A stretch of 64,000 nucleotides of DNA. Source: Prevotella sp. Its GTDB lineage: Bacteria > Bacteroidota > Bacteroidia > Bacteroidales > Bacteroidaceae. The stretch is taken from positions 1 to 64,000 of the forward strand of contig JAFZAH010000037.1 of assembly GCA_017548275.1 (NCBI GenBank), in the 5' to 3' direction. Positions 1 through 64,000 of this stretch are shown piece by piece; within the stretch, counting starts at the first letter, position 1, and every line of letters starts with the position of its first letter. Made by a program: the position numbers and the translations under genes. The notes below the pieces were generated by a model. It was not told the DNA's origin. It saw only the letters and a program-made list of their open reading frames with translations, and ran no database searches.

Positions 1-2665
1 AGTCACCGTTTACGTCGCCGGGGATGAAGTCAATCACGCTGAGGGTTGATTTCAGTTTCTCGACGCTATGCGACTCGTTCAGGTTGTTGCTCAGGCTCAC
101 ATTCTTCAACAATATGGCGTAGTCGCCTTTTGTCATGGTAGAGGCTAAGTTGACCGTGATGCGTGCCACCTCGCCGTCATTGCCGTCGAAGGTGTAGCCG
201 TTGCTTGAACTGCATACCACACGCAGGTTGCCGTCGGCGTCGATGTTCGAACCGAAGTAGTCGGTCTTGTTGGCGGTGGTGCGGTCCAGACTCAGTGTTG
301 CCATGGGGAAGCCGTCGGCGTCAGTGGCGACGGTCACACCATCAGGCAATGCGAGGGTGAATGCAAGTCCCTGAATAGGCTCCGTGTTCTTCATCTTCAC
401 AGAGAGCGTCGTTTGTCCGCCAGCCACACCTTGTACAGGCTCGAGATAGACAGTGTTGTCGATGAGGCTGTAGTCAGTGTCGGGCTCCACGTCGGTTTCC
501 TTTGCGAGGAACATATCGTCGAAATAGAAATCCATGCCGTCCGCATCGTTCACAGCCATGTAAAATTGCAGTTGGTTGACAGAACCTTCTGCGGATTCAG
601 AGACAACGCCCTCCACTTCAAAGGTCTGCCATTCATCAGTCAGGTTCATCTGACCGATCAGTCCCCAAATAGATATGTTGATGTCGCTATTCGTTCCGTG
701 ACCGGATATCATCACATCGTCACTTGCTTTCGCACGCATGGAGAAGCGGAAATGGTCGCCCGGTTCCAGGGTGCCGTTCAGGTTGACAATTAATCTGTTC
801 TTCCATTCATTATTCGTCTCAACCTGACCGAAATGTGTAAACAGACAATGGTTATCCGTCACGTATTCTATCACATCATCCAATGTTAATGGAGAAGGAA
901 TCCAACTAATATCCTGTTCCACCTTGCTGAAAGCATCCATGTTGGTTCCTTCAAAGGTGCCGTTGACAATCATATTGTCACCATAGACAATAGGACCAGG
1001 CTCGTCACCACCTGCTCCGATGAGATGCATATCATCGAAGTAATAAGTAACGGATTCCAACCCCTCGTTCAATGTGAATGCGATATACTGTGCGCCCGCC
1101 ATCTGAGATGTAACGGTTACCTCTTTGGTAAAGGTTTGCCATTGGTCGGTAAGATTATAACTCCCGACAAATTCCCAGTGTATATAATCACCGGGGGCAT
1201 TGCGATCTGCCTGAGTGGTTATTAGGACATTCCTGTCGGCTTTGGCACGCATGGTGAAGGTAAGTGTCTCGCCTTCTACCACCGGCCGCGACAGACCTAC
1301 AAAGAACTGTGTGTCCCAGCTATTAGCCGCACCATCCATAGATGTGATGACCATAATATTATTACCGCTCTCTGTCTGAATGAAAGAACTGGTTATAGGA
1401 TTGTCATAACCCGAACTCGCACCTCTGTGATAAGAGAACGGTGAGAGGTCTGAGTCTTCGAAGGTGCCGTTGACGATGAGGTCGGTACCTTCAGGCAAGA
1501 CGGTTTCCATCTCCACGATATTGCTGAATTCGCTCCATCCAGAAGCATTCTGGTATGCGCTCAGGCTGCCGGCAGGCACATAGAGTGTGGCGGTGTTGGA
1601 GGCTTCTATTAAAAGGGTAGATTCATACTCTGAAATAATTGCCGGAGGTGTCGTGGCATAACAATAAACCGATTCCACAGCAGAACCGTTGAACAGCAAT
1701 GAACCCACGCTTGTCAGCGTGCTCGGCAGGGTCACGGTAGTCAACGCGTAGCAACCATTAAAGGCACCATCACCGATGGTTGTCATTCCTTCGGGCAGGG
1801 TGATGCTTACTGCTGAACAGCCAACAAAACCCCATGGATTAACGGCGGTGACGGTATACGTTTTATCCCCATAAGTCACAGAAGCCGGTATGTCAATGGT
1901 GCCAGTGTAGTCATTCCAAATGACACTGGCCTCATTGGTTTCCCCATAAAGATAATATCTGATGCCGTCAATGGTGGCTTCCACTATTGTTTTTAAGATG
2001 GTGACATTCGTGGCAAGGCTTCCGTCTGGATTTTTCAGGTCTTTGGTGTCGAAATAGGCACCTTCAGGTGAGTATATAAAACTTTTTACGAGATCGAAAC
2101 CTCCCTTAAGGTCGCAGATGGCCCCCGGTTCATATCCGCTGGTAGCGATGGACACGTTAGAATTATTGATGGTGAGTTTTTCGATCTGTGTATCTCTCGG
2201 ACCGGCTATGCCCCAAAGGGCCTGAATGACAATGTCGGAGTCATAAATCGTCAGCGAAGCCCCTCGTGTCACGTAGAATCCAGTTTCATTTGGCGAATTT
2301 ACAATGAGTAATCCTGAACCAGTAACACCGGCCGATTCATTAAAAGTAAATACGGGAGCGTTTTCGGCCTCCAACACGGAATAACTTTTAATATCGACCG
2401 TTAAGCCGGGAATAGAAGATTCCACGATACGTTTTCTGTTCTCCCCCGTGAAACTGCCGTTGATGCTAAGGATGTTGGCAGTTGCGTCATAAGAGAACAC
2501 ACCGTTGCCCAAGACGTCAGATGCATTGTCGCTGGTCACTTTCACGCCATGGATTGTGAGATTGTAGTTGGTTACGTCGTCGTTGGTCTCCGCAACCGAT
2601 GCCGAAGTTGTCATCGCAAACAGCAGCCCGACGAAAAGAGTTAATAGTTTTGTGATTTTTTCCAT
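1..2665 (-). CDS. Secreted BspA-like LRR protein with CBM-like, cohesin-like and dockerin modules (3' end off window)
   Basis: This minus-strand reading frame starts at an ATG at 2665 and stays open for 888 codons to the left edge, so the C-terminus is missing. The first ~25 residues form a signal peptide (MEKITKLLTLFVGLLF...). Residues ~215-390 carry LRR_5/BspA-type repeats ending in a VPAGSLSAYQNASGW segment. Two jelly-roll, CBM4/9-like modules follow (~392-545 and ~559-725; each has NGTFE, NLTDEWQTF and a YYFDDM/FYFDDM strand). A cohesin-like domain (~729-870, GGQTTLSVKMKN...QGLAFTL) precedes the start of a type I dockerin (IPGDVNGD), where the window ends. It is a paralogue of the next gene on the same strand. 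A cell-surface or secreted carbohydrate-binding scaffold role is inference; no catalytic domain is visible in this part. Confidence 0.85.
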   Translation of the reverse strand, partial: MEKITKLLTLFVGLLFAMTTSASVAETNDDVTNYNLTIHGVKVTSDNASDVLGNGVFSYDATANILSINGSFTGENRKRIVESSIPGLTVDIKSYSVLEAENAPVFTFNESAGVTGSGLLIVNSPNETGFYVTRGASLTIYDSDIVIQALWGIAGPRDTQIEKLTINNSNVSIATSGYEPGAICDLKGGFDLVKSFIYSPEGAYFDTKDLKNPDGSLATNVTILKTIVEATIDGIRYYLYGETNEASVIWNDYTGTIDIPASVTYGDKTYTVTAVNPWGFVGCSAVSITLPEGMTTIGDGAFNGCYALTTVTLPSTLTSVGSLLFNGSAVESVYCYATTPPAIISEYESTLLIEASNTATLYVPAGSLSAYQNASGWSEFSNIVEMETVLPEGTDLIVNGTFEDSDLSPFSYHRGASSGYDNPITSSFIQTESGNNIMVITSMDGAANSWDTQFFVGLSRPVVEGETLTFTMRAKADRNVLITTQADRNAPGDYIHWEFVGSYNLTDQWQTFTKEVTVTSQMAGAQYIAFTLNEGLESVTYYFDDMHLIGAGGDEPGPIVYGDNMIVNGTFEGTNMDAFSKVEQDISWIPSPLTLDDVIEYVTDNHCLFTHFGQVETNNEWKNRLIVNLNGTLEPGDHFRFSMRAKASDDVMISGHGTNSDINISIWGLIGQMNLTDEWQTFEVEGVVSESAEGSVNQLQFYMAVNDADGMDFYFDDMFLAKETDVEPDTDYSLIDNTVYLEPVQGVAGGQTTLSVKMKNTEPIQGLAFTLALPDGVTVATDADGFPMATLSLDRTTANKTDYFGSNIDADGNLRVVCSSSNGYTFDGNDGEVARITVNLASTMTKGDYAILLKNVSLSNNLNESHSVEKLKSTLSVIDFIPGDVNGD

Positions 2666-2827
2666 TTTTATGTGTGGTTTTGCCTGCGTCTCCCTCGTCA
2701 GGCAGTTGATAAATGTTAATTTTAGTGGCAAGGTGCAGGAGAACACCTCATCATATAATAGTGGCTATTCAGCCCGTTTTCGGTCATTTTATATACATTA
2801 TAAATGTTAAGACACACTAATGCGCGG

Positions 2828-2900
2828 CAAATTTAAGACATTTGCAGTAGTTTTCGCCCTTCTAAATGTTAATTTTTACAAAAAGTAGAAATTGTTGACA
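2828..2900 (-). promoter_or_regulatory. Putative promoter and upstream activator-like block of the first LRR gene
   Basis: On the minus strand a -7-like TAAATTTG lies at 2835-2828. Further upstream is GTCAA...CTACTTTTT (2900-2881). The same two blocks occur at identical spacing upstream of the paralogous gene (6599-6671). No good -33 element is seen, which would fit an activator-dependent promoter. Confidence 0.45.
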
Positions 2901-2907
2901 AAACAAG

Positions 2908-3225
2908 GGGATAGGGGCTATCAATAAACAAAGATGGGCTCGTCTGCGCCCCGTAGGGGCAACGAGCACACAGCCCAAGGCAACGCCCTGGGGATGTGGT
3001 TATATGGAAATTGCGCCCTATAAGGGCAAAAGCATTGATTGTCAACCGCTTTTGCCCTTACAGGGCGAAGGCTACACAAACGTCTATCCCCAGGGCGCTG
3101 CCCTGGGCTATGTGCTGTTTGGCCCTGCAGGCCGTTTTTTTCCAGACACCAATATATATGAATAAAAACAAAGATGGCTGCCCATGACGAGCGGCCATCT
3201 TTGTTTATTGATAGTCCCTATCTCC
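2908..3225. repeat. Nested palindromic element (MITE-like), ~318 bp
   Basis: The outer arms 2908-2945 and 3186-3225 are imperfect inverted repeats of ~38 nt (shared core CTATCAATAAACAAAGATGG). Inside are two further inverted pairs: CAGCCCAAGGCAACGCCCTGG near 2971 against its complement near 3080-3105, and GCGCCCTATAAGGGCAAAAGC near 3013 against GCTTTTGCCCTTACAGGGCG near 3048. The whole unit can fold into one long hairpin. It encodes no plausible protein and lies between the two LRR genes. It could be a MITE or a transcribed palindromic repeat. Confidence 0.6.
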
Positions 3226-3269
3226 TGGAGAACACTAAACACTAAACCCTCTACCCTAAACCATCAGGG

Positions 3270-6200
3270 TTACTTGTGGAGGATGATGTTGGCGATACCT
3301 GTCAGGTCGGCGACATCGACAGAACCATCGGGCGCACCGCCTGGGCCGCCAGCCACGTCGGCTGCTTCCATGATAAACACCGTGAGTGTTTTGCCGAGCA
3401 GGTAGTTTGCCATCAAGGTAAAGTCTGCCACATCCACCTCCAAGTCACCGTTCACATCGCCGGGGATGGTTTCGATCACCTTTTTAAGGGAGAAGTCATC
3501 GAACATGAAATTTCCCATGCTATAATCAGTCACTGGGAGATAGAGTTCCAGTTTGGTGATATCATTTGAAAGGGTTTCATCAACAACACCTTCCACTACA
3601 AACGTCTGCCATTCATCTGTCAGGTTAAATTCACCCAACAAGTTCCAAACTGAGCCATTATTGCCGTGACCGTTGATTGTTATTGCGCCACCAGAGTTTT
3701 TAGCACGCATGGAAAAACGGAAATGGTCGCCCGGGGCGAGGCTGCCGTTCAATTTGATTATCAATTGATCTTGATATGCCCATGGCTCTCCTGTAGATTC
3801 ATTGATATCCACTGGCGTGAAGTACGCATACAGGAAATGATTACCGTCGCCTTCCCAACTTTCTATATTATCCGTAGTGTAATCAAATCTGTTAAAACTA
3901 CCGCCTCCCAGTTGTTGACCACTGAAAGCATCCATGTCCGTTCCTTCAAAGTCGCCGTTGATAATCATATTGTCACCATAGACAATCGGAGCGGCTTCCA
4001 TCTCCACGATATTGCTGAAATCACTCCATCCGGGAGCATTCTGGTATGCGCTCAAACTGCCGGCAGGCACATAGAGTGTGGCGGTGTTGGGGGTACCTAT
4101 CAAAATGGTTGCACCATACTCATTATTAACAACTGCCGGTGGTGTCGTGGCATAACAATAAACAGTTTCCAAATGACTGCACTTGTAAAATATATTAAAT
4201 TCCACATTGGTCAACGTGCTCGGCAAGGTCGCGTTGGTCAGTGACGCGCAACTGGAAAAAGCACCTTCACCGATGGTTGTCATTCCTTCGGGCAGGGTGA
4301 TGCTGGTCACATCCATAGCGGTAAAAGCATATCGGTAAATGGATGTCACAGCGTACGTTTGGTCTTCAAAAGACACTGATGAAGGAATGGTGATATCGCC
4401 AGCGTAACGCCATTTGTAGAGGACCATGGCCTCATGGGTGTTCGGATTGAGTTCGTAGTTGATGCCGCCTATGAGTATTTCAAATGGCTCTGCCATCTCC
4501 ACGATATTGCTGAAATCACTCCATCCCTGAGCATTCAGGTATGCGCTCAAACAGCCGGCAGGCACATAGAGTGTGGCGGTGTTGGGCGTAAAGATCGGAG
4601 ACGTAATATCAAACGGTGTGGTGGAATAAGAATAAACGGTTTCCAAATTTGTGCAACCGGCAAATATAGATTCACCAACATAAGTCAACGTGCTCGGCAG
4701 GGTCACGGAAATCAATGTTTCACTATTAAAAGCACTATAACCGATGTATGTCACGCCTTCGGGTATAATGACGCTGGTCACATCCTTGTTGTAAAAAGCA
4801 TTATAGTCAATGGATGTCACAGCGTACGTCCGGCCTTCATAAGACACCGATGGAGGAATGACGATATCACCTGTTTTATCACATGAATAGACCGTGGCTT
4901 CTTGGGTGTTCGGATTGAGTATGTATTTGATGTCATCGATGATTATGGGCTCTTCCATCTCCACTATATTGCCGAATTCACTCCAAACTGGAGCGTTCTG
5001 GTATGCGCTCAAACAGCCGGCAGGCACATAAAGCGTGGCATCAGACATGTCAGAGAATGTGCCACTGGTCAAAGTCGGCGGTGTCTGCATATAGCAATAC
5101 ACTGCGGACAGGGGACAACCAGAGAAAGCGCCCTCACCAATCTGTGTCACGCCCGCAGGCAGAGTGATGCTCGTCAGGCTGGTACAGTTCATGAATGCCA
5201 TAGAGCCAATCTTCGTCAAATTATGAGGCATATCAACTCTCGTCAGGCTGGAACAATCAAAAAATGCTTTTTCGCCTATGTTCTCCATGTATTCAGGCAG
5301 GGTAACTCTGGTCACATCACAACCGCTAAACGCATTATCATAGAGACCAAATACATAATAAAGCTTACCCTTATAGGTCACCGCTGGGGGAATGGTGATG
5401 TGACCTGTGCAATCTTCAATATAACGGACATAAGCAGACCCGTAACCATACGACGTATCAATCAACGCGTAATTGATGCCGTTGAAGGTGGTTTCTACTG
5501 CCACCCAAGAGATATCGTCGAAATAGAAGTTGTTTGCGGTATCATTCCAATTAAGCCAGAACCCAATAGTCTTCATTCCGTCCGCGCTGGATGGGATATT
5601 GCCCTCAATAGTGATATCTTTCCACTCATCTGTGATGCTCTTTAAGAACATCTGCGTCAAGTTATAACCTGGTTCTGCTTCTGGTTCTATCATAGCCCAA
5701 GCATCGAGTAACATAGCCGCATCGGCTTTCGCTTTCATACTGATGATGTATCTGTCGCCCTTATGCCACACATGGTCGGTGGTGATAAAGAACTGGCTAT
5801 ACCAATCTTTGGTACCGTTACCATCACAGTTGACCTTGATGCCCCTGCTGTTGTTATAACCTATTCCATCCGTGATGGTGGCATCAACGACATCGCCGGA
5901 ATTTTCTACTTTCTTGAAGCAAATATTGTTTCTACCCTCCAAATCGCCATTGATAACCTGCTCACCGTATTTCTCAGGGATGAGCACATCCTCTTGCGAC
6001 TTCACCGAGATGTTGTCAAAGACAAAGGCATTGGTCTCACCCGGAGTGTTCAACAGCACAACAATGCCTTGTGTGCCAAAGCGTCCAGCCTGAGCCGTTG
6101 TCACCACGCCCTTATAGGATATCCTCTTCCAGTAATTGCTAACTTGATAACCGCCGTCAAGGAAAGGTACCAAGACTGTGGTACTGCCGGTGGTTCTTGG

Positions 6201-6554
6201 CTGGCTTTTTGTATAAATTGTGGCTGCTTTCTGCGCTTTCACCATGAACTGCACTTCAATGGAATCGCCCGCCATCCAAGTCTTGTTAGGCGTCCGGATG
6301 ATTAAGGCTGTCGATTCCGGGTCATCGCTGCCGTCAGTCACAATACCTATACCACGGGAACCGTTATAACCGATATTATCTGTGATAGTGGCTTGGCCCG
6401 TTCCGCTGGCTTGCTTGACCATGAAGCATATCGTACGGGTGCCTTCTAAATCTCCGTTTGACACTTCTTCATACCAGATGGAACCGGTGTCTGCCAACAT
6501 CTGAAGCGGGATGAATAGTGACAACAGTAAAAATGTTAAGATTTTCTTCATCAT
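3270..6554 (-). CDS. Secreted BspA-like LRR protein with CBM-like modules and C-terminal dockerin
   Basis: The protein has 1094 residues. It starts with a signal peptide (MMKKILTFLLLSLFIPLQMLA); the second ATG at 6551 is an alternative start. Two CBM4/9-like jelly-roll modules occupy ~22-190 and ~195-350 (NGDLEG starts, FDNIS/FDDIS ends). LRR_5/BspA repeats fill ~360-840, with a repeated block (ATLYVPAG..SAYQNA.W..F.NIVEM) appearing three times, which shows internal duplication. A third CBM-like module (~850-1020) and a type I dockerin (GDVNGDLEVDVADFTLM ... DGSVDVADLTGIANIIL) close the protein. It is paralogous to the truncated gene to its left and oriented the same way, but the palindromic element separates them. 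Binding of a polysaccharide or host ligand and assembly through the dockerin are inferred from the families. Confidence 0.88.
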   Translation of the reverse strand: MMKKILTFLLLSLFIPLQMLADTGSIWYEEVSNGDLEGTRTICFMVKQASGTGQATITDNIGYNGSRGIGIVTDGSDDPESTALIIRTPNKTWMAGDSIEVQFMVKAQKAATIYTKSQPRTTGSTTVLVPFLDGGYQVSNYWKRISYKGVVTTAQAGRFGTQGIVVLLNTPGETNAFVFDNISVKSQEDVLIPEKYGEQVINGDLEGRNNICFKKVENSGDVVDATITDGIGYNNSRGIKVNCDGNGTKDWYSQFFITTDHVWHKGDRYIISMKAKADAAMLLDAWAMIEPEAEPGYNLTQMFLKSITDEWKDITIEGNIPSSADGMKTIGFWLNWNDTANNFYFDDISWVAVETTFNGINYALIDTSYGYGSAYVRYIEDCTGHITIPPAVTYKGKLYYVFGLYDNAFSGCDVTRVTLPEYMENIGEKAFFDCSSLTRVDMPHNLTKIGSMAFMNCTSLTSITLPAGVTQIGEGAFSGCPLSAVYCYMQTPPTLTSGTFSDMSDATLYVPAGCLSAYQNAPVWSEFGNIVEMEEPIIIDDIKYILNPNTQEATVYSCDKTGDIVIPPSVSYEGRTYAVTSIDYNAFYNKDVTSVIIPEGVTYIGYSAFNSETLISVTLPSTLTYVGESIFAGCTNLETVYSYSTTPFDITSPIFTPNTATLYVPAGCLSAYLNAQGWSDFSNIVEMAEPFEILIGGINYELNPNTHEAMVLYKWRYAGDITIPSSVSFEDQTYAVTSIYRYAFTAMDVTSITLPEGMTTIGEGAFSSCASLTNATLPSTLTNVEFNIFYKCSHLETVYCYATTPPAVVNNEYGATILIGTPNTATLYVPAGSLSAYQNAPGWSDFSNIVEMEAAPIVYGDNMIINGDFEGTDMDAFSGQQLGGGSFNRFDYTTDNIESWEGDGNHFLYAYFTPVDINESTGEPWAYQDQLIIKLNGSLAPGDHFRFSMRAKNSGGAITINGHGNNGSVWNLLGEFNLTDEWQTFVVEGVVDETLSNDITKLELYLPVTDYSMGNFMFDDFSLKKVIETIPGDVNGDLEVDVADFTLMANYLLGKTLTVFIMEAADVAGGPGGAPDGSVDVADLTGIANIILHK

Positions 6555-6598
6555 TTATTTTTGTACGGGTTAGTATTATATATGTTTTTTTAGCGTTG

Positions 6599-6671
6599 CA
6601 AATTTAATACATTAGGAACATAATACGCCTTTTATGTTTGTTAAATTGTGTAAAAAGTAGGAAATCTTGAC
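6599..6671 (-). promoter_or_regulatory. Putative promoter and upstream block of the second LRR gene
   Basis: Minus-strand TAAATTTG at 6606-6599 is followed upstream by CTACTTTTT (about 6660-6652) and GTCAAG (6671 region). The distances between blocks equal those at 2828-2900. The block lies between this gene and the divergent GH127 gene, which has its own -7-like TACCTTTG at 6713-6720. Confidence 0.45.
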
Positions 6672-6821
6672 AAGAAGGGGTGACAGTCCGTGTCGGTATC
6701 GACTTTTTTTACTACCTTTGTGCTCTCAAAAGTATATGAAAAGGGGTTAAAATGAGGACTTAAACTCTTATCACAACTCATGTTAACGCCCTTGCTGTTC
6801 ATCATGTAAATAACGATAATA

Positions 6822-9191
6822 ATGAAAAAAATCTTTCTTCTCGCTGCGTTCTTTACCATCACCACGATGGCGCAGGCACAAGACAAACTGTATGCCGACG
6901 AGTTTCCGCTCGGCGATGTGACATTGCTCGACGGACCGCTGAAAAAGGCGCGCGACCTGAACATCCAGACACTGTTGAAATACGACTGCGACCGACTGTT
7001 GGCCCCCTATCTCAAAGAGGCAGGTCTCACACCGAAAGCCAAGTCATACCCCAACTGGGACGGGCTGGACGGTCATGTGGGCGGCCACTACCTGACGGCC
7101 ATGGCTATCAACGCCGCCACGGGTGACGAGGAGTGCCGCCAACGCATGGAGTATATAATAGACCAACTGCAACTCTGCGCCGACGCCAATGCCAAGAACC
7201 ATCCTGAATGGGGCAAGGGATATGTGGGCGGCGTGCCTGGCAGCGACCGTGTGTGGGGGAACTTTAAGAAGGGCGATTTCGGTGCCTATTATGGTTCATG
7301 GGTGCCGTTCTACAACATTCACAAGATGTACGCAGGACTGCGCGACGCATGGGTCTATTGCGGCAATGAGCAGGCCAAACGACTCTTCTTGGGTTTCTGC
7401 GACTGGGCTATCGATTTGACGGCAGGACTTTCAGATGCTCAGATGGAGCGTATCCTCGACACGGAGCATGGCGGTATGAACGAGGTGCTGGCCGATGCAT
7501 ACGCTATGACGGGCGAGCAGAAATACCTCAATGTGGCCAAACGGTTCTCGCATCGCCGGTTGCTGACTCCGCTGATGCAGCGTCGCGACTGCCTCGACAA
7601 CATGCATGCCAACACACAGGTGCCCAAGGTGATAGGATTTGAGCGTATCGCCGAACTGAGCGGCGACGAGGCTTATCATAACGCGGGTACTTTCTTCTGG
7701 GACATCGTCACGGGCGAGCGTTCGTTGGCCTTCGGCGGCAACTCGCGTCGCGAACACTTCCCCAGCAAGGAGGCTTGCCAGGACTTTGTGAACGACATCG
7801 ACGGCCCTGAGAGTTGTAATACGAACAACATGCTGAAACTGACCGAGGATTTGCATCGCCGCAATCCCGAAGCACGTTTTGCCGACTTCTATGAGTTGGC
7901 TACCTTCAACCATATCCTCTCTACCCAGCACCCCGAGCACGGCGGCTATGTCTATTTCACCTCTGCCCGTCCGCGCCACTACCGCAACTACTCTGCACCC
8001 AACGAAGCCATGTGGTGCTGTGTGGGCACAGGCATGGAGAACCACGGCAAGTACGGGCAGTTTGTCTATACCCACAAGGGCGATGCCCTGTTCGTGAACC
8101 TCTTCGTGGCGTCAGAACTCAACTGGCGCGAGAAAGGCGTGACCCTGCGTCAGGAAACCAATTTCCCCTACTCTGAGAGCAGCCGCATCACCGTGACTCA
8201 GGGTAAAGGCGAGTTCCAACTGCTCGTGCGTTATCCTGGATGGGTGAAACCCGGCGAATTCAACGTGAAGGTAAACGGCAAGGCGGTAGCCGCAGTCACG
8301 GGGCCTTCATCATACGTGAGCATCGACCGCAAGTGGAAGAAAGGCGATGTCGTCGATATCCAGTTCCCCATGCACAACAGTGTGAGATATATGCCCAACC
8401 TGTCTCAATATATAGCCCTGATGCACGGTCCTATCATGTTGGCCATGAAGACGGGAACGGAAGACCTCGCCATGCTGATTGCTGACGACAGCCGTTTCGG
8501 GCAGTTGGCCGTTGGCAAGAAACTGCCCATCGACCAGGCGCCGATTCTGATTAACAACGACATCGAGGGTATTGCCAACCAATTGCAGCCCGTCGCCGGC
8601 AAACCGCTCCATTTCACCCTCTCCACCAAGATGGTCAATGAGATACGCAACGAACTGATGCCTTTCTTCGAACTCCATGATGCCCGTTACATGATGTACT
8701 GGCTGGCACTGTCGGAGGATAACTACAAGGGTTACCTCGACAATCTTGCCAAACAGGAGCAGGAACGTCAGGAGTTGGAGGCACGCACGGTGGATAAGGT
8801 GCAGCCAGGCGAGCAGCAGCCTGAGTCAGACCATTTCATGGAGACAGACCGCTCATTCACGGGCAACACGAACGATGTGTTCTTCCGCGATGCCAGCGAC
8901 AACCATTATTTCAGTTACCTGATGCAGACGGGCGGCAAGACCGACCTCAACCTGCGCCTGAAATACTGGGGCGTGGGCGAATGGAAGAGCCACGAGTTTG
9001 ACATCTTCGTCGATGACGTGCTGGTACAGTCTGTCAATAACACCGGCAAATACCGCATCTCGGAGTTCAAATACGAGACCTACCCCATCCCCGCCGACCT
9101 GCTGAAAGGAAAAACACAAGTCCGCGTGAAATTCGTGGCCAAACCCCGCAAACAAATCGGCGAGATTTACGAAGTGAGGTTGGTGGAATAG
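6822..9191 (+). CDS. GH127-type beta-L-arabinofuranosidase
   Basis: The 789-residue protein has a signal peptide (MKKIFLLAAFFTITTMAQAQ) and the (alpha/alpha)6-barrel of the DUF1680 family (GH127/GH146). The family uses a zinc bound by three Cys and one Glu, one Cys acting as nucleophile. Matching residues are present: E330 and C332 in PESCNTNNM, and C399-C400 in MWCCVGTGMENH. The C-terminal third (~540-789) is beta-rich. The enzyme should release beta-L-arabinofuranose from plant arabinans or glycoproteins in the periplasm or outside. A -7-like TACCTTTG lies at 6713-6720, about 100 nt before the start. No SusC/SusD pair is next to it. GH127 versus GH146 cannot be settled by eye. Confidence 0.88.
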   Translation: MKKIFLLAAFFTITTMAQAQDKLYADEFPLGDVTLLDGPLKKARDLNIQTLLKYDCDRLLAPYLKEAGLTPKAKSYPNWDGLDGHVGGHYLTAMAINAATGDEECRQRMEYIIDQLQLCADANAKNHPEWGKGYVGGVPGSDRVWGNFKKGDFGAYYGSWVPFYNIHKMYAGLRDAWVYCGNEQAKRLFLGFCDWAIDLTAGLSDAQMERILDTEHGGMNEVLADAYAMTGEQKYLNVAKRFSHRRLLTPLMQRRDCLDNMHANTQVPKVIGFERIAELSGDEAYHNAGTFFWDIVTGERSLAFGGNSRREHFPSKEACQDFVNDIDGPESCNTNNMLKLTEDLHRRNPEARFADFYELATFNHILSTQHPEHGGYVYFTSARPRHYRNYSAPNEAMWCCVGTGMENHGKYGQFVYTHKGDALFVNLFVASELNWREKGVTLRQETNFPYSESSRITVTQGKGEFQLLVRYPGWVKPGEFNVKVNGKAVAAVTGPSSYVSIDRKWKKGDVVDIQFPMHNSVRYMPNLSQYIALMHGPIMLAMKTGTEDLAMLIADDSRFGQLAVGKKLPIDQAPILINNDIEGIANQLQPVAGKPLHFTLSTKMVNEIRNELMPFFELHDARYMMYWLALSEDNYKGYLDNLAKQEQERQELEARTVDKVQPGEQQPESDHFMETDRSFTGNTNDVFFRDASDNHYFSYLMQTGGKTDLNLRLKYWGVGEWKSHEFDIFVDDVLVQSVNNTGKYRISEFKYETYPIPADLLKGKTQVRVKFVAKPRKQIGEIYEVRLVE

Positions 9192-9199
9192 GAACCTGA

Positions 9200-9272
9200 A
9201 GCCCCCTCCCCATCCACCCCCTCCATGCTCCCCCGTTTGTCGGGGGAGAGCAACCCCGAGGGGAGGGAGTAG
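9200..9272. repeat. G/C-rich palindromic repeat (REP-like)
   Basis: The stretch contains paired C-rich and G-rich tracts (CTCCCCCG...CGGGGGAG and CCCCGAGGGGAGGG). It belongs to the same family as repeats near 9397, 10140, 12590, 13030, 14000, 20500 and 51790. Confidence 0.6.
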
Positions 9273-9330
9273 TTAGCACACTAACTATGATGTCGGTAAA
9301 TAATGATTTAACTGTATCACAAATAGATAC

Positions 9331-9359
9331 GTTAGGGCGGATTTGCAATCCGCCCTAAC
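9331..9359. terminator. Perfect hairpin between convergent genes
   Basis: GTTAGGGCGGATT, loop TGC, then AATCCGCCCTAAC: a perfect 13-bp stem. It lies between the convergent GH127 and aat genes and could stop transcription from both sides, though no long T run follows. Confidence 0.5.
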
Positions 9360-9392
9360 TGTGTCTAATATCATTTGCTATTTGAGGGGTAA

Positions 9393-10094
9393 TTACGCCC
9401 TCCCCTCGGGGAGGGACGGGGAGGGGGCTTCGGAGGTTTCGGAGGCTTTGGGTTTCAACCATTTCATATATTCGTCGTAGGGTATGAAGCGGCCGCCCAT
9501 ACTGCGAAGGTGGGGCGTTTCTAATTGGCAATCGATGAGACAATTGCCAAATTTTTGCAGGTGGGTAGCCAAATATATGAGCGCCAATTTGCTGGCACTG
9601 GGCACCCGTGAGAACATGCTCTCGCCAATGAATACCTTTTTGATGGTCACGCCATACAACCCGCCGACCAACTGTTCGCCGTCCCACACCTCCACCGATG
9701 AGGCGAAGCCCAACTCGTGGAGTTTGGTGAAAGCCTCAATGATCTCAGGCCCCAGCCACGCACGCTCATCATCAATACGGTTGTTGCATTGGCTGCAACC
9801 GTTGATGACCCCCTCAAAATCCTTGTTAAAACTCATCTTGTAACGGCCTTTGTTCATCAACGTCCGCATGGAATGTGACACATGAATTTCCTCGGGGAAG
9901 ATGACAAACCGTTGCATCGGACAAAACCAAGCGGGATCAGACAACCGAAACGAATACCACGGGAAGATGCCATGACTATACGCCAGCAACAGCCGACGCA
10001 CACTCAAGTCGCCGCCTACGGCTATACACCCGTCATCGTCGCCCAAACGCGGGTCGGGAAACCAAATCTCTTCTTCGTCTAATTGAAATACCAT
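9393..10094 (-). CDS. aat: Leucyl/phenylalanyl-tRNA-protein transferase
   Basis: Aat transfers Leu or Phe from tRNA to proteins with N-terminal Arg or Lys, marking them for ClpS-ClpAP. Family motifs are clear: WFCPMQRFVIFP (~57-68), GGLYGVTIKKVFIGESMFS (~145-163), and DCQLETPHLRSMGGRFIP (~190-207). I chose the ATG at 10094, which overlaps the clpA stop codon by one base (TGATG) with GGAGGG just upstream; this favours translational coupling. A TTG three bases earlier is the alternative. The last ~18 residues (ASETSEAPSPSLPEGRA) are encoded by a G/C-rich intergenic repeat and are probably not part of the conserved fold. It is the last gene of the clpS-clpA-aat operon. Confidence 0.93.
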   Translation of the reverse strand: MVFQLDEEEIWFPDPRLGDDDGCIAVGGDLSVRRLLLAYSHGIFPWYSFRLSDPAWFCPMQRFVIFPEEIHVSHSMRTLMNKGRYKMSFNKDFEGVINGCSQCNNRIDDERAWLGPEIIEAFTKLHELGFASSVEVWDGEQLVGGLYGVTIKKVFIGESMFSRVPSASKLALIYLATHLQKFGNCLIDCQLETPHLRSMGGRFIPYDEYMKWLKPKASETSEAPSPSLPEGRA

Positions 10095-12424
10095 CAAGCC
10101 CTCCTTTCATCCCCCGACGGAGAAGTCTTTAATTGTAGAGCAACTACGCTCTCCCCTCGGGGAGAGTTGGAGAGGGGGCTACTGATTATCACCTCCACCT
10201 CGCCTCCGTTTTTGAGGGTACCAAAGAGGATTTCGCGCATAAGGAGCGGTTTGAGGCGCTGAGCGATGACACGGTCCATCTCGCGGGCTCCGTATTCGCG
10301 TGTGAAGCCCTCATTGAGCAAGTATTCATGCGCTTCGGGGCTGAGGGTCATCTTCACGTTTCGCGTATCCAGTTTTGCCTGCAACTCACGCAGTTTCTTG
10401 TCGAGAATCATCGTGGCCATGGTGCGGTCCATGTCATGGAAGACAATCTGTCCGGAGAGACGGTTAAGGAACTCGGGCTTGAAGGTCTTCTTCACCTGCC
10501 GCAGCATCGCCTCGCCCCTCGACACATTGCCGCCGAAACCAATAGACGCCTGCGAGGCGTATTGCGCGCCTGCGTTCGATGTCATGATAAGCACCACATT
10601 GCGGAAATCGGCCTTGCGTCCCTTGTTATCGGTCAGTTTGGCATAGTCCATCACCTGCAGGAGGATGTTGTAGATGTCCTGATGCGCTTTCTCTATCTCA
10701 TCGAGCAGGAGCACACAGTTGGGCGTCTTGCGGATGGCATCAGTGAGTAGTCCGCCGTCCTCGTATCCCACATATCCCGCCGGCGAACCGATGAGTTTGG
10801 CCACGGTGTGTTTCTCGGTGTATTCACTCATGTCGAACCGAATCAGTTCGACACCCATCTCACGCGCCAAGACTCGCGCCACCTCGGTCTTACCCACGCC
10901 CGTGGGACCGACGAAGAGCAATGAGGCGAGCGGTTTGTTGTCGTCGAGCAGTCCCGCCTTCGACATCTGCACCGCCTCGACCACCTGTGTGACCGCCTCG
11001 TCCTGACCGTAAATCTGGGCTGTGATTCGCTCGCGCAGGGTCTCCAGCACCGCGGTGTCGTCCTCTTTCACTGCCATGGCCTCGACCTTGCATATCTTGG
11101 CGAGGATGTCGGTGATAAGTTGCTTATCGACCGTTTGCGGGTCTTTCTCCAGCGGATGAATCTCACGATACGCGCCCGCCTCATCGATGAGGTCGATGGC
11201 TTTGTCGGGCAGGAACCGGTCATTGATGTGCTTGGCGCTCGCCTCGACGGCAAAGGGGATGACGCCCTCCTCGTATGTGACGTGGTGGAACGCCTCGTAA
11301 CCCTCTTTCAGTCCCTCGATGATTTTCACCGTCTCATCAATCGACGGCTCATCGATATCAATCTGCTGGAAGCGCCGTACCATGCCTTTGCTGCGTGAGA
11401 AATAACGGTTGTACTCATCGTAGGTGGTGCTGCCGATAAATCGGATTTTTCCTCCTTCGAGATAAGGCTTGAGCATGTTAGACGCGTCCATCGAACTGTC
11501 GCCCGTCTGTCCGGCACCAACAAGATTGTGTATCTCGTCGATATAGACCACGGGGGCTTCCTCCTGGCTGATGCCGTCCATAATCATCTTCAGCCGTTTC
11601 TCGAAATCGCCACGGAACTGGGTGCCTGCAAGCAATGTACCCAAATCAACCTGATAGATGCTGCTGCCCTTCAACCGGTCGGGCACGTCGCCCGCCTCAA
11701 TGCGCGCAGCCAGTCCATAGACGAGGGCCGTCTTTCCCACGCCCGACTCGCCCACATGCAGGGGGTTGTTCTTCTCTTTGCGGCAGAGCACCTGAATGGT
11801 ACGTTCCAGTTCCGCCTCACGGCCGATGAGGGGGTTGTGCTGTGCCACGGTGTCATTGAGTCTGACCACCAGTTGGCGCCACGGTTGCACCTCCTCGGCG
11901 GGCTGTTCTTCGGTCGGATTGTCAAATATTTCATCCTCGGGAAACTCGTCGTCGTCAATGCTGTTGGTGTCGTTCTCTACGTTGTATTCCGACACAAGCG
12001 TTGACAACAATTCCTCTTTGGAGAGCACAAGGCCGCCAATCAAGAAGTAAGCCGCCTTACTGTCTTCAAGGCGCAGGATGCCGCCCACGAGATGGGGAAC
12101 ATCGAGTTGCGTGGCCGACGAGCACCTGACCGTCTCGTAAGCCACATTGAGAGCGGCATCGAGTTGGGCTGACGTGGCAAGGGGCACATCAGTATCCTCG
12201 GGCACTTTCTCCACCTCTTGGTCGAGATAATTCATCAGTTCGCTTTGCAACTGCTCATTGTTGCCGCCACAGAGGGCGTAGGCCATCTGGAACTGCGACT
12301 GTTGAGCGATAGCAAGCAACAGGTGTTCGACCAACACGAACTCATGTCGCATGGTCTCACGGTAATTGACGGCGTCAGTAAACGCCTTACTTGCAAATAT
12401 ACTGTTTTCTAATTTTCTGGGCAT
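10094..12424 (-). CDS. clpA: ATP-dependent Clp protease ATP-binding subunit ClpA
   Basis: The 776-residue protein has the ClpA layout: Clp N domain (~1-150), an acidic linker, a first AAA+ module (Walker A GESGVGKTA, Walker B VVYIDEIHN) and a second one (Walker A GPTGVGKTE, Walker B LLLDEIEK). There is no ClpB-type middle coiled coil. An IGF tripeptide in QASIGFGGN matches the ClpP-docking loop, so it should unfold substrates into ClpP in the cytoplasm. The preceding gene clpS encodes its N-degron adaptor and the next, aat, creates N-degrons. The final ~28 residues, after EVEVIISS, are low-complexity and encoded by a G/C-rich repeat (10120-10190). The leader is a composite repeat of ~190 nt. 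Confidence 0.95.
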   Translation of the reverse strand: MPRKLENSIFASKAFTDAVNYRETMRHEFVLVEHLLLAIAQQSQFQMAYALCGGNNEQLQSELMNYLDQEVEKVPEDTDVPLATSAQLDAALNVAYETVRCSSATQLDVPHLVGGILRLEDSKAAYFLIGGLVLSKEELLSTLVSEYNVENDTNSIDDDEFPEDEIFDNPTEEQPAEEVQPWRQLVVRLNDTVAQHNPLIGREAELERTIQVLCRKEKNNPLHVGESGVGKTALVYGLAARIEAGDVPDRLKGSSIYQVDLGTLLAGTQFRGDFEKRLKMIMDGISQEEAPVVYIDEIHNLVGAGQTGDSSMDASNMLKPYLEGGKIRFIGSTTYDEYNRYFSRSKGMVRRFQQIDIDEPSIDETVKIIEGLKEGYEAFHHVTYEEGVIPFAVEASAKHINDRFLPDKAIDLIDEAGAYREIHPLEKDPQTVDKQLITDILAKICKVEAMAVKEDDTAVLETLRERITAQIYGQDEAVTQVVEAVQMSKAGLLDDNKPLASLLFVGPTGVGKTEVARVLAREMGVELIRFDMSEYTEKHTVAKLIGSPAGYVGYEDGGLLTDAIRKTPNCVLLLDEIEKAHQDIYNILLQVMDYAKLTDNKGRKADFRNVVLIMTSNAGAQYASQASIGFGGNVSRGEAMLRQVKKTFKPEFLNRLSGQIVFHDMDRTMATMILDKKLRELQAKLDTRNVKMTLSPEAHEYLLNEGFTREYGAREMDRVIAQRLKPLLMREILFGTLKNGGEVEVIISSPLSNSPRGESVVALQLKTSPSGDERRA

Positions 12425-12612
12425 TATGTTTAGTTGTTTGGGGGGTTGGTCGTTTGGTCGTTTGGGGAGTTGGTCGTTCGGTCGTTTGGGAAGATGGGAG
12501 TAATGAGAGTGATGAAAGAAATGGGAGTTCTGGGAGTTCTGGGAGTTTTGGGAGCACTGGGGGTTCTGGGAGTAATCACTCCCCTCTCCCCTTGGAGAGG
12601 GGTTGGGGGTGA
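12425..12612 (-). repeat. Composite repeat leader upstream of clpA (family I)
   Basis: Read on the minus strand the order is: palindrome CCCCTCTCCAAGGGGAGAGGGG, several degenerate CTCCCAGAA/CTCCCAGTG units, then TCCCCAAACGACCAA units, then the clpA ATG. The same order and orientation recur before the genes starting at 14145 and 49398 and at 51490 and 51776. Confidence 0.7.
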
Positions 12613-12625
12613 GGCTGCTGTTTTT

Positions 12626-12934
12626 TCACTCCTCCTCGGGTTGGCAGGTGAGGCGGAGGGGGTGTCCGGCTTCGCGCGCCATCTGTGTGGCCCGGCGCAC
12701 CTTCGACACTGCCACATCGTAACTATAAACACCGACGACGGCTTGTCCCACACGGTGCACCTTGAGCATGAGCACCAAAGCCTCTGCTTTCTTCTTGAAG
12801 AAGACTTCGACAAGCACCTTCACCACGAAATCCATCGTGGTGAAATCATCGTTGTAGATGATGACCTTGTATCGGCGCGGCTCACGCACTTTCGTGCGTT
12901 CCTTTTCCCGTATGGATGATTGTTCTTTTGCCAT
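12626..12934 (-). CDS. clpS: ATP-dependent Clp protease adaptor ClpS
   Basis: The 102-residue protein matches ClpS, which binds N-terminal Leu, Phe, Tyr and Trp residues and delivers the substrate to ClpA. The diagnostic block YKVIIYNDDFTTMDFVV (~24-40) and VHRVGQAVVGVYSYDVA (with the conserved His) are present. The start is the ATG at 12934 (MAKEQSS); a longer frame begins at 12970 but lacks support from the family. It is the first gene of the clpS-clpA-aat operon, 200 nt upstream of clpA, with a composite repeat in the gap. Another repeat block lies upstream of clpS itself. Confidence 0.94.
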   Translation of the reverse strand: MAKEQSSIREKERTKVREPRRYKVIIYNDDFTTMDFVVKVLVEVFFKKKAEALVLMLKVHRVGQAVVGVYSYDVAVSKVRRATQMAREAGHPLRLTCQPEEE

Positions 12935-13016
12935 GAACCGCAAAGATAATGTCTGAAACAAAAAAATCAAAATGAAATTGTAAATTTTAGGTTTTTTTAG
13001 TAGTGGCTACCACCAC

Positions 13017-13260
13017 TTGGAAGCCCCCACCCCATCCCTCCCAAAGGGGAGGGCGAGGTTACAACTCCACTGGGGGGTTGGTTGGTCGTTTAGGGAGTTG
13101 GTCGTTTGGTCGTTTAGGGGGTTAGTCGTTTGGTCATTTAGGATGATGGGAGCACTGGGAGTTCTGGGAACCCCGAAAGTATTCTTATGTTCCTATGTCC
13201 TTATGTTCTTATGTCTAAAAATGTGTTCTTATGTCCGATAAATATGTTCTTTTGTCGGTT
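13017..13260. repeat. Repeat blocks in the clpS / OMP divergent region
   Basis: 13017-13060 holds a G/C palindrome (CCCTCCCAAAGGGGAGGG) and 13075-13170 AAACGACC and CTCCCAG units; they face clpS, although the palindrome here is nearest the gene. 13177-13258 contains about six degenerate copies of TTCTTATGT, immediately upstream of the promoter of the plus-strand OMP gene. No gene is visible. Confidence 0.6.
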
Positions 13261-13273
13261 TTTTCGTGTTTAT

Positions 13274-13304
13274 TTTGGCGATTCAATTATTTTTTGTATT
13301 TTTG
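13274..13304 (+). promoter_or_regulatory. Bacteroidetes-type promoter of the OMP gene
   Basis: -33 TTTG (13274-13277), 19-nt spacer, -7 TATTTTTG (13297-13304), 38 nt before the ATG. Confidence 0.75.
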
Positions 13305-13342
13305 CGGCATTGATACTTATTATTCACTAAAACTTGAAAATT

Positions 13343-13903
13343 ATGAAAAAATTATTCTTAATGGCAGCCATGGCTCTGATTTCTCTGGGTGCCAGTGCAC
13401 AACATGCTGTAGGTGGTCTTACCCTTCAGCCCCAAGTTGGTTTGTCTTTAGCAACCGTTACCAAGACCGATGATACCAGTTTGAAAGCAGGTCTCATGGC
13501 AGGTGCAGAGTTGGAATATCAGGTAACCGACATGTTGGGCTTGGCAGCCGGCGTGAACTACTCTATGCAGGGAACGGCCCGCGATCACACTGACAACTTG
13601 AACCTCGACTATGTGAATATCCCTTTACGCGCGAAAGTATATGTTGCTCCCGGTTTCTCTATCAACGGTGGTATCCAACTTGGCTTTATGGCAAGTGCAA
13701 AGGTTGACGGAAAAGACTGGTCTGACGTTTATGACAAGACTTTCGACCTCTCTTTGCCCATCGGTGCTTCCTACGAGTATCAGAACATCGTGTTCGACGC
13801 CCGTTACAATTTCGGTCTCACTGGTGTCAGCGGCAACAAACTGATGGACGACCAGAAGAACTCTGTTCTCCAGTTCACCGTCGGCTATCGCTTCGACCTC
13901 TAA
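13343..13903 (+). CDS. Small outer-membrane beta-barrel protein (OMP_b-brl type)
   Basis: The ATG at 13343 gives a 186-residue protein with a signal peptide (MKKLFLMAAMALISLGASAQ). The rest is a run of amphipathic beta strands typical of small 8-stranded barrels of the PorT/opacity-like group (for example LGLAAGVNYSMQG, FDARYNFGLTGV), and it ends in FTVGYRFDL, a classical terminal strand with C-terminal aromatic residue pattern for outer-membrane insertion. It is a monocistronic unit with its own promoter and terminator. The specific role is unknown. Confidence 0.85.
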   Translation: MKKLFLMAAMALISLGASAQHAVGGLTLQPQVGLSLATVTKTDDTSLKAGLMAGAELEYQVTDMLGLAAGVNYSMQGTARDHTDNLNLDYVNIPLRAKVYVAPGFSINGGIQLGFMASAKVDGKDWSDVYDKTFDLSLPIGASYEYQNIVFDARYNFGLTGVSGNKLMDDQKNSVLQFTVGYRFDL

Positions 13904-13918
13904 TCAATTTAGATATAT

Positions 13919-13952
13919 AAAAAGAGGCGCCACTACATGGTGCCTCTTTTTT
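13919..13952 (+). terminator. Rho-independent terminator of the OMP gene
   Basis: AAAGAGGCGCCAC, short loop, GTGCCTCTTTTTT: a strong stem followed by a T run, 16 nt after the stop codon. Confidence 0.88.
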
Positions 13953-13977
13953 GTACCTGTCCTAAAAAGCCTCACAC

Positions 13978-14144
13978 CAGCAGCCTCACCCCCAACCCCT
14001 CTCCAAGGGGAGAGGGGAGTGATTACTCCCAGTGCTCCCAGAATCCCCAGTGCTCCCAGAACTCCCATTACCCCCATCTCCCCAAACGACCAATTCCCCA
14101 AACGACCAAACAACTAACCCCCTAAACGACCAAACGACCAACCA
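13978..14144 (+). repeat. Composite repeat leader (family I) upstream of the nuclease-helicase
   Basis: Order on the plus strand: palindrome CCCCTCTCCAAGGGGAGAGGGG, CTCCCAGTG/CTCCCAGAA units, TCCCCAAACGACCAA units, then ATG after CCAACCA. It is closely similar to the clpA leader. Confidence 0.72.
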
Positions 14145-17100
14145 ATGACTTCCCAAGAACTTTTCAATCGTGTGAGCGATATCATCGGCGAGGCGCGAGA
14201 CGGCGACTCCACGGCTCTTTTGAACCGCATGATGCACGACACCCTGGTACTGACGTGCAGAGAGGGTGTGCGCGACACACACCGTGCCTTCGGCAACCTC
14301 TTCTCGCAAGTGGATTATCTCTGCCGAGAGCACCATGTGAGCACACCCGACCTCATTGCTATCCAGACCATGCGCCGGCACACCAACCGTCAGGCACTTA
14401 TCGCCCATGACGACTTGATGTATGACCTCCGTGCCCTTTGCGTGTTTATCGCCGCCGTCTTTGACACCTCCATCCCCGCCAACATCACTGGGAAAATTCC
14501 CGCCACTGGCAAACCCTTCACTCGGAGCCATGAGGACAAAGCGCCCTACCTGCGCTGCATCGTAAAGACTTTTGACGGCGCCACGCTCACAGTGAGTACC
14601 GACCGTGAGACCGATGACACCCTCACCGTGGACTGGCAACCCGAGGAGAACGGCTACCTGACACGCATCCTGCGGGAGGGGATGCAACTCAACCTGCTGG
14701 ACAGCGAGGTGACCGACGGCAATGACAACACACGCATCTATCGTCCGCGCCTCATCATCGTCGAACCCGACTACCTGATAGATATCAGCACATTGGCCTC
14801 TTGCTATATCGAATGCGGACACCACCCCTTGCTCTACACACTCAAGCGCATGGGGCCGAAACCGCTGTCACAAGCCATTCTGTTAGGAAACTATGCCGGC
14901 AAGGCACTTGACGACATCATCCATCTGGAAGGTCAAACCTACGACTACCGCCAGACCATGGTACAGGCGTTTCGCGAGGCTGCCCTCGAATACTGCGCCT
15001 GCCCGGGGTTCAACGATGCGCAGTTTGCCAAAGACGCATGGATGCAAGCTCACAATATCGCCGAGGCGGTGGAGGTGCTGTTCCGGCAGTTCGACCGTAA
15101 AGACGCCATCCTCGAGCCGTCGTTCGTTTGCGAGCGGCTGGGCGTGAAGGGACGCGTCGACCTGATGACGAAGGACCTGCGCCTGCTTGTGGAGCAAAAA
15201 TCGGGCAAGAACTGGTGGGTAGAACAAGGAAGGAACAGTCCGAAAGGGTTCCAGCACCTGGAAAACCACTACGTGCAGATGCTGCTCTACTACGGCGTGT
15301 TGCGATACAATTTCGAGGTGGGCATGAAGCACATCAACGAGTATCTGCTCTACTCCAAATTCCCTGCCGACAAAGGACTGCTCTACTCCACCTACACCGA
15401 CCAGATGTTCCGCGAGATACTACGCTACCGCAACCAAGTGGTAGCCACGGAGTTCCATGTGGCACGTTACGGTTTCGGCAGTCTGCTGGCGCTGTTCAAA
15501 CCCGAAACCTTCAACACCGAGCACAGCGAAAGCAAACTTTACCTCAACTACACCTATTTGGAGCACAAGGCACTGACCGACCCGATACATGCCCTCTCGC
15601 CGCTGGAAAAACTCTATTTCTGCCGGATGATGACATTTGTGTTCCGCGAACAAATGATTAACCGTGTGGGCAACGCTGACGGCAAATCTTTCAACAGCGC
15701 AGACTTATGGAACATGCCTGTGGAAGAGAAACGCGAGTCGGGTAATATCCTGACGGGGTTGCGCATCAGCCAAAAGACCAACAGCGACAGCCAAAGCGGT
15801 ATCGACACCATCACACTCGACATACCGACGTATGGTGATGATTTCCTGCCCAATTTCCGACTGGGCGACATGGTTTATCTCTACAGTTACCAGGACGGTA
15901 ACGAGCCGGATGTGCGCCGTAGCATCCTCTTCACGGGCAACATCACAAGGTTGCGCACGGACAGTGTGACGGTGGTGCTGCGCAACGGGTTGAAGAACGG
16001 TGACTTGCTGGTTGACGACGCCCTTTACGCCATCGAGCACAACGGCAGCAACATGGCCGACAGCGCCATCAGCGCACTGCACCAGTTTGCCTGCGCCTCG
16101 GCCAGCCGCCGCCAACTGCTTCTCTCACAACGCCCCCCCGTTTGCGATTCATCACTCAGTCTCTCGCGGTCTTACCATCCTGATTACGACGAGGTGGTGC
16201 TGAAAGCCAAACAAGCACGCGACTATTTCCTCTTGATTGGTCCTCCAGGGACGGGCAAGACATCGATGGCGCTGCGATACCTCGTACAGGAAGAACTGAC
16301 AAACGACGCCGCCTCGCTGCTGCTGATGTCATACACCAACCGCGCCGTGGACGAGATATGCGGCATGTTGTGCGATGCCGGCATCGACTTTATCCGTATT
16401 GGCAACCGTTACAGTTGCGACAGCCATTACCATCCATATCTTTTAGAAGAAAGAGCCAAAGCCACCCCTCGCAGGGCAGACATCAAACAGATGCTGCAGG
16501 AGTGTAAAGTCATCGTGGCCACCACCTCGATGATGAACAGCCGGCAATACCTTTTCTCACTCAAACGGTTTACCCTCGCCATCATCGACGAGGCGAGCCA
16601 GATACTCGAACCCAACATCATCGGCCTGCTCTCGGCCCATACCGATCCGCGTGCCGCTTTCCTGAACGGACAGGAAGCCAACTGCATCCAGCGGTTCATC
16701 CTCATAGGCGACCACAAGCAACTGCCCGCCGTGGTGCAGCAAAACGAGCGCGCATCAGCGGTCACGGAACCGGATTTGCATGACATCTGCCTCGACAACT
16801 GCCGCCAGTCGCTCTTCGAACGGCTTATCCGCATGGAACGCAAGCAGGGGCGCGACGCTTTTGTCGGCATCCTGCGCAAACAAGGGCGTATGCATCCCGA
16901 CATCGCAGAGTTTCCCAACCGGATGTTCTACTCGAAAGAACGGTTGGGACCCGTTCCCCTACCCCATCAGACGGAGATGACGCTCGACTATCACGAGCCA
17001 TCAGCCGACGCCATGGATGATGTGCTGAAAAGCCATCGCATGGTGTTCATCCCCTCCGAGCCTTGCAGCGAAGAGAATCTGTCGGGGAAATCAAATATCA

Positions 17101-17537
17101 ACGAAGCACGTATCGTGGCCGATGTGCTGCGCCGCATCTACCGATTCTACGGCGACAGGTTCGACACCGCCAAGACCGTCGGTGTGATAGTGCCGTATCG
17201 CAACCAGATAGCCATGATACGCAAAGAGATAGAAAAAACAGGCATCGCGCCACTGCTCGACATCTCCATCGACACGGTAGAGCGCTATCAGGGAAGTCAG
17301 CGCGACGTCATCATCTATTCATTCACCGTGCAGAATATCTATCAACTGGAGTTTCTCACAGCCAACTGCATTGAAGAGGACGGGATGATAATCGACCGCA
17401 AACTGAACGTGGCTATCACACGCGCCCGCAAACAGATGATTATGACGGGACATGTGGATACACTGAAAAACGATGCCGTCATTGCTCAACTGATCACTTA
17501 TGTCAGTGAGCACGACGGCATCGTGAATCGGGAATAA
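14145..17537 (+). CDS. Dna2-like PD-(D/E)XK nuclease / SF1 helicase fusion
   Basis: The 1130-residue protein has an N-terminal region without recognised motifs, then a PD-(D/E)XK nuclease core (~325-385: GRVDLM, LLVEQKSGK, QMLLYYG). The C-terminal half is an SF1B (UPF1/Dna2-like) helicase: Walker A GPPGTGKTS (~697), motif II IIDEAS (~815), motif III GDHKQLP (~855), and motif VI VAITRARKQ (~1088). This order is that of Dna2-type enzymes acting on 5' flaps or DNA ends, so a role in repair or replication is inferred. A Cys cluster after the nuclease that would mark a 4Fe-4S site is not evident. No Cas or defence gene is beside it. The start follows directly on the repeat leader. Confidence 0.85.
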   Translation: MTSQELFNRVSDIIGEARDGDSTALLNRMMHDTLVLTCREGVRDTHRAFGNLFSQVDYLCREHHVSTPDLIAIQTMRRHTNRQALIAHDDLMYDLRALCVFIAAVFDTSIPANITGKIPATGKPFTRSHEDKAPYLRCIVKTFDGATLTVSTDRETDDTLTVDWQPEENGYLTRILREGMQLNLLDSEVTDGNDNTRIYRPRLIIVEPDYLIDISTLASCYIECGHHPLLYTLKRMGPKPLSQAILLGNYAGKALDDIIHLEGQTYDYRQTMVQAFREAALEYCACPGFNDAQFAKDAWMQAHNIAEAVEVLFRQFDRKDAILEPSFVCERLGVKGRVDLMTKDLRLLVEQKSGKNWWVEQGRNSPKGFQHLENHYVQMLLYYGVLRYNFEVGMKHINEYLLYSKFPADKGLLYSTYTDQMFREILRYRNQVVATEFHVARYGFGSLLALFKPETFNTEHSESKLYLNYTYLEHKALTDPIHALSPLEKLYFCRMMTFVFREQMINRVGNADGKSFNSADLWNMPVEEKRESGNILTGLRISQKTNSDSQSGIDTITLDIPTYGDDFLPNFRLGDMVYLYSYQDGNEPDVRRSILFTGNITRLRTDSVTVVLRNGLKNGDLLVDDALYAIEHNGSNMADSAISALHQFACASASRRQLLLSQRPPVCDSSLSLSRSYHPDYDEVVLKAKQARDYFLLIGPPGTGKTSMALRYLVQEELTNDAASLLLMSYTNRAVDEICGMLCDAGIDFIRIGNRYSCDSHYHPYLLEERAKATPRRADIKQMLQECKVIVATTSMMNSRQYLFSLKRFTLAIIDEASQILEPNIIGLLSAHTDPRAAFLNGQEANCIQRFILIGDHKQLPAVVQQNERASAVTEPDLHDICLDNCRQSLFERLIRMERKQGRDAFVGILRKQGRMHPDIAEFPNRMFYSKERLGPVPLPHQTEMTLDYHEPSADAMDDVLKSHRMVFIPSEPCSEENLSGKSNINEARIVADVLRRIYRFYGDRFDTAKTVGVIVPYRNQIAMIRKEIEKTGIAPLLDISIDTVERYQGSQRDVIIYSFTVQNIYQLEFLTANCIEEDGMIIDRKLNVAITRARKQMIMTGHVDTLKNDAVIAQLITYVSEHDGIVNRE

Positions 17538-17552
17538 TTCAAAGCGTGATGA

Positions 17553-18167
17553 CTACATCCCGCCGGCAAAAGCAGCGCCGATAATGGCGAGAGCAAGGAA
17601 TGCCAGATAGATAATGGTGAGCACACCGAAGAAGACGCACACATACTTCCATTTGCGTAAGCCGTCCTCCAGGTCTTGCGCATCACCATATAGTGCAGCT
17701 TTTTTCATTTTCGCCGCAGATGAGAGCGCCCAAATCGTAGGCAAGAGGAATATTGCCATAACGACGACGTAGAAGATAAATACGGCTCTCAGTACGGTTT
17801 CTGTCATGCTACGGGAATACTCATAGCCATAACCATAACCGCCACTATACGAACTACCGGACAGCATGTCTGAAGGGTTAATTATAAAATACAAAAATAG
17901 ACCGATAAAAAGAACAATCGAAATCAGCATCACGATGGAGAGGAACTTGGTCCATCCGGCAATGGATCTCAAGTGCTGGCGAGCATAGTCGGTGACGTAC
18001 AATGTACCGCCAGCGCCTCCCTGTCCCGTGAAGTTGGGATAGCCTTGCTGCTGATACTGTTGATAACTCTGCTGTTGCCCATACGGATTTCCATAGGGTT
18101 GTCCTGCCGTCTGTGTCTGGTCAGGGTTGATGGGCGGAACGCCCGGATTGTTTTGATAGTTGTCCAT
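17553..18167 (-). CDS. DUF5362-type membrane protein with Q/Y/P-rich N-terminus
   Basis: The 204-residue protein begins with ~55 residues rich in Gln, Tyr, Pro and Gly (GNPYGQQQSYQQYQQQG), followed by TDYARQHLRSIAGWTKFLSIV. Three or four membrane segments occupy the remainder (~80-100, ~125-150 and ~175-200). The layout resembles the DUF5362 family of Bacteroidetes membrane proteins; function is unknown. The gene ends 15 nt from the convergent helicase gene. The 214 nt upstream hold repeats and no gene. Confidence 0.7.
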   Translation of the reverse strand: MDNYQNNPGVPPINPDQTQTAGQPYGNPYGQQQSYQQYQQQGYPNFTGQGGAGGTLYVTDYARQHLRSIAGWTKFLSIVMLISIVLFIGLFLYFIINPSDMLSGSSYSGGYGYGYEYSRSMTETVLRAVFIFYVVVMAIFLLPTIWALSSAAKMKKAALYGDAQDLEDGLRKWKYVCVFFGVLTIIYLAFLALAIIGAAFAGGM

Positions 18168-18189
18168 AAGAAAATATTTTGAGGTTGAT

Positions 18190-18381
18190 TATTAGGGGCA
18201 AGGAGCAAGGGGCTAGAGATTACTCTTAGAGGTTGGAGGTGAGAGGTTGGAGGTGAGAGTAAGGTCCTTAACGACCTTAAGGGGCAAGGGGTTTCTCGAC
18301 TCGTGAACTATTGTTTGAACTCCTGAACTCCTAATCAGCGGACTATTGTCTGAACTCCTAAACTTCTGAACTTCTGAACTC
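18190..18381 (-). repeat. Degenerate repeat leader (family II related)
   Basis: On the minus strand: GGAGTTCAGAAGTTTAGG units, an interruption, CTCACCTCCAACCTC units, then CTTGCTCCTTGCCCC and the start of the DUF5362-type gene. It shares words and order with the leaders at 22594 and 43962. Confidence 0.6.
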
Positions 18382-20454
18382 CTAATTGGAAACTCCTTCA
18401 TCCAGGAATTTGAGGAAATCATTGACATCCTCCTTGTAACTGAATGAGCGGGTGAGCGGTCGACCCTCGTTATCGACCAACACATAGAGCGGTTGGGTGA
18501 GATAACCGAATTTCGTCTCCTCCAGATAACTCCATTTGTCGCCCACGGTGCGAAGGGTCTTCTTGCTGCCGTTGGGCATTGTCACCCCCACTTTCTCCTT
18601 CAGCGGGGTTTTGTCATCGACAAATAGCGAGATGAGCACATAATCCTTCGTCAGGCGGTCGGCCACGGTGGGGTCGGTCCATACGGCGGCCTCCATCTTA
18701 CGGCAGTTGACACAACCAAAGCCCGTGAAGTCGAGAAACACGGGTTTGCCGTGCTCTACAGCGTATGTCATTCCTTCGTCGTAGTCGGTGAACTGCGCGC
18801 GAACCTCCTTGACGTTGAGGTTGAAATCCTGCGTGTTCATGGGCGGTGCGAATGCACTGACGGCCTTGCAGGGAGCGCCCCACAACCCCGGCAACATATA
18901 TACCGAGAAGGCGATGGAGCACAACCCGAGCATGATACAAAGCACGGGCATGGGTTTCCTGGGCTCGCCCTCGACCATATCGCTCTGGAACTTCAACACG
19001 CCGATGAGATACAATCCCAACAAGAAGAAAATGGCTATCCATAATGAGAGAAAGACCTCGCGGTCGAGCAGATGCCATCCGTAAGCCAAGTCTGCCACGG
19101 AGAAGAATTTCAGGGCAAAGGCCAGTTCGATGAAACCGAGCGTCACCTTGATGGTGTTCATCCAAGAGCCCGACTTAGGCGCCTGTTTCAACCATGCGGG
19201 GAAGAGGGCGAAGAGCGTGAACGGCAAAGCCAATGCCAAGGCGAAACCCAACATACCGAACGCCGGACCCAGCCAGTTGCCGGAAGTGGTGCCCTCGACC
19301 AACAGCAGTCCCACAATGGGGGCAGTGCAGGAGAACGACACCAAAGCCAATGTGAACGCCATGAGGAAGATGGAGAGCAGTCCGCTGGTCTTCGTGGCTT
19401 TGTCATCGACCTTGTTGGCCCATGATGACGGCAGGCGCAACTCGAACCATCCGAAGAAGGAGAGCGCGAACACCACCAAGAGCAGGAAGAAGAAGATATT
19501 GAAGACGGCGTTGGTGGCCAGATCGTTGAGTTTCTGCGCCCCGAAGAGCGTGGTGATAAGCACGCCGAGCGCCAGATAGATGACAACAATGGACACGCCG
19601 TAGGTTAATGCGTCGCGTATGCCTTTTTTCTTGTCTTTCGAGCGTTTGAGGAAGAAACTCACCGTCATGGGAATGATAGGCCATACACAAGGGGTGAAAA
19701 GCGCCAGCAATCCGCCCACAAATCCCATGAGGAAGATGTAGAGCCACGAATGGTCGGTGATGCGGTCGCCGTTGAGCGCATCCAACTCTGCCACCCGGGA
19801 TTGCCACCAGAGATTGTGGCGGGCATCCGCCGAGAGGGTGTCAACCGTCAGTGCCGCGGCGGCGATGGTGTCTGTGGGTATCAACGCCGTATCAGCAGCG
19901 GGCACGGCCTCTTCCTCAGATGACGCGACGGGTGCCACGGCCTCGGGTTCCTGCTCATTCTTCTCAGCAGGAGCAGCGGCGGTTTTTTCCGGTCCCTTTC
20001 CCGTAAAATCGGCTTCCACGCTGGTGGGCGGCATGCACATCTGGTCATTGCAAGCGCCATATTCCAGATAGCCTTTGATATGGTATTCCGGCTCAGTCAC
20101 CTGATATTTCTGCACGAAAGTCACCTGTCGCTCGAAATAACGCACACGCATGTCGAAGATTTTGTCATCCTCGCTGATTTCATTGCCTTTGGCGACGAGT
20201 TTGCCGACGGGTTTCGCACCTTGCGAATTCTCGTCGTGATAGGTAGCCGATGTGGGACCGCCGTCGCCCAGACCCGTGGAATAGACATGCCACCCAGCAT
20301 CTATGGTGCCGGTGAAGATGACCTCCACTTCCGTAGGCGACTTCTGTTGCTGCTGTGCGGTGAAATGCACAGGCATGCCTCCCTGCGCCCATGCCGTCAG
20401 CGACAGCAACCACACTGCCGCCAAAATCCAAATGAACTTATTCTTTATCAACAT
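18382..20454 (-). CDS. dsbD: Thiol:disulfide interchange protein DsbD
   Basis: The 690-residue protein carries electrons from cytoplasmic thioredoxin to periplasmic thiol proteins. It has a signal peptide (ends AWAQ), an N-terminal alpha domain with the redox pair C135/C140 (ACNDQMCMPP), and a linker of Ala, Glu and Pro. The membrane beta domain follows (~235-545), with one Cys in LFTPCVWPIIPM and one in SFSCTAPIVG. A C-terminal thioredoxin-like domain carries CVNC (~580). All six redox cysteines of DsbD are therefore present. Upstream (20457-20579) is a repeat leader with two G/C palindromes. It lies 127 nt downstream of the L-cysteine desulfidase gene on the same strand. Confidence 0.95.
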   Translation of the reverse strand: MLIKNKFIWILAAVWLLSLTAWAQGGMPVHFTAQQQQKSPTEVEVIFTGTIDAGWHVYSTGLGDGGPTSATYHDENSQGAKPVGKLVAKGNEISEDDKIFDMRVRYFERQVTFVQKYQVTEPEYHIKGYLEYGACNDQMCMPPTSVEADFTGKGPEKTAAAPAEKNEQEPEAVAPVASSEEEAVPAADTALIPTDTIAAAALTVDTLSADARHNLWWQSRVAELDALNGDRITDHSWLYIFLMGFVGGLLALFTPCVWPIIPMTVSFFLKRSKDKKKGIRDALTYGVSIVVIYLALGVLITTLFGAQKLNDLATNAVFNIFFFLLLVVFALSFFGWFELRLPSSWANKVDDKATKTSGLLSIFLMAFTLALVSFSCTAPIVGLLLVEGTTSGNWLGPAFGMLGFALALALPFTLFALFPAWLKQAPKSGSWMNTIKVTLGFIELAFALKFFSVADLAYGWHLLDREVFLSLWIAIFFLLGLYLIGVLKFQSDMVEGEPRKPMPVLCIMLGLCSIAFSVYMLPGLWGAPCKAVSAFAPPMNTQDFNLNVKEVRAQFTDYDEGMTYAVEHGKPVFLDFTGFGCVNCRKMEAAVWTDPTVADRLTKDYVLISLFVDDKTPLKEKVGVTMPNGSKKTLRTVGDKWSYLEETKFGYLTQPLYVLVDNEGRPLTRSFSYKEDVNDFLKFLDEGVSN

Positions 20455-20456
20455 TT

Positions 20457-20579
20457 TAATTCACAATTCATAATTCACAATTGGCAATTCACACCCCCTC
20501 CCTTGGGGAGGGTCGGGGTGGGTTTAGTTCAACATTCACAATTATCTCCCTCCCTAGGGAGGGTCGGGGTGAGTTTATT
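20457..20579 (-). repeat. Repeat leader upstream of dsbD with two G/C palindromes
   Basis: On the minus strand two copies of CACCCCGACCCTCCC[T/C]...GGGAGGG flank GTGAATGTTGAAC; a run of AATTGTGAATTATGAATTG units then reaches the dsbD start codon. Confidence 0.65.
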
Positions 20580-20581
20580 TA

Positions 20582-21874
20582 TCACCTCTTCCCCTTATGC
20601 GTCATGATGTCGAGCACATAGCGGTCGGTCTCGTCCATACCCTTGCTGCCGATGGCTACCAGATTGCGTATGCTCTGGTCCACATCATCGTCGATGATAC
20701 CCTCCACCGACGACACATAGCGGTGCTGTATGGCGAGCATGGCGCTCATCACTGCCGTGCCCACGCCCGAGGTCACTTTCAGTGCGCACGAGGGTTTGGC
20801 TCCGTCGCAAATCATGCCCGTGAGGTTGGCTATCATATTCTTCACTGAATAGACCATCTGTTCGTACGTGCCACCCATGAGATAGGTGATGCCGCAACTG
20901 CTTCCCGTGCTCGCCACCACACATCCGCAGAGTGCCGACAGTGTGCCGAGATGCTGCTTGATATAGATGGCAGCCAGGTTGCTGAGGATGAGCGCCCGTA
21001 TCAGTTCCTCCTCGGTGTTATGGTTCTCCTCGGCGAACACCACCACAGGCATGGTGGCACAAATGCCCTGATTGCCGCTTCCGCTGTTGCTCATGACGGG
21101 AATCATGGCTCCGGCCATGCGCGCATCGCAGGCACAACTGGTCCGTGAGAGGATTTTCGAGAAGATGCTCTCGCCCATGATACCCCTGCCGAGCGGACTG
21201 CACATGGTCTTTCCCAGAGAATGGCCGTAGTTCTCACGCAAACCGTCATCGGAGGCTTTCTCGTTGAGCCGTTTCGCCTCGAGTATGAAGCGCAAGTCTT
21301 CCACATCGGTCTCCGTGGCGAAATCATACACCTTGCGCAGGGTGAGTGGCACCTCGCCACAGGCATCGTCGGCGACGGAATCGGCATCACATTGCATGAT
21401 AACCTCGTCATCGCGGCGGAGGAAAACGAACCGGGTGTGACCGCCCTTGATAATCGCTTCCGCCTCATGGCCATTGGCCGAGCACAGACAACCGATATAC
21501 AGTTTGTCGGGGTCGTGCTCCTCCAGGCGGATATGGATGCGGTCCTCGGCGATGAAACGCTTGCCGCGCTCCACGGCCTCGCGGTCGCTGTCGCGCAGCA
21601 CCTCCAACTGATACTCCGAGCGGCCAATGATGGCACCCAAAGCCACTGCGATAGGCAGACCTATCATCCCAGTGCCGGGAATGCCCACACCCATGGCGTT
21701 TTTCAGGATGTTGGCGCTGAGCCTCAAGTCGATGCGCTCGGGCTGATAACCCAGAGTCTCACGCGCTTTCGCCACACACAATGCCACGGCTATCGGCTCT
21801 GTGCATCCGATGGCAGGCACCACCTGCTGTCGTATCAGCGAGATGATGGCCTTTTTCTCTGTTTGTGAAATCAT
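20582..21874 (-). CDS. cyuA: L-cysteine desulfidase (CyuA/UPF0597, serine dehydratase alpha-like)
   Basis: The 430-residue protein matches the UPF0597/CyuA family, 4Fe-4S enzymes that split L-cysteine into pyruvate, ammonia and sulfide. Candidate cluster ligands sit in the conserved contexts GCTEPIAVALC (near the N-terminus), NQGICATMPV and CDGAKPSC. The nucleotide context SNSGSGNQG is also typical. I start at the ATG at 21874 (MISQTEKK); an in-frame TTG at 21898 is weaker. The adjacent dsbD also handles thiol chemistry, but the repeats between them make co-transcription uncertain. Confidence 0.88.
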   Translation of the reverse strand: MISQTEKKAIISLIRQQVVPAIGCTEPIAVALCVAKARETLGYQPERIDLRLSANILKNAMGVGIPGTGMIGLPIAVALGAIIGRSEYQLEVLRDSDREAVERGKRFIAEDRIHIRLEEHDPDKLYIGCLCSANGHEAEAIIKGGHTRFVFLRRDDEVIMQCDADSVADDACGEVPLTLRKVYDFATETDVEDLRFILEAKRLNEKASDDGLRENYGHSLGKTMCSPLGRGIMGESIFSKILSRTSCACDARMAGAMIPVMSNSGSGNQGICATMPVVVFAEENHNTEEELIRALILSNLAAIYIKQHLGTLSALCGCVVASTGSSCGITYLMGGTYEQMVYSVKNMIANLTGMICDGAKPSCALKVTSGVGTAVMSAMLAIQHRYVSSVEGIIDDDVDQSIRNLVAIGSKGMDETDRYVLDIMTHKGKR

Positions 21875-21965
21875 AGTATGATGATTATTCTGTGTCAAAT
21901 ATGGTGCAAACGTAATAAAAAAACGTGAAAAACTGATACATTATTCAACTTTTAACACGTTTTTA

Positions 21966-21996
21966 TTGCGGCAATTAGAAAATTGTTTTATCTTTG
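21966..21996 (+). promoter_or_regulatory. Promoter of greA
   Basis: -33 TTG (21966-21968), 20-nt spacer, -7 TATCTTTG (21989-21996); the leader is ~115 nt and contains an inverted GATTCCGACATC / GACGTCGGAATTC pair (22033-22064). Confidence 0.78.
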
Positions 21997-22120
21997 CAGC
22001 CGAATTAAAACTATCAAACATTGAGCGCAATCAGGATTCCGACATCAAAGGACGTCGGAATTCTTAATTTTTTTGCGTCGCAACCCCAAGCAATTAACAA
22101 AAACAAAAAATATAACGATT

Positions 22121-22585
22121 ATGGCATACATGTCACAAGAAGGCTACGACAAATTGGTAGCCGAACTGGTTCGATTAGAATCAATAGAGCGCCCGAAAGC
22201 ATCTGCGGCAATAGCCGAGGCACGCGATAAAGGCGACTTGAGCGAGAACTCAGAGTATGATGCGGCCAAAGAGGCTCAGGCTCATCTGGAAGACAAAATC
22301 AACCGTCTGAAGATGACCATCGCAGATGCGAAAATTGTTGACACCTCGCGTCTGAGCAGCGATGCCGTGCAAATCCTCTCTACCGTGGAAATGACCAACC
22401 TGACCACCAACGCCAAGATGAAATACACCATCGTGAGCGAAAACGAGGCCAATCTGCGCGAAGGCAAACTGTCTATCAAAACACCTATCGCACAAGGACT
22501 GCTCAACAAGAAGGTGGGCGACGAGGTGGAAATACAAATCCCCCGCGGCACCATCAAACTGCGCATAGACAGTATTAGCGTATAG
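22121..22585 (+). CDS. greA: Transcription elongation factor GreA
   Basis: The 154-residue protein enters the RNA polymerase secondary channel and stimulates cleavage of backtracked RNA. The N-terminal coiled coil carries the tip motif GDLSENSEYDAAKE with the acidic residues that hold the catalytic metal, and the C-terminal domain has the usual TPIAQGLLNKKVGDEVEI block. I chose the ATG at 22121 (MAYMSQEGYDKL); an upstream in-frame start would add non-conserved residues. Its length is standard for the family. It has its own promoter. Confidence 0.96.
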   Translation: MAYMSQEGYDKLVAELVRLESIERPKASAAIAEARDKGDLSENSEYDAAKEAQAHLEDKINRLKMTIADAKIVDTSRLSSDAVQILSTVEMTNLTTNAKMKYTIVSENEANLREGKLSIKTPIAQGLLNKKVGDEVEIQIPRGTIKLRIDSISV

Positions 22586-22593
22586 TTATTGTG

Positions 22594-22720
22594 TAGGAGT
22601 GTAGGAGTTCAGAAGTTTAGGAGTTTAGACATTAGTTCTCTATAAGCGGAGTAATCTCTTGCTCCTTGCACTCCTCAATAAACCTCAAATCTCAAATCTC
22701 AAACCTCAAATCTCAAAATC
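22594..22720 (+). repeat. Composite repeat leader, family II, upstream of the HIT gene
   Basis: GGAGTTCAGAAGTTTAGGAG units, then a segment TCTCTATAAGCGGAGTAATC, then CTTGCTCCTTGCACTCC and four CTCAAATCTCAAACC units reaching the ATG. A nearly identical arrangement lies on the other strand at 43962-44110. Confidence 0.7.
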
Positions 22721-22724
22721 TATC

Positions 22725-23123
22725 ATGGATATCTTTTCAAAAATAGCAGCAGGGGAGATTCCCTCATACAAATGCGCCGAGAGTGAGAAATTCTATGCGT
22801 TCCTCGACATCAACCCGCTGGTGAAAGGCCACACGCTGGTCATTCCCCGACGCGAGGTGGATTATGTTTTTGATATGGATGACGACGAGATAGCCGAATA
22901 TCAGGTGTTTGCCAAGAAGGTGGCTGTGGCCATCAAGCGCGCGTTCCCCTGCATCAAGGTCGGTATGGCTGTCTTAGGACTCGAGGTGCCCCACGCCCAT
23001 ATCCATCTCATTCCCATGCAGAGCGAAAAAGACATGCTTTTCTCCAATCCCAAACTGAAACTCGGCGAAGACGAAATGCGTGACATTGCCGACAAAATCT
23101 ACAACGAGTTCAAGAATCTGTAA
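22725..23123 (+). CDS. HIT family protein (histidine triad nucleotide hydrolase)
   Basis: The 132-residue protein has the HIT fold with the triad HAHIHLIPM (~97-105), and the N-terminal block MDIFSKIAAGEIPSYK is that of the Hint branch, which hydrolyses purine nucleoside phosphoramidates such as AMP-lysine. The start ATG at 22725 follows the repeat leader; a longer frame from 22659 reads through repeats and is rejected. Its stop codon overlaps the next start (TAATG), so the next small gene is probably translated from the same mRNA. Confidence 0.93.
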   Translation: MDIFSKIAAGEIPSYKCAESEKFYAFLDINPLVKGHTLVIPRREVDYVFDMDDDEIAEYQVFAKKVAVAIKRAFPCIKVGMAVLGLEVPHAHIHLIPMQSEKDMLFSNPKLKLGEDEMRDIADKIYNEFKNL

Positions 23124-23356
23124 TGAGAAGACTCTTCACGTCATTTGCATTGGTTGCCTGCACCTTGTTCCTGCAGTCGTACTCTTCGCCCACAGAGGTG
23201 CAAGAGACGGTATTTATTAGCGAGAAAGGCGAGGTGTACCATGCCCGTCGCGATTGCCCTTCACTCAAAATCACGAAGCATAAAATCAAAGCTGTAACCA
23301 AGGAAGAGGCAATCAAGAAATATAACAGGCGGCCCTGTAAGAGATGTTATAAGTAA
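23123..23356 (+). CDS. Small secreted protein with a YH..C..L / PC..C metal-binding motif
   Basis: The 77-residue product has a signal peptide (MRRLFTSFALVACTLFLQSYS) and a short domain: VYHARRDCPSLK followed ~25 residues later by RRPCKRCYK. This His/Cys arrangement occurs as a small module in many secreted proteins, sometimes attached to nucleases, and is probably a metal- or disulfide-stabilised knuckle. Here it stands alone. It overlaps the HIT gene stop by one base, so the two are co-translated. Function is unknown. Confidence 0.72.
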   Translation: MRRLFTSFALVACTLFLQSYSSPTEVQETVFISEKGEVYHARRDCPSLKITKHKIKAVTKEEAIKKYNRRPCKRCYK

Positions 23357-23468
23357 ACTCATCAGGCAGACGCCAAGACGATTCCGACAAATAAGTTATC
23401 CCAGAGAATCAGGTTATCTAGATCCTCCGGGATTTATGTATCAACCCTAAACCCTCTACCCTAAACCT

Positions 23469-24551
23469 TTACACGAACTCGTCACCGTATTTCATCTGCA
23501 CCTCGTTGACATATTTTCTCACCAGGGCCGATGAGTCCTCTTTCTTGCAAATCATCAGCACATTGTCGCGCTCTGCCACGATGAAGCCCTCCAAGCCGCA
23601 GAATACGCCCAACTTCCCTTTCGGCAGTTTGATGACATTGTTGCGGCAGTCCTCCATCATCACCTCCGAGTCGAGCACCACATTATCGCCCTCGCCCTTG
23701 CTCAGCGCCTCATAAATGGAGTGCCACGTGCCCATATCGGCCCATCCGAAATTGCAACGCATCACAAAGACGTTGTCCGACTTCTCGAGGATGCCGTCAT
23801 CCATCGACATGTTGGGATAGGCGGGGAAGTGCTCGTGCACGTAATCGTGCTCCTCCTCCTCGGTGAGCGTCTTGCCTATCAGCGGACGTAGCACGGAGGG
23901 GAAAATCTTCTTGAAAGCCTCAATCATCGTCTCCACGTTCGCCATGAAGATGCCCGAGTTCCACAAAAACTCGCCGCTGTCCATGAAGATACGCGCAAAC
24001 TCACGCTCAGGCTTCTCCGTAAACGACTTGATGCTGTACAAGTCCTCCTCCTCGGCGGGCTCACCCATCTGGATATAACCATAGCCGGGCTCGGGGCGCG
24101 ACGGGGTGACACCCAATGTCAGCAAGTTGTCGTGGTCGCTCACAAACTGCAGTGCGCGCTTGATATTGTTGATATACGCCTCCACGTCCATCACCGCCTG
24201 ATCCGACGGGGTGACGATGATTTTAGCCTCGGGGCACTGCCGCCGGATACGGAAACACGACCACGCCACACTCGGCGCTGTATTACGGTTCACCGGTTCG
24301 GCCAGTATGTTATTCTTCGGCACGTCGGGCAGTTGCTCCTCCACCATCGGCGCAAATTCATGGTTGGTACATACATAGAAATTCTCAGGGGGCAGGATAC
24401 GGAGCATCCGGTCGTAGGTCTGCTGCAGTTGCGTGCGGCCGGTACCGAAAAAATCGATAAACTGCTTGGGTTGCGACTCTCTGCTCGAGGGCCACAGCCG
24501 TTTTCCTCTACCACCTGCCAGGATGATACAGAAATATTGTCGGTTACTCAT
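23469..24551 (-). CDS. manC: Mannose-1-phosphate guanylyltransferase
   Basis: The 360-residue enzyme makes GDP-mannose from mannose-1-phosphate and GTP for glycan synthesis. The nucleotidyltransferase signature LAGGRGKRLWPSSRESQPKQ is near residue 12, and later blocks ILAEPVNRNTAPS and FTEKPEREFA fit the GMP family. It lacks the C-terminal phosphomannose isomerase domain of bifunctional ManC proteins, so it is the single-function type. It is convergent with the HIT/small-protein pair and divergent from tRNA-Leu. Confidence 0.92.
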   Translation of the reverse strand: MSNRQYFCIILAGGRGKRLWPSSRESQPKQFIDFFGTGRTQLQQTYDRMLRILPPENFYVCTNHEFAPMVEEQLPDVPKNNILAEPVNRNTAPSVAWSCFRIRRQCPEAKIIVTPSDQAVMDVEAYINNIKRALQFVSDHDNLLTLGVTPSRPEPGYGYIQMGEPAEEEDLYSIKSFTEKPEREFARIFMDSGEFLWNSGIFMANVETMIEAFKKIFPSVLRPLIGKTLTEEEEHDYVHEHFPAYPNMSMDDGILEKSDNVFVMRCNFGWADMGTWHSIYEALSKGEGDNVVLDSEVMMEDCRNNVIKLPKGKLGVFCGLEGFIVAERDNVLMICKKEDSSALVRKYVNEVQMKYGDEFV

Positions 24552-24693
24552 ACGTTCTTACTATCGGTTAATAGAAATCGTGTACGAAAGTACATAAAAT
24601 AAACGTAGGAAACAAAGATTTAGTATTTTATTTCGACATTTTTACCTTATTCAACGTTTTTTTTACGAATTTGCGCGAAAGTAAGATAAAAAA

Positions 24694-24724
24694 TTTGCCC
24701 GTTCAAAAAATAGTTGTACCTTTG
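24694..24724 (+). promoter_or_regulatory. Promoter of tRNA-Leu
   Basis: -33 TTTG (24694-24697), 19-nt spacer, -7 TACCTTTG (24717-24724). Transcription should begin a few bases before the tRNA. Confidence 0.85.
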
Positions 24725-24737
24725 CACCGCATTTGAT

Positions 24738-24819
24738 GCCCAGATGGCGGAATCGGTAGACGCGCTGGTCTCAAACACCAGTGGGGCAACCCGTGCCGGT
24801 TCGACCCCGGCTCTGGGTA
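24738..24819 (+). tRNA. tRNA-Leu (anticodon CAA)
   Basis: The acceptor stem GCCCAGA pairs with TCTGGGT, the anticodon arm is CTGGT-CTCAAAC-ACCAG (anticodon CAA, decodes UUG), there is a short variable arm typical of class II tRNA, and the T arm is GCCGG-TTCGACC-CCGGC. The CCA end is not encoded. Confidence 0.95.
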
Positions 24820-24828
24820 CAGCATCAA

Positions 24829-24868
24829 AAAGTGCGCTGACTCTCAACGAGTTACAGCGCACTTTTCT
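24829..24868 (+). terminator. Terminator of tRNA-Leu
   Basis: AAAGTGCGCTG ... CAGCGCACTTTTC: an 8-10 bp stem with T-rich tail. Confidence 0.85.
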
Positions 24869-24889
24869 TATTTTTTGTCCTTTTTGCCA

Positions 24890-27800
24890 TCATGCCGTCT
24901 GTGGTGTAATGACGGCGTGAATAGTGTCAATGTATTTGGCGAGAGGCAGCATATAAGGGGTGAATACCGCAAGCCGCTCATCAAAAGGCGGTTCATTCAC
25001 CACGATTTCTTTTGTGATGTCGCCGTTTTCGCAGACGTAGGATATGACTGTCAGGAGGAAATCTTCCTGTTCAGCGGTCAGTTCATTGCCCGAGATGAAC
25101 TGAGAGAATCGTCTGACAGCGTTTTTCCTATCAACTCCGACCATCGAGCGGACAAAAGCCGCCACATTGCTGCCACAGGCCATACCTATGGTGTATTTGT
25201 CGTAGTCATCTTTGCTGCCAAGTTCCTGCCACAGGATTCGTTCAAGTTCGGCGAAGTCTGCCCCTGTCAGCTGCTCCATATCGTATATCTTTTGCAGAAC
25301 GGGGAGGTTGCGGTTCTGCGACAGGAAATCCAAAACGCTCTGCTTGTACGATACCCTTGGAGTGATGCCCTCTATCTCGCCATCGTCGCTAATCTTGTCC
25401 TCAATATCCACCGAGAACCATTGATTATCCTGACCGACCAAGAACTTGATGAGGTCTCTGAGGTCTGCCCTCACCTTTTCGAGCCAATTAAGCGACAAGT
25501 TCTGCCATGCCACCTCCGAGAGCACCTCCTTGATGGTTTCCATCTTCGCCTGTACCTGTGGCAGCGTGGCCTTTCCCTGCAGTTTCTCGGCGATGGTCTG
25601 CACCGAGCGGACGGGCTTCACAGGATTGGTCTCTCCGTCAAGCAATGACAACTCTATCATCAGCACCAACACGTCAAATTTCTTCGCACCCTCGTCTAAC
25701 GTGTTCCTGGGCAGCAATGGGGCTATCTCTGTGCTTAAGGTGTTCACATCGACCTCTGACAGATAGACCCATGAACTATCCTCCTTGAAATGGCTGACAT
25801 CTGCCCATTTCTCCCTCACGGTGATGTGGCTGTCGGAGAGAGCCGCCACCTGTTCTCTCAACAGCGACTTGATTTCGTCGTGCAACCCTTTGGCGTACTT
25901 GTCCTCTTGCCATTTCTGATGCTGCAGGTGGAAGGCTATCCTCGCCCTGAGTGTGAATATCTTTTCCGTCAGCGACTGCACGGTGGTTCCTTTCGTACCG
26001 TCGGGATTCTTGTCGAAATACTCGAAGTTCCGACACCAATCGAAAATGTAGAAATACTTCTTGTCTTGCCCCTTTCCGAAAATGTGCTTCGACAGGCGTG
26101 TGCCACGGCCTACCATCTGCATGAACTTGATTTTGCTCTTGACCGTTTTGAAGAACACGAGATTGAGCACGTCAGGCACGTCGATACCAGTATCCAACAT
26201 ATCCACGGAAACGGCTATCTGGGGATTACCGTCCCGTATCTCAAACTTGTTAATTAGGTCGTGGGCATACGTCACATAGTTGTCGATGAGGGCGCAGAAC
26301 TCGCTGCTCTCGTTGGCATATTCTGGATAGAGGGCATTGAAACGCTCCACTATCATTTCCGCATGACGGTGGTTGTAGGCGAAGATGATGGACTTTCCTA
26401 TCCGCTCACCGCTCTGCACTTTCAAACCGTTCTCCATCAGGTCTTGGAGCACTCGGTCTATGGTGTCTATGTTGAAGATATAACTGAATATCTCGTGATT
26501 CTCGATGTCCCGATGGTAGCCGTAGCCGACAGGAGCGCTTTCGGCTGCCATTTCCCTTTCGGTTGGGGAGAACTGATAGGTATACCCCTCTCCCTCGACA
26601 GCCTTTCTCGCCTGCTCATAGTCCCACACCTTTTCGAGTTGGTCTTTCTCCTCTTGGCTCAGGTTGTTGTATTTGATGCCCTCTTTCAGGATGAGCGAGC
26701 CACGCTTAAAGCCCTTGTAGTTGACGAGGTATTCGTCCGCCACGGCATCCTCCAACTCATAGGCGTAGTTGGGTACGCCCTGCTCCATCTGGAACACCTG
26801 ATAGGTGCTGCGGTCTATCTCGTCTCTCGGTGTGGCGGTCAGGCCGACCAACAGACAGTCGAAGTAGTTGAAGATGGCAGAGTATTTACCGAAAATGGAG
26901 CGGTGAGCCTCATCGATGATAATCAGGTCGAACCGCCCGACGGAAAACGCTTTCTCGTCGGTGTCGATGTAGTTTATCATCGTCTGATAGGTCGAGAACG
27001 TGATGCGTGCGGTGGTGTCGGGGTCTTTGTCCTCGCTCAGTATGGAGGTGGTCATGTTGGGCAGCAACTTCACGAAGTTCTTGTGCGCCTGACTGACCAA
27101 AGGTATTCTGTCGGCAAGGAACAGCACGTTCTTCACCCATCCGTTGCGGGTCAGCACATCGACCAATGAGATGGCGACACGGGTTTTTCCCGTGCCTGTA
27201 GCCATAACCAACAAGCCTCGGCGGTGCTTGGTGTTGAAATGCTCACAGACCGACTTGATGGCCATCTTCTGGTAGTGGCGGTCCGTGATGCTGTCCTTCA
27301 CGCTATAATCATTGATGTCGTGCCGATTCCGTTTCTGAATGAGCAGTTCCAAGTCGCTCTCAGAATGGAAGGCATATAACCTGCGTGGGGGATAGCCCAA
27401 TCCGTCGATGATATGGGTCTCGAAGCCGTTGGTGTAGTAGATGACTGGCCTCACCCCGTATCTCTTTTCGAGGCAATCGGCATATAGTTCGGCTTGGTGC
27501 TTTCCCTTGACAGGTGAAACGCTCGTCCTCTTGGCCTCGATTACGGCAAGAGGCAGTCCGTTGCCGCCGAACAGCACATAGTCGCAATAACCGATTCCCT
27601 GTTCGTTGGGCATACCCTGCACCTCCACCTCGATGCAAGCCTTTGAGGGCTGTATCGCTCCCTCCATATCCAACACTTCCCATCCTGCCTCTTTCAGCAT
27701 GAGGTCGATATACAGGCGGCGTGTCTCTGCCTCGGAGATGTCGGTCGGTATTTCCTTGACGGGGGTCTTGTCATTAACGGCCTCTTTGCTTGCCGTTTCG

Positions 27801-28279
27801 ACGATGGTGGAATGTGGTGTCACGGTCACCGTGGCGGGTGTCAGTGGCGGTGTTTGCGGTCGGTCGGGTATGAGTGACCTGTCGAAGGGCTTCACCTCTT
27901 TGATGACGGTCAGTTTAAGGAGTATGGCGGCGACCACATTGTAAATATTCAACAGGCAGAAGAATGATTCCCTTTTCGTGACCTTCACGCCGTGCGCTCC
28001 GTTGTTGCCTGTCTTGCGGACATAATGCACGGCCATCATGATACGGTCATCGCCGATAAAATCACGGAACACTTCGCCATCTACCAATTCAAACAACGAT
28101 GTCCTTTCGGGCACCTCGATGTTCTTCATCGTGTAGAGTGCCTTGACCACATACTCCAACGCCTTACGTGCGCTGATGGCACTGAGGTCGGGACTGCTGA
28201 CTTGCAGTTCCTCGGCCGCAGCACAGAAATTGTGGAGGTCGGTCAGACCTAACTCTTGCAGATAGTCGAAGTTCCTCAT
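24890..28279 (-). CDS. hsdR: Type I restriction enzyme, R subunit (HsdR)
   Basis: The 1129-residue protein is the cleavage and translocation subunit. An N-terminal DUF4145-like helical domain (~1-125) is followed by the HSDR_N nuclease (~190-320; DYVLF...LPLAVIEAKR around 233-252 supplies the D...E-x-K residues). The SF2 helicase motor has Walker A MATGTGKTRVA (~361), DEAH (~456) and LTATP, with motif VI QMVGRGTRLSKH further on. The C-terminal ~350 residues fit the EcoEI_R_C domain. It is the last gene of hsdM-hsdS-hsdR, 6 nt after hsdS. All catalytic motifs look intact, so the system is probably active. Confidence 0.95.
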   Translation of the reverse strand: MRNFDYLQELGLTDLHNFCAAAEELQVSSPDLSAISARKALEYVVKALYTMKNIEVPERTSLFELVDGEVFRDFIGDDRIMMAVHYVRKTGNNGAHGVKVTKRESFFCLLNIYNVVAAILLKLTVIKEVKPFDRSLIPDRPQTPPLTPATVTVTPHSTIVETASKEAVNDKTPVKEIPTDISEAETRRLYIDLMLKEAGWEVLDMEGAIQPSKACIEVEVQGMPNEQGIGYCDYVLFGGNGLPLAVIEAKRTSVSPVKGKHQAELYADCLEKRYGVRPVIYYTNGFETHIIDGLGYPPRRLYAFHSESDLELLIQKRNRHDINDYSVKDSITDRHYQKMAIKSVCEHFNTKHRRGLLVMATGTGKTRVAISLVDVLTRNGWVKNVLFLADRIPLVSQAHKNFVKLLPNMTTSILSEDKDPDTTARITFSTYQTMINYIDTDEKAFSVGRFDLIIIDEAHRSIFGKYSAIFNYFDCLLVGLTATPRDEIDRSTYQVFQMEQGVPNYAYELEDAVADEYLVNYKGFKRGSLILKEGIKYNNLSQEEKDQLEKVWDYEQARKAVEGEGYTYQFSPTEREMAAESAPVGYGYHRDIENHEIFSYIFNIDTIDRVLQDLMENGLKVQSGERIGKSIIFAYNHRHAEMIVERFNALYPEYANESSEFCALIDNYVTYAHDLINKFEIRDGNPQIAVSVDMLDTGIDVPDVLNLVFFKTVKSKIKFMQMVGRGTRLSKHIFGKGQDKKYFYIFDWCRNFEYFDKNPDGTKGTTVQSLTEKIFTLRARIAFHLQHQKWQEDKYAKGLHDEIKSLLREQVAALSDSHITVREKWADVSHFKEDSSWVYLSEVDVNTLSTEIAPLLPRNTLDEGAKKFDVLVLMIELSLLDGETNPVKPVRSVQTIAEKLQGKATLPQVQAKMETIKEVLSEVAWQNLSLNWLEKVRADLRDLIKFLVGQDNQWFSVDIEDKISDDGEIEGITPRVSYKQSVLDFLSQNRNLPVLQKIYDMEQLTGADFAELERILWQELGSKDDYDKYTIGMACGSNVAAFVRSMVGVDRKNAVRRFSQFISGNELTAEQEDFLLTVISYVCENGDITKEIVVNEPPFDERLAVFTPYMLPLAKYIDTIHAVITPQTA

Positions 28280-28285
28280 AGTTCC

Positions 28286-29437
28286 TTAATTGAAATAATA
28301 CTCCATACGGCTGTTGAACAGGGTTTCTGCCTCAGCAATGGATTGCTTGATAAGTTCCTTTTGTCGCTCTATCGCTTCTATCTTCTCAGCAAAGGATTGT
28401 TGGAGGGAGAGAGGGGGAATACAAATTAGCAAATCGCCATATTGCTTTGCATTTATATTGGGTTGAGCAACCGCATTTTGTGCTTTTTGAACGAACTTCT
28501 TATAATATAATGTCTTAGTATATCCAAAGACATAAGAAGGTTCAACAATTCTTTTATTTGGTATTAATCTTATAAGATAGCCTGCATAGATACATTTTCC
28601 GTATTTATTCTTATGACAATACGTTTTTCCTACGGTCGCACCACTTCTTGCAAAAAGAATATCTCCTTCATTAAGAATATACTTTTCATCATAGGCATTA
28701 GGAGAAACCACGTCTTCATTAAGTTCTCCGTTATCGTTAATGTCAGTAATTCTTATGTATCTAACATCTTCGTTATATGGCATGGCAGAAGCCCCCGAAC
28801 CATAGGATAGTTTCTCCACAGATATATCTGAAAGTTTCTTCACTTCCCACCCCTTTTCATTCTCCACGGGGTCGCCGAACATATCATAGAAGATGGATTG
28901 GGCGAGATGGTCATATTCTTTCAGTTGTGCCTTTTTCTTTTCGATGATACTCGAAAGAAGGTCAAGTTCAGAAACGATACGCTCTTGCTCAGGGAGGGGA
29001 GGATAAGAAAAAACATTCGTCGAGATGCTTTTTTTGTTTAATGTCAATCCCATCACAGCCTTGTTTGCCCCTAACCATTTATATCCTTTTAGGTAGTAAT
29101 AAATGTATTCAGGAGAAACAACTCCTTTTTGTTTTGGAGTGAAGGACATAATCGCTTCATTGGTAAACAAATCCTTTGCGGTAATAGCACAACGTCCAAC
29201 TGTTAATTTGAAACTCATAATTACAGTCCCTTTCTTTACAACCTTTATGTTTGATTCAGAAACGGCCTTATCTGTAATATTTTCTTTGGAAGAATCAATG
29301 TATTGACGTTGCAAATCAGATATTGAAACCCATGTATTCTGCCCTCCCCAATACAGGGGATTATCTCTACTTGGAGTTTTGCCCATTTGCAAATCGAAAA
29401 CCTCTTCAAACTTCTTATATTCCCATCCTTCCCTCAT
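28286..29437 (-). CDS. hsdS: Type I restriction enzyme, specificity subunit (HsdS)
   Basis: The 383-residue protein selects the DNA target. Two target-recognition domains (~1-155 and ~195-345) are each followed by a conserved helix (LPEQERIVSELDLLSSIIEKK and LSLQQSFAEKIEAIERQKEL); this is the usual two-half HsdS layout for a bipartite site. The first 4 bases overlap the hsdM stop (ATGA). The recognition domains are distinctly AT-rich compared with hsdM and hsdR, as expected for modules exchanged by recombination. The target sequence cannot be predicted by eye. Confidence 0.94.
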   Translation of the reverse strand: MREGWEYKKFEEVFDLQMGKTPSRDNPLYWGGQNTWVSISDLQRQYIDSSKENITDKAVSESNIKVVKKGTVIMSFKLTVGRCAITAKDLFTNEAIMSFTPKQKGVVSPEYIYYYLKGYKWLGANKAVMGLTLNKKSISTNVFSYPPLPEQERIVSELDLLSSIIEKKKAQLKEYDHLAQSIFYDMFGDPVENEKGWEVKKLSDISVEKLSYGSGASAMPYNEDVRYIRITDINDNGELNEDVVSPNAYDEKYILNEGDILFARSGATVGKTYCHKNKYGKCIYAGYLIRLIPNKRIVEPSYVFGYTKTLYYKKFVQKAQNAVAQPNINAKQYGDLLICIPPLSLQQSFAEKIEAIERQKELIKQSIAEAETLFNSRMEYYFN

Positions 29438-30927
29438 AGATATTTCTCCTTAAACTCTGCCATTGCGTTGTTGATTTCCTCTTGCAGGGCGGCTATCTTG
29501 CCGAATATCACATCAGGGGCTTCATACTCCACCTTTTCACGTTCCACCTCCTTGTATTTGTTGATACTAAGGTCGTAGTCATTGTTGCGGATGTCCTCAA
29601 CAGGCACAAGGAACGACTGCTCTTTGCGTGTGCGGTCAGCCTCACCCTCCAAGTTCTTGAAACGAGCGATGACATCGGGGATGTCGTTCTCTTGGCACTC
29701 CGTGCGTTTTTGGTCGAGGGTGTATCCGTCGGCTTTCATGTCGTAGAACCACACCTTGTCCGTGCCGCCTGCATTGGTCTTGGTGAAAACCAATACAGCC
29801 GTGGAGACTCCCGAATAAGGTTGGAATACACCGCTTGGCATGGAGATGACCGCTTGCAGACGCTGATTGTCAACCAACTCTTTCCTCAGTGCCTTATGTG
29901 CCGTGCTGTTGCCGAACAGTACACCATCGGGGACGATACTCGCACAGCGACCACCCATCTGCAACATACGGATGAAGAGGCTCACGAACAATAGTTCGGT
30001 TTTCTTCGTCTTGGTGATGGCAAGCAAGGATTTGCTCACCGCATCATTGTCGAGGCTCCCCGTGAACGGCGGATTGGCCAAACAGAGCGTATAGCGGTTT
30101 TCGTCGGTGTTGTCGGTAGATAGGCTGTCCCGATACTGAATATCGGGATTGTCAGCACCATGAAGCATCAGGTTCATCGCTCCGATTCTGAGCATCGTGA
30201 AGTCGGTGTCGAAACCGTGGAACATGCCGTTCTTGTAATGGTCAGCGTTCTCTGTCCTCAACAGTTCGGACTGATAGTTCTCCTTGATATATTTGGCACT
30301 CTCGACGATAAAGCCCGCACTGCCCATCGCAGGGTCGCAAATGGTGTCTTTCAGGGTGGGCTGCATAATTTCTACCATCATACGGATGATATGCCGTGGT
30401 GTACGGAACTGACCATTGTTTCCTGATGCGGCCATCTTGCCGAGGATATACTCATAGGTATCGCCCATTGTATCACGATTGTTCATGTCGAGGTGGTCGA
30501 TACCCTCCACTATCTTGGTCAGTGTACGTGGACTTTGGATAAGGAACGTGGCGTTCTGCATGAAACGGCTGTAAGCGGATTCCTTGCCCTCATTGAGTGT
30601 CTTGATAAAGATAAAGGCATCCTTGCTGACGATGCGGTACATGGTCTCAGGTTCCTTGTTCTTGAACACGCTCCAACACAGGTCATTGTAATCGACATCC
30701 CTGTCGGTGTCGGGATTGTGCCACATGCCCTGCTTGAAGGTAGGGTCTTTCACGGCTATTCCGAAGACATTGGCATTGGCCTCTTTCGTGCGTTGGGCAT
30801 CGTCGAGCATTTTCATGAAGAACAGATAGGTCATCTGCTCCAATATGGTGATGGAATTAGTGATGCCCCCTGTCCAAAAGGTATCCCAAATGGAATCTAT
30901 GCGGTTCTTAATCTCTCCTGTTATCAT
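29434..30927 (-). CDS. hsdM: Type I restriction enzyme, DNA methyltransferase subunit (HsdM)
   Basis: The 497-residue protein is an N6-adenine methyltransferase. It has the HsdM N-terminal helical domain, the AdoMet motif region DPAMGSAGFIVE (~199-210) and the catalytic NPPF (~290). It is the first gene of the operon; its stop overlaps hsdS by 4 nt. Two minus-strand -7 elements (TATCTTTG at 30956-30949 and at 31132-31125) lie upstream. The whole operon stands between tRNA-Leu and the esterase/GH3 operon. Confidence 0.95.
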   Translation of the reverse strand: MITGEIKNRIDSIWDTFWTGGITNSITILEQMTYLFFMKMLDDAQRTKEANANVFGIAVKDPTFKQGMWHNPDTDRDVDYNDLCWSVFKNKEPETMYRIVSKDAFIFIKTLNEGKESAYSRFMQNATFLIQSPRTLTKIVEGIDHLDMNNRDTMGDTYEYILGKMAASGNNGQFRTPRHIIRMMVEIMQPTLKDTICDPAMGSAGFIVESAKYIKENYQSELLRTENADHYKNGMFHGFDTDFTMLRIGAMNLMLHGADNPDIQYRDSLSTDNTDENRYTLCLANPPFTGSLDNDAVSKSLLAITKTKKTELLFVSLFIRMLQMGGRCASIVPDGVLFGNSTAHKALRKELVDNQRLQAVISMPSGVFQPYSGVSTAVLVFTKTNAGGTDKVWFYDMKADGYTLDQKRTECQENDIPDVIARFKNLEGEADRTRKEQSFLVPVEDIRNNDYDLSINKYKEVEREKVEYEAPDVIFGKIAALQEEINNAMAEFKEKYL

Positions 30928-31124
30928 TGGTTATTCGGTTAGTCTTTGCAAAGATACATTTTTTATTTGTAATAAAAAGTATTTGAGTTTCTTTTTGTGT
31001 AATTGTTCCCAAAAAGCCAATCAGGTGCGAGGGGCAAAAAATCAGAATGCCCGACATCTGCCGAGCATTCCGAATGGTGTGGGTAGAATTCCGCCATCTG
31101 AAAATGGTACGTCCTATCCGCTTG

Positions 31125-31154
31125 CAAAGATACTACAAATTATTTAAATACAAA
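31125..31154 (-). promoter_or_regulatory. Candidate hsd operon promoter
   Basis: Minus strand: -33 TTTG (31154-31151), 18-nt spacer, -7 TATCTTTG (31132-31125), giving a ~190-nt leader. A second -7 at 30956-30949 lacks a clear -33. Confidence 0.5.
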
Positions 31155-31168
31155 TACGTCCCCCAAGA

Positions 31169-32017
31169 TTATTTCATTCCAGTCCGGCTACTGAAATTGA
31201 TACGGACACCTTTGTCAACCACCATCATGTCATTGCCTCCGTTGTTACCGTTGCTGGCAGTCGGCTTTCGTTCACCGTCGAGTATCTCGCGGCACATGTT
31301 CTTGATGTCGGTAACACGTTGGAGAGTCTCCAGATTGTCACCGCTGTAATGACCGGGAAAGAGGAAATGGATATCATTCTTCTTCATATAGTTCTCTATC
31401 CTCTCGGCAGAGTACATGACGGTCGAAAGGTTGATGAATACCAATAGGTTGGTCGAACCGAAAGCGTCACCACTGAATCCATAATGTTTTGCCTTGTCGA
31501 AGAATGTAGTGCTTCCGGCAGTATGACCGGGAGTAAAGATGACCTCTATCTCACGACCGCCAAGGTCTATCACTTCGCCATCGTAGAAATACCTGATCTG
31601 ACCCTTGTAATTACGCATGTTATTCGGAACGATAGGCATATCGCCTGCGTTCAGATAGACCTCAGGAAAAGGACCTGCTCCACCCACATGGTCACCATGG
31701 GCATGGGTTAGCATCATTGTGACAGGCTTGGACGTAATCGTCGCCACAATCTTGTCCAGATCAGGAATGTATGCCCCCGCATCAATCAGAAGGGCGCGCT
31801 CATTACCCTCAACGATGTAGAGGGATTCATTATAGACTCTATGCCCGTTCCCTATCCATGTATGCTCGTCAAGTTGGCGGAACACCACTTCATCATCCTG
31901 ATAAACCACTTTGCCGCGCAGGTCGCGACTGTTAATGTCTGTTTCCTGCGCCTCAACAGAATACGACACCAGGCCAAACAGCATTGCTGCCAAAAAACTG
32001 AAAGTTCTCATATTCAT
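31169..32017 (-). CDS. Secreted metallo-beta-lactamase-fold hydrolase
   Basis: The 282-residue protein has a signal peptide (ends VEAQ) and an MBL fold with the zinc motif THAHGDHVGG (~98-108), a second-site GHTAGS (~166) and FPGHYSGD (~225). The family includes lactonases, sulfatases, phosphonatases and lactamases; a lactamase assignment is not justified. It is the last gene of a minus-strand run GH3-GH3-carboxylesterase-esterase-MBL, 72 nt after the esterase, so a role in processing sugar lactones or esters from plant polymers is a plausible inference. Confidence 0.82.
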   Translation of the reverse strand: MNMRTFSFLAAMLFGLVSYSVEAQETDINSRDLRGKVVYQDDEVVFRQLDEHTWIGNGHRVYNESLYIVEGNERALLIDAGAYIPDLDKIVATITSKPVTMMLTHAHGDHVGGAGPFPEVYLNAGDMPIVPNNMRNYKGQIRYFYDGEVIDLGGREIEVIFTPGHTAGSTTFFDKAKHYGFSGDAFGSTNLLVFINLSTVMYSAERIENYMKKNDIHFLFPGHYSGDNLETLQRVTDIKNMCREILDGERKPTASNGNNGGNDMMVVDKGVRINFSSRTGMK

Positions 32018-32089
32018 ATCAGTTCTGAAGTTGTTGAATCTAACGTCTCGCTTTTGCTCAACTTCTTTAACTTCCTAAAATTGAGTTAC

Positions 32090-33334
<1,245 letters not shown>

Positions 33335-34984
33335 TTATTTGCGGCTTCTGTAGAATTTTTCCAATGTACGGTAAGCATTCTCCTTTTCTGGCGAGGCAAC
33401 CTCTTTTGACTCCACATCAATCTTCATGACGGGGGCTTTGTCCAGATTGTCCTTGGTGATGGCTGTCCACTGAGGAAGTCCCTCGCCGTTGGGATTGCCC
33501 GTCTTGCAGAAGTTAGCATAGTAGGAAAGGAATAGTTTGGAGATGTCGTAGTCCTCTTTCTGCCAAGCATAGTACTCGTTGGTATCGAGGTTACCCATGG
33601 CATACTCGATATCGGCAGAATGCACTGCACCCGGGGCAATCTCCGGCTGGGCGGCAGCCTTCTTCTCTTCCTCGGTCTTCTCACGCACACCACCGGCAAG
33701 GGCTCCTACCTTGTCGCCCATCTTTTCGGACACCTGAGGACGCGGGTGCATGTAGTGGTAGCGATAGACGGGCAGACCAGCCTTTGCATGGTAGTCGCAG
33801 ACCTTCCATGTGGGGAAGCCGGTGAAGAGGTCGGAAACGAGGTCGAGGCCTTTCTGACTCAACACGTCTTCATCAGCAGCGATGCCGTAGGCCGTGAGTA
33901 TTTCGTCGGTCATATCGCCAAACTGTGCTTTCAGCGCGTTCTTGAAGTTCTGGAACGTAGGAGCCTGTCCCTGAAGCATCTGCATGGGATGCGCCTCGAG
34001 CGAGTTCCAACCTGCAAGAAGAGGAACCTGCGCCTGCTGGCCTTTTTCAAAGACAGCATCTGCGCTCTCAGTCATGAAATAACCGTCGAGCACCACGCTG
34101 GCCATACCCTTTGGAGGAAGGATTTTTTGCAGAGAGTCAGCGTTTAGAGCCATAGCGTCAGCCAAACTGGCTATACCCGCCTCCTTGAGAAGGGCAGCCC
34201 CAGCGGCATCGGCATCGGCTTGCGTTGTGGGATTATAAGGCAGCACCTCGGCACCCGACGAGAGCATGGCACCGGCGATGAGGTCCTTGGAGAGCGGTGA
34301 ACACATGAGGAGAGAAACTGAGAAAGAACCTGCGGATTCGCCTACGATGGTGATACGGTCAGGATTGCCGCCGAAGGCCGCGATATTCTCCTTGACCCAC
34401 TTGATGGCAGCCACCTGGTCGAGGAATCCGTAGTTGCCGCTTCCTTTGTAGTCGGATGCTCCAGTAAGTTCAGGATGGGTAAAGAAGCCAAACACACCCT
34501 CACGATAGTTTGCCGTTACGCCTATCACGCCTTCCTTGGCGATGGCGGCACCGTCATAACGGGGCTCACTACCTGAACCGGCCATCAGTCCGCCACCATT
34601 GAAATAAATCAATACAGGAAGCGCCTCATCCGTTGTGGCGGCAGTTGTCCAGATATTCAGGTAGAGACAGTCCTCACTGCGTGCAGGACCGCGGAACGAC
34701 ATATCGCCAAAGACATCGGGCTGCATGGGGTCATTGCCGAATTGCTTGGCCTCGCGCACACCCTCCCATGGCTGGACGGGCTGTGGGGCTTTCCAACGGA
34801 GTTCGCCTACGGGGGCTTGTGCGAAAGGAACGCCTAAGAATTTCTTCACACCGTTTTCTTCGATGCCCTCAAGGACGCCATATTGCGTTTTAACCTGAAG
34901 GGTAACTTCTTCCTTTTGTTTGCAAGCGCTAAGGATTGCAAGACCGGCGATGGCAAGCATCGCAATTTTCTTGATATGATTCAT
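33335..34984 (-). CDS. Carboxylesterase type B lipoprotein
   Basis: The 549-residue protein starts with a lipoprotein signal (lipobox LSAC, Cys at ~21), so it is membrane-anchored. The carboxylesterase/lipase fold shows the oxyanion loop IYFNGGGLMAG, the nucleophile motif GESAGS and a late His (GAVHSADIEY). It lies 3 nt after the upstream GH3 gene and 3 nt before the CE1-like esterase, so tight co-translation is likely. Substrate is probably an ester-decorated oligosaccharide; this is inference from context. Confidence 0.88.
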   Translation of the reverse strand: MNHIKKIAMLAIAGLAILSACKQKEEVTLQVKTQYGVLEGIEENGVKKFLGVPFAQAPVGELRWKAPQPVQPWEGVREAKQFGNDPMQPDVFGDMSFRGPARSEDCLYLNIWTTAATTDEALPVLIYFNGGGLMAGSGSEPRYDGAAIAKEGVIGVTANYREGVFGFFTHPELTGASDYKGSGNYGFLDQVAAIKWVKENIAAFGGNPDRITIVGESAGSFSVSLLMCSPLSKDLIAGAMLSSGAEVLPYNPTTQADADAAGAALLKEAGIASLADAMALNADSLQKILPPKGMASVVLDGYFMTESADAVFEKGQQAQVPLLAGWNSLEAHPMQMLQGQAPTFQNFKNALKAQFGDMTDEILTAYGIAADEDVLSQKGLDLVSDLFTGFPTWKVCDYHAKAGLPVYRYHYMHPRPQVSEKMGDKVGALAGGVREKTEEEKKAAAQPEIAPGAVHSADIEYAMGNLDTNEYYAWQKEDYDISKLFLSYYANFCKTGNPNGEGLPQWTAITKDNLDKAPVMKIDVESKEVASPEKENAYRTLEKFYRSRK

Positions 34985-34987
34985 CGT

Positions 34988-37318
34988 TTATCTCTTTAAT
35001 AAGTTCAATTTCACATTGGGTTTCATCACATTATTCACTTTCTTCGTCCAGGCTTTCACCTTGGCGGTGGCCTTTGCCTCCACATCGTTGGCAGAAGAGC
35101 AAATCATAAAGGTATAGACTCCTGCGTCGGTCTTCCAGGCAGAAGCCTTCTCGTTGAACGAGGCGAGGTCTTCGGTGGCTACGGTCATGGTGACGGTCTC
35201 CATCTGCCCGGGTTGCAACAGACGGGTCTTGGCATAGTTGCGCAGTTCCTTCTCGGGTTTATTGACCTTTTTGCTGTCAGGTGCTGCCACGAAGAGTTCC
35301 ACTACATTGCGTCCTGCCTTGTCGCCCGTATTCTTCACATCCACTTTGACGGTATAGACGCCATTGGCTTCAGTGACGCTCATATTCTCGTAACCGAATG
35401 TGGTGTAACTCAGTCCGTAACCGAATGGATAGGCCACAGGCACGCCGAATGAGTCGAAATAGCGGTAACCCACGTAGATATCCTCCTCATAGTTGGTGAA
35501 GTCGATATCCTTCTGCGGCTGGCGCTCCTTGGCGGCTGTGTCTGTGTTATTGCCCCACATGAACATGGCGCCCATCATTTTGTCATCCACATTGGCGGGG
35601 AAGTTCTTGTCAGCGTAAGCATCACCGTATTTGATTTGGAAGGTCATTGGCAATTTACCGCTGGGATTCACCTTACCGGAGAGTACGTCGGCCACGCTGA
35701 ATCCACTCTCCTGACCGCCCTGCCAAGTACAAACGACGGCATCGACCTGGTCTTGCCATGAAGCCACGTCGATAGGGCTGCAGATATCGAGCAGTACCAC
35801 TACCTTCTTGCCCTTGGCATGGTAAGCCTCGCTGACAGTCTTGATTAACTGCTTCTCACCTTCCTTCAGATAGAAGTCAGCCTCGCTGCGGTCGGCAGCC
35901 TCACCGCTCTTGCGACCCAAGGAGATGATGCCCACGTTGCTACCGTCAACGGCGGAATTGAGTTCATCGGCCGTGAACAGCTTCTCCTCTGCACGTGCCG
36001 GGGGCAACAGCGAGAAGGGCGGACGGCCGTTGGGGAACAAACGTTTCTCTTCATCGGCGATATGCTTGGTGTAAGTGTCGATAAGAGGTTTGTAAACGCC
36101 ATAACCCACACTGCGCAGGCCCTCGATGAGAGAGACTGTGTAGTGGCCTACGCTGGTTCCACCAAAACCTGAACCGCCCGAAATCCAATCGTATGAAGTG
36201 CATCCGAACAATGCGACAACCTTTCCCGTAAGCGGAAGAACACCGTTGTTCTTCAATAGCACGATACCGTCGGCACCGACCTCGCGAACCACCTGCGCAT
36301 GTGCTTTCAGGTCAGGATTGTTCGCAGCCTTGTAGCCTTTGAAGTTGTGTGTCTTAACGACGTACTCCAAGATACGCTTGACGTTGGCGTCGAGAATATC
36401 CATCGACAGTTCTCCGCTCTTTGCGGCAGCGAGGATGGCCTGATACTGCTTGTCCTGTCCGGGTTGCAGCATGTCATTACCGGCTTTCATGGCTGCCACG
36501 GCATCGTCGCCGGCATTCCAGTCGGAGACGTACATACCCTTCCAACCCCATTCGTCACGCACGATGGTGGTCAGCAACTCGTGGTTCTGCAGGGCATACG
36601 GACCGTTCAGTTTATTATATGAGGTCATGATGGTCCAGGGATTGCTCTCCTTAATCATAATCTCGAATGCCTTCAGATAAATCTCACGGAGTGCACGCTG
36701 CGATATCTGCGAGATATTATTGTTACGATTCGTCTCCTGATTGTTGGCAATGAAGTGCTTCGGACAGGCAGCCGTACCCTCGCTCTGTACACCGTTCACA
36801 TAACCTGCGGCAATGGTACCCGAGAGATAGGGGTCTTCCGAATAATACTCATGGTTACGGCCACAAAGGGGATTGCGAATCAGGTTCATCGAGGGTGAGA
36901 GAATCCAGTCAAGGCCAAACTCTTTCACCTCGTTGCCGATGCCTTTACCCACTTTATAAGCGGCCTCACGGTCCCATGTCGAGGCGAGCGTCATCGAGGC
37001 GATGAAGTCGGTGGGGTAATAGTCGCGATGGTCCCAAGCACGTTTGCTGTCCATTCGCAATCCTTGCTGACTGTCGGCACAATAGGTTTCAGGGATACCA
37101 AGACGTGCCACGCCAAAAGTACTGCCGGCAGTGCCGGGGAACTTGGCCTCATCGTTGAAGTGCATGCCACATCCCAACACCAGGTGACACTTCTCCTCGA
37201 GCGTCATGGCCTTAACCACCTCATCGATGTTATCTGCCTTCAGCAACTGGGCAGAAGCACAAAGGCTGAAGCCGCACATAGCGACTACCACGACACATTT
37301 TAGACTTGCTATTTTCAT
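34988..37318 (-). CDS. GH3 beta-glycosidase
   Basis: The 776-residue protein has a signal peptide (ends CASAQ), the GH3 N-terminal TIM-barrel with KHFIANNQE (~190) and the nucleophile in GMYVSDWNAGD (~265), a GH3 C-terminal alpha/beta sandwich and a C-terminal fibronectin III-like domain (FGYGLSYTTF onward). The family contains beta-glucosidases and beta-xylosidases. It is ~40-50 per cent similar by eye to the upstream GH3 gene, a tandem duplication. The start is 18 nt after that gene's stop. Specificity cannot be read from sequence. Confidence 0.93.
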   Translation of the reverse strand: MKIASLKCVVVVAMCGFSLCASAQLLKADNIDEVVKAMTLEEKCHLVLGCGMHFNDEAKFPGTAGSTFGVARLGIPETYCADSQQGLRMDSKRAWDHRDYYPTDFIASMTLASTWDREAAYKVGKGIGNEVKEFGLDWILSPSMNLIRNPLCGRNHEYYSEDPYLSGTIAAGYVNGVQSEGTAACPKHFIANNQETNRNNNISQISQRALREIYLKAFEIMIKESNPWTIMTSYNKLNGPYALQNHELLTTIVRDEWGWKGMYVSDWNAGDDAVAAMKAGNDMLQPGQDKQYQAILAAAKSGELSMDILDANVKRILEYVVKTHNFKGYKAANNPDLKAHAQVVREVGADGIVLLKNNGVLPLTGKVVALFGCTSYDWISGGSGFGGTSVGHYTVSLIEGLRSVGYGVYKPLIDTYTKHIADEEKRLFPNGRPPFSLLPPARAEEKLFTADELNSAVDGSNVGIISLGRKSGEAADRSEADFYLKEGEKQLIKTVSEAYHAKGKKVVVLLDICSPIDVASWQDQVDAVVCTWQGGQESGFSVADVLSGKVNPSGKLPMTFQIKYGDAYADKNFPANVDDKMMGAMFMWGNNTDTAAKERQPQKDIDFTNYEEDIYVGYRYFDSFGVPVAYPFGYGLSYTTFGYENMSVTEANGVYTVKVDVKNTGDKAGRNVVELFVAAPDSKKVNKPEKELRNYAKTRLLQPGQMETVTMTVATEDLASFNEKASAWKTDAGVYTFMICSSANDVEAKATAKVKAWTKKVNNVMKPNVKLNLLKR

Positions 37319-37336
37319 GTTATGACAGTTTTGATA

Positions 37337-39697
37337 TTATCGCTTCAAGAGGTTCATCTGGGTCTGAGGCTTCATCACGTCGTGCGCTTTGACTTGGCTG
37401 GCCTTGGCATTGGCGGTGAGGGTAGCCTTGATGTCCTGAGAGGATGCTCCAACGAGGAACTGATATTCGCCCTCAGCCACGACCCATGCTGAGGCAGCCT
37501 CGTCGAACGAAGCGAGGTCCTCGGCCTTAACCGTGAGGGTGAGGGTCTCACTCTCACCGGGTTTCAGTTGCTTGGTCTTGGCAAATGCCTTCAACTCCTT
37601 GACGGGTTTGTTGGCAGCCTTGTTGTCAGGGGCGGAGATATAAACCTCGACCACTTCCTTGCCCTCGAACTTACCGGTGTTCTTTACAGTGACTTTCACT
37701 TCGTATGCATCACCCTTTGAGGCAATCTTGGCGTCGCTGTATTCAAAGGTGGTATAACTAAGGCCGAAGCCGAAGGGATAACTGACGGGCACTTCGAACG
37801 AGTCGAAGTAACGATAACCCACATAGACATCCTCCTCGTAGTCGGTATAATCGACATTCTTGACATTACCCTTCTTACCCTGGTTCAACATGTCAATGCG
37901 CGGGTCTTCGTCGATGGGGAAGTTCTTCGATGAATAGGCGTCGTTGAACTTGACGGGCCATGTCATAGTGAACTTGCCCGAAGGTGACTGCTTGCCGCTG
38001 AGCACATCGACGACACTGTTGCCGCCTTCCTGACCAGCCTGCCATGCGCAGAGGATTGCATCGGGCAACTCCTTCCATGAATCGGTCTCGATGACACCAC
38101 CAATGTTCAGCAGCACCACCACCTGTTTACCGGCCTTGTGATACACCTCGCATACCTGCTGTATCAGTTTCTTCTCAGAGTCGTTCAAGTTGAAATCGGC
38201 CACCTTGCGGTCGATGAACTCACCAGAGATACGTCCGATGGTGATGATAGCCACATCTGCCACGTTGGCCTGAGCGGTCAGTTCATCGGCGGTGAACTGT
38301 TTCTCGGCAGGCAGCGTGCCCGGCATGAAACTTGCGAGCATGGCTGCCTGCTCGTCCTTCTTCGCCAATTCCTCCTGAGCCTTCTTCTGGGCTTCCTTGG
38401 CATCGGCAATATATTTCTCATAGGCAGTCTTCAAATCGTCACTGACCGTGTAGCCGCCATTTTTCAGACCATCGAGCAGAGAGACGACATAGGCATGGTT
38501 CACATTACCAGAACCCGTACCGCCGGCGATGAAGTCATAAGACGTACAGCCATAGAGAGCGACATTCTTGACATTCTCCTTCAGAGGCAGAGCCTCGTTG
38601 TTTTTCATCAACACCATTCCCTCTGCAGCCGACTGACGGGTGACGGCAGCATGGGCCTTCAAATCGGGCTTGTTGGAATACTGGTAACCCTGGTAACGCG
38701 GACTGCGCTCCACAAGTTTCAACACACGCTGAACATTGCGGTCGAGGTCGGCCTCGTCGAGTTTGCCACTCTTCACGCCTGCCACGATGCTGTCGAACTG
38801 CTCAGCCTTGCCAGGTTGCAGCATATCGTTACCAGCCCACATCTGCAAAGCGCCGTCCTTGCCTCCGAACCAGTCGGTCATAACCGTGCCCTCGTAACCC
38901 CACTCATCGCGCAAGATAGTGGTGACAAGGTCCTTGCTCTCAGAGGTATAGACGCCATTGATGTAGTTGTAAGAGGTCATCACCGTCCAAGGTTTACTCT
39001 CCTTGATGGCAATCTCGAAACCCTTCAAATAGATTTCGCGCAGAGCACGCTGCGAAATGTGCGCGTCGGTGTTCATGCGGTTCGTCTCCTGGTTGTTGGC
39101 AGCGAAGTGCTTGATGCTCGTGCCCACGTCGTTTTTCTGCACGCCAGTGATATAAGCGGCGGCTGTCTTACCTGCCACGACGGGGTCTTCGGAGTAGTAC
39201 TCGAAGTTACGGCCGCAGAGCGGATTACGCATGATGTTAAGAGCAGGGGCCAGCAGCACGTCGGCACCATACTCCTTGACCTCCTCGCCGATAGCCTGAC
39301 CAACCTCCTCCACGAGTTGGGTGTTCCATGTAGAAGCCAACAGCGTACCGATGGGGAAGTGTGTGCAATAGTATGTGGCTTGGTCGCCTTCGCGCGTAGC
39401 GTCAATGCGCAATCCGGCAGGTCCGTCAGCCAGCACCACAGCGGGGATGCCCAGCGAGTCGAGAGGATAGGTTGTACCAGCGGCACCGGGCACGAGATTC
39501 TTTGTGGAGCCAATCACAGCATCGTCGCCAGAGAATCCGGCCATACCTACACCTATCACAAAGTGAGCCTTGTCCTCAAGCGACATTTTGGCCATCACCT
39601 CTTCCTGATTGATTGTGTTCATAGTCACGTTGTCGGCAGAATTACAACCCACCATGAGGGCTGCCATGCCGAGGGCGAAAAAAAAAGTCTTTTTCAT
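37337..39697 (-). CDS. GH3 beta-glycosidase, lipoprotein
   Basis: The 786-residue protein has a lipoprotein signal (lipobox MVGC), then the GH3 barrel with KHFAANNQE, nucleophile in GTVMTDWFGG, the GH3 C-domain and a fibronectin III-like domain ending in QTQMNLLKR. It is the first gene of the five-gene operon running to 31169. A minus-strand -7 (TATCTTTG, 39931-39924) gives a ~220-nt leader. A long plus-strand open frame opposite it (38138-39862) is an antisense shadow. It probably acts on oligosaccharides at the outer membrane. Confidence 0.93.
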   Translation of the reverse strand: MKKTFFFALGMAALMVGCNSADNVTMNTINQEEVMAKMSLEDKAHFVIGVGMAGFSGDDAVIGSTKNLVPGAAGTTYPLDSLGIPAVVLADGPAGLRIDATREGDQATYYCTHFPIGTLLASTWNTQLVEEVGQAIGEEVKEYGADVLLAPALNIMRNPLCGRNFEYYSEDPVVAGKTAAAYITGVQKNDVGTSIKHFAANNQETNRMNTDAHISQRALREIYLKGFEIAIKESKPWTVMTSYNYINGVYTSESKDLVTTILRDEWGYEGTVMTDWFGGKDGALQMWAGNDMLQPGKAEQFDSIVAGVKSGKLDEADLDRNVQRVLKLVERSPRYQGYQYSNKPDLKAHAAVTRQSAAEGMVLMKNNEALPLKENVKNVALYGCTSYDFIAGGTGSGNVNHAYVVSLLDGLKNGGYTVSDDLKTAYEKYIADAKEAQKKAQEELAKKDEQAAMLASFMPGTLPAEKQFTADELTAQANVADVAIITIGRISGEFIDRKVADFNLNDSEKKLIQQVCEVYHKAGKQVVVLLNIGGVIETDSWKELPDAILCAWQAGQEGGNSVVDVLSGKQSPSGKFTMTWPVKFNDAYSSKNFPIDEDPRIDMLNQGKKGNVKNVDYTDYEEDVYVGYRYFDSFEVPVSYPFGFGLSYTTFEYSDAKIASKGDAYEVKVTVKNTGKFEGKEVVEVYISAPDNKAANKPVKELKAFAKTKQLKPGESETLTLTVKAEDLASFDEAASAWVVAEGEYQFLVGASSQDIKATLTANAKASQVKAHDVMKPQTQMNLLKR

Positions 39698-39923
39698 ATT
39701 CTTATCTTATTAGATTATTTGATTCTCTTCAACTTCAACACCTGTGGAATGAATTTCATCAGACGGATGTGCAAGCCGCACTTTGTCCTTCGAATATTGC
39801 CTATTTATATGCAGCACAACGCCATTGAGACACAGTTAGGGCCCCAACCATTCGTCATTTAGAAATTACACTCTTTTCAATGGTAAAATTTAGGTCTTTA
39901 GTCATAGATATAGATGACATGTG

Positions 39924-39931
39924 CAAAGATA
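39924..39931 (-). promoter_or_regulatory. Candidate -7 element of the GH3/esterase operon
   Basis: TATCTTTG on the minus strand within an AT-rich divergent region (39698-40158). No convincing -33 is seen, so an activator may be needed. The rest of this region holds no gene. Confidence 0.45.
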
Positions 39932-40076
39932 AGAAAAAAAATGAGAATATATTTATTTGTCAAAAAAAAATTAAAAGTACATGATGCTTCCGGCATTTTC
40001 AGTCGTACTTTTTACAACGATTTTCGTTAAAATACATATAAACTATTTAATTTTGTTTAATAACTAATATTTTTAG

Positions 40077-40107
40077 TTGCACACATATAAATGTTTAGTT
40101 ATATTTG
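40077..40107 (+). promoter_or_regulatory. Promoter of the blaI-blaR1 pair
   Basis: -33 TTG (40077-40079), 20-nt spacer, -7 TATATTTG (40100-40107). A BlaI operator should lie here, but I cannot point to a clear TACA/TGTA dyad. Confidence 0.65.
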
Positions 40108-40158
40108 CAGCCGATATGACGCGCAAAGATGAATCTGTAACTATTAACGAAGAAAGAA

Positions 40159-40527
40159 ATGAAAAAATTGACCAATAAGGAAAAAGAAATCATGGACCTG
40201 TATTGGAAGCACGGAGCCATGTTCGTGAGGGAATTGCTCGACCATTACGCCGAGCCGAAACCCCACTTCAACACCCTCTCCACAATGGTGAGGCTGTTGG
40301 AGAAGAACGGCTTCCTGGGTCATCGCCAATACGGGAACACCTACCAATATTACCCTGTCATCAGCGAAAAGGAATACGGTGAGCGCAGCATCGCCCATGT
40401 CATCGCCAGTTATTTCAACAACTCTTACATGAGTGCCGTATCGGCGTTTGTAAAAGAGGAGAAGATTTCTGTTGACGAGTTACGCCATCTCATCGACGAG
40501 ATTGAATCAGCCAATTCACAACAATAA
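40159..40527 (+). CDS. blaI: BlaI/MecI/CopY-family repressor
   Basis: The 122-residue protein has the penicillinase-repressor winged helix (LTNKEKEIMDLYWKHGAMFV, NTLSTMVRLLEKNGFL) and a dimerisation tail. Such repressors are cleaved or released when the partner BlaR1-like protease senses a signal. The partner gene follows 17 nt downstream. Beta-lactam sensing is not implied, because no beta-lactamase is nearby and this pair is common in Bacteroidetes. Confidence 0.9.
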   Translation: MKKLTNKEKEIMDLYWKHGAMFVRELLDHYAEPKPHFNTLSTMVRLLEKNGFLGHRQYGNTYQYYPVISEKEYGERSIAHVIASYFNNSYMSAVSAFVKEEKISVDELRHLIDEIESANSQQ

Positions 40528-40544
40528 CCCCAAGAACGACAACC

Positions 40545-42260
40545 ATGCTTGATTTCCTCATCTACGACCTCAAAGTGGCCTGCCTGATAGCCATTTTCTA
40601 TATGTTCTATCGGTTGCTGCTTGCCAAGGAGACGCTTCACCGGCTTAACCGCGTGGTGCTGCTCGCTACTGCGGCCTTGTCGTTTGTGCTGCCCCTTTGT
40701 GTGTTAACCTTCCACCAAGAGGTTCGGATGGTTCCCACGGCCGACATAGAGATAGGTGCTCTCACCATGGAGGTGGTAAAAGAGGAGGCGACTCAACCCT
40801 GGTGGTTGATGCCCTTGGTGGTGGTTTTCCTCACGGGAGCCATCGCGACCATTGTGTATTCGCTGTATTCCATATTCCAAATCATCTTTTTGATAAAAAA
40901 GAGCGAGAAGCATCCACAAGCCGACGGCACCACCATCGTGGTGACAGACCACGACGAGGCACCGTTCAGTTGGATGCGTTATATAGTATTGAGCCGTAGC
41001 GACTACGCCTCGCCCGATGCCGCTATTCTCGCTCACGAGCGTGGGCACATCCGCCACCATCACTCGTGGGATGTGTTGTTCACTTATATTGTCACCCCCT
41101 TGCAATGGTTCAACCCCGCGATATGGATGCTCAGGTCCGACCTGCGCTCCATCCACGAGTATGAAGCCGACAAGGAGGCACTCTCTCAAGGCATCAACGC
41201 GCGTCAATATCAATTGTTATTAGTAACCAAGTCGTTGTCCACTATGCGGTACTGGGTGGCCAATGGCATCAGTCACAGTACCCTCAAAAAAAGAATCACC
41301 ATGATGTTGAAAAAACAATCCAGTGAAATGCGGGGCCTGAAAGTGCTCTTCGTATTGCCTGTCATAGCCATATCCTTAGCCCTTAACGCCAAAACCGTGA
41401 CCACCTATCTTCCCGTGGAGAGTTCCGACGGAGTCGTTCCTGCGGTAGAAGAAACCAACAGTGTGGCACCCGTTTTACAAGAGCCATTGACCACGGACGA
41501 CGACGGCGACGTTCTTTACATCGTCGACGGCAAGCAGATGACCGATATCAGCGGTATCCCCTCAGACGACATCAAGAGCATCACCTACTTGAAAGGCGAT
41601 AAAGCCCGTCTGTTCGGTTACTCGCGCGATGTGATTATCGTGGAGTTGAAGAAAAAAGCCAAGGAACTTTCTGACGTTTCCCCTGACGTAGCGGCCGAAC
41701 CTGTTTATGAAAATTGCGAGAAAATGCCCGAGTTTGAAGGCGGCATGCCCGCATTGGCGAATTATATGAAGGAAAACGTCTGTTATCCGAAGGAAGCCTT
41801 TGAGGCAAACGTGCAAGGCCGTGTACTTGTCAGTTTCATCATCAATGAGAACGGTGAGGTAAGTGATGCCAGCATCATGCAGGGTGTAGAGGAACATTTG
41901 GACAAGGAGGCATTGCGTGTCATCAGCACGATGCCTAACTGGAGTCCGGGCCTGCAAGACGGCAAACCCGTTAAGGTGAGATACACCTTGCCTGTCAATT
42001 TCCGTTTAGCGTCGACGACGGTGAAGATTGAAAACAACAATAATGCCGAAAAGAATACCCGCATCTTCATACGTAATAGCGATACTTCTTCCGCCGACCA
42101 TTCCGATGACACAAAATACACCGTCTTTATTGACGATGTGGAATCGACCAAAGAAGCATTAGAAGCCTTGCCACCGTCATCTATCGACCACATATCCGTT
42201 GACAAATCATCTGACGGAGAAAAGTCAACCGGCATTATCAAGGTTTACACCAAGAAATGA
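40545..42260 (+). CDS. BlaR1-like M56 membrane metallopeptidase with TonB C-terminal domain
   Basis: The 571-residue protein has N-terminal membrane helices (~3-22, ~35-55, ~88-115), the M56 zinc motif LAHERGHIRHHH (~163) with EADKEA, and a further helix near 270-285. In place of a penicillin-binding sensor it carries a TonB C-terminal domain (~385-485; VQGRVLVSFIINENGEVSDA). On either side are segments that look like TonB-receptor plug strands (YIVDGKQMTDISGIPSDDI and the C-terminal VFIDDVESTKEALE). It is coupled to blaI and ends before a strong terminator. The signal sensed is unknown. Confidence 0.85.
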   Translation: MLDFLIYDLKVACLIAIFYMFYRLLLAKETLHRLNRVVLLATAALSFVLPLCVLTFHQEVRMVPTADIEIGALTMEVVKEEATQPWWLMPLVVVFLTGAIATIVYSLYSIFQIIFLIKKSEKHPQADGTTIVVTDHDEAPFSWMRYIVLSRSDYASPDAAILAHERGHIRHHHSWDVLFTYIVTPLQWFNPAIWMLRSDLRSIHEYEADKEALSQGINARQYQLLLVTKSLSTMRYWVANGISHSTLKKRITMMLKKQSSEMRGLKVLFVLPVIAISLALNAKTVTTYLPVESSDGVVPAVEETNSVAPVLQEPLTTDDDGDVLYIVDGKQMTDISGIPSDDIKSITYLKGDKARLFGYSRDVIIVELKKKAKELSDVSPDVAAEPVYENCEKMPEFEGGMPALANYMKENVCYPKEAFEANVQGRVLVSFIINENGEVSDASIMQGVEEHLDKEALRVISTMPNWSPGLQDGKPVKVRYTLPVNFRLASTTVKIENNNNAEKNTRIFIRNSDTSSADHSDDTKYTVFIDDVESTKEALEALPPSSIDHISVDKSSDGEKSTGIIKVYTKK

Positions 42261-42312
42261 GGTCTTTGAATAGTTGAAATCCAAAGGAGACTATCAGGAT
42301 ATAGACTGAAGA

Positions 42313-42354
42313 AAGGAGGCTTGAGCGTAAAAACGCCCAAGCCTCCTTCTTTTA
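42313..42354. terminator. Terminator after the blaI-blaR1 operon
   Basis: AAGGAGGCTTG, inner loop, CAAGCCTCCTT then TCTTTTATT: an 11-bp stem between convergent genes. Confidence 0.85.
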
Positions 42355-42423
42355 TTCAGAATTGTCTGTTATTTTTTTCTGTCGTCGTCAATGTAAATCC
42401 TGCCGGACTAACATCTTTGACCT

Positions 42424-43956
42424 TTACCTCCTGCTCTTGAAGAATTCTTCGAAGAAGTCCATTTGGCGCTGGTTGGGCACCTTGTCGAGGTGGAAACCGT
42501 CACGGATAATCATGACGGAGGGCTGACCTTGCTGATAGGTGGTCCAATAAGGCAGTGTGCCGCCGTTGGGGTCGCCTGTCTTTGTGAAGTTTATCCAGTA
42601 CTGCGACATGATGTCGAGCATGCGCTGCTCGGTGTCGGTCATCTTGCCACTGCCGAACTTATACCCGTATATGAAGGGCATCTCTGCCACATGGCTGGCT
42701 CCGCCACGCGCGCTGCGCAGGATGGTGTTCTCGGAGTTTTGGTCAAAATAATACATATAGACGCGTCCCTTGCCAGTCTTGCTTTGCAGGTTGGCCCATG
42801 CATAGGTGCCCCATGCGAAACTGCCGTCACGGAAGATGTCGCTTTGGGCGAAATACACTTCCATGTCGGTGGTGGCGGGATATACCTCGAGCAGACGGTC
42901 GGCCCAGTCGCCATAGATCTCCTTGACACGCTCTTTGTATTGCTCTACAGGAACAGGACGTGTAAACATCGAACCCTCGTCGGAGTTGGTGCCGATGATG
43001 ACATCCACATCATTGTACTGTCCTGTCTGATAGAGTTTATACTGGTCGTCGGTGATGACATAGCCGTCGACCACGGGCCAGAACGACTCCATGCGGCAAC
43101 TGTCGACCAACGTCTGGAAGGGCACTTTACGCATCTGGCGGATGTTTTTCTTGCCCAATTTGCGTTGGAAATCGAGTCCGGCCTGTTGTGCGGCTTTCTC
43201 ACGGACCATCGCCGTGTTGCCGCCACGCACATCAGCCACGGGCCAGAACGAACTGCCGCTCTCGCTGATGGCACCGCGGAACAGTCCCTTGCACAAAGGC
43301 GATGCGCAGAGTATGCTGACGGAGATGCCGCCCGCTGATTCGCCAGCGATGGTGATGCGGTCGGGGTCGCCGCCAAATGCCGCGATATTGTCATGTATCC
43401 ATTTGAGTGCGAGAATCTGGTCCATCATTCCGTAGTTGCCCGAGATGCCGCGCTCCGACTCTTTCGCCAATTCGGGATGGGGCATGAAGCCCAGCACTCC
43501 GAGACGATACTCGATGCTGCAATAGATGATGCCCTCGCGCAGAAAACTCTCCTGAGTGCCGCTGTACGAGCCCGTGGAAAATCCACCGCCATGAATCATG
43601 ACAAAGACGGGCAGACGTTCGGATGCCGATTTTGCGGGTGTCTCCACACTCAGGTAGAGGCAGTCCTCGCTCATGGGGATGTCATTGCCGCTCTGATTGG
43701 GGTCGGTGACTTGCGGTGGCCGTGCGCCCCAGTTCTCGGCCTTATATATGCCCGTCCATGGCTTTTTGGGCACAGGGGCCTTCCATCTCAAATCGCCCAC
43801 GGGCGGCTCGGCGTAGGGGATGGCCTTGTAGAGTGCAAAGCCCTCATGTTCGACACCTTCTATCTGTCCTTGCGCCACAACCGTGCGTAACAATTGGGCA
43901 TCACTCGGCATTGCCATCGCAAATGCCATCATCGATAACAAAATACACTTTTTCAT
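42424..43956 (-). CDS. Secreted carboxylesterase type B
   Basis: The ATG at 43956 gives 510 residues with a signal peptide (MKKCILLSMMAFAMAMPSDA). The longer frame upstream reads through CTCAAAT repeats and is rejected. Catalytic features: IHGGGFSTGS, nucleophile motif AGESAGG, and a late His in GASHVAEMPF. It resembles the operon carboxylesterase at 33335 but is a separate unit and is not a lipoprotein. The upstream leader is of repeat family II. The gene converges on blaR1. Confidence 0.9.
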   Translation of the reverse strand: MKKCILLSMMAFAMAMPSDAQLLRTVVAQGQIEGVEHEGFALYKAIPYAEPPVGDLRWKAPVPKKPWTGIYKAENWGARPPQVTDPNQSGNDIPMSEDCLYLSVETPAKSASERLPVFVMIHGGGFSTGSYSGTQESFLREGIIYCSIEYRLGVLGFMPHPELAKESERGISGNYGMMDQILALKWIHDNIAAFGGDPDRITIAGESAGGISVSILCASPLCKGLFRGAISESGSSFWPVADVRGGNTAMVREKAAQQAGLDFQRKLGKKNIRQMRKVPFQTLVDSCRMESFWPVVDGYVITDDQYKLYQTGQYNDVDVIIGTNSDEGSMFTRPVPVEQYKERVKEIYGDWADRLLEVYPATTDMEVYFAQSDIFRDGSFAWGTYAWANLQSKTGKGRVYMYYFDQNSENTILRSARGGASHVAEMPFIYGYKFGSGKMTDTEQRMLDIMSQYWINFTKTGDPNGGTLPYWTTYQQGQPSVMIIRDGFHLDKVPNQRQMDFFEEFFKSRR

Positions 43957-43961
43957 ATTTA

Positions 43962-44110
43962 TTAGGTTTGAGATTTGAGGCTTGAGATTTGAGGCTTGAG
44001 GTTTATTGAGGAGCAAGGTGCAAGGAGCAAGAGATTACTCCACTTATAGAGAACGAATGTCTAAACTCCTACACTTCTATACTCCTATACGCCTAAACTC
44101 CTAAACTCCT
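43962..44110 (-). repeat. Composite repeat leader, family II, upstream of a carboxylesterase
   Basis: Minus strand: GGAGTTTAGG units, a TCTCTATAAGTGGAGTAATC segment, CTTGCTCCTTGCACC units and CTCAAATCTCAAGCC units before the ATG. About 80 nt match the HIT leader at 22594-22720 with few differences. Confidence 0.7.
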
Positions 44111-44116
44111 GAATAA

Positions 44117-44584
44117 TCAATACCCCTCCACCAGTCTGTAATATTCGATAAGCGTCTCCCACTGGTCACCGCTGGTCACGGAGGCGGCACGCATCTGGTC
44201 TTGCAGTTTCCCCACTCTCGTGCGTATCTCCGAGGCAATGTCGGACATCTGTTCTTTCAGGTCTTCCTCTTCAAATTTCACAGCCTTCTGATAGGGTGCT
44301 GCCTGTTTCTTTCCAAGTTGATTGCGGAGATCACAGAACCGGTTGGTCAGGTCGTTGAGCTGTTGCTTTTGATAGGCGTCGAGCACGACGGTTGGCGGTT
44401 GTTTCTTCTCTTCGACAGCGTTCTGTTTGTCAGTGCCTTCGTTGCCGGATTCAACACCAGTACCACCTCCCATATCCACCTGCCACGATTCATCGGCATT
44501 ACCTTTGTTGTCAGCATTTTGTCCGCTCTTGCCGCAAGCCATCATCAAGCAGCAGCACATCGCCATTAGGAGCAGTTTTTTCAT
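44117..44584 (-). CDS. Lipoprotein of unknown function
   Basis: The ATG at 44584 gives a 155-residue product with a lipobox (LMMAC). After a Gly/Asn/Glu-rich low-complexity stretch (~25-65), the C-terminal half is a charged alpha-helical region (QKQQLNDLTNRFCDLRNQLG onward), probably a coiled coil. No family is recognised. A minus-strand -7-like TAATTTTG lies at 44622-44615. It is divergent from the alpha/beta hydrolase gene. Confidence 0.7.
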   Translation of the reverse strand: MKKLLLMAMCCCLMMACGKSGQNADNKGNADESWQVDMGGGTGVESGNEGTDKQNAVEEKKQPPTVVLDAYQKQQLNDLTNRFCDLRNQLGKKQAAPYQKAVKFEEEDLKEQMSDIASEIRTRVGKLQDQMRAASVTSGDQWETLIEYYRLVEGY

Positions 44585-44632
44585 CGTTTTTCGTGATTTG
44601 TCAAGTATTATGTGCAAAATTACGCATTTCAA

Positions 44633-44663
44633 TTGATATTTCCATCTTTTTTTGTTACTTTTG
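44633..44663 (+). promoter_or_regulatory. Promoter of the alpha/beta hydrolase gene
   Basis: -33 TTG (44633-44635), 20-nt spacer, -7 TACTTTTG (44656-44663). The transcript leader includes the repeat at 44692-44750. Confidence 0.72.
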
Positions 44664-44691
44664 TACAATCATTAAAGGTTTGAGGTTGTAG

Positions 44692-44750
44692 GACCAAACG
44701 ACCAACCCCCTAAACGACCAAACGACTAACTCCCTAAACGACCAAACGAC
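44692..44750 (+). repeat. AAACGACC repeat leader
   Basis: Six degenerate units of the form CC[C/T]AAACGACCAA end one base before the ATG at 44751. It is the terminal module of the family I leader on its own and, by the promoter position, is transcribed. Confidence 0.7.
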
Positions 44751-45557
44751 ATGAGAAAAATTGCATCTATCCTATTGCTTCTCTGCCTGACATTGACAGC
44801 GGCGACGGCGCAAACGTACAATCAGGTGAATGACATCAGTTACACGAAAAAGACGGATGCCTACGCTGTGGAGCGCCTCAAACTCGACGTGTACTACCCC
44901 GAAGGCATGAAGGACTGCCCTGTCGTGGTATGGTTCCACGGTGGCGGTCTAGAGGCTGGCAACAAGGAGATACCTTGGCGACTGCAGCAGAAAGGATATG
45001 TGGTCGTGGGCGTGAATTACCGTTTGCTGCCACGGGTGAGAATCGACGCCCTGCTCGACGATTCCGCCGAGGCGGTGGCGTGGGTGTTCCGGCACATCGC
45101 GCAATATGGCGGCGACACGAAAAAGATTGTCGTCACGGGTCATTCTGCCGGGGGGTACATCTCCATGATGCTCTGTCTGAACAAAGCGTGGTTAGCCGCC
45201 TACGACATCAATGCCGACGACGTGATGATGTACGTGCCGTTCAGCGGGCAGGCCGTCACGCATTATAATGTTCGTAAGATGCAAGGCATCCCGCCGCTTC
45301 AAGCCACCATCGACGAATATGCGCCAATCTACTGGGTGCGCAATGACTGTCCGCCACTGGTGCTCATTTGCGGCGACAGGGAACAAGAATTGTATGGCCG
45401 TTATGACGAGAACCAATATCTGGCGCGCATGATGAAACTGGCAGGACACACCGAGACCTACCTCTACGAACTCGGCGGTCACGACCACGGCGCCATGGTG
45501 GACCCGAGTTTTCACATCTTGGAATCGCACATGAAAAAGATGTTGACGAAGGAATAG
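44751..45557 (+). CDS. Secreted alpha/beta hydrolase (BD-FAE/esterase-lipase type)
   Basis: The 268-residue protein has a signal peptide (ends TAATAQ), the oxyanion motif WFHGGGLEAG (~62-71), the nucleophile elbow TGHSAGGYIS and a C-terminal His in LGGHDHGAMV. This is the hormone-sensitive-lipase/BD-FAE arrangement, which includes feruloyl and acetyl esterases. The start codon lies directly after the AAACGACC repeat. Substrate is not known. Confidence 0.87.
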   Translation: MRKIASILLLLCLTLTAATAQTYNQVNDISYTKKTDAYAVERLKLDVYYPEGMKDCPVVVWFHGGGLEAGNKEIPWRLQQKGYVVVGVNYRLLPRVRIDALLDDSAEAVAWVFRHIAQYGGDTKKIVVTGHSAGGYISMMLCLNKAWLAAYDINADDVMMYVPFSGQAVTHYNVRKMQGIPPLQATIDEYAPIYWVRNDCPPLVLICGDREQELYGRYDENQYLARMMKLAGHTETYLYELGGHDHGAMVDPSFHILESHMKKMLTKE

Positions 45558-45625
45558 TCTCACACCGCCCTACCCTCCTGTCCCGTTTGTCGAGTCACCG
45601 CCATGACTAAAAACGCTCCCGTTTT

Positions 45626-45657
45626 TTTGGCTATTTGAAAAGTATCGTTTACCTTTA
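45626..45657 (+). promoter_or_regulatory. Promoter of the flavodoxin gene
   Basis: -33 TTTG (45626-45629), 20-nt spacer, -7 TACCTTTA (45650-45657, one mismatch to TAnnTTTG). Confidence 0.6.
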
Positions 45658-45696
45658 CACCCGAAAAAGTATCATTATTTTATAAAATAACTCATT

Positions 45697-46503
45697 ATGA
45701 AAAAACTCTTATTATCAATGGCAATTATCGCATCAGTAGCCACAGGATGTGCGCAACAAAAAAAGACCTTGGTGCTCTACTATTCAGAGACCGGTACGAC
45801 CAAGGCTGTAGCAGAGGCACTGCAAAAACAACTCAATGCCGACATCGAGAGCATCGAGGCGGTGGAACCCTATTCCGGCGATTTCCAGGCAACGATGCAG
45901 CGCGGACAGCGCGAGATGCAAAGCGGACAGACGCCCGCCATCAAACCCCTCCAGAAGAAAATAGCCGACTATGATGTCATCTTCCTCGGCTATCCCATTT
46001 GGTTTGGCACATATGCCATGCCCATCGCCACTCTGGTGAAGGAGAATGACTTCGCCGGCAAGACCATCGTACCCTTCTGCACCTTCGGCAGCGGCGGTCT
46101 GAACACCTCAACCGATGCGCTGAAGAAAGCCCTGCCCAAGGCCGACATCAAGGAAGGCTACGGCGTACGCACCGCCCGCGTGACGGCGGCAGAGAAAGAA
46201 CTCGACCGATTCCTCAAAGAAAACGGATTTAAGGAGGGCACCGTAGAGAAACTGCCCGACTATTCTGCTCAGGTGCCCGTGACCGACGAGGACAAAGCCA
46301 TCTTCGACGCAGCCTGCTCCAGTTATCAGTTCCCGCTCGGCACCCCCTCAACCGTAGGCAAACGCGAGACCGCTGAAAGCACCGATTACATGTTCATCGT
46401 CAAGGGCCGCGGATTCGACGGTGGCGAATCTACCTCGACCATCTACGTGACCGTAGGCAAAGAGCCCGGTGCTAAACCCGAATTCACACAAGTGGTGAGA
46501 TAA
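45697..46503 (+). CDS. Flavodoxin-domain lipoprotein
   Basis: The 268-residue protein has a lipobox (VATGC, Cys ~18) and a flavodoxin fold: FMN phosphate loop YYSETGTTKAVAE (~30-42), then VIFLGYPIWFG and PFCTFGSGGLN near the isoalloxazine ring. The C-terminal ~90 residues are an additional domain (DKAIFDAACSSYQFPLGTP onward). An envelope-anchored flavodoxin is typical of Bacteroidetes; a redox role outside the cytoplasm is inferred. It has its own promoter and a terminator hairpin ~280 nt downstream. Confidence 0.87.
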   Translation: MKKLLLSMAIIASVATGCAQQKKTLVLYYSETGTTKAVAEALQKQLNADIESIEAVEPYSGDFQATMQRGQREMQSGQTPAIKPLQKKIADYDVIFLGYPIWFGTYAMPIATLVKENDFAGKTIVPFCTFGSGGLNTSTDALKKALPKADIKEGYGVRTARVTAAEKELDRFLKENGFKEGTVEKLPDYSAQVPVTDEDKAIFDAACSSYQFPLGTPSTVGKRETAESTDYMFIVKGRGFDGGESTSTIYVTVGKEPGAKPEFTQVVR

Positions 46504-46780
46504 GACAGAATCCACCCGGGAGACACACTACGAATTTCACGAATCCTCCTTTTAGTGTTTTTCATGTTCTTCGCAGATATGACTACGAATTTTACGAATT
46601 CAAGGACAACTGATGTTACGGATTCAACAGATTCGAATGAGACAGGACACTAAACCCTCTACACTCAAGCCTAAACCTATTTAGGACTACGAATTTAGCG
46701 AAATATACGGATTGGCGTACTAATGTCTGAACTCCTGACTCCTGAACTCCTAAATAAAGACTACGAATTTCACGAATTAT
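46504..46780. repeat. Intergenic repeat region
   Basis: About 280 nt without a gene. It contains four copies of CTACGAATTT[C/A]ACGAAT-like words, ACACTAAACCCTCTACACTCAAG, and a CTGAACTCCTGACTCCTGAACTCC run. The same words recur near 3231, 23450 and 61740-61930. Confidence 0.6.
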
Positions 46781-46805
46781 AAAAACGGCCGGTTGGCCGT
46801 TTTTT
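46781..46805. terminator. Hairpin terminator upstream of the third GH3
   Basis: AAAAACGGCC-GGTT-GGCCGTTTTT, perfect 10-bp stem with T tail; bidirectional in appearance. Confidence 0.85.
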
Positions 46806-46899
46806 GTTGTCTATTGAATGAATTTCTAAAGACCGATAGCCGTTTTTGTGGTTTTTTATCGTACCTTTGCAATCAAATAACCTAATGACATACAAAATC

Positions 46900-49260
46900 A
46901 TGTTAAAAAAATCACTCCGATTGATAGTCCTTGCACTATTCCCCATGACTATGACTGCACAGAATGCGCCCCAACTGAGGGCAGACAACATCGACGAGGT
47001 TCTCGCTGCGATGACTTTGGAAGAAAAAGCCCAACTGCTGGTGGGCGGTGCCAACAACTTCTTCAACGACGGAGCCGTAGTGGGCGGTTCGGCGGAGACC
47101 GTGCCCGGAGCAGCCGGCACCACAGCCGCCATCCCGCGACTCGGTATTCCTGAGACCATCCTGACCGACGGACCTGCGGGCGTGCGCATCAATCCCACAC
47201 GTCAAGGTGACAGCCGCACCTATTACGCCACGGGCTTCCCCATCGGCACCTGTCTGGCATCGACTTGGAACACTGACCTTGTGCGGCAAGTGGGACAGGC
47301 TATCGGCAATGAGACTAAAGAATACAACTGCGACGTGATACTCGGGCCGGGCATGAACCTGCACCGCAACCCCCTCTGCGGCCGCAACTTCGAATACTAC
47401 TCGGAAGACCCCGTGGTGACGGGCAAGATAGCCGCCGCCTATATCAATGGTGTGCAGAGCGAGGGAGCCGGTGTGAGTGCCAAGCATTTCGCCGTCAACT
47501 CTCAGGAAACCGCCCGCACCAGCGTGGACGAGCGTCTGTCTATCCGTGCCGCCCGCGAACTCTACCTCAAAGGTTTCGAGATAGCCGTCAGAGAGAGTAA
47601 CCCGTGGACCTTCATGGCTGCATACAACCGCATCAACGGCGAATACGCGCAGTGCTACCACGACCTGCTGACCAAGGTGCTGCGCGACGACTGGGGCTAT
47701 AAAGGCATCGTGATGACCGACTGGATAGGCATCCGCGGCGACCTGCCCGTCATTGACGAGGTGAAAGCCGGCGACGACCTGTTGGAGCCCGGACAGCCCA
47801 AACAGGTGGAGGAGATTGTCAAAGGCGTGAAAAACGGCACGCTCGACATCGCCGATGTGGACCGCAATGTGCGCCGTATGTTGGAATACATCGTCAAGAC
47901 ACCGCATTTCAAGAAGTTCCGCGCCTCAAACCAACCCGACCTGCAGGCACATGCCCGCATCACCCGCGAGAGTGCCAACGAAGGTATCGTGCTACTCAAG
48001 AACAACGGAGCACTGCCTTGGAAGGGTGAAAAAGCGGTGAAGACCGTCGCCCTGTTCGGCGTGGGTTCATACGATTTCCTGTCGGGCGGCACTGGCTCGG
48101 GCTGCGTGCATACACCTTATGTGGTCGATTTGACACAAGGATTGAGCAATGCGGGCATCGAGACCTCGAAGACCCTGACCGATATCTACCGTAAATATGT
48201 GGAATACGCCAAAGTGAAGTTCCAAGCCGAGCGCCATCCCGCCAGATGGTATCAGATGGAGATGTTCGGACAGCAGAAATACCCTGAAATCAGCATCAGT
48301 CCCGTCTGTGTGAACAATGAGTTGAAAGGAGCCGACGCCGCCATCGTCACCATCGGACGACAGGCGGGCGAAGGTGTGGACCGCGACATGAATACGGAGT
48401 TCAACCTCATAGAAGAGGAGCGCCAACTCATCTATGACGTGTGCAACGCCTTCCACGCCGAGGGCAAACCCGTGGTGGTGGTCATCAACTCCGGTTCGGT
48501 CATCGAAACTGCCTCATGGAGCGGATATCCCGATGCCATCGTCTGCGCCTGGCAGCCCGGCGAGGAAGGCGGCAACTCCGTGGTTGATATCCTCACAGGC
48601 CGCGTCAACCCTTCGGGCAAACTGACCATGACATGGCCCATCGCAGCCGCTGACCATCCCTCCACGAAGAATTACCCCGGCAACATCGATTTCTATTCCT
48701 ACCAAACGATGAAAAGCGGCGGCAACCCCGTGTCGGGATACGACTACACCAATCATGAGGAAGACATCTATGTGGGCTACCGTTTCTTCGACACCTTCGG
48801 GCGCGACGTGGCTTATCCCTTCGGTTATGGCCTCTCCTACACCACCTTTGAATATAGCAAGCCGACGGTCAGCCAGAAAGGCGAGAACATCGAAGTGACG
48901 GTTCAGGTGAAGAACACCGGCAGCGTGGCCGGAAAAGAGGTGGTGCAAGTGTATGTGAGCGCACCGGAAGGCTCGATGGAGAAACCCGCGAAGGAACTGA
49001 AAGCCTTCGGCAAGACGGCGGAACTGAAACCCGGACAGAGCGAGACCCTGCGCATGACGCTGCAGCGCCGCGACCTGGCATCGTTCGATGAGTCGCAGAG
49101 CGCATGGGTAGTCGATGCGGGCAACTACACCTTCCATATCGGTGCATCCGTGGCCGACATCCGTCAGAAATCCTCCCTCCGCGTTGACGCCATGACAGAG
49201 AAGACCAGTCAGGCCATGGCACCCCAACAAGCACTCAATCTGCTGAAAAGAAAGAAGTAA
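46900..49260 (+). CDS. GH3 beta-glycosidase
   Basis: The protein (786 residues from the ATG at 46900, an ATG at 46885 being equally possible) has a signal peptide (ends MTAQ) and full GH3 architecture: barrel with AKHFAVNSQE, nucleophile in GIVMTDWIGIRG, C-domain, and a fibronectin III-like domain (FGYGLSYTTFEYS onward), ending LNLLKRKK. A -7-like TACCTTTG (46862-46869) lies just upstream. It is a third paralogue of the pair at 34988 and 37337 but is unlinked to esterases. Exact sugar specificity is open. Confidence 0.93.
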   Translation: MLKKSLRLIVLALFPMTMTAQNAPQLRADNIDEVLAAMTLEEKAQLLVGGANNFFNDGAVVGGSAETVPGAAGTTAAIPRLGIPETILTDGPAGVRINPTRQGDSRTYYATGFPIGTCLASTWNTDLVRQVGQAIGNETKEYNCDVILGPGMNLHRNPLCGRNFEYYSEDPVVTGKIAAAYINGVQSEGAGVSAKHFAVNSQETARTSVDERLSIRAARELYLKGFEIAVRESNPWTFMAAYNRINGEYAQCYHDLLTKVLRDDWGYKGIVMTDWIGIRGDLPVIDEVKAGDDLLEPGQPKQVEEIVKGVKNGTLDIADVDRNVRRMLEYIVKTPHFKKFRASNQPDLQAHARITRESANEGIVLLKNNGALPWKGEKAVKTVALFGVGSYDFLSGGTGSGCVHTPYVVDLTQGLSNAGIETSKTLTDIYRKYVEYAKVKFQAERHPARWYQMEMFGQQKYPEISISPVCVNNELKGADAAIVTIGRQAGEGVDRDMNTEFNLIEEERQLIYDVCNAFHAEGKPVVVVINSGSVIETASWSGYPDAIVCAWQPGEEGGNSVVDILTGRVNPSGKLTMTWPIAAADHPSTKNYPGNIDFYSYQTMKSGGNPVSGYDYTNHEEDIYVGYRFFDTFGRDVAYPFGYGLSYTTFEYSKPTVSQKGENIEVTVQVKNTGSVAGKEVVQVYVSAPEGSMEKPAKELKAFGKTAELKPGQSETLRMTLQRRDLASFDESQSAWVVDAGNYTFHIGASVADIRQKSSLRVDAMTEKTSQAMAPQQALNLLKRKK

Positions 49261-49279
49261 TTACGAATTACGAAATACG

Positions 49280-49397
49280 AAATTCCCAGCCCTCTCATTC
49301 TCTCCCAGAATTCCCAGCGCTCCCAATCTCCCCAAACGACCAAACGACCAATCTCCCAAACGACCAAACGACCAATCTCCCAAACGACCAAATAAAA
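49280..49397 (+). repeat. Composite repeat leader (family I) upstream of the CapA-like gene
   Basis: CTCCCAGAATTCCCAGCGC units followed by five to six TCCCAAACGACCAAACGACC units up to the ATG at 49398; the palindrome module is missing. Confidence 0.7.
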
Positions 49398-50549
49398 ATG
49401 TTTGACAAAAAGTATTCCAGTCTCAAATCTCTGATGTTCCTGCCATTGATGATGGCTTTCGGTTGCACAGGCAATGCGCATACCAACGGGACAACAAGTG
49501 ACAACGACACAGCTCAGGCCGACACCGTGAAACATCAGGTGACACTGCTCTTCGCGGGCGACCTGATGCAGCACGACGGGCAAATCAAGGCTGCGCGCAC
49601 CAGCGACGGCAAATACGACTACGAGGACGTGTTCAAACGGGTGAAGCCCGAAATCAGCGAGGCCGACATCGCCATCGCCAACTTCGAGGTGACGCTCGGC
49701 GGACCTCCATTCCGTGGTTATCCGCAGTTCTGCGCGCCCGACGAATACCTCTACGCCTCCATCGATGCGGGATTCGACGTGCTGCTCACCGCCAACAACC
49801 ACTGTGTCGATACCCGCGACCGCGGACTGCGGCGCACCATCGACATGATGGACTCATTGGGCGTGAAGCACCTCGGTACCTATAAAAACGCAGCCGAGCG
49901 CGAGAAGTATTACCCGTTCTTCATGGAGTATGACGGCATACGCATCTGCCTGCTCAACTTCACCTACGGCACCAACGGCATCCCCGTGCCGGCGCCCTTC
50001 GTGGTCAATATGCAGGACACCACCGAGATAGCCGCTGACCTGAAAATTGCGAAGAGTTTCAACCCCGACGTCATCATCGCCTTCCCCCACTGGGGCATCG
50101 AGTATGTACAACAGCCCAATCGCGAACAGCGCAACCTCGTGGACTGGATGTTGCGCAACGGCGTGGACCACGTCATCGCAGGCCACCCCCACGTGATACA
50201 GCCCTTCGAGGTGGTCAACCGCGACGGCAAAGACCATCTCGTGGTCTATTCATTGGGCAATTATGTGTCGAACATGACCAAAATCAACACCGACGGCGGA
50301 GCCATGGTGCGCATGACGCTGACCAAGCAGAACGGCAAGACCGAGATGACCGACTGCGACTACTCGCTCGTGTGGGTGTCGCGCCCCGCCACCTCAGGCC
50401 GGAAGAACTTCCGTATCTACCCCGTCACCTACCCCACCGACGAGATGAACGCCAACGAGCGCAACCTCCGCACCCGTTTCATCAACTCCACCCGCACCCT
50501 GCTGGACAAGTACAACAAAGGTGTCAAGGAGAGGGGGAGAGAAGAATAA
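49398..50549 (+). CDS. CapA-family metallophosphatase-like lipoprotein
   Basis: The 383-residue protein has a lipobox (AFGC) and the PGA_cap/CapA fold: FAGDLMQHDGQ (~52-62), ANFEVTLGG, TANNHCVD, FPHWGIEYVQ and AGHPHVIQPFE. CapA proteins belong to the calcineurin-like phosphoesterase group and are linked to poly-gamma-glutamate capsule synthesis, but no capB or capC is nearby, so the polymer and reaction are unknown here. The start follows the repeat leader without a Shine-Dalgarno site. Confidence 0.88.
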   Translation: MFDKKYSSLKSLMFLPLMMAFGCTGNAHTNGTTSDNDTAQADTVKHQVTLLFAGDLMQHDGQIKAARTSDGKYDYEDVFKRVKPEISEADIAIANFEVTLGGPPFRGYPQFCAPDEYLYASIDAGFDVLLTANNHCVDTRDRGLRRTIDMMDSLGVKHLGTYKNAAEREKYYPFFMEYDGIRICLLNFTYGTNGIPVPAPFVVNMQDTTEIAADLKIAKSFNPDVIIAFPHWGIEYVQQPNREQRNLVDWMLRNGVDHVIAGHPHVIQPFEVVNRDGKDHLVVYSLGNYVSNMTKINTDGGAMVRMTLTKQNGKTEMTDCDYSLVWVSRPATSGRKNFRIYPVTYPTDEMNANERNLRTRFINSTRTLLDKYNKGVKERGREE

Positions 50550-50577
50550 TTATCTGATGTTATTTGACTGAAGTTTC

Positions 50578-50732
50578 GGGAGTTATGAGTAGGAGTTAAG
50601 AATAGGAGTTATGAGAGGGAGTTATAATGAGCCATTACTATGCTACATGCAGAAAGAACATGTTTCAGAGGCATTCGGCTCTTCTTAACTCCTCGTTTTA
50701 ACTCCAATTGATAACTCCTCATTATAACTTCC
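50578..50732. repeat. Repeat arms in inverted orientation
   Basis: GGAGTTATGAGTAGGAGTTA units (50578-50630) face their complement TAACTCC...AACTCCTCATTATAACT (50684-50732) across ~55 nt, so the transcript can fold back. It lies in the gene-free gap before the DNA-binding-like gene. Confidence 0.6.
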
Positions 50733-50756
50733 TAACGTTTAATCATCGTGAAATAT

Positions 50757-51314
50757 ATGGAGCAGGAACTATTGAAAAAAGAGGTGGGGCGCAAGGCCGG
50801 TTTCACGCCAGAGACGTCGCACGACTTTGAGGATTTGAGCCAACTGATTCAGGCGGCCACGGGCGAATATTTGTCGCCCACCACGCTGAAACGCATCTGG
50901 GGCTACCTGCAAAACGAACAAGTGCAAACGCGCCGCCACACTTACGACGTGCTGGCCCGATACGCAGGCTATGCCAGTTACCGTGGCTTCACCAACGAAG
51001 CAACCAAGAAACAGGGTGTGCAAAGCATGATTCTGACCGAGAACAAAGTGACGGCAAAAGACCTGTTCGTCGGTCAGCAACTGTGCATCACGTGGTTGCC
51101 CGACCGGCGTATCGTGGTAGAGCATCTGGGCGACGGACGTTTTGTGGTGAACGAGGCTGAGAACGCCAAATTGACCATCGGCGACACCTTCACCTGCCAT
51201 CTGATGTTACAAAATGAGCCCCTCTACCTCGACGAGGTATCCCACCATGGCACCGTCTATCCCGCATACATAGCTGGCAAAATCGACGGAGTAAAGATAT
51301 ATACCTTGAATTAA
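50757..51314 (+). CDS. Putative helix-turn-helix-like protein of Bacteroidetes
   Basis: The 185-residue product (a GTG at 50748 would add three residues) has an N-terminal block DFEDLSQLIQAATGEYLS-TTLKRIWGYL followed by TYDVLARYAGY..YRGF. This pattern recurs in many Bacteroidetes proteins and looks like a DNA-binding helical domain. The C-terminal ~95 residues are a beta-rich domain (LFVGQQLCITWLPDRRIVV ... YPAYIAGKIDGVKIYTLN), perhaps ligand-binding. Function is unknown; a regulator is the best guess. It is the last ordinary gene before the non-coding locus and AT-rich cluster. Confidence 0.62.
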   Translation: MEQELLKKEVGRKAGFTPETSHDFEDLSQLIQAATGEYLSPTTLKRIWGYLQNEQVQTRRHTYDVLARYAGYASYRGFTNEATKKQGVQSMILTENKVTAKDLFVGQQLCITWLPDRRIVVEHLGDGRFVVNEAENAKLTIGDTFTCHLMLQNEPLYLDEVSHHGTVYPAYIAGKIDGVKIYTLN

Positions 51315-51489
51315 GGGGCAAGGGCAGGCGCAAAAGACAAAAGATTGCCCAAAACCCGCCCCGACTTTCCAAGAGATGGAGGAGAGAGGTTGGAAGCAAG
51401 AGGTTGGAGAGGAGAGGCAAGAGGTGAAAGATATGCTCACTTTTTACCTCTCTTCCTTTTTTCCCCTTTTCTTCTCCGTAAGCAGCGGT

Positions 51490-51605
51490 TCCACCGCTGC
51501 CGATTCCCGGTTCTCCCAGACCTCCCATTGTTCCCAGACCTCCCAGTTCTCAGAACTCCCACCCCCCAATCTCCTAAACGACCAAACAACCAAACGACCA
51601 AACGA
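51490..51605 (+). repeat. Composite repeat (family I) without a gene behind it
   Basis: TCCCAGACCTCCCATTG and CTCCCAGTTCTCAG units, then CTCCTAAACGACCAAAC units. It is followed at 51606-51684 by AAAGGACAAAAATGGACATG-like words and then hairpin A instead of a long gene. Confidence 0.6.
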
Positions 51606-51684
51606 AAAAGGACAAAAATGGACATGAAAAGGACAGCAAAGGACTTGCCAGAACGAGAAAGAAGTGCTTATTTTGCAACGTCAT

Positions 51685-51762
51685 AACCGCTTTGCCTGTT
51701 CTTGTCCAATAGGAATCTAGGATCCATTATCTTAACAAACAAGAACGACGGAGCGGTTTTTT
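51685..51762 (+). ncRNA. Hairpin RNA candidate, copy A, with terminator-like T run
   Basis: AACCGCTTTGCCTGTTCTTG (51685-51704) pairs with CAAGAACGACGGAGCGGTT (51740-51758) and is followed by TTTTTT. The ~35-nt loop contains CAATAG, CTAGGA and TTAACA. A promoter-like TTG (51645-51647), 20 nt, TTATTTTG (51668-51675) lies just upstream, one mismatch from consensus. Two paralogues follow at 52121 and 52203. It could be a small RNA or simply an elaborate terminator. Confidence 0.55.
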
Positions 51763-51775
51763 ATACCCGCTCAGG

Positions 51776-51950
51776 GAACCCAACCCCCAAAAACCACCCC
51801 AACCCTCCCAAAGGGAGGGAGATGAGAGGTGAGAGTTTAGCTCGCTCCTCCTAGTATTCCCAATATTCCCAGCCCTCCCATTGTTCCCATAACTCCCAGT
51901 TCTCCCAGAACTCTCAACTCCCCAAACGACTAAACGACCAAACCTCCCCA
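51776..51950 (+). repeat. Composite repeat (family I) upstream of the non-coding locus
   Basis: Order as in the clpA leader: palindrome CCCTCCCAAAGGGAGGG, then TCCCAGCCCTCCCATTG and CTCCCAGAACTC units, then CTCCCCAAACGACTAAACG. It ends ~35 nt before the promoter at 51984. Confidence 0.68.
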
Positions 51951-51983
51951 AAATCCAAAAGGACTGAAATGGACAAAAAAAAA

Positions 51984-52015
51984 TTTGGAGGAAATAAATT
52001 ATTTTTATATATTTG
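51984..52015 (+). promoter_or_regulatory. Near-perfect Bacteroidetes promoter without a following ORF
   Basis: -33 TTTG (51984-51987), 20-nt spacer, -7 TATATTTG (52008-52015). The predicted transcript begins around 52022 with GAGGATGTG, which pairs with CACATCTTC (52067-52075). Confidence 0.75.
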
Positions 52016-52120
52016 CAACCGAGGATGTGTTTCCCGGGTGTGGGATTTGCCCCTGTGTGGGCGCACATCTTCAACGACTTAGACTGTAACTCTTTGTCGA
52101 CCAGTACTTTACCGAAATAG

Positions 52121-52192
52121 TAAGCGTTATGCTTTTCTGACAATAGAAACCTAGGAAATTTCTACTCAACATCAGAAATCGCATGATGATTA
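52121..52192 (+). ncRNA. Hairpin copy B of the CAATAG/CTAGGA family
   Basis: TAAGCGTTATGCTTTTCTGA pairs, with bulges, with TCAGAAATCGCATGATGATTA. The loop is CAATAG-AAAC-CTAGGA...TCAACA. The 5' flank has TACCGAA, as in copy C. Confidence 0.5.
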
Positions 52193-52202
52193 AGCCCATA
52201 TT

Positions 52203-52283
52203 GCGTGGCCTGTTGTCATGGCATCTTATGTTGAAGGTTTTCCTAGGACCTCTATTGGAAGATGCAGGCATACAGTGCCACGC
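52203..52283 (-). ncRNA. Hairpin copy C of the CAATAG/CTAGGA family, opposite strand
   Basis: Read on the minus strand: GCGTGGC/GCCACGC and GCATCTT/AAGATGC form the stem, CTGT/ACAG an intermediate helix, and the loop holds CAATAG, CTAGGA and TCAACA in the same order as A and B. Confidence 0.5.
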
Positions 52284-52703
52284 TTCGGTATATTTATCAC
52301 CCCACCAAGGAACTCATCGCGACCCAACCGATGGGAAGGGGGACGAGGGCGTGAGCCAAGATTGGGGACAAAACGTGAGGATTTATTTCATTTTCTCCTC
52401 GGACCGAGGAGAGAAGGCCGAAAACCAGTGAAATGAAAGTACACGCAAGCCCGTCACCCGTAGAAACATGATATACGCCCACCGTACCACGAAAACGGTG
52501 TGTGTTCGGTCTGAGATAATCTAAACCTCTACACACCAACCATAAAATATTAACCATATAATTTGATGACCAACCAAAACCGATATACAACAAACCGAAT
52601 AGAGTCGAAACATTACATTTTGCCTTCAAACAAAAAAACGAGCTGAGGGCAAGAGTTGTATTCGTTTATATATCTAACATTATTAACTTAACATATCATA
52701 ATT

Positions 52704-53852
52704 ATGGGACTTTTAGACAAATTATCAGATCGTATTAAAGATGCGAAAGAATTACTAGAAAATCAAATCTCTAATGCAGGAGGCACAACTAAAGATCAGG
52801 GAACGGCCAATCAAAGCCAAGAACCGCTTCAGCAGCATCCTCAGCAACAAGATTCTCAAGGGTATCCTCAGCAGCAATATCCCCAGGGGTACCCTCAGCA
52901 GCAATATCCCCAGGGGTACCCTCAACAGCAATATCCTCCCATGAATCAATTTCAGCAAGGACCCATGACCGATTTTGGACAAAAGAAGGGCGGAATGTTT
53001 TCCCCAGAATTGGAAAATCTGATACAGGCAACCCTTGAAGATGGCGTTTTAGAGGACTATGAAAAAGCCGCACTAGTAAAACGTGCGCAAGCCGAAGGCG
53101 TAGATCTGGCAGAATTGGAAATATACATTAATTCTATCCTACAACGCCGGCAGAAGGAACTTGAAAAAGAAAAGAACATCAAGGCTCAAAAGAAAGCACA
53201 AGAGCGTAAAGAGGCTTTGGGACGCATTTGCCCAAATTGCGGAAAACCGGTTCCTCCAATGACCTTGAAGTGTGAATGCGGGTTTGAGTTCAATTCTGCA
53301 AACCAAAACCTTTCTTCTGTACAAATGCTTTCTGATAAGATTGAGGCTATTAATAGCAGACCGTTACCAAAGAAAAATAAAAGAAGTCGAAAGGAACTAA
53401 AAGAAAGAGCACAAGAAAAGCAAGATATCATTACCATGTATGCTGTGCCAAACACAAAAGAAGACATTATAGAATTCTGCTCAATGGCAGTTTCCCTGTC
53501 TAAGCCAAAAGGAGGCATTTTAGGAACAATTCCTGGCCGTGTTAAAATACTAGTACCCGCGCTTATAATAATAGCGTTAATTATAGGTCTTATTGCCGGT
53601 GCCGCATCAAGTAATGGGTACCATAGTTTTGGGGCGGTTATGGCTGAAACTGCATTAATGGTAGTGTTTTATGGTGGAATAGCATTATATTTCTTTATTA
53701 CTCGTTATGATTTAAGTACCGTAAGAAATAATATGGTTGCTCAGGCATGGCGAGCAAAATTAGAACAGGTAATCCTTAAAGGGCGTAGTTTGCGTGGAGA
53801 TTCTGATTTTCAACAGCAATTAGATTATTTTGAGAATATGATTAATAAATAA
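52704..53852 (+). CDS. Zinc-ribbon membrane protein with PQQQYPQGY repeats
   Basis: The 382-residue protein begins with an amphipathic helix (MGLLDKLSDRIKDAKELLEN) and a Gln/Pro/Tyr-rich stretch of tandem nine-residue repeats (PQGYPQQQY, 27-bp DNA repeats at 52856-52940). A helical SHOCT-like segment follows (LENLIQATLEDGVLEDYEKA), then a charged coiled coil, and a zinc ribbon CPNCGKPVPPMTLKCEC (~174-190). Two membrane helices lie near 280-300 and 312-332. The layout recalls the zinc-ribbon partners (YdjG/YdjH) of SPFH protein YdjI in Bacillus membrane-stress operons; that link is inference. It opens the AT-rich cluster. Confidence 0.75.
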   Translation: MGLLDKLSDRIKDAKELLENQISNAGGTTKDQGTANQSQEPLQQHPQQQDSQGYPQQQYPQGYPQQQYPQGYPQQQYPPMNQFQQGPMTDFGQKKGGMFSPELENLIQATLEDGVLEDYEKAALVKRAQAEGVDLAELEIYINSILQRRQKELEKEKNIKAQKKAQERKEALGRICPNCGKPVPPMTLKCECGFEFNSANQNLSSVQMLSDKIEAINSRPLPKKNKRSRKELKERAQEKQDIITMYAVPNTKEDIIEFCSMAVSLSKPKGGILGTIPGRVKILVPALIIIALIIGLIAGAASSNGYHSFGAVMAETALMVVFYGGIALYFFITRYDLSTVRNNMVAQAWRAKLEQVILKGRSLRGDSDFQQQLDYFENMINK

Positions 53853-54006
53853 TAACAGTTTTATTGTAACTAAGCGAGTTTAGTTGTGGTTTGTTTTTGA
53901 TGAGGTTAATAATATTTGATGTAAAAAAATAACTGAAGTGTCAATAAATAATGGCTAAACTCCTTAGTTGCGAAAAAATATAATCAACAAATAATAATAT
54001 TAGAAT

Positions 54007-55359
54007 ATGGCAATTTTCGGAAAAGGTAAAAGCGGTGGAATGATGAATGTCATACGCTGCGACGAACAAGATTATATTGTGTGGAAATGGCGACCGTTGG
54101 GTCAAGAAGCTAATACTACAACAAGAGAAAACAGTATTCGCTATGGCAGTAGTCTGCGCGTGAAAGATGGAGAAGTGGCGGTGTTTGTATATAAACAGAA
54201 GGACGGCACAATGCAAGATTTCATTGAGGGTCCTTATGACGACACTATAAAAACGGCCAATTTCCCTATTTTAAGCAGTATTGTGGGACTGGCTTTTGGA
54301 GGCGAGTCACCATTCCAAGCAGAAGTTTATTATATAAATCTGGCAGGCAATAACCAATTGCGTTTTTCCGTCCCTTATTTTGATGTGTTCGATCCCAGGT
54401 TGCCAGACCATGGGGTTCCCATGGCAGTAAGAGGAACCATCACATTCAACATTACCGACTATCGTGGCTTTATAAAATTGAATAGGCTCATTAATTTTGA
54501 CCATCAACGTTTAATGGAACAAATTAGGGGCGCCCTTACCAAATATGTAAAGGCTGTGGTGATGAATGTGCCGCAAGAAATGGGTATCCCGGTTGTCCAG
54601 ATGGAACGACAAATCATGAACATCAATGAAAAAGTGGAGAACTATTTAAAGCCCCGTATAGAAAAAGATTTTGGCGTGAATCTTAAAGGGTTGGACATCT
54701 CTTCTTTTGAAATTGACAAGGAAAGCGAATATTATGAGGAATTACGACAACTCACCGCAGGAAATACGGCAAAGACGATGAATGCGCAAACGGACTTGAG
54801 CATAAAAAATATGCAGGAAACTCAACGTATAAGTCTGGCAAATATGGAAGAGACCATGCGTATCCAACGTGAAGAGGCACAAAGGGCGCAGCGCCTGCAA
54901 ACCGAGACCAACTTCCTTGGAGCACATGCGCTTAACCAACAAGCTGATGTGCTTAAGACCGGTGCACAAAGTCTTGGGCAGATGGGAAACATGAATATGG
55001 GTTCTGGCGGTGGTCTGAACCCTGCTGGTATGATGACAGGTATGATGATGGGAGGAGCCATGGGACAACAGATGGCAGGTATGATGCAGAATATGGGCCA
55101 AAACATGCAACAAACCATGAACACACCACCGCCCACTCCTAATGTACAATATTTTGTGTCTGCAAATGGCACACAGGCGGGACCGTTCAATATACCTCAA
55201 TTGCAACAGATGGTTCAAACGGGACAGCTGACCCCACAATCATATGTATGGAAACAAGGAATGGCTAATTGGGAGTTTGCCGGACAAGTTCAAGAACTTG
55301 CGTCACTCTTCGCTCCTCCTTCACCGGGAGCTATGCCTCCTCCCCCCCCTATGCCATAA
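54007..55359 (+). CDS. SPFH-domain (YdjI/virion-core-like) protein with C-terminal GYF_2 domain
   Basis: The 450-residue protein matches the SPFH-like YdjI family: N-terminal VIRCDEQDYIVWKWRP, then GSSLRVKDGEVAVFVYKQ, and an SPFH/band 7 core to ~265 (GTITFNITDYRGF, GVNLKGLDISSFEI). A coiled coil rich in Gln and Glu (~265-310) and a Gly/Met-rich linker follow. The GYF_2 domain is at ~378-435 (GPFNIPQLQQMVQTGQLT, YVWKQGMANWEFAG), with a final proline run. SPFH proteins form ring or cage assemblies on membranes. GYF_2 domains also occur in two neighbours (56427, 58238), suggesting a shared partner. Its gene starts 154 nt after the zinc-ribbon gene. Confidence 0.85.
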   Translation: MAIFGKGKSGGMMNVIRCDEQDYIVWKWRPLGQEANTTTRENSIRYGSSLRVKDGEVAVFVYKQKDGTMQDFIEGPYDDTIKTANFPILSSIVGLAFGGESPFQAEVYYINLAGNNQLRFSVPYFDVFDPRLPDHGVPMAVRGTITFNITDYRGFIKLNRLINFDHQRLMEQIRGALTKYVKAVVMNVPQEMGIPVVQMERQIMNINEKVENYLKPRIEKDFGVNLKGLDISSFEIDKESEYYEELRQLTAGNTAKTMNAQTDLSIKNMQETQRISLANMEETMRIQREEAQRAQRLQTETNFLGAHALNQQADVLKTGAQSLGQMGNMNMGSGGGLNPAGMMTGMMMGGAMGQQMAGMMQNMGQNMQQTMNTPPPTPNVQYFVSANGTQAGPFNIPQLQQMVQTGQLTPQSYVWKQGMANWEFAGQVQELASLFAPPSPGAMPPPPPMP

Positions 55360-55390
55360 AGACATTTGTTGAATATATATATAAGAGAAT

Positions 55391-55416
55391 GCCGAAACGC
55401 TTAAAAGGGAGTAGGC
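55391..55416 (+). promoter_or_regulatory. Repeated 5' element, copy 1
   Basis: GCCGAAACGCTTAAAAGGG then AGTAGGC, 23 nt before the ATG at 55440. GCC pairs with GGC; GAA opposite AGTA resembles a loop E (bulged-G) internal loop. Other copies: 58192-58216 and 60322-60346. Confidence 0.6.
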
Positions 55417-55439
55417 TTTACTTTTAAATAATTAATATC

Positions 55440-55616
55440 ATGGGATTATTTGATTTAGAAGACATCGTTGATTATGCCGCAGATAAAGCAAAAGAAAAAG
55501 CTCAAGATAAGGCGACAGATCAAGCTGAAAAATTAGCGAAAAAATCTGTTAAGGGAAAAAAGAAAAAGGGTTGCATTGGTGGACTCTTTTCTATATTCAG
55601 AATTTTTGGTAATTAA
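55440..55616 (+). CDS. 58-residue amphipathic, lysine-rich small protein
   Basis: The ATG at 55440 opens a 58-residue frame: MGLFDLEDIVDYAADKAKEK, a charged helix with many Lys, Ala and Asp, then KKKKGCIGGLFSIFRIFGN with a hydrophobic C-terminus. The N-terminal MGL[FL]D start echoes the zinc-ribbon protein. It is likely real: it sits between two clear genes on the same strand (12 nt before the next), follows the repeated 5' element, and has a coherent helix-forming sequence. A membrane-surface peptide is plausible. No family is recognised. Confidence 0.62.
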   Translation: MGLFDLEDIVDYAADKAKEKAQDKATDQAEKLAKKSVKGKKKKGCIGGLFSIFRIFGN

Positions 55617-55628
55617 ATTTTATAAACT

Positions 55629-56414
55629 ATGAAAAAAATCTTTATCGTATCAAGTTTTTTAGTCTTGATTATTGCTTTTTCAGCTTGTAAAAAGGAACAA
55701 CCGCAACCATCAGAATCTGTTCCTCAATCCAAAGAAGTTGACCAGACAGCCCAATTAACTGGTCTTATCAATGGGAAATACAGGGTGACAATGTCTTTGA
55801 AATGTGAAGGAGAGAGAGTGACGGGTACTTACTATTATCATAGTCAGGGGTCACACAACACTCTCAATCTTAATGGTGTGCTTGATGGAAACGGTAATAT
55901 GGAAATACATGAGACGAACAATCAAGGACAACCAACGGGTCATTTCGATGGTGTATACGGAAAAAGTCACGGTTATCAAGGAACCTTTGTAAATTATAAA
56001 GGACAGCAAATGTCATTTAAAATTGATGTCGAGAATGTGCAGGACGCTGCAGGTGATGGTGAAGGCAGAGGCTTTCTGTATGACTATGTAGGTGAGCGGG
56101 CAATCCCGACGCCACAGGTGTCAAATGCATCTAGTTATGGTGGTTCTGTATCTGGATCGAGTTCTTCACGTGGTTCTTCTGATGTAGATGCTATGTTGGA
56201 TTCTTACGACAGATATGTCACAAATTATATCTCATATGCAAGAAAAGCTGCCGATGGCGACATGACGGCAATTGCTGAATATACGAAATTGGCTCGGGAG
56301 GCAGAAGAACTGTCTAGACGCATTGAGGCTTGTGAAGGGGATATGTCATCTGCACAATTAGCAAGGTATCAGAGAATAACAATGCGGATGGCTCAGGCCG
56401 CTCAAGATTATTAA
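55629..56414 (+). CDS. Lipoprotein with beta-rich domain and helical C-terminus
   Basis: The 261-residue protein has a lipobox (AFSAC, Cys ~20). Residues ~40-145 form a beta-rich domain (INGKYRVTMSLKCEGERVTG, TYYYHSQG, FDGVYGKSHGYQGTF). A Ser/Gly-rich linker (~175-190) precedes a C-terminal helical region (~195-261; LDSYDRYVTNYISYARKAAD, MRMAQAAQDY). The N-terminal domain resembles lipoprotein domains that sense or bind in the periplasm, but I do not recognise a named family. It lies 12 nt after the 58-residue gene and 12 nt before the GYF_2 gene, so an operon is likely. Confidence 0.75.
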   Translation: MKKIFIVSSFLVLIIAFSACKKEQPQPSESVPQSKEVDQTAQLTGLINGKYRVTMSLKCEGERVTGTYYYHSQGSHNTLNLNGVLDGNGNMEIHETNNQGQPTGHFDGVYGKSHGYQGTFVNYKGQQMSFKIDVENVQDAAGDGEGRGFLYDYVGERAIPTPQVSNASSYGGSVSGSSSSRGSSDVDAMLDSYDRYVTNYISYARKAADGDMTAIAEYTKLAREAEELSRRIEACEGDMSSAQLARYQRITMRMAQAAQDY

Positions 56415-56426
56415 TCAAATAATATT

Positions 56427-56774
56427 ATGGACAATAGCAATTTCTTTTCCGTTGACCGGCTTGTAGAGTTTGGTTTGGGAATGGGAATGGCACAACAAAT
56501 GGTTGGAATGATGAACCAGTACATGCAGTCTATGTATGTACCTGGTTCCATCCAATCGATGCCACAGCCCATGCCTCATATTTTTTATGTTGTGATTGAA
56601 GGCCAACAGGTTGGGCCGTTGAATGAAAGCGAGGTGTCTAAATTAATCGGTCAACAACGCATCAATAAAGACACGCTTGCATGGGTGCCTGGAATGGCGG
56701 CATGGCAACCGATAGCACAGATTCCCGCCATTTTGAAGATTGTAGCATTAACACCTCCCCCATTAAACGTATGA
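56427..56774 (+). CDS. GYF_2-domain protein
   Basis: The 115-residue protein has an N-terminal Met/Gln-rich stretch (GLGMGMAQQMVGMMNQYMQS) similar to the linker of the SPFH protein, then a GYF_2 (DUF4339) domain at ~50-110 (FYVVIEGQQVGPLNESEVSK, LAWVPGMAAWQPI). It overlaps the next gene by four bases (ATGA). With the SPFH and 58238 proteins it gives three GYF_2 domains in one cluster. It is probably cytoplasmic and works as an adaptor. Confidence 0.8.
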   Translation: MDNSNFFSVDRLVEFGLGMGMAQQMVGMMNQYMQSMYVPGSIQSMPQPMPHIFYVVIEGQQVGPLNESEVSKLIGQQRINKDTLAWVPGMAAWQPIAQIPAILKIVALTPPPLNV

Positions 56775-57127
56775 GAATTTCATTTTTCCCTGCTCTTATT
56801 TGTATTATTGCGGCTGGGTTTATTGCCTATTTGGCATTTTATTTCGCCCAATTACATTTTGACGCCAATGACATTATTGTTGCAGTTGGTACCTTTCTGT
56901 CCATTTTTTTGACATTAGGCAGTTTAATAGCTTTAAGATTAGAAAACGAACGGACGGGAATCAATATGAAGGCATGGAGTTCTGTCGCTTTTATGTTGAC
57001 TATATGTATCAATTTGGGCTTTGCAATTTGGGGAGTTTTGATGCCTTTATATGTCATCGTATTGGGATTGTTCCTGCTCATTCACTTATGGATAGTATGG
57101 AAAATGGCTTCCATGAAAGATGTGTAG
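56771..57127 (+). CDS. Small four-helix membrane protein
   Basis: The ATG at 56771 overlaps the previous stop (ATGA) and gives 118 residues, with four hydrophobic helices (~4-25, ~33-55, ~70-90, ~92-112). Between helices 2 and 3 is a short polar stretch RLENERTGINMKAW. No family is recognised. The tight overlap argues for obligate co-expression with the GYF_2 protein. The frame extended upstream to 56681 overlaps that gene too far to be the real start. Confidence 0.72.
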   Translation: MRISFFPALICIIAAGFIAYLAFYFAQLHFDANDIIVAVGTFLSIFLTLGSLIALRLENERTGINMKAWSSVAFMLTICINLGFAIWGVLMPLYVIVLGLFLLIHLWIVWKMASMKDV

Positions 57128-57160
57128 ATAATCCTTTTTTTCGGAAGAATGTTGGGCTTG

Positions 57161-57187
57161 TCAATCGTTTTTCTTAAAAACGATTGA
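57161..57187 (+). promoter_or_regulatory. Perfect 12-bp hairpin just upstream of the ion-channel gene
   Basis: TCAATCGTTTTT-CTT-AAAAACGATTGA ends 11 nt before the ATG at 57199. No T run follows, so it looks more like a translation or processing element than a terminator. Confidence 0.55.
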
Positions 57188-57198
57188 TATGGCTCAGC

Positions 57199-58059
57199 AT
57201 GATGAAAACTGTTGAAATTATGTTTGAGAAGATAAAGTCATTTTGTCAATCTCTGACCACAAATCGATGGTTTGAACATTTTATTACGTTTATTATCGTT
57301 TTAAATTGTTTTTTGATTGGTGTAGAAACATACCATACCAATGAGACCATCACATTCGTACAAAACACCATCCTGGGTATTTTTACTATAGAGATATTGT
57401 TACGTTTTATTGCAGCAGACGGAATAAAGGCTTTTTTTTCTAATGGTTGGAATGTTTTCGACTTGTCATTAGTGCTTGTTTGTTTTATCCCTGAAAGTGC
57501 CGTTAGTAATGGTACGACACTAATGGCATTGCGAGTGCTTAGAGTTTTTCGTGTACTAAGGTTACTAAGAAGCGCAAAAGAGATTAAGCTCATAGTTACG
57601 GTTTTAATCAAATCGTTGAGCGCACTGTTTTATAACGTTATCTTCTTTTTCATTTTTATTTATTTGTTTGCTATTGTTGGAGTCAGCCTGTTTCGATTGC
57701 CAACTCCAGAGCAGATGACAGAAGAACAGAGAGTGAAATACGAAGAATTTATGAAAGTTGCACCTAATGCGCCAAGCAACAGCCCGGATCCTTTTGGCTC
57801 CTTGGACGAATCATTTTTCACATTATTCCGAGAATTAACAGGAGAAGATTGGACTGATGTAAGATATAATCTCATAACGGCTTCGGAATACGGGCTTATA
57901 AAGGTGAATTCGACTATTGTCACTTCTTATCATGTTATATGGTTTATTGTATCTGCTTTTTTGCTTCTGAACCTTGTTGTAGGTGCCATAGTAAACAACT
58001 ATCAAGTAGTTATGGAACAAAGTAAGAAAGAAAAGGAGAGAAATAATAAGGTAAGTTGA
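57199..58059 (+). CDS. Voltage-gated ion channel (single 6-TM domain, Ca-channel-like filter)
   Basis: The 286-residue protein is one ion_trans domain of the bacterial Nav type: S1-S3 (~25-100), S4 with five Arg every third residue (RVLRVFRVLRLLR, ~110), S5, pore loop and S6 (HVIWFIVSAFLLLNLVVGAI), then a charged tail. The selectivity filter reads LTGEDWTDV (~213-221), where NaChBac has TLESWAS. TGEDW is the form found in repeat II of animal L-type calcium channels, so calcium permeability is a reasonable prediction. An unusually long S5-pore loop (TPEQMTEEQRVKYEEFMKVA) is present. I start at 57199; an in-frame TTG at 57184 is weaker. Confidence 0.9.
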   Translation: MMKTVEIMFEKIKSFCQSLTTNRWFEHFITFIIVLNCFLIGVETYHTNETITFVQNTILGIFTIEILLRFIAADGIKAFFSNGWNVFDLSLVLVCFIPESAVSNGTTLMALRVLRVFRVLRLLRSAKEIKLIVTVLIKSLSALFYNVIFFFIFIYLFAIVGVSLFRLPTPEQMTEEQRVKYEEFMKVAPNAPSNSPDPFGSLDESFFTLFRELTGEDWTDVRYNLITASEYGLIKVNSTIVTSYHVIWFIVSAFLLLNLVVGAIVNNYQVVMEQSKKEKERNNKVS

Positions 58060-58191
58060 ATATGGCAGAATATAAAAATGACAAAATCACAGAATGCTTG
58101 TGGAACAAAGTATCGTGAGACATTTCTCTTTTCAAAAAAGATATAACAAAACCACAATCCATTTCAAGTAATAAAAAGAATAAAGGAGTAT
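58060..58191. other. Gap without a gene
   Basis: AT-rich spacer between the ion channel and the repeated 5' element; no ORF or TAnnTTTG promoter is seen. Confidence 0.5.
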
Positions 58192-58216
58192 GCCGAAAAT
58201 CCTTTAAAGAGTAGGC
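58192..58216 (+). promoter_or_regulatory. Repeated 5' element, copy 2
   Basis: GCCGAAAATCCTTTAAAG then AGTAGGC, 21 nt before the ATG at 58238. It has the same 5' and 3' blocks as copies 1 and 3 with a variable middle. Confidence 0.6.
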
Positions 58217-58237
58217 AAAACTAATTAATAATCTATT

Positions 58238-58927
58238 ATGGAATATTTTATTGCACAAGGGAGTGAGAATCTGGGGCCGTTTACAATTGACCAATTGCGC
58301 GAACGGGGTATTAGCCCAGACACAGAAGTATGGACTGATGGTATGGAAGAATGGCAACCGGCATATAAAGTAACTGAGTTGCAGACACTTTTTGAAGGAA
58401 TAGACACCTCTGTTTATGCTGCAGAAGCTATAGCGGCAGACGAAGACAGCAATTCTTTGGGCTCTTCATTTCTTCCTGCTCTTGGACATGCATTTTACAC
58501 AATCATTTACTTATTATTTGTTTTACCCTTTGACTTATGGCGTAAAGCTATTATTAGACTGGCCAAACAAAAGAGAGACCGTTCTTTACGAATTATGGGT
58601 ATTAAAACAGAATGGCCTCTTCTTTCGTTTATTAAACGGTATATCTTCGAATTCCTTTTCGATTTCGTGATTTTCTTGTCTTATTTTGTGGGATTGATTA
58701 TTGCAATTATATCATATACAAAATGGATTTCCGACATTCCCGAATATTTACAACCCAATTTCTTTGACTATATAAAGGCATTGTTGTTTATTTTGCTGCC
58801 TTTTTATAATTTACCTGTTTTCATCAGTCTTTTTCGAGATATCTGCCAAATATCACTTTTACCAATCCGAAAACTTATCAGTTGGTTCCGCAAGCCAGCC
58901 CAGTACTATGATTTGAAAGTGAAATAA
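58238..58927 (+). CDS. GYF_2-domain membrane protein
   Basis: The 229-residue protein starts with a GYF_2 domain (~1-55: FIAQGSENLGPFTIDQLRER, VWTDGMEEWQPAYKV) and continues with a membrane region. A hydrophobic segment is near 80-100 (AFYTIIYLLFVLPF), two more lie at ~135-165 (FLFDFVIFLSYFVGLIIAII) and ~185-205 (ALLFILLPFYNLPVFISLF), and the tail is basic. GYF_2-TM proteins of this kind are frequent in Bacteroidetes, with RDD-like membrane parts. It follows the second repeated 5' element. Confidence 0.8.
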   Translation: MEYFIAQGSENLGPFTIDQLRERGISPDTEVWTDGMEEWQPAYKVTELQTLFEGIDTSVYAAEAIAADEDSNSLGSSFLPALGHAFYTIIYLLFVLPFDLWRKAIIRLAKQKRDRSLRIMGIKTEWPLLSFIKRYIFEFLFDFVIFLSYFVGLIIAIISYTKWISDIPEYLQPNFFDYIKALLFILLPFYNLPVFISLFRDICQISLLPIRKLISWFRKPAQYYDLKVK

Positions 58928-58962
58928 TTATTATATTATAACCTTAACAAACAGTATTTATC

Positions 58963-59967
58963 ATGGTTAATAACAAACATGTGCCCCCCCCTCGAGGGGG
59001 TGTTCCTCCATCTCGGAAAAAGAAAGAACTAACAGGAAGAGAGAAATTGCATTCCCTTTTTCTCGATAAAAAAGAGGAAGAAATAGTGACGCCTTCTTCT
59101 CCTGTAACGAACGAGGAAACTGCCTCAGGGCCTTCTCCCTCATTGAAGAACGAGGTTGTGACAAAAGTACCATTCGAGCAAGAGAAAAAAGAAGATGAAA
59201 TGGTGTCGACAGTATCATCTCCTGCGACAAAAAGTATCCTTGGCATCGATAAGAGGAAAGTTCTTATAGGTGCGATTTGCTTAGCAGGTGTTTTGTTGTG
59301 TATTATTTTAGTGACAACACCATTTGGGAAGAGTTTATCACCCAAAGATGTAGTTGATACTTATATGAAATGCTATATTGATAATAATCACAAGGAGGGA
59401 ATAACTAAATGTTGTTTAGATGAGACTTCAGCTGAAGCTGCTTATACACAGGCAATCAATCAAGACATGTTGATTAATGTTACGGAATACGAGATTGCTA
59501 AAGAAGATTTGCAGGGCGACGATAATGCTGTGGTGGATGTAAAATGCAAGCAGAATGATGACATGGATTATGTCTTTAAGTTTTTCATGGTGAAGAACAA
59601 GAATGGAGATTGGAAAATTAAAAATTCTCAGGCACTCTTTTTATCGCCCAAAAGTGCTGTTGATTTCGCGATGAAATGTCTTGTAATACAAGATTATGCT
59701 ACTTATGCCCAATTCTTATATGTTGACGAGGACAAACCTGAATATGAACAAACGTCAGAAATCAACATGGCTGCTAATACTACCCAAAAGATGTACTCGG
59801 AGAATCCTGTGACCGAATATGAGATACTTAATGTGGATGATCAAGGCGATGGCAAGACCGTAGTGGAAGTGAAGATAAAGCAGAAAGACGGTAAAGAGTC
59901 AATCTCGAAGATGAACATGGTAAAGAACAGAAATGGAGAGTGGAAAATCAAGGCTAGCGATGGATAA
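58963..59967 (+). CDS. Single-pass membrane protein with two DUF4878-like (NTF2-like) domains
   Basis: The 334-residue protein has a Pro/Lys/Glu-rich N-terminal region (~1-95, starting VNNKHVPPPRGGVPPS), a membrane helix (VLIGAICLAGVLLCIILV, ~99-116), and two similar extracytoplasmic domains (~122-220 and ~225-334). Each begins SPK[DS][VA]V(D) and ends in MVKN[KR]NG[ED]WKIK. This is the DUF4878/lumazine-binding-like, NTF2-like fold often found in lipoproteins and sensors. The duplication inside the gene is obvious. It starts 35 nt after the GYF_2 membrane protein. Confidence 0.78.
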   Translation: MVNNKHVPPPRGGVPPSRKKKELTGREKLHSLFLDKKEEEIVTPSSPVTNEETASGPSPSLKNEVVTKVPFEQEKKEDEMVSTVSSPATKSILGIDKRKVLIGAICLAGVLLCIILVTTPFGKSLSPKDVVDTYMKCYIDNNHKEGITKCCLDETSAEAAYTQAINQDMLINVTEYEIAKEDLQGDDNAVVDVKCKQNDDMDYVFKFFMVKNKNGDWKIKNSQALFLSPKSAVDFAMKCLVIQDYATYAQFLYVDEDKPEYEQTSEINMAANTTQKMYSENPVTEYEILNVDDQGDGKTVVEVKIKQKDGKESISKMNMVKNRNGEWKIKASDG

Positions 59968-59974
59968 GTGTTGA

Positions 59975-60295
59975 CAAAACAAAGACCCGTTTGTGTTCAA
60001 TGACTATTTCCTTTATTGTCTTTGTAAACAGGTACGCTTTGTCAACCTGCGTTATCTTGACCGTGGTAGTATTATCTTGTTTGGCTCAACGATTTCCGCA
60101 AAGAAAGGCAGTCCCGATTTCGTGGTTGATACCGTGTTCGTTGTTGACGAGTGGAGAGAATACCATCCAGGAAAAGCTAGGTCAGAATTAAGAAGTTTTA
60201 TTCCAAAGTATTATGATGATATCATGTTGTTTGCTTATACTGGATACATAGCTACAGAAGGAAGGACATATAATGCAACTCTTCATTTCCTATAA
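59975..60295 (+). pseudogene. Remnant of a gene, N-terminus missing
   Basis: After a TGA at 59972, an open frame runs to 60295 (first useful codon GTG at 59993). It encodes a coherent protein-like sequence (DYFLYCLCKQVRFVNLRYLD, GSIILFGSTISAKKGSP, FVVDTVFVVDEWREY) with no reasonable start codon, beginning 7 nt after the previous stop. It reads as the middle of a larger protein, cut at its 5' side and perhaps at its 3' side. I do not recognise the parent family with confidence. A GTG-initiated ~100-residue gene is the alternative. Confidence 0.5.
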
Positions 60296-60321
60296 ACTAA
60301 ATGACAATGTAATAGGTACAA

Positions 60322-60346
60322 GCCGAAAAACCTTAAAAGAGTAGGC
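60322..60346 (+). promoter_or_regulatory. Repeated 5' element, copy 3
   Basis: GCCGAAAAACCTTAAAAG then AGTAGGC, 21 nt before the ATG at 60368. Confidence 0.6.
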
Positions 60347-60367
60347 GTATAATTATATTTGACTAAT

Positions 60368-60883
60368 ATGAAAAAAACATTTATTGTAGTAATCTTTGCT
60401 TTATTAGCAGGATGCATGTTATCCGTTTCCTGTGGTGGAAATAGTAATAATTCTAAGAGTAATAGTAGTGCTTTTGAATCAGGATCAAATGACGAGAACG
60501 ATAACGTCAGCAGTAAAGATGTGTCTGAGTCTGCAGCACTGACATCTTCAGATGAGTCTGTGTCTGAAGACGCAGATAACGCCTCATCTGTAAACGACAT
60601 GGTGGATGAAGCCAACAGGACTGTGGACGAGATGGTGGATGAGGCCAACAAGACTGTGGACAAAATGGTAGATGAGGCCAACAAGACTGTGGATAAGATG
60701 GTAGAGGACGCTGGGGGTGTCGCAGGAAAAATGATGAACAATAGCGGTGCTGTTAGAGAGATGCGTCAGGCTCAAAAGGAGGCTGCCGCCGAAATGCGTC
60801 AAGCCCAAAAGGAGGCTGCCGCCGAGATGCGTCAAGCCCAAAAGGAGGCTGCCGATGAAATGAGGAAGGCCATGGGGTTCTAA
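60368..60883 (+). CDS. Coiled-coil lipoprotein with 11-residue repeats
   Basis: The ATG at 60368 gives 171 residues. A lipoprotein signal is present, with the lipid Cys at LLAGC or LSVSC. A Ser/Asp/Glu/Asn-rich stretch (~25-75) leads to about four copies of the 11-residue unit TVDEMVDEANK and then three of EMRQAQKEAAA, encoded by 33-bp tandem repeats. Eleven-residue units are the period of a hendecad coiled coil, so a long rod is expected. It is the last gene of the cluster, followed by a terminator. No family is recognised. Confidence 0.75.
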   Translation: MKKTFIVVIFALLAGCMLSVSCGGNSNNSKSNSSAFESGSNDENDNVSSKDVSESAALTSSDESVSEDADNASSVNDMVDEANRTVDEMVDEANKTVDKMVDEANKTVDKMVEDAGGVAGKMMNNSGAVREMRQAQKEAAAEMRQAQKEAAAEMRQAQKEAADEMRKAMGF

Positions 60884-60950
60884 ACCATTATTTGTCCTGA
60901 AAGAAATAAATTAGGCTAATTATACTTTTATACGATTTATGGCAATTGCC

Positions 60951-60988
60951 CGGCGGTCATCCTGAACAGGACGGTCGCCGGTTTTTTG
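60951..60988 (+). terminator. Terminator of the AT-rich cluster
   Basis: CCGGCG...CGCCGG enclosing TCCTG...CAGGA, followed by TTTTTT, 68 nt after the last cluster gene. Confidence 0.87.
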
Positions 60989-61046
60989 ATGATTCAGGAG
61001 AAAGATGGAGCCGTATGCTTGGGTTAAGCGAATAAAGTCATTCTTT

Positions 61047-61078
61047 TTTGCCTGTATAGATAACATTTGTTATCTTTG
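61047..61078 (+). promoter_or_regulatory. Promoter of a BspA-like gene
   Basis: -33 TTTG (61047-61050), 20-nt spacer, -7 TATCTTTG (61071-61078), ~22 nt before the ATG. Confidence 0.85.
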
Positions 61079-61099
61079 TGGGCAGAAACAATAATAGGT

Positions 61100-61708
61100 A
61101 TGAAAAGGTGGGTCATAAGTATCATCATGACATGTTGTCTCCTCACTGCACAGGCACAGGTGCGTGAGGAGGGCAATTATTTGTTTGTGATGATTGACAG
61201 CGTGCGGAAATTGGAACTGTGCATTGCTCGTGACCCATTGGGCACTGAGGCTGGCGTGGGCATCTCACAATACCATCATCCGGCGGTTCCTGTAACCACC
61301 ACGGGCCGTATCGTCATCCCCTCGTCAGTGGTTGACTGCCGCGGAAAAAGATATGATGTGAGGGGAGTGACAAGAGCCGGGCTGCAAGGGTGCGCCGAAC
61401 TGACAGAGGTGGTGCTTCCCGACAGTTGCGAAGGTTTCGGCGACCAAGCCTTTCAGGGGTGTGCCAAGTTGGAGAGTATCACCTTCCCGCCAACGATGAA
61501 AGTCATCTATGCCAAGGCGATGAGCGGCTGCTCATCGCTGCGCAGGGTGACGGTGTTGGGCGCGACTCCGCCATGGTGCGATGAGAATGTGTTTGACGAA
61601 CAAACCTACCAAAAGGCTACGCTTGTGGTGCCGGCAGGGAGCGAGGATGCTTACCGCCGCGCTCCGGCATGGAGGAGGTTTAAGTTTAGAATGACAAAAT
61701 ATGAATGA
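61100..61708 (+). CDS. Small secreted BspA-like LRR_5 protein
   Basis: The 202-residue protein (ATG at 61100) has a signal peptide (ends TAQAQ) and LRR_5 repeats: LQGCAELTEVVLPDSCEG, FQGCAKLESITFPPTMKV, MSGCSSLRRVTVLGATPP, and the capping block ATLVVPAGSEDAYRRAPAWR. It lacks a carbohydrate-binding module or a sorting domain, unlike the large LRR proteins at the other end of the window. It is close to the 416-residue gene downstream, probably a duplicate. Function (adhesion, binding) is inferred from the family. Confidence 0.85.
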   Translation: MKRWVISIIMTCCLLTAQAQVREEGNYLFVMIDSVRKLELCIARDPLGTEAGVGISQYHHPAVPVTTTGRIVIPSSVVDCRGKRYDVRGVTRAGLQGCAELTEVVLPDSCEGFGDQAFQGCAKLESITFPPTMKVIYAKAMSGCSSLRRVTVLGATPPWCDENVFDEQTYQKATLVVPAGSEDAYRRAPAWRRFKFRMTKYE

Positions 61709-61951
61709 GGTATTAGGGAAGCGGTATCAATCCGTGAAATTCATTGTCTTTATGGTTTAGGGTAGAGGGTTCAGGGCATATCTCTTGCTCCTTGCCCCTT
61801 GCTCCTTGCCCCTCTTTATCAGTGTTTAGGGTTTAGTGTTCTACCGCTATTTCGAATCCGTAGTATTTGTGTAATTCGTAGTCGAAGTGATTGAAGAAAT
61901 CCGTATAATTTGTTAAATCCATTGTTTAAGAAATAATTCGTAGTCTGGTAA
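61709..61951. repeat. Intergenic repeat region
   Basis: No gene. It contains GTTTAGGGTAGAGGG, repeated CTTGCTCCTTGCCCC, GTGTTTAGGGTTTAGTG, and GTAGT/GAAAT words (ATTCGTAGTC) related to the region at 46504-46780. Confidence 0.55.
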
Positions 61952-63202
61952 ATGGTAAAACGAGTATTGTTGATGTTGATTTGTGTGTGGGGCGCGTGGG
62001 GCGCTCAGGCACAAATCGTTTACTCAAAGGTGATGGCGGGCGACTCCGTCACCAACATCTTGTTACAGATTCAAAGATTACCACAAGGCATCATTACTCA
62101 TGTCGGACCGCTTCGCCGTGGCCACGCCTGCATCGACTGGTCGCTGCGGGGCGCGTTGACCGTGCCCCCCTCGGTTACTGACTTTGACGGAACGCCCTAT
62201 CCGTTGTTAGCAGTTGGTTTCCATGCTTTTTATAAATGTGTGGGACTGACCGAGGTGACGCTACCGACTACGATCCGCCTGCTGTGCTACGAGGCTTTTT
62301 ACGGATGCGGCGCACTTACCGAGATTTATTTATCAGACAGTCTGTTGGTGGTTGGTGAACGCTCGTTCAGCGGATGCACGTCGCTCAAGCGCATCAACTT
62401 GCCGTGTGCTGTGCCACCACGATGCGATGCCGACGCCTTCGATACCACTACCTATCAAGAGGCACAAATTATCGTGCCGAAGGGGTGCCGCGAGGCCTAT
62501 TTGGCCACAGAGCCATGGAACCGCTTTGTGCAGATAGAAGAAGGGGATGAGACGGCAGCGCCAACGTCTAATGCCGACTATGGCTATTGGCTGCGCGCGA
62601 AAGAAGCCTTAGAGACAACCTATGCCGAGGAACAATGGCGTATTCCGCAGCGTGTGGAAGAAGACGAGATGTGGACGGTCATGTTGGCGACAGACCGAGG
62701 GGCTCAACAAATGGTGTTCTCTACGCGTCGTGCGTTTGGTATGGCTGTGGTGGGGAGCGGCTTGGCTGATGAGTGCTGCATCGACACGACTTTCGCAGGA
62801 ACGCTGGCACTGCCCGACAGCGTGACGGCACCCGACGGGCGTCGTTATATGGTGGGTGGCGTGGCTAAGAATGCTTTCGCGGGATGCAGACGATTACAGC
62901 GGATAGATTTGCCCACACATCTGGAGTTTATCGACAATCTGGCTTTTTACGACTGCAAGTCGCTGAATCAAGTGGTCATTCCCGCCAATATGAAAGAAAT
63001 CATGTCGTCTGCCTTCGCGGGGTGTGGCGGTTTGAACAGAGTGGAAACCTTGGCGCAGACACCGCCCGACCTCTTTGTTGATGCCTTCGACGACCGCACG
63101 TTCAACACGGCCACACTGGTCTTACCGGAAGGTGCGAGCGAAGCATATATGGCCACGGACGCATGGCCACTGTTCAAGTTTAGAATGTTGAATGTTGAAT
63201 GA
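61952..63202 (+). CDS. Secreted BspA-like LRR_5 protein with two LRR blocks
   Basis: The 416-residue protein has a signal peptide (ends AQAQ) and two LRR_5 blocks (~65-195 and ~275-416). Each contains units such as FYKCVGLTEVTLPTTIRL and FYDCKSLNQVVIPANMKE, and each ends with the capping sequence (QIIVPKGCREAYLATEPW, ATLVLPEGASEAYMATDAW). The middle (~200-270) is an unrelated linker. The gene appears to be a fusion of two copies of the type seen at 61100. It ends just before a CAACATTCAACACT repeat. Confidence 0.85.
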   Translation: MVKRVLLMLICVWGAWGAQAQIVYSKVMAGDSVTNILLQIQRLPQGIITHVGPLRRGHACIDWSLRGALTVPPSVTDFDGTPYPLLAVGFHAFYKCVGLTEVTLPTTIRLLCYEAFYGCGALTEIYLSDSLLVVGERSFSGCTSLKRINLPCAVPPRCDADAFDTTTYQEAQIIVPKGCREAYLATEPWNRFVQIEEGDETAAPTSNADYGYWLRAKEALETTYAEEQWRIPQRVEEDEMWTVMLATDRGAQQMVFSTRRAFGMAVVGSGLADECCIDTTFAGTLALPDSVTAPDGRRYMVGGVAKNAFAGCRRLQRIDLPTHLEFIDNLAFYDCKSLNQVVIPANMKEIMSSAFAGCGGLNRVETLAQTPPDLFVDAFDDRTFNTATLVLPEGASEAYMATDAWPLFKFRMLNVE

Positions 63203-63287
63203 TGAATTGAGAATTCGTTATTCAAAAATTCAACACTCAACATTCAACACTCAACATTCAACATTCAACACTCAACATTCAACACTC
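63195..63287. repeat. CAACATTCAACACT minisatellite
   Basis: About eight 7-nt units alternating CAACATT and CAACACT fill 63225-63287; 63185-63203 has the complementary GAATGTTGAATG, so the two LRR/kinase gene ends are joined by an inverted repeat. Confidence 0.65.
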
Positions 63288-63288
63288 C

Positions 63289-64000
63289 TTACCCCCGCTC
63301 TTTGCTTCTAAGGGTTTTGATGCGTTTCTCCACATCGCTGTTCCACTCCTGCCAATGCTCAAGCAATGCCTCGCGCACCTTGTCACGGTCGCTGGCGGAA
63401 AAACGTGAGTCGAGGGCATCCACATAATCATATACAAAACGGTTCATCTCCTGAATGCGCTGATTGAGGTCGGCATGCCGCCAAGACCAGTGACGCAAGG
63501 TGTCCAACTCACGGGTGACACCCGACTTCGCGGCAGCCCTGTCAAAGGCTTGCAAGGCCTGAGTTTTGGCGGTGGACACGCGGTTGAGTTCCTCCTGCAA
63601 CCGCTGGCTCTCAGCATGTAATTGTGCTATGCTGTCACGCATAGTACCCATTCTCGTGGCCATCTGAGCCTCCATCTCGGCTTGGGTGGCCGCATTCTCT
63701 TCTTGCTGACGTGCCAGCACCTCGCGAAGAGAGTCGGTGGCATGACGGTCAACGATGGTACGTGTAACCGGTTCGCTGACTGTCTGTGCTGGACGGAAAA
63801 GCCATACGGCGAGGGCTCCCAACGCAGCCAAGCACAATGCTCCAACACTGGCAATTGCCCATTGACGGCGACGGCGACGACTGGCAAGGGTACTGTCGAT
63901 GGCATTACACAACTCATTGATATTGGCATAACGCTGGTCTATGGGACGCAGACACCGTTCGATAATCTGTCGGTAGGGTTTGCCCGGATTGATGTCTTGC
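63289..64000 (-). CDS. Ser/Thr-kinase-like membrane protein, C-terminal part (5' end off window)
   Basis: The frame runs from its stop at 63289 to the right edge without interruption. The first visible residues (INPGKPYRQIIERCLRPIDQ RYANINEL) look like the last helix of a protein kinase domain. Then come a short basic stretch (RRRRRQW), a membrane helix (AIASVGALCLAALGALAVWL), and an extracytoplasmic coiled coil (~70-150, rich in Gln, Glu and Ala). The last ~60 residues are helical (LNQRIQEMNRFVYDYVDAL ... DVEKRIKTLRSKERG). An ATG-initiated version starting at 63912 is unlikely, because the sequence continues upstream in kinase-like form. Kinase activity cannot be judged here. Confidence 0.72.
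   Translation of the reverse strand, partial: QDINPGKPYRQIIERCLRPIDQRYANINELCNAIDSTLASRRRRRQWAIASVGALCLAALGALAVWLFRPAQTVSEPVTRTIVDRHATDSLREVLARQQEENAATQAEMEAQMATRMGTMRDSIAQLHAESQRLQEELNRVSTAKTQALQAFDRAAAKSGVTRELDTLRHWSWRHADLNQRIQEMNRFVYDYVDALDSRFSASDRDKVREALLEHWQEWNSDVEKRIKTLRSKERG

Follow-up and report, generated by a model that had tools for sequence, protein, structure and literature searches.

REPINs and BIMEs consist of paired inverted REP sequences whose halves can form one long hairpin, and they occur in multiple intergenic copies. The element described here likewise comprises two inverted half-hairpins able to form one long hairpin and is multicopy and intergenic, but differs in its preferred orientation, its preferred distances to promoter and start codon, an RNA-strand bias, and a short reading frame. 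Leader-peptide attenuators offer a second comparison. In the portion of PMC5418344 covered here, which credits the tetQ attenuator to Wang et al. 2005, such attenuators are described for the resistance genes ermC and, in Bacteroides, tetQ. Like the element, whose alternative helices are a candidate feature, they combine a short upstream frame, alternative helices, and a coding gene that comes next (PMC5418344). Unlike them (tetQ being compared by description only), the element is one leader family before many unrelated genes, its frame lies inside an arm of a ~164-nt near-palindrome, and no inducer is known.

Structured RNAs from the same phylum include DUF805b as well as Flavo-1, Bacteroidales-1, Bacteroides-1, Bacteroid-trp, GUCCY-hairpin, and Bacteroides-2, most of which are found in Table 1 of PMC2864571. 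No Rfam model matched the element at gathering score in the window (the entire 64,000-nt stretch of Prevotella sp. DNA analyzed) or at 29 other loci, and at E values up to 10 nothing overlapped the element within 51600-52700, in keeping with the preliminary description of this locus, which had recognized no known family. GUCCY-hairpin and Bacteroides-2 carry no Rfam number in that table, and a small GGGACUG-type hairpin located 3′ of the element (see below) might overlap GUCCY-hairpin. Two DUF805b RNAs (RF02914) are present in the window, at 58183-58217 and 60313-60347. From the covered portion of PMC8040213, the human-microbiome screen candidates HMP_4078, HMP2_4205, and HMP2_1032 are palindromic, 106-132 bp in length, and mostly or only from Bacteroidetes; they resemble the element in being palindromic and, compared by description only, could overlap the family. 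No description of the leader was seen in the open-licence literature searched, and it was absent from the covered portions of PMC7366714, PMC10994844, PMC2864571, PMC5418344, PMC10989005, PMC9723704, and PMC8040213. A word search of the accessible part of PMC11109978 returned neither "Bacteroid" nor "Prevotella." The RNA is apparently undescribed.

One 164-nt element with two arms

The preliminary description reported three paralogous hairpins (A, B, and C) with conserved loops and different, still paired stems. The hairpins are real and their coordinates accurate to within a few bases, including the T run after A. The window contains the shared pattern CAATAG..CTAGGA..YAACA at three places, against 0.01 expected, and its exact form had no further match in the source genome (87% complete). 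Measured against 200 dinucleotide shuffles, folding was strongest for A (Table 1; a slightly shorter stretch gave z -3.66), followed by C (z -3.34; 1/200 as good), and was weaker for B (z -2.03; 7/200). The proposed loop conservation is common to A, B, and C at this locus, but the CAATAG and YAACA parts vary in other copies, across which a loop core of the CCTAGG/CCTGAG/CGTAGG type persists.

When 51680-52300 was searched in 60 same-genus genomes, B and C proved homologous elsewhere as a single unit, in neighborhoods without any visible common gene. They are the two arms of one 164-nt plus-strand element (Table 1). An alignment of seven copies displayed conserved ends (AAGCGTTATGC..CACGCTT), a conserved center, and intervening stretches that vary freely yet still pair; covariance model R1 was built from these seven. 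Upstream, 51503-51960 contains dispersed intergenic repeats of the CTCCCAGTTCTCCCAG and CCCTCCCAAAGGGAGGG types, which are also found in further genomes of this genus.

Table 1. Features at the leader locus, in window coordinates
Feature	Position	Strand	Basis
Promoter-like elements of A: TTG 51645-51647, TATTTTGC 51669-51676	51645..51676	+	sequence
A, stand-alone long-stem hairpin, then T run	51685..51758	+	fold z -4.25; 0/200 dinucleotide shuffles as good
Promoter-like elements of the leader: TTTG 51984-51987, TATATTTG 52008-52015	51984..52015	+	sequence
Possible 5′ leader hairpin GATGTG..CACATC	52024..52069	+	sequence inspection
Long-rod leader RNA, fold I	52122..52285	+	R1 match 158.4 bits, E 2.9e-39 (window copy is one of the seven used to build R1)
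Hairpin B of possible fold II	52125..52188	+	-16.6 kcal/mol for that half
Short frame ATG CTT TTC TGA (M-L-F), 5′ arm	52129..52140	+	sequence
Hairpin C of possible fold II	52203..52283	+	-37.7 kcal/mol for that half
Next same-strand gene, 419 nt downstream of element	52704..53852	+	weak, below-cutoff Pfam match

The arms pair as a long rod

In fold I, the 5′ arm pairs with the 3′ arm along a single rod, and comparison among copies provides strong covariation support for this structure. Across 106 copies (103 distinct rows; an earlier set held 74 copies), 92.2% of cells are paired, and 50 of 62 rod pairs have changed on both sides. Doubly changed pair cells number 928, compared with 279±13 after shuffling and 101-153 when slid, and rod pairs account for each of the nine column pairs with the strongest covariation. 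Swapping arms between copies costs ~6 kcal/mol (z -21.9 and -17.8 in 72 copies, with one antisense match and the second L096 copy removed), although relatedness among copies inflates z here and confounds the other swap tests and the unclustered Fisher tests below. The original reading of these hairpins as independent paralogues is rejected, since the dominant covariation is between B and C. The covarying homologues recovered in other genomes by covariance-model search bear out the broader proposal of a structured RNA under selection.

The transcript inferred from these data runs on the plus strand, whereas C had been placed on the minus strand; the C hairpin can form from either. Among paired cells of 73 rows (one antisense match removed), G-U outnumbers A-C by 583 to 131, a strand bias that disfavors a DNA palindrome devoid of RNA function, although single-stranded DNA could produce a bias too.

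A competing fold returns the two hairpins

Separate B and C hairpins, unsupported as first stated, reappear as a possible fold II, which is less well supported than the rod. Here the apical and basal helices each contribute a 3′ strand (GCGUGG..CUG and CAG..CCACGC, respectively), and the two can pair; the basal stretch is a conserved bulge in the rod. The C hairpin of the preliminary description is this fold. In the window, GCGUGGCCUGUUGU closes C by pairing with the 3′ strand ending ACAGUGCCACGC. A competing helix of at least 9 bp is available in 191 of 192 copies (199 less seven lacking a recognizable apical strand), with a median of 13 bp, a mean of -18.7 kcal/mol, and 141 distinct strand pairs. 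Compensating changes occur, such as GUGUGAG with CUCACGC in copy L319. Swapped 3′ strands reach 9 bp in 1840/1920 cases (mean -16.8 kcal/mol) and shuffled strands in 954/1920 (mean -8.8 kcal/mol); since both often attain this length, the competing helix is mostly conserved sequence as opposed to covariation.

Tests of own versus swapped pairs gave z -8.3 for the competing stem, -7.3 for arm B (106 copies), and -7.8 for arm C when the apical strand is included. In 72 copies, arm B scored z -4.0, arm C without the apical strand (C5-C3) scored z -0.9, with 389 of 2000 permutations as good, and the variable part of arm C paired worse with itself than when swapped (z +6.6). On average, the best fold is more stable than fold II by 14 kcal/mol, and 10 of the 192 copies have a difference of 5 kcal/mol or less; for the window copy, folds I and II are ~4 kcal/mol apart (-58.6 versus -54.3). 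From the pairing controls and swap tests, we therefore regard fold II as plausible and partly supported and the support for fold I as strong.

Distribution across Bacteroidia

Within the genus, model R1 had matches in 178 of 299 genomes; nine candidates were scored per genome, and as many as seven of them matched. Across the order, it matched 59 of 198 genomes, belonging to 49 of 151 genera. A wider covariance model, R2, matched 44 of 198 genomes drawn from the class. In a phylum draw, the 14/198 matched genomes say nothing on other classes because the listed matches and misses all share one class. A 20-base pattern located at least 119 stretches in named genomes; 78 of 80 such loci tested match the model, and they include Bacteroides, Phocaeicola, Parabacteroides, Alistipes, Butyricimonas, Muribaculaceae, and Xylanibacter records. 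Viral contigs contributed 13 full and 2 truncated copies from 80 stretches tested (84 found by a looser pattern), and seven plasmid records matched, with the element recovered by model in 6/6 stretches examined. The leader stretch of plasmid pBUN1 had no match in E. coli genomes.

Copies studied closely were high-scoring model matches or carriers of the exact 20-base pattern (70 of at least 150 model matches in the genus set, 20 chosen stretches in the order set, and 80 of at least 119 pattern stretches), so the proportions quoted here describe good copies. One copy (L138:7086-7248) sits in a metagenome-assembled record titled Staphylococcus sp., where the downstream protein clusters with a Bacteroides one; this label is probably a labeling or binning error.

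Position between promoter and gene

The sigma-ABfr promoter has elements near -33 and -7, according to the covered portion of PMC7366714. Among 198 distinct copies with sufficient upstream sequence, 134 have the Bacteroidota -7 motif TAnnTTTG 44-66 nt upstream, peaking at 52-55 nt, versus a mean of 10.5 copies in two control intervals of equal width. On the downstream side, 125 of the 139 copies with sufficient flank have a sense ORF of at least 60 aa that begins no more than 110 nt away (median 53 nt), against 14/139 on the other side; truncated and antisense matches were left out of an early subset of these counts. By position alone, the element is placed as a putative mRNA leader downstream of a promoter, and a conserved structured leader RNA is, in our estimation, very likely. 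The window copy is atypical and not the best example of the leader: its -7 motif lies 114 nt upstream, whereas other copies peak at 52-55 nt, and no ORF of at least 60 aa begins less than 400 nt from it.

Genes following the leader are diverse. Their 154 proteins form 82 clusters, and 96 of the 154 have a hydrophobic N-terminus by a simple rule. A family scan of 81 of the 82 cluster representatives, cut at 330 residues, retrieved HSDR_N, DarT, Zn_ribbon_2, PorV, HxsD, ZorA2, and helicases. One plasmid copy precedes a DUF4433 gene. Another, on pBUN1 (L357:2560-2723), is flanked by a MobV relaxase gene and by the gene for the MUN-1 beta-lactamase, whose start codon is 52 nt beyond the element. 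A 7.6-kb island of pBUN1 is described in PMC10989005, in the covered portion of which the words "promoter" and "hairpin" were not found.

Two further features accompany the leader at its 3′ side. Of 199 copies, 50 carry a T run after the hairpin. The stretch between element and start codon often has a small hairpin whose loop resembles GGGACUG (motif GG[GA][AG][CT]TG). This motif is found in 67 of 187 copies versus 4.5 after shuffling; its flanks are complementary in 65 copies (z -12.3).

Near-identical leaders precede unrelated genes

Among 518 pairs of leaders with an identity of 88% or more, 442 stand before genes whose proteins have no detectable similarity to each other. In three example groups, identity is near complete within AAGCGT..ACGCTT, declines to related-but-diverged sequence up to the promoter, and falls to background beyond. 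As hairpin identity rises, the mean identity of the preceding 50 nt climbs from 0.56 to 0.83, while the next 50 nt upstream moves from ~0.57 to 0.67 and the 50 nt downstream from ~0.57 to 0.74. Because the preceding 50 nt follow the hairpin in this way, the exchanged module appears to include its 5′ segment. At L323:3676-3838, a tandem leader copy looks chimeric at the apex, its 5′ half being that of a neighboring copy and its 3′ half of another type.

Such exchange could also arise if the element were mobile palindromic DNA of the REPIN/BIME or MITE kind, acted upon by a Y1-type transposase in trans, with leader position merely reflecting where insertion is tolerated. Two inverted halves making a long palindrome, a multicopy habit, a stand-alone half (hairpin A), and near-identical copies beside unrelated genes, with identity dropping at AAGCGT/ACGCTT in the three example groups, are all as this account predicts. 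We nonetheless judge it unlikely, given that gene orientation is nearly fixed, the -7 motif keeps a preferred distance, G-U pairs exceed A-C pairs, the short frame appears selected (see below), and the module takes in its 5′ segment; moreover, only 6 of 12 element-carrying genomes searched had a Y1_Tnp match. Mobility of this kind is compatible with leader function.

Recombination sites acting as single-stranded DNA, such as integron attC, and the bridge RNA of IS110, a candidate prompted by the two internal loops, would likewise account for a covarying hairpin, exchangeable genes, and the occurrence of some same-strand copies 1-2 kb apart. Neither reading explains the short frame. The position after a promoter and before a gene does not fit an attC-like site, and the IS110 DEDD transposase was missing from all 12 element-carrying genomes searched; both candidates were rejected, and we consider this class of explanation extremely improbable. 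Same-strand copies 1-2 kb apart were seen in L323, L322, L319, L320, and L321, the L322 pair preceding duplicated genes.

A short reading frame in the 5′ arm

An ATG lies within the 5′ arm, in GCGTTATG, in 157 of 183 distinct copies. The frames it opens stop after 4 or 8 codons in 131 of the 157, and 99 begin MLIL. The central helix keeps a TAG or TGA in 146/157. With 25-nt spacing, which puts this helix stop out of frame, 66 of 70 copies have an in-frame stop before it, versus 24 of 69 where it is in frame (Fisher 2e-14, unclustered; of the 183 copies, 26 lacking an ATG and 11 lacking the helix-stop motif were excluded). Read in the two remaining frames, the same sequences have earlier stops in 31/140. 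This contrast holds after clustering at 90, 80, and 70% (p 3e-5, 0.03, and 6e-4), with 7/7 versus 0/6 at the 70% level. Termination of the short frame thus looks selected in this comparison.

The ATG is lacking in 41 of 199 copies, distributed as 7/71 in the genus set, 1/81 in the named and viral sets, 18/31 in the order set, and 15/16 in the class set. A T run follows the hairpin in 29 of these 41, versus 21 of the 158 copies with an ATG, which suggests that ATG-less copies are a terminator-like version, a contrast confounded with phylogeny.

Second-messenger riboswitches precede very different genes. A leader that binds a small molecule or protein in riboswitch-like fashion, with no ribosome on the short frame, would share that breadth of downstream genes; it would also suit the conserved internal segments between freely covarying helices and the 15 of 16 class-level copies without ATG. 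Against this explanation, which we hold to be somewhat unlikely, stand the Bacteroidales copies, with their short frame and the selection on its stops.

Hairpin A is an isolated relative of arm B

Hairpin A has relatives with compensating stems in genomes G019 and G167, near a similar 188-aa gene whose orientation differs (orthology in G167 was judged by eye). Strong A copies were found in 3 of 200 genomes; since the window and G019 built the A model, only G167, found by it, is an independent strong match. A loose regex scan (up to four errors) was too permissive and proved useful solely in pointing to the G019 copies. Among six weak matches in the 200 genomes, three are the B arms of leaders, and the A model matches arm B of the window at E 4e-6. 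From these matches, A is therefore an isolated, stand-alone relative of arm B. A role as terminator of the adjacent 188-aa gene is unlikely because the gene faces A in the window and points away from it in G019 and G167. In G019, a 155-bp direct repeat (95%; L006:3237-3390 and 7930-8084) contains most of the A hairpin and flanks ~4.7 kb with a glycosidase-like and two ATPase-like ORFs, the gene kinds being assigned by eye.

With its promoter-like elements, hairpin, and T run, A could be imagined, along with terminated leaders, as a trans-acting small RNA that pairs with leaders, all the more so given the loop parts common to A and B in the window and the recurrence of A beside a similar gene in G019 and G167. 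The rarity of strong A copies, two of the three having served to build the model, speaks against this idea. Flank alignment found no excess that would make A a general leader partner (own mean 20.5 versus control 20.2): G019 stood out (33 versus 24) and L038 slightly so (28 versus 23), but most leaders, the window included, had no B-like partner above control, and the window alignment did not single out A (own 22, control up to 28). We deem a trans-acting role very unlikely. The alternative readings considered here overlap one another.

A candidate portable attenuator

Taking these comparisons together, the reading to which we incline, as slightly more probable than not, is a bistable leader-peptide attenuator that is portable between accessory genes, with a mechanism that may be partly wrong in its details. 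Members of Bacteroidota would equip many unrelated accessory genes with a cis-acting 5′ leader RNA, set between the promoter and the gene. This leader would fold as one long rod, 5′ arm on 3′ arm, and could probably refold into two hairpins in tandem, B and C, through pairing of the 3′ strand of its basal helix with that of its apical helix. In most copies, a putative frame, usually of 4 or 8 codons, would open in the basal helix and end by the TAG or TGA of the arm. A ribosome on this short frame would cover the 5′ arm and decide which fold forms. The fold, in turn, would set downstream transcription in copies with a T run or translation where a GGGACUG-type hairpin precedes the start codon. 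We infer that the RNA is expressed and that its ribosome-driven switch responds to a signal; operation as a ribosome-controlled attenuator is a tentative proposal, to which we assign somewhat less than an even chance.

Given the many unrelated genes, the two folds, and the tiny frame, the RNA may act as an on/off switch that can be carried from one accessory gene to another. A further possibility, which we rate as more doubtful still, is that a single translation-sensing switch operates throughout the class Bacteroidia, a bistable leader with an in-arm frame spreading between unrelated accessory genes. If so, genes for restriction, DarT-like and Zorya-like functions, lipoproteins, and a beta-lactamase would form a "regulon by portable leader" and not by transcription factor.

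A leader that regulates through competing folds usually belongs to a single gene or pathway; here, in many Bacteroidota, near-identical leaders front unrelated genes. Those served include defense-related genes and a beta-lactamase gene on a mobilizable plasmid. If the switch works as proposed, it would provide a common expression logic for a large, poorly understood part of the accessory genome of gut and oral Bacteroidota.
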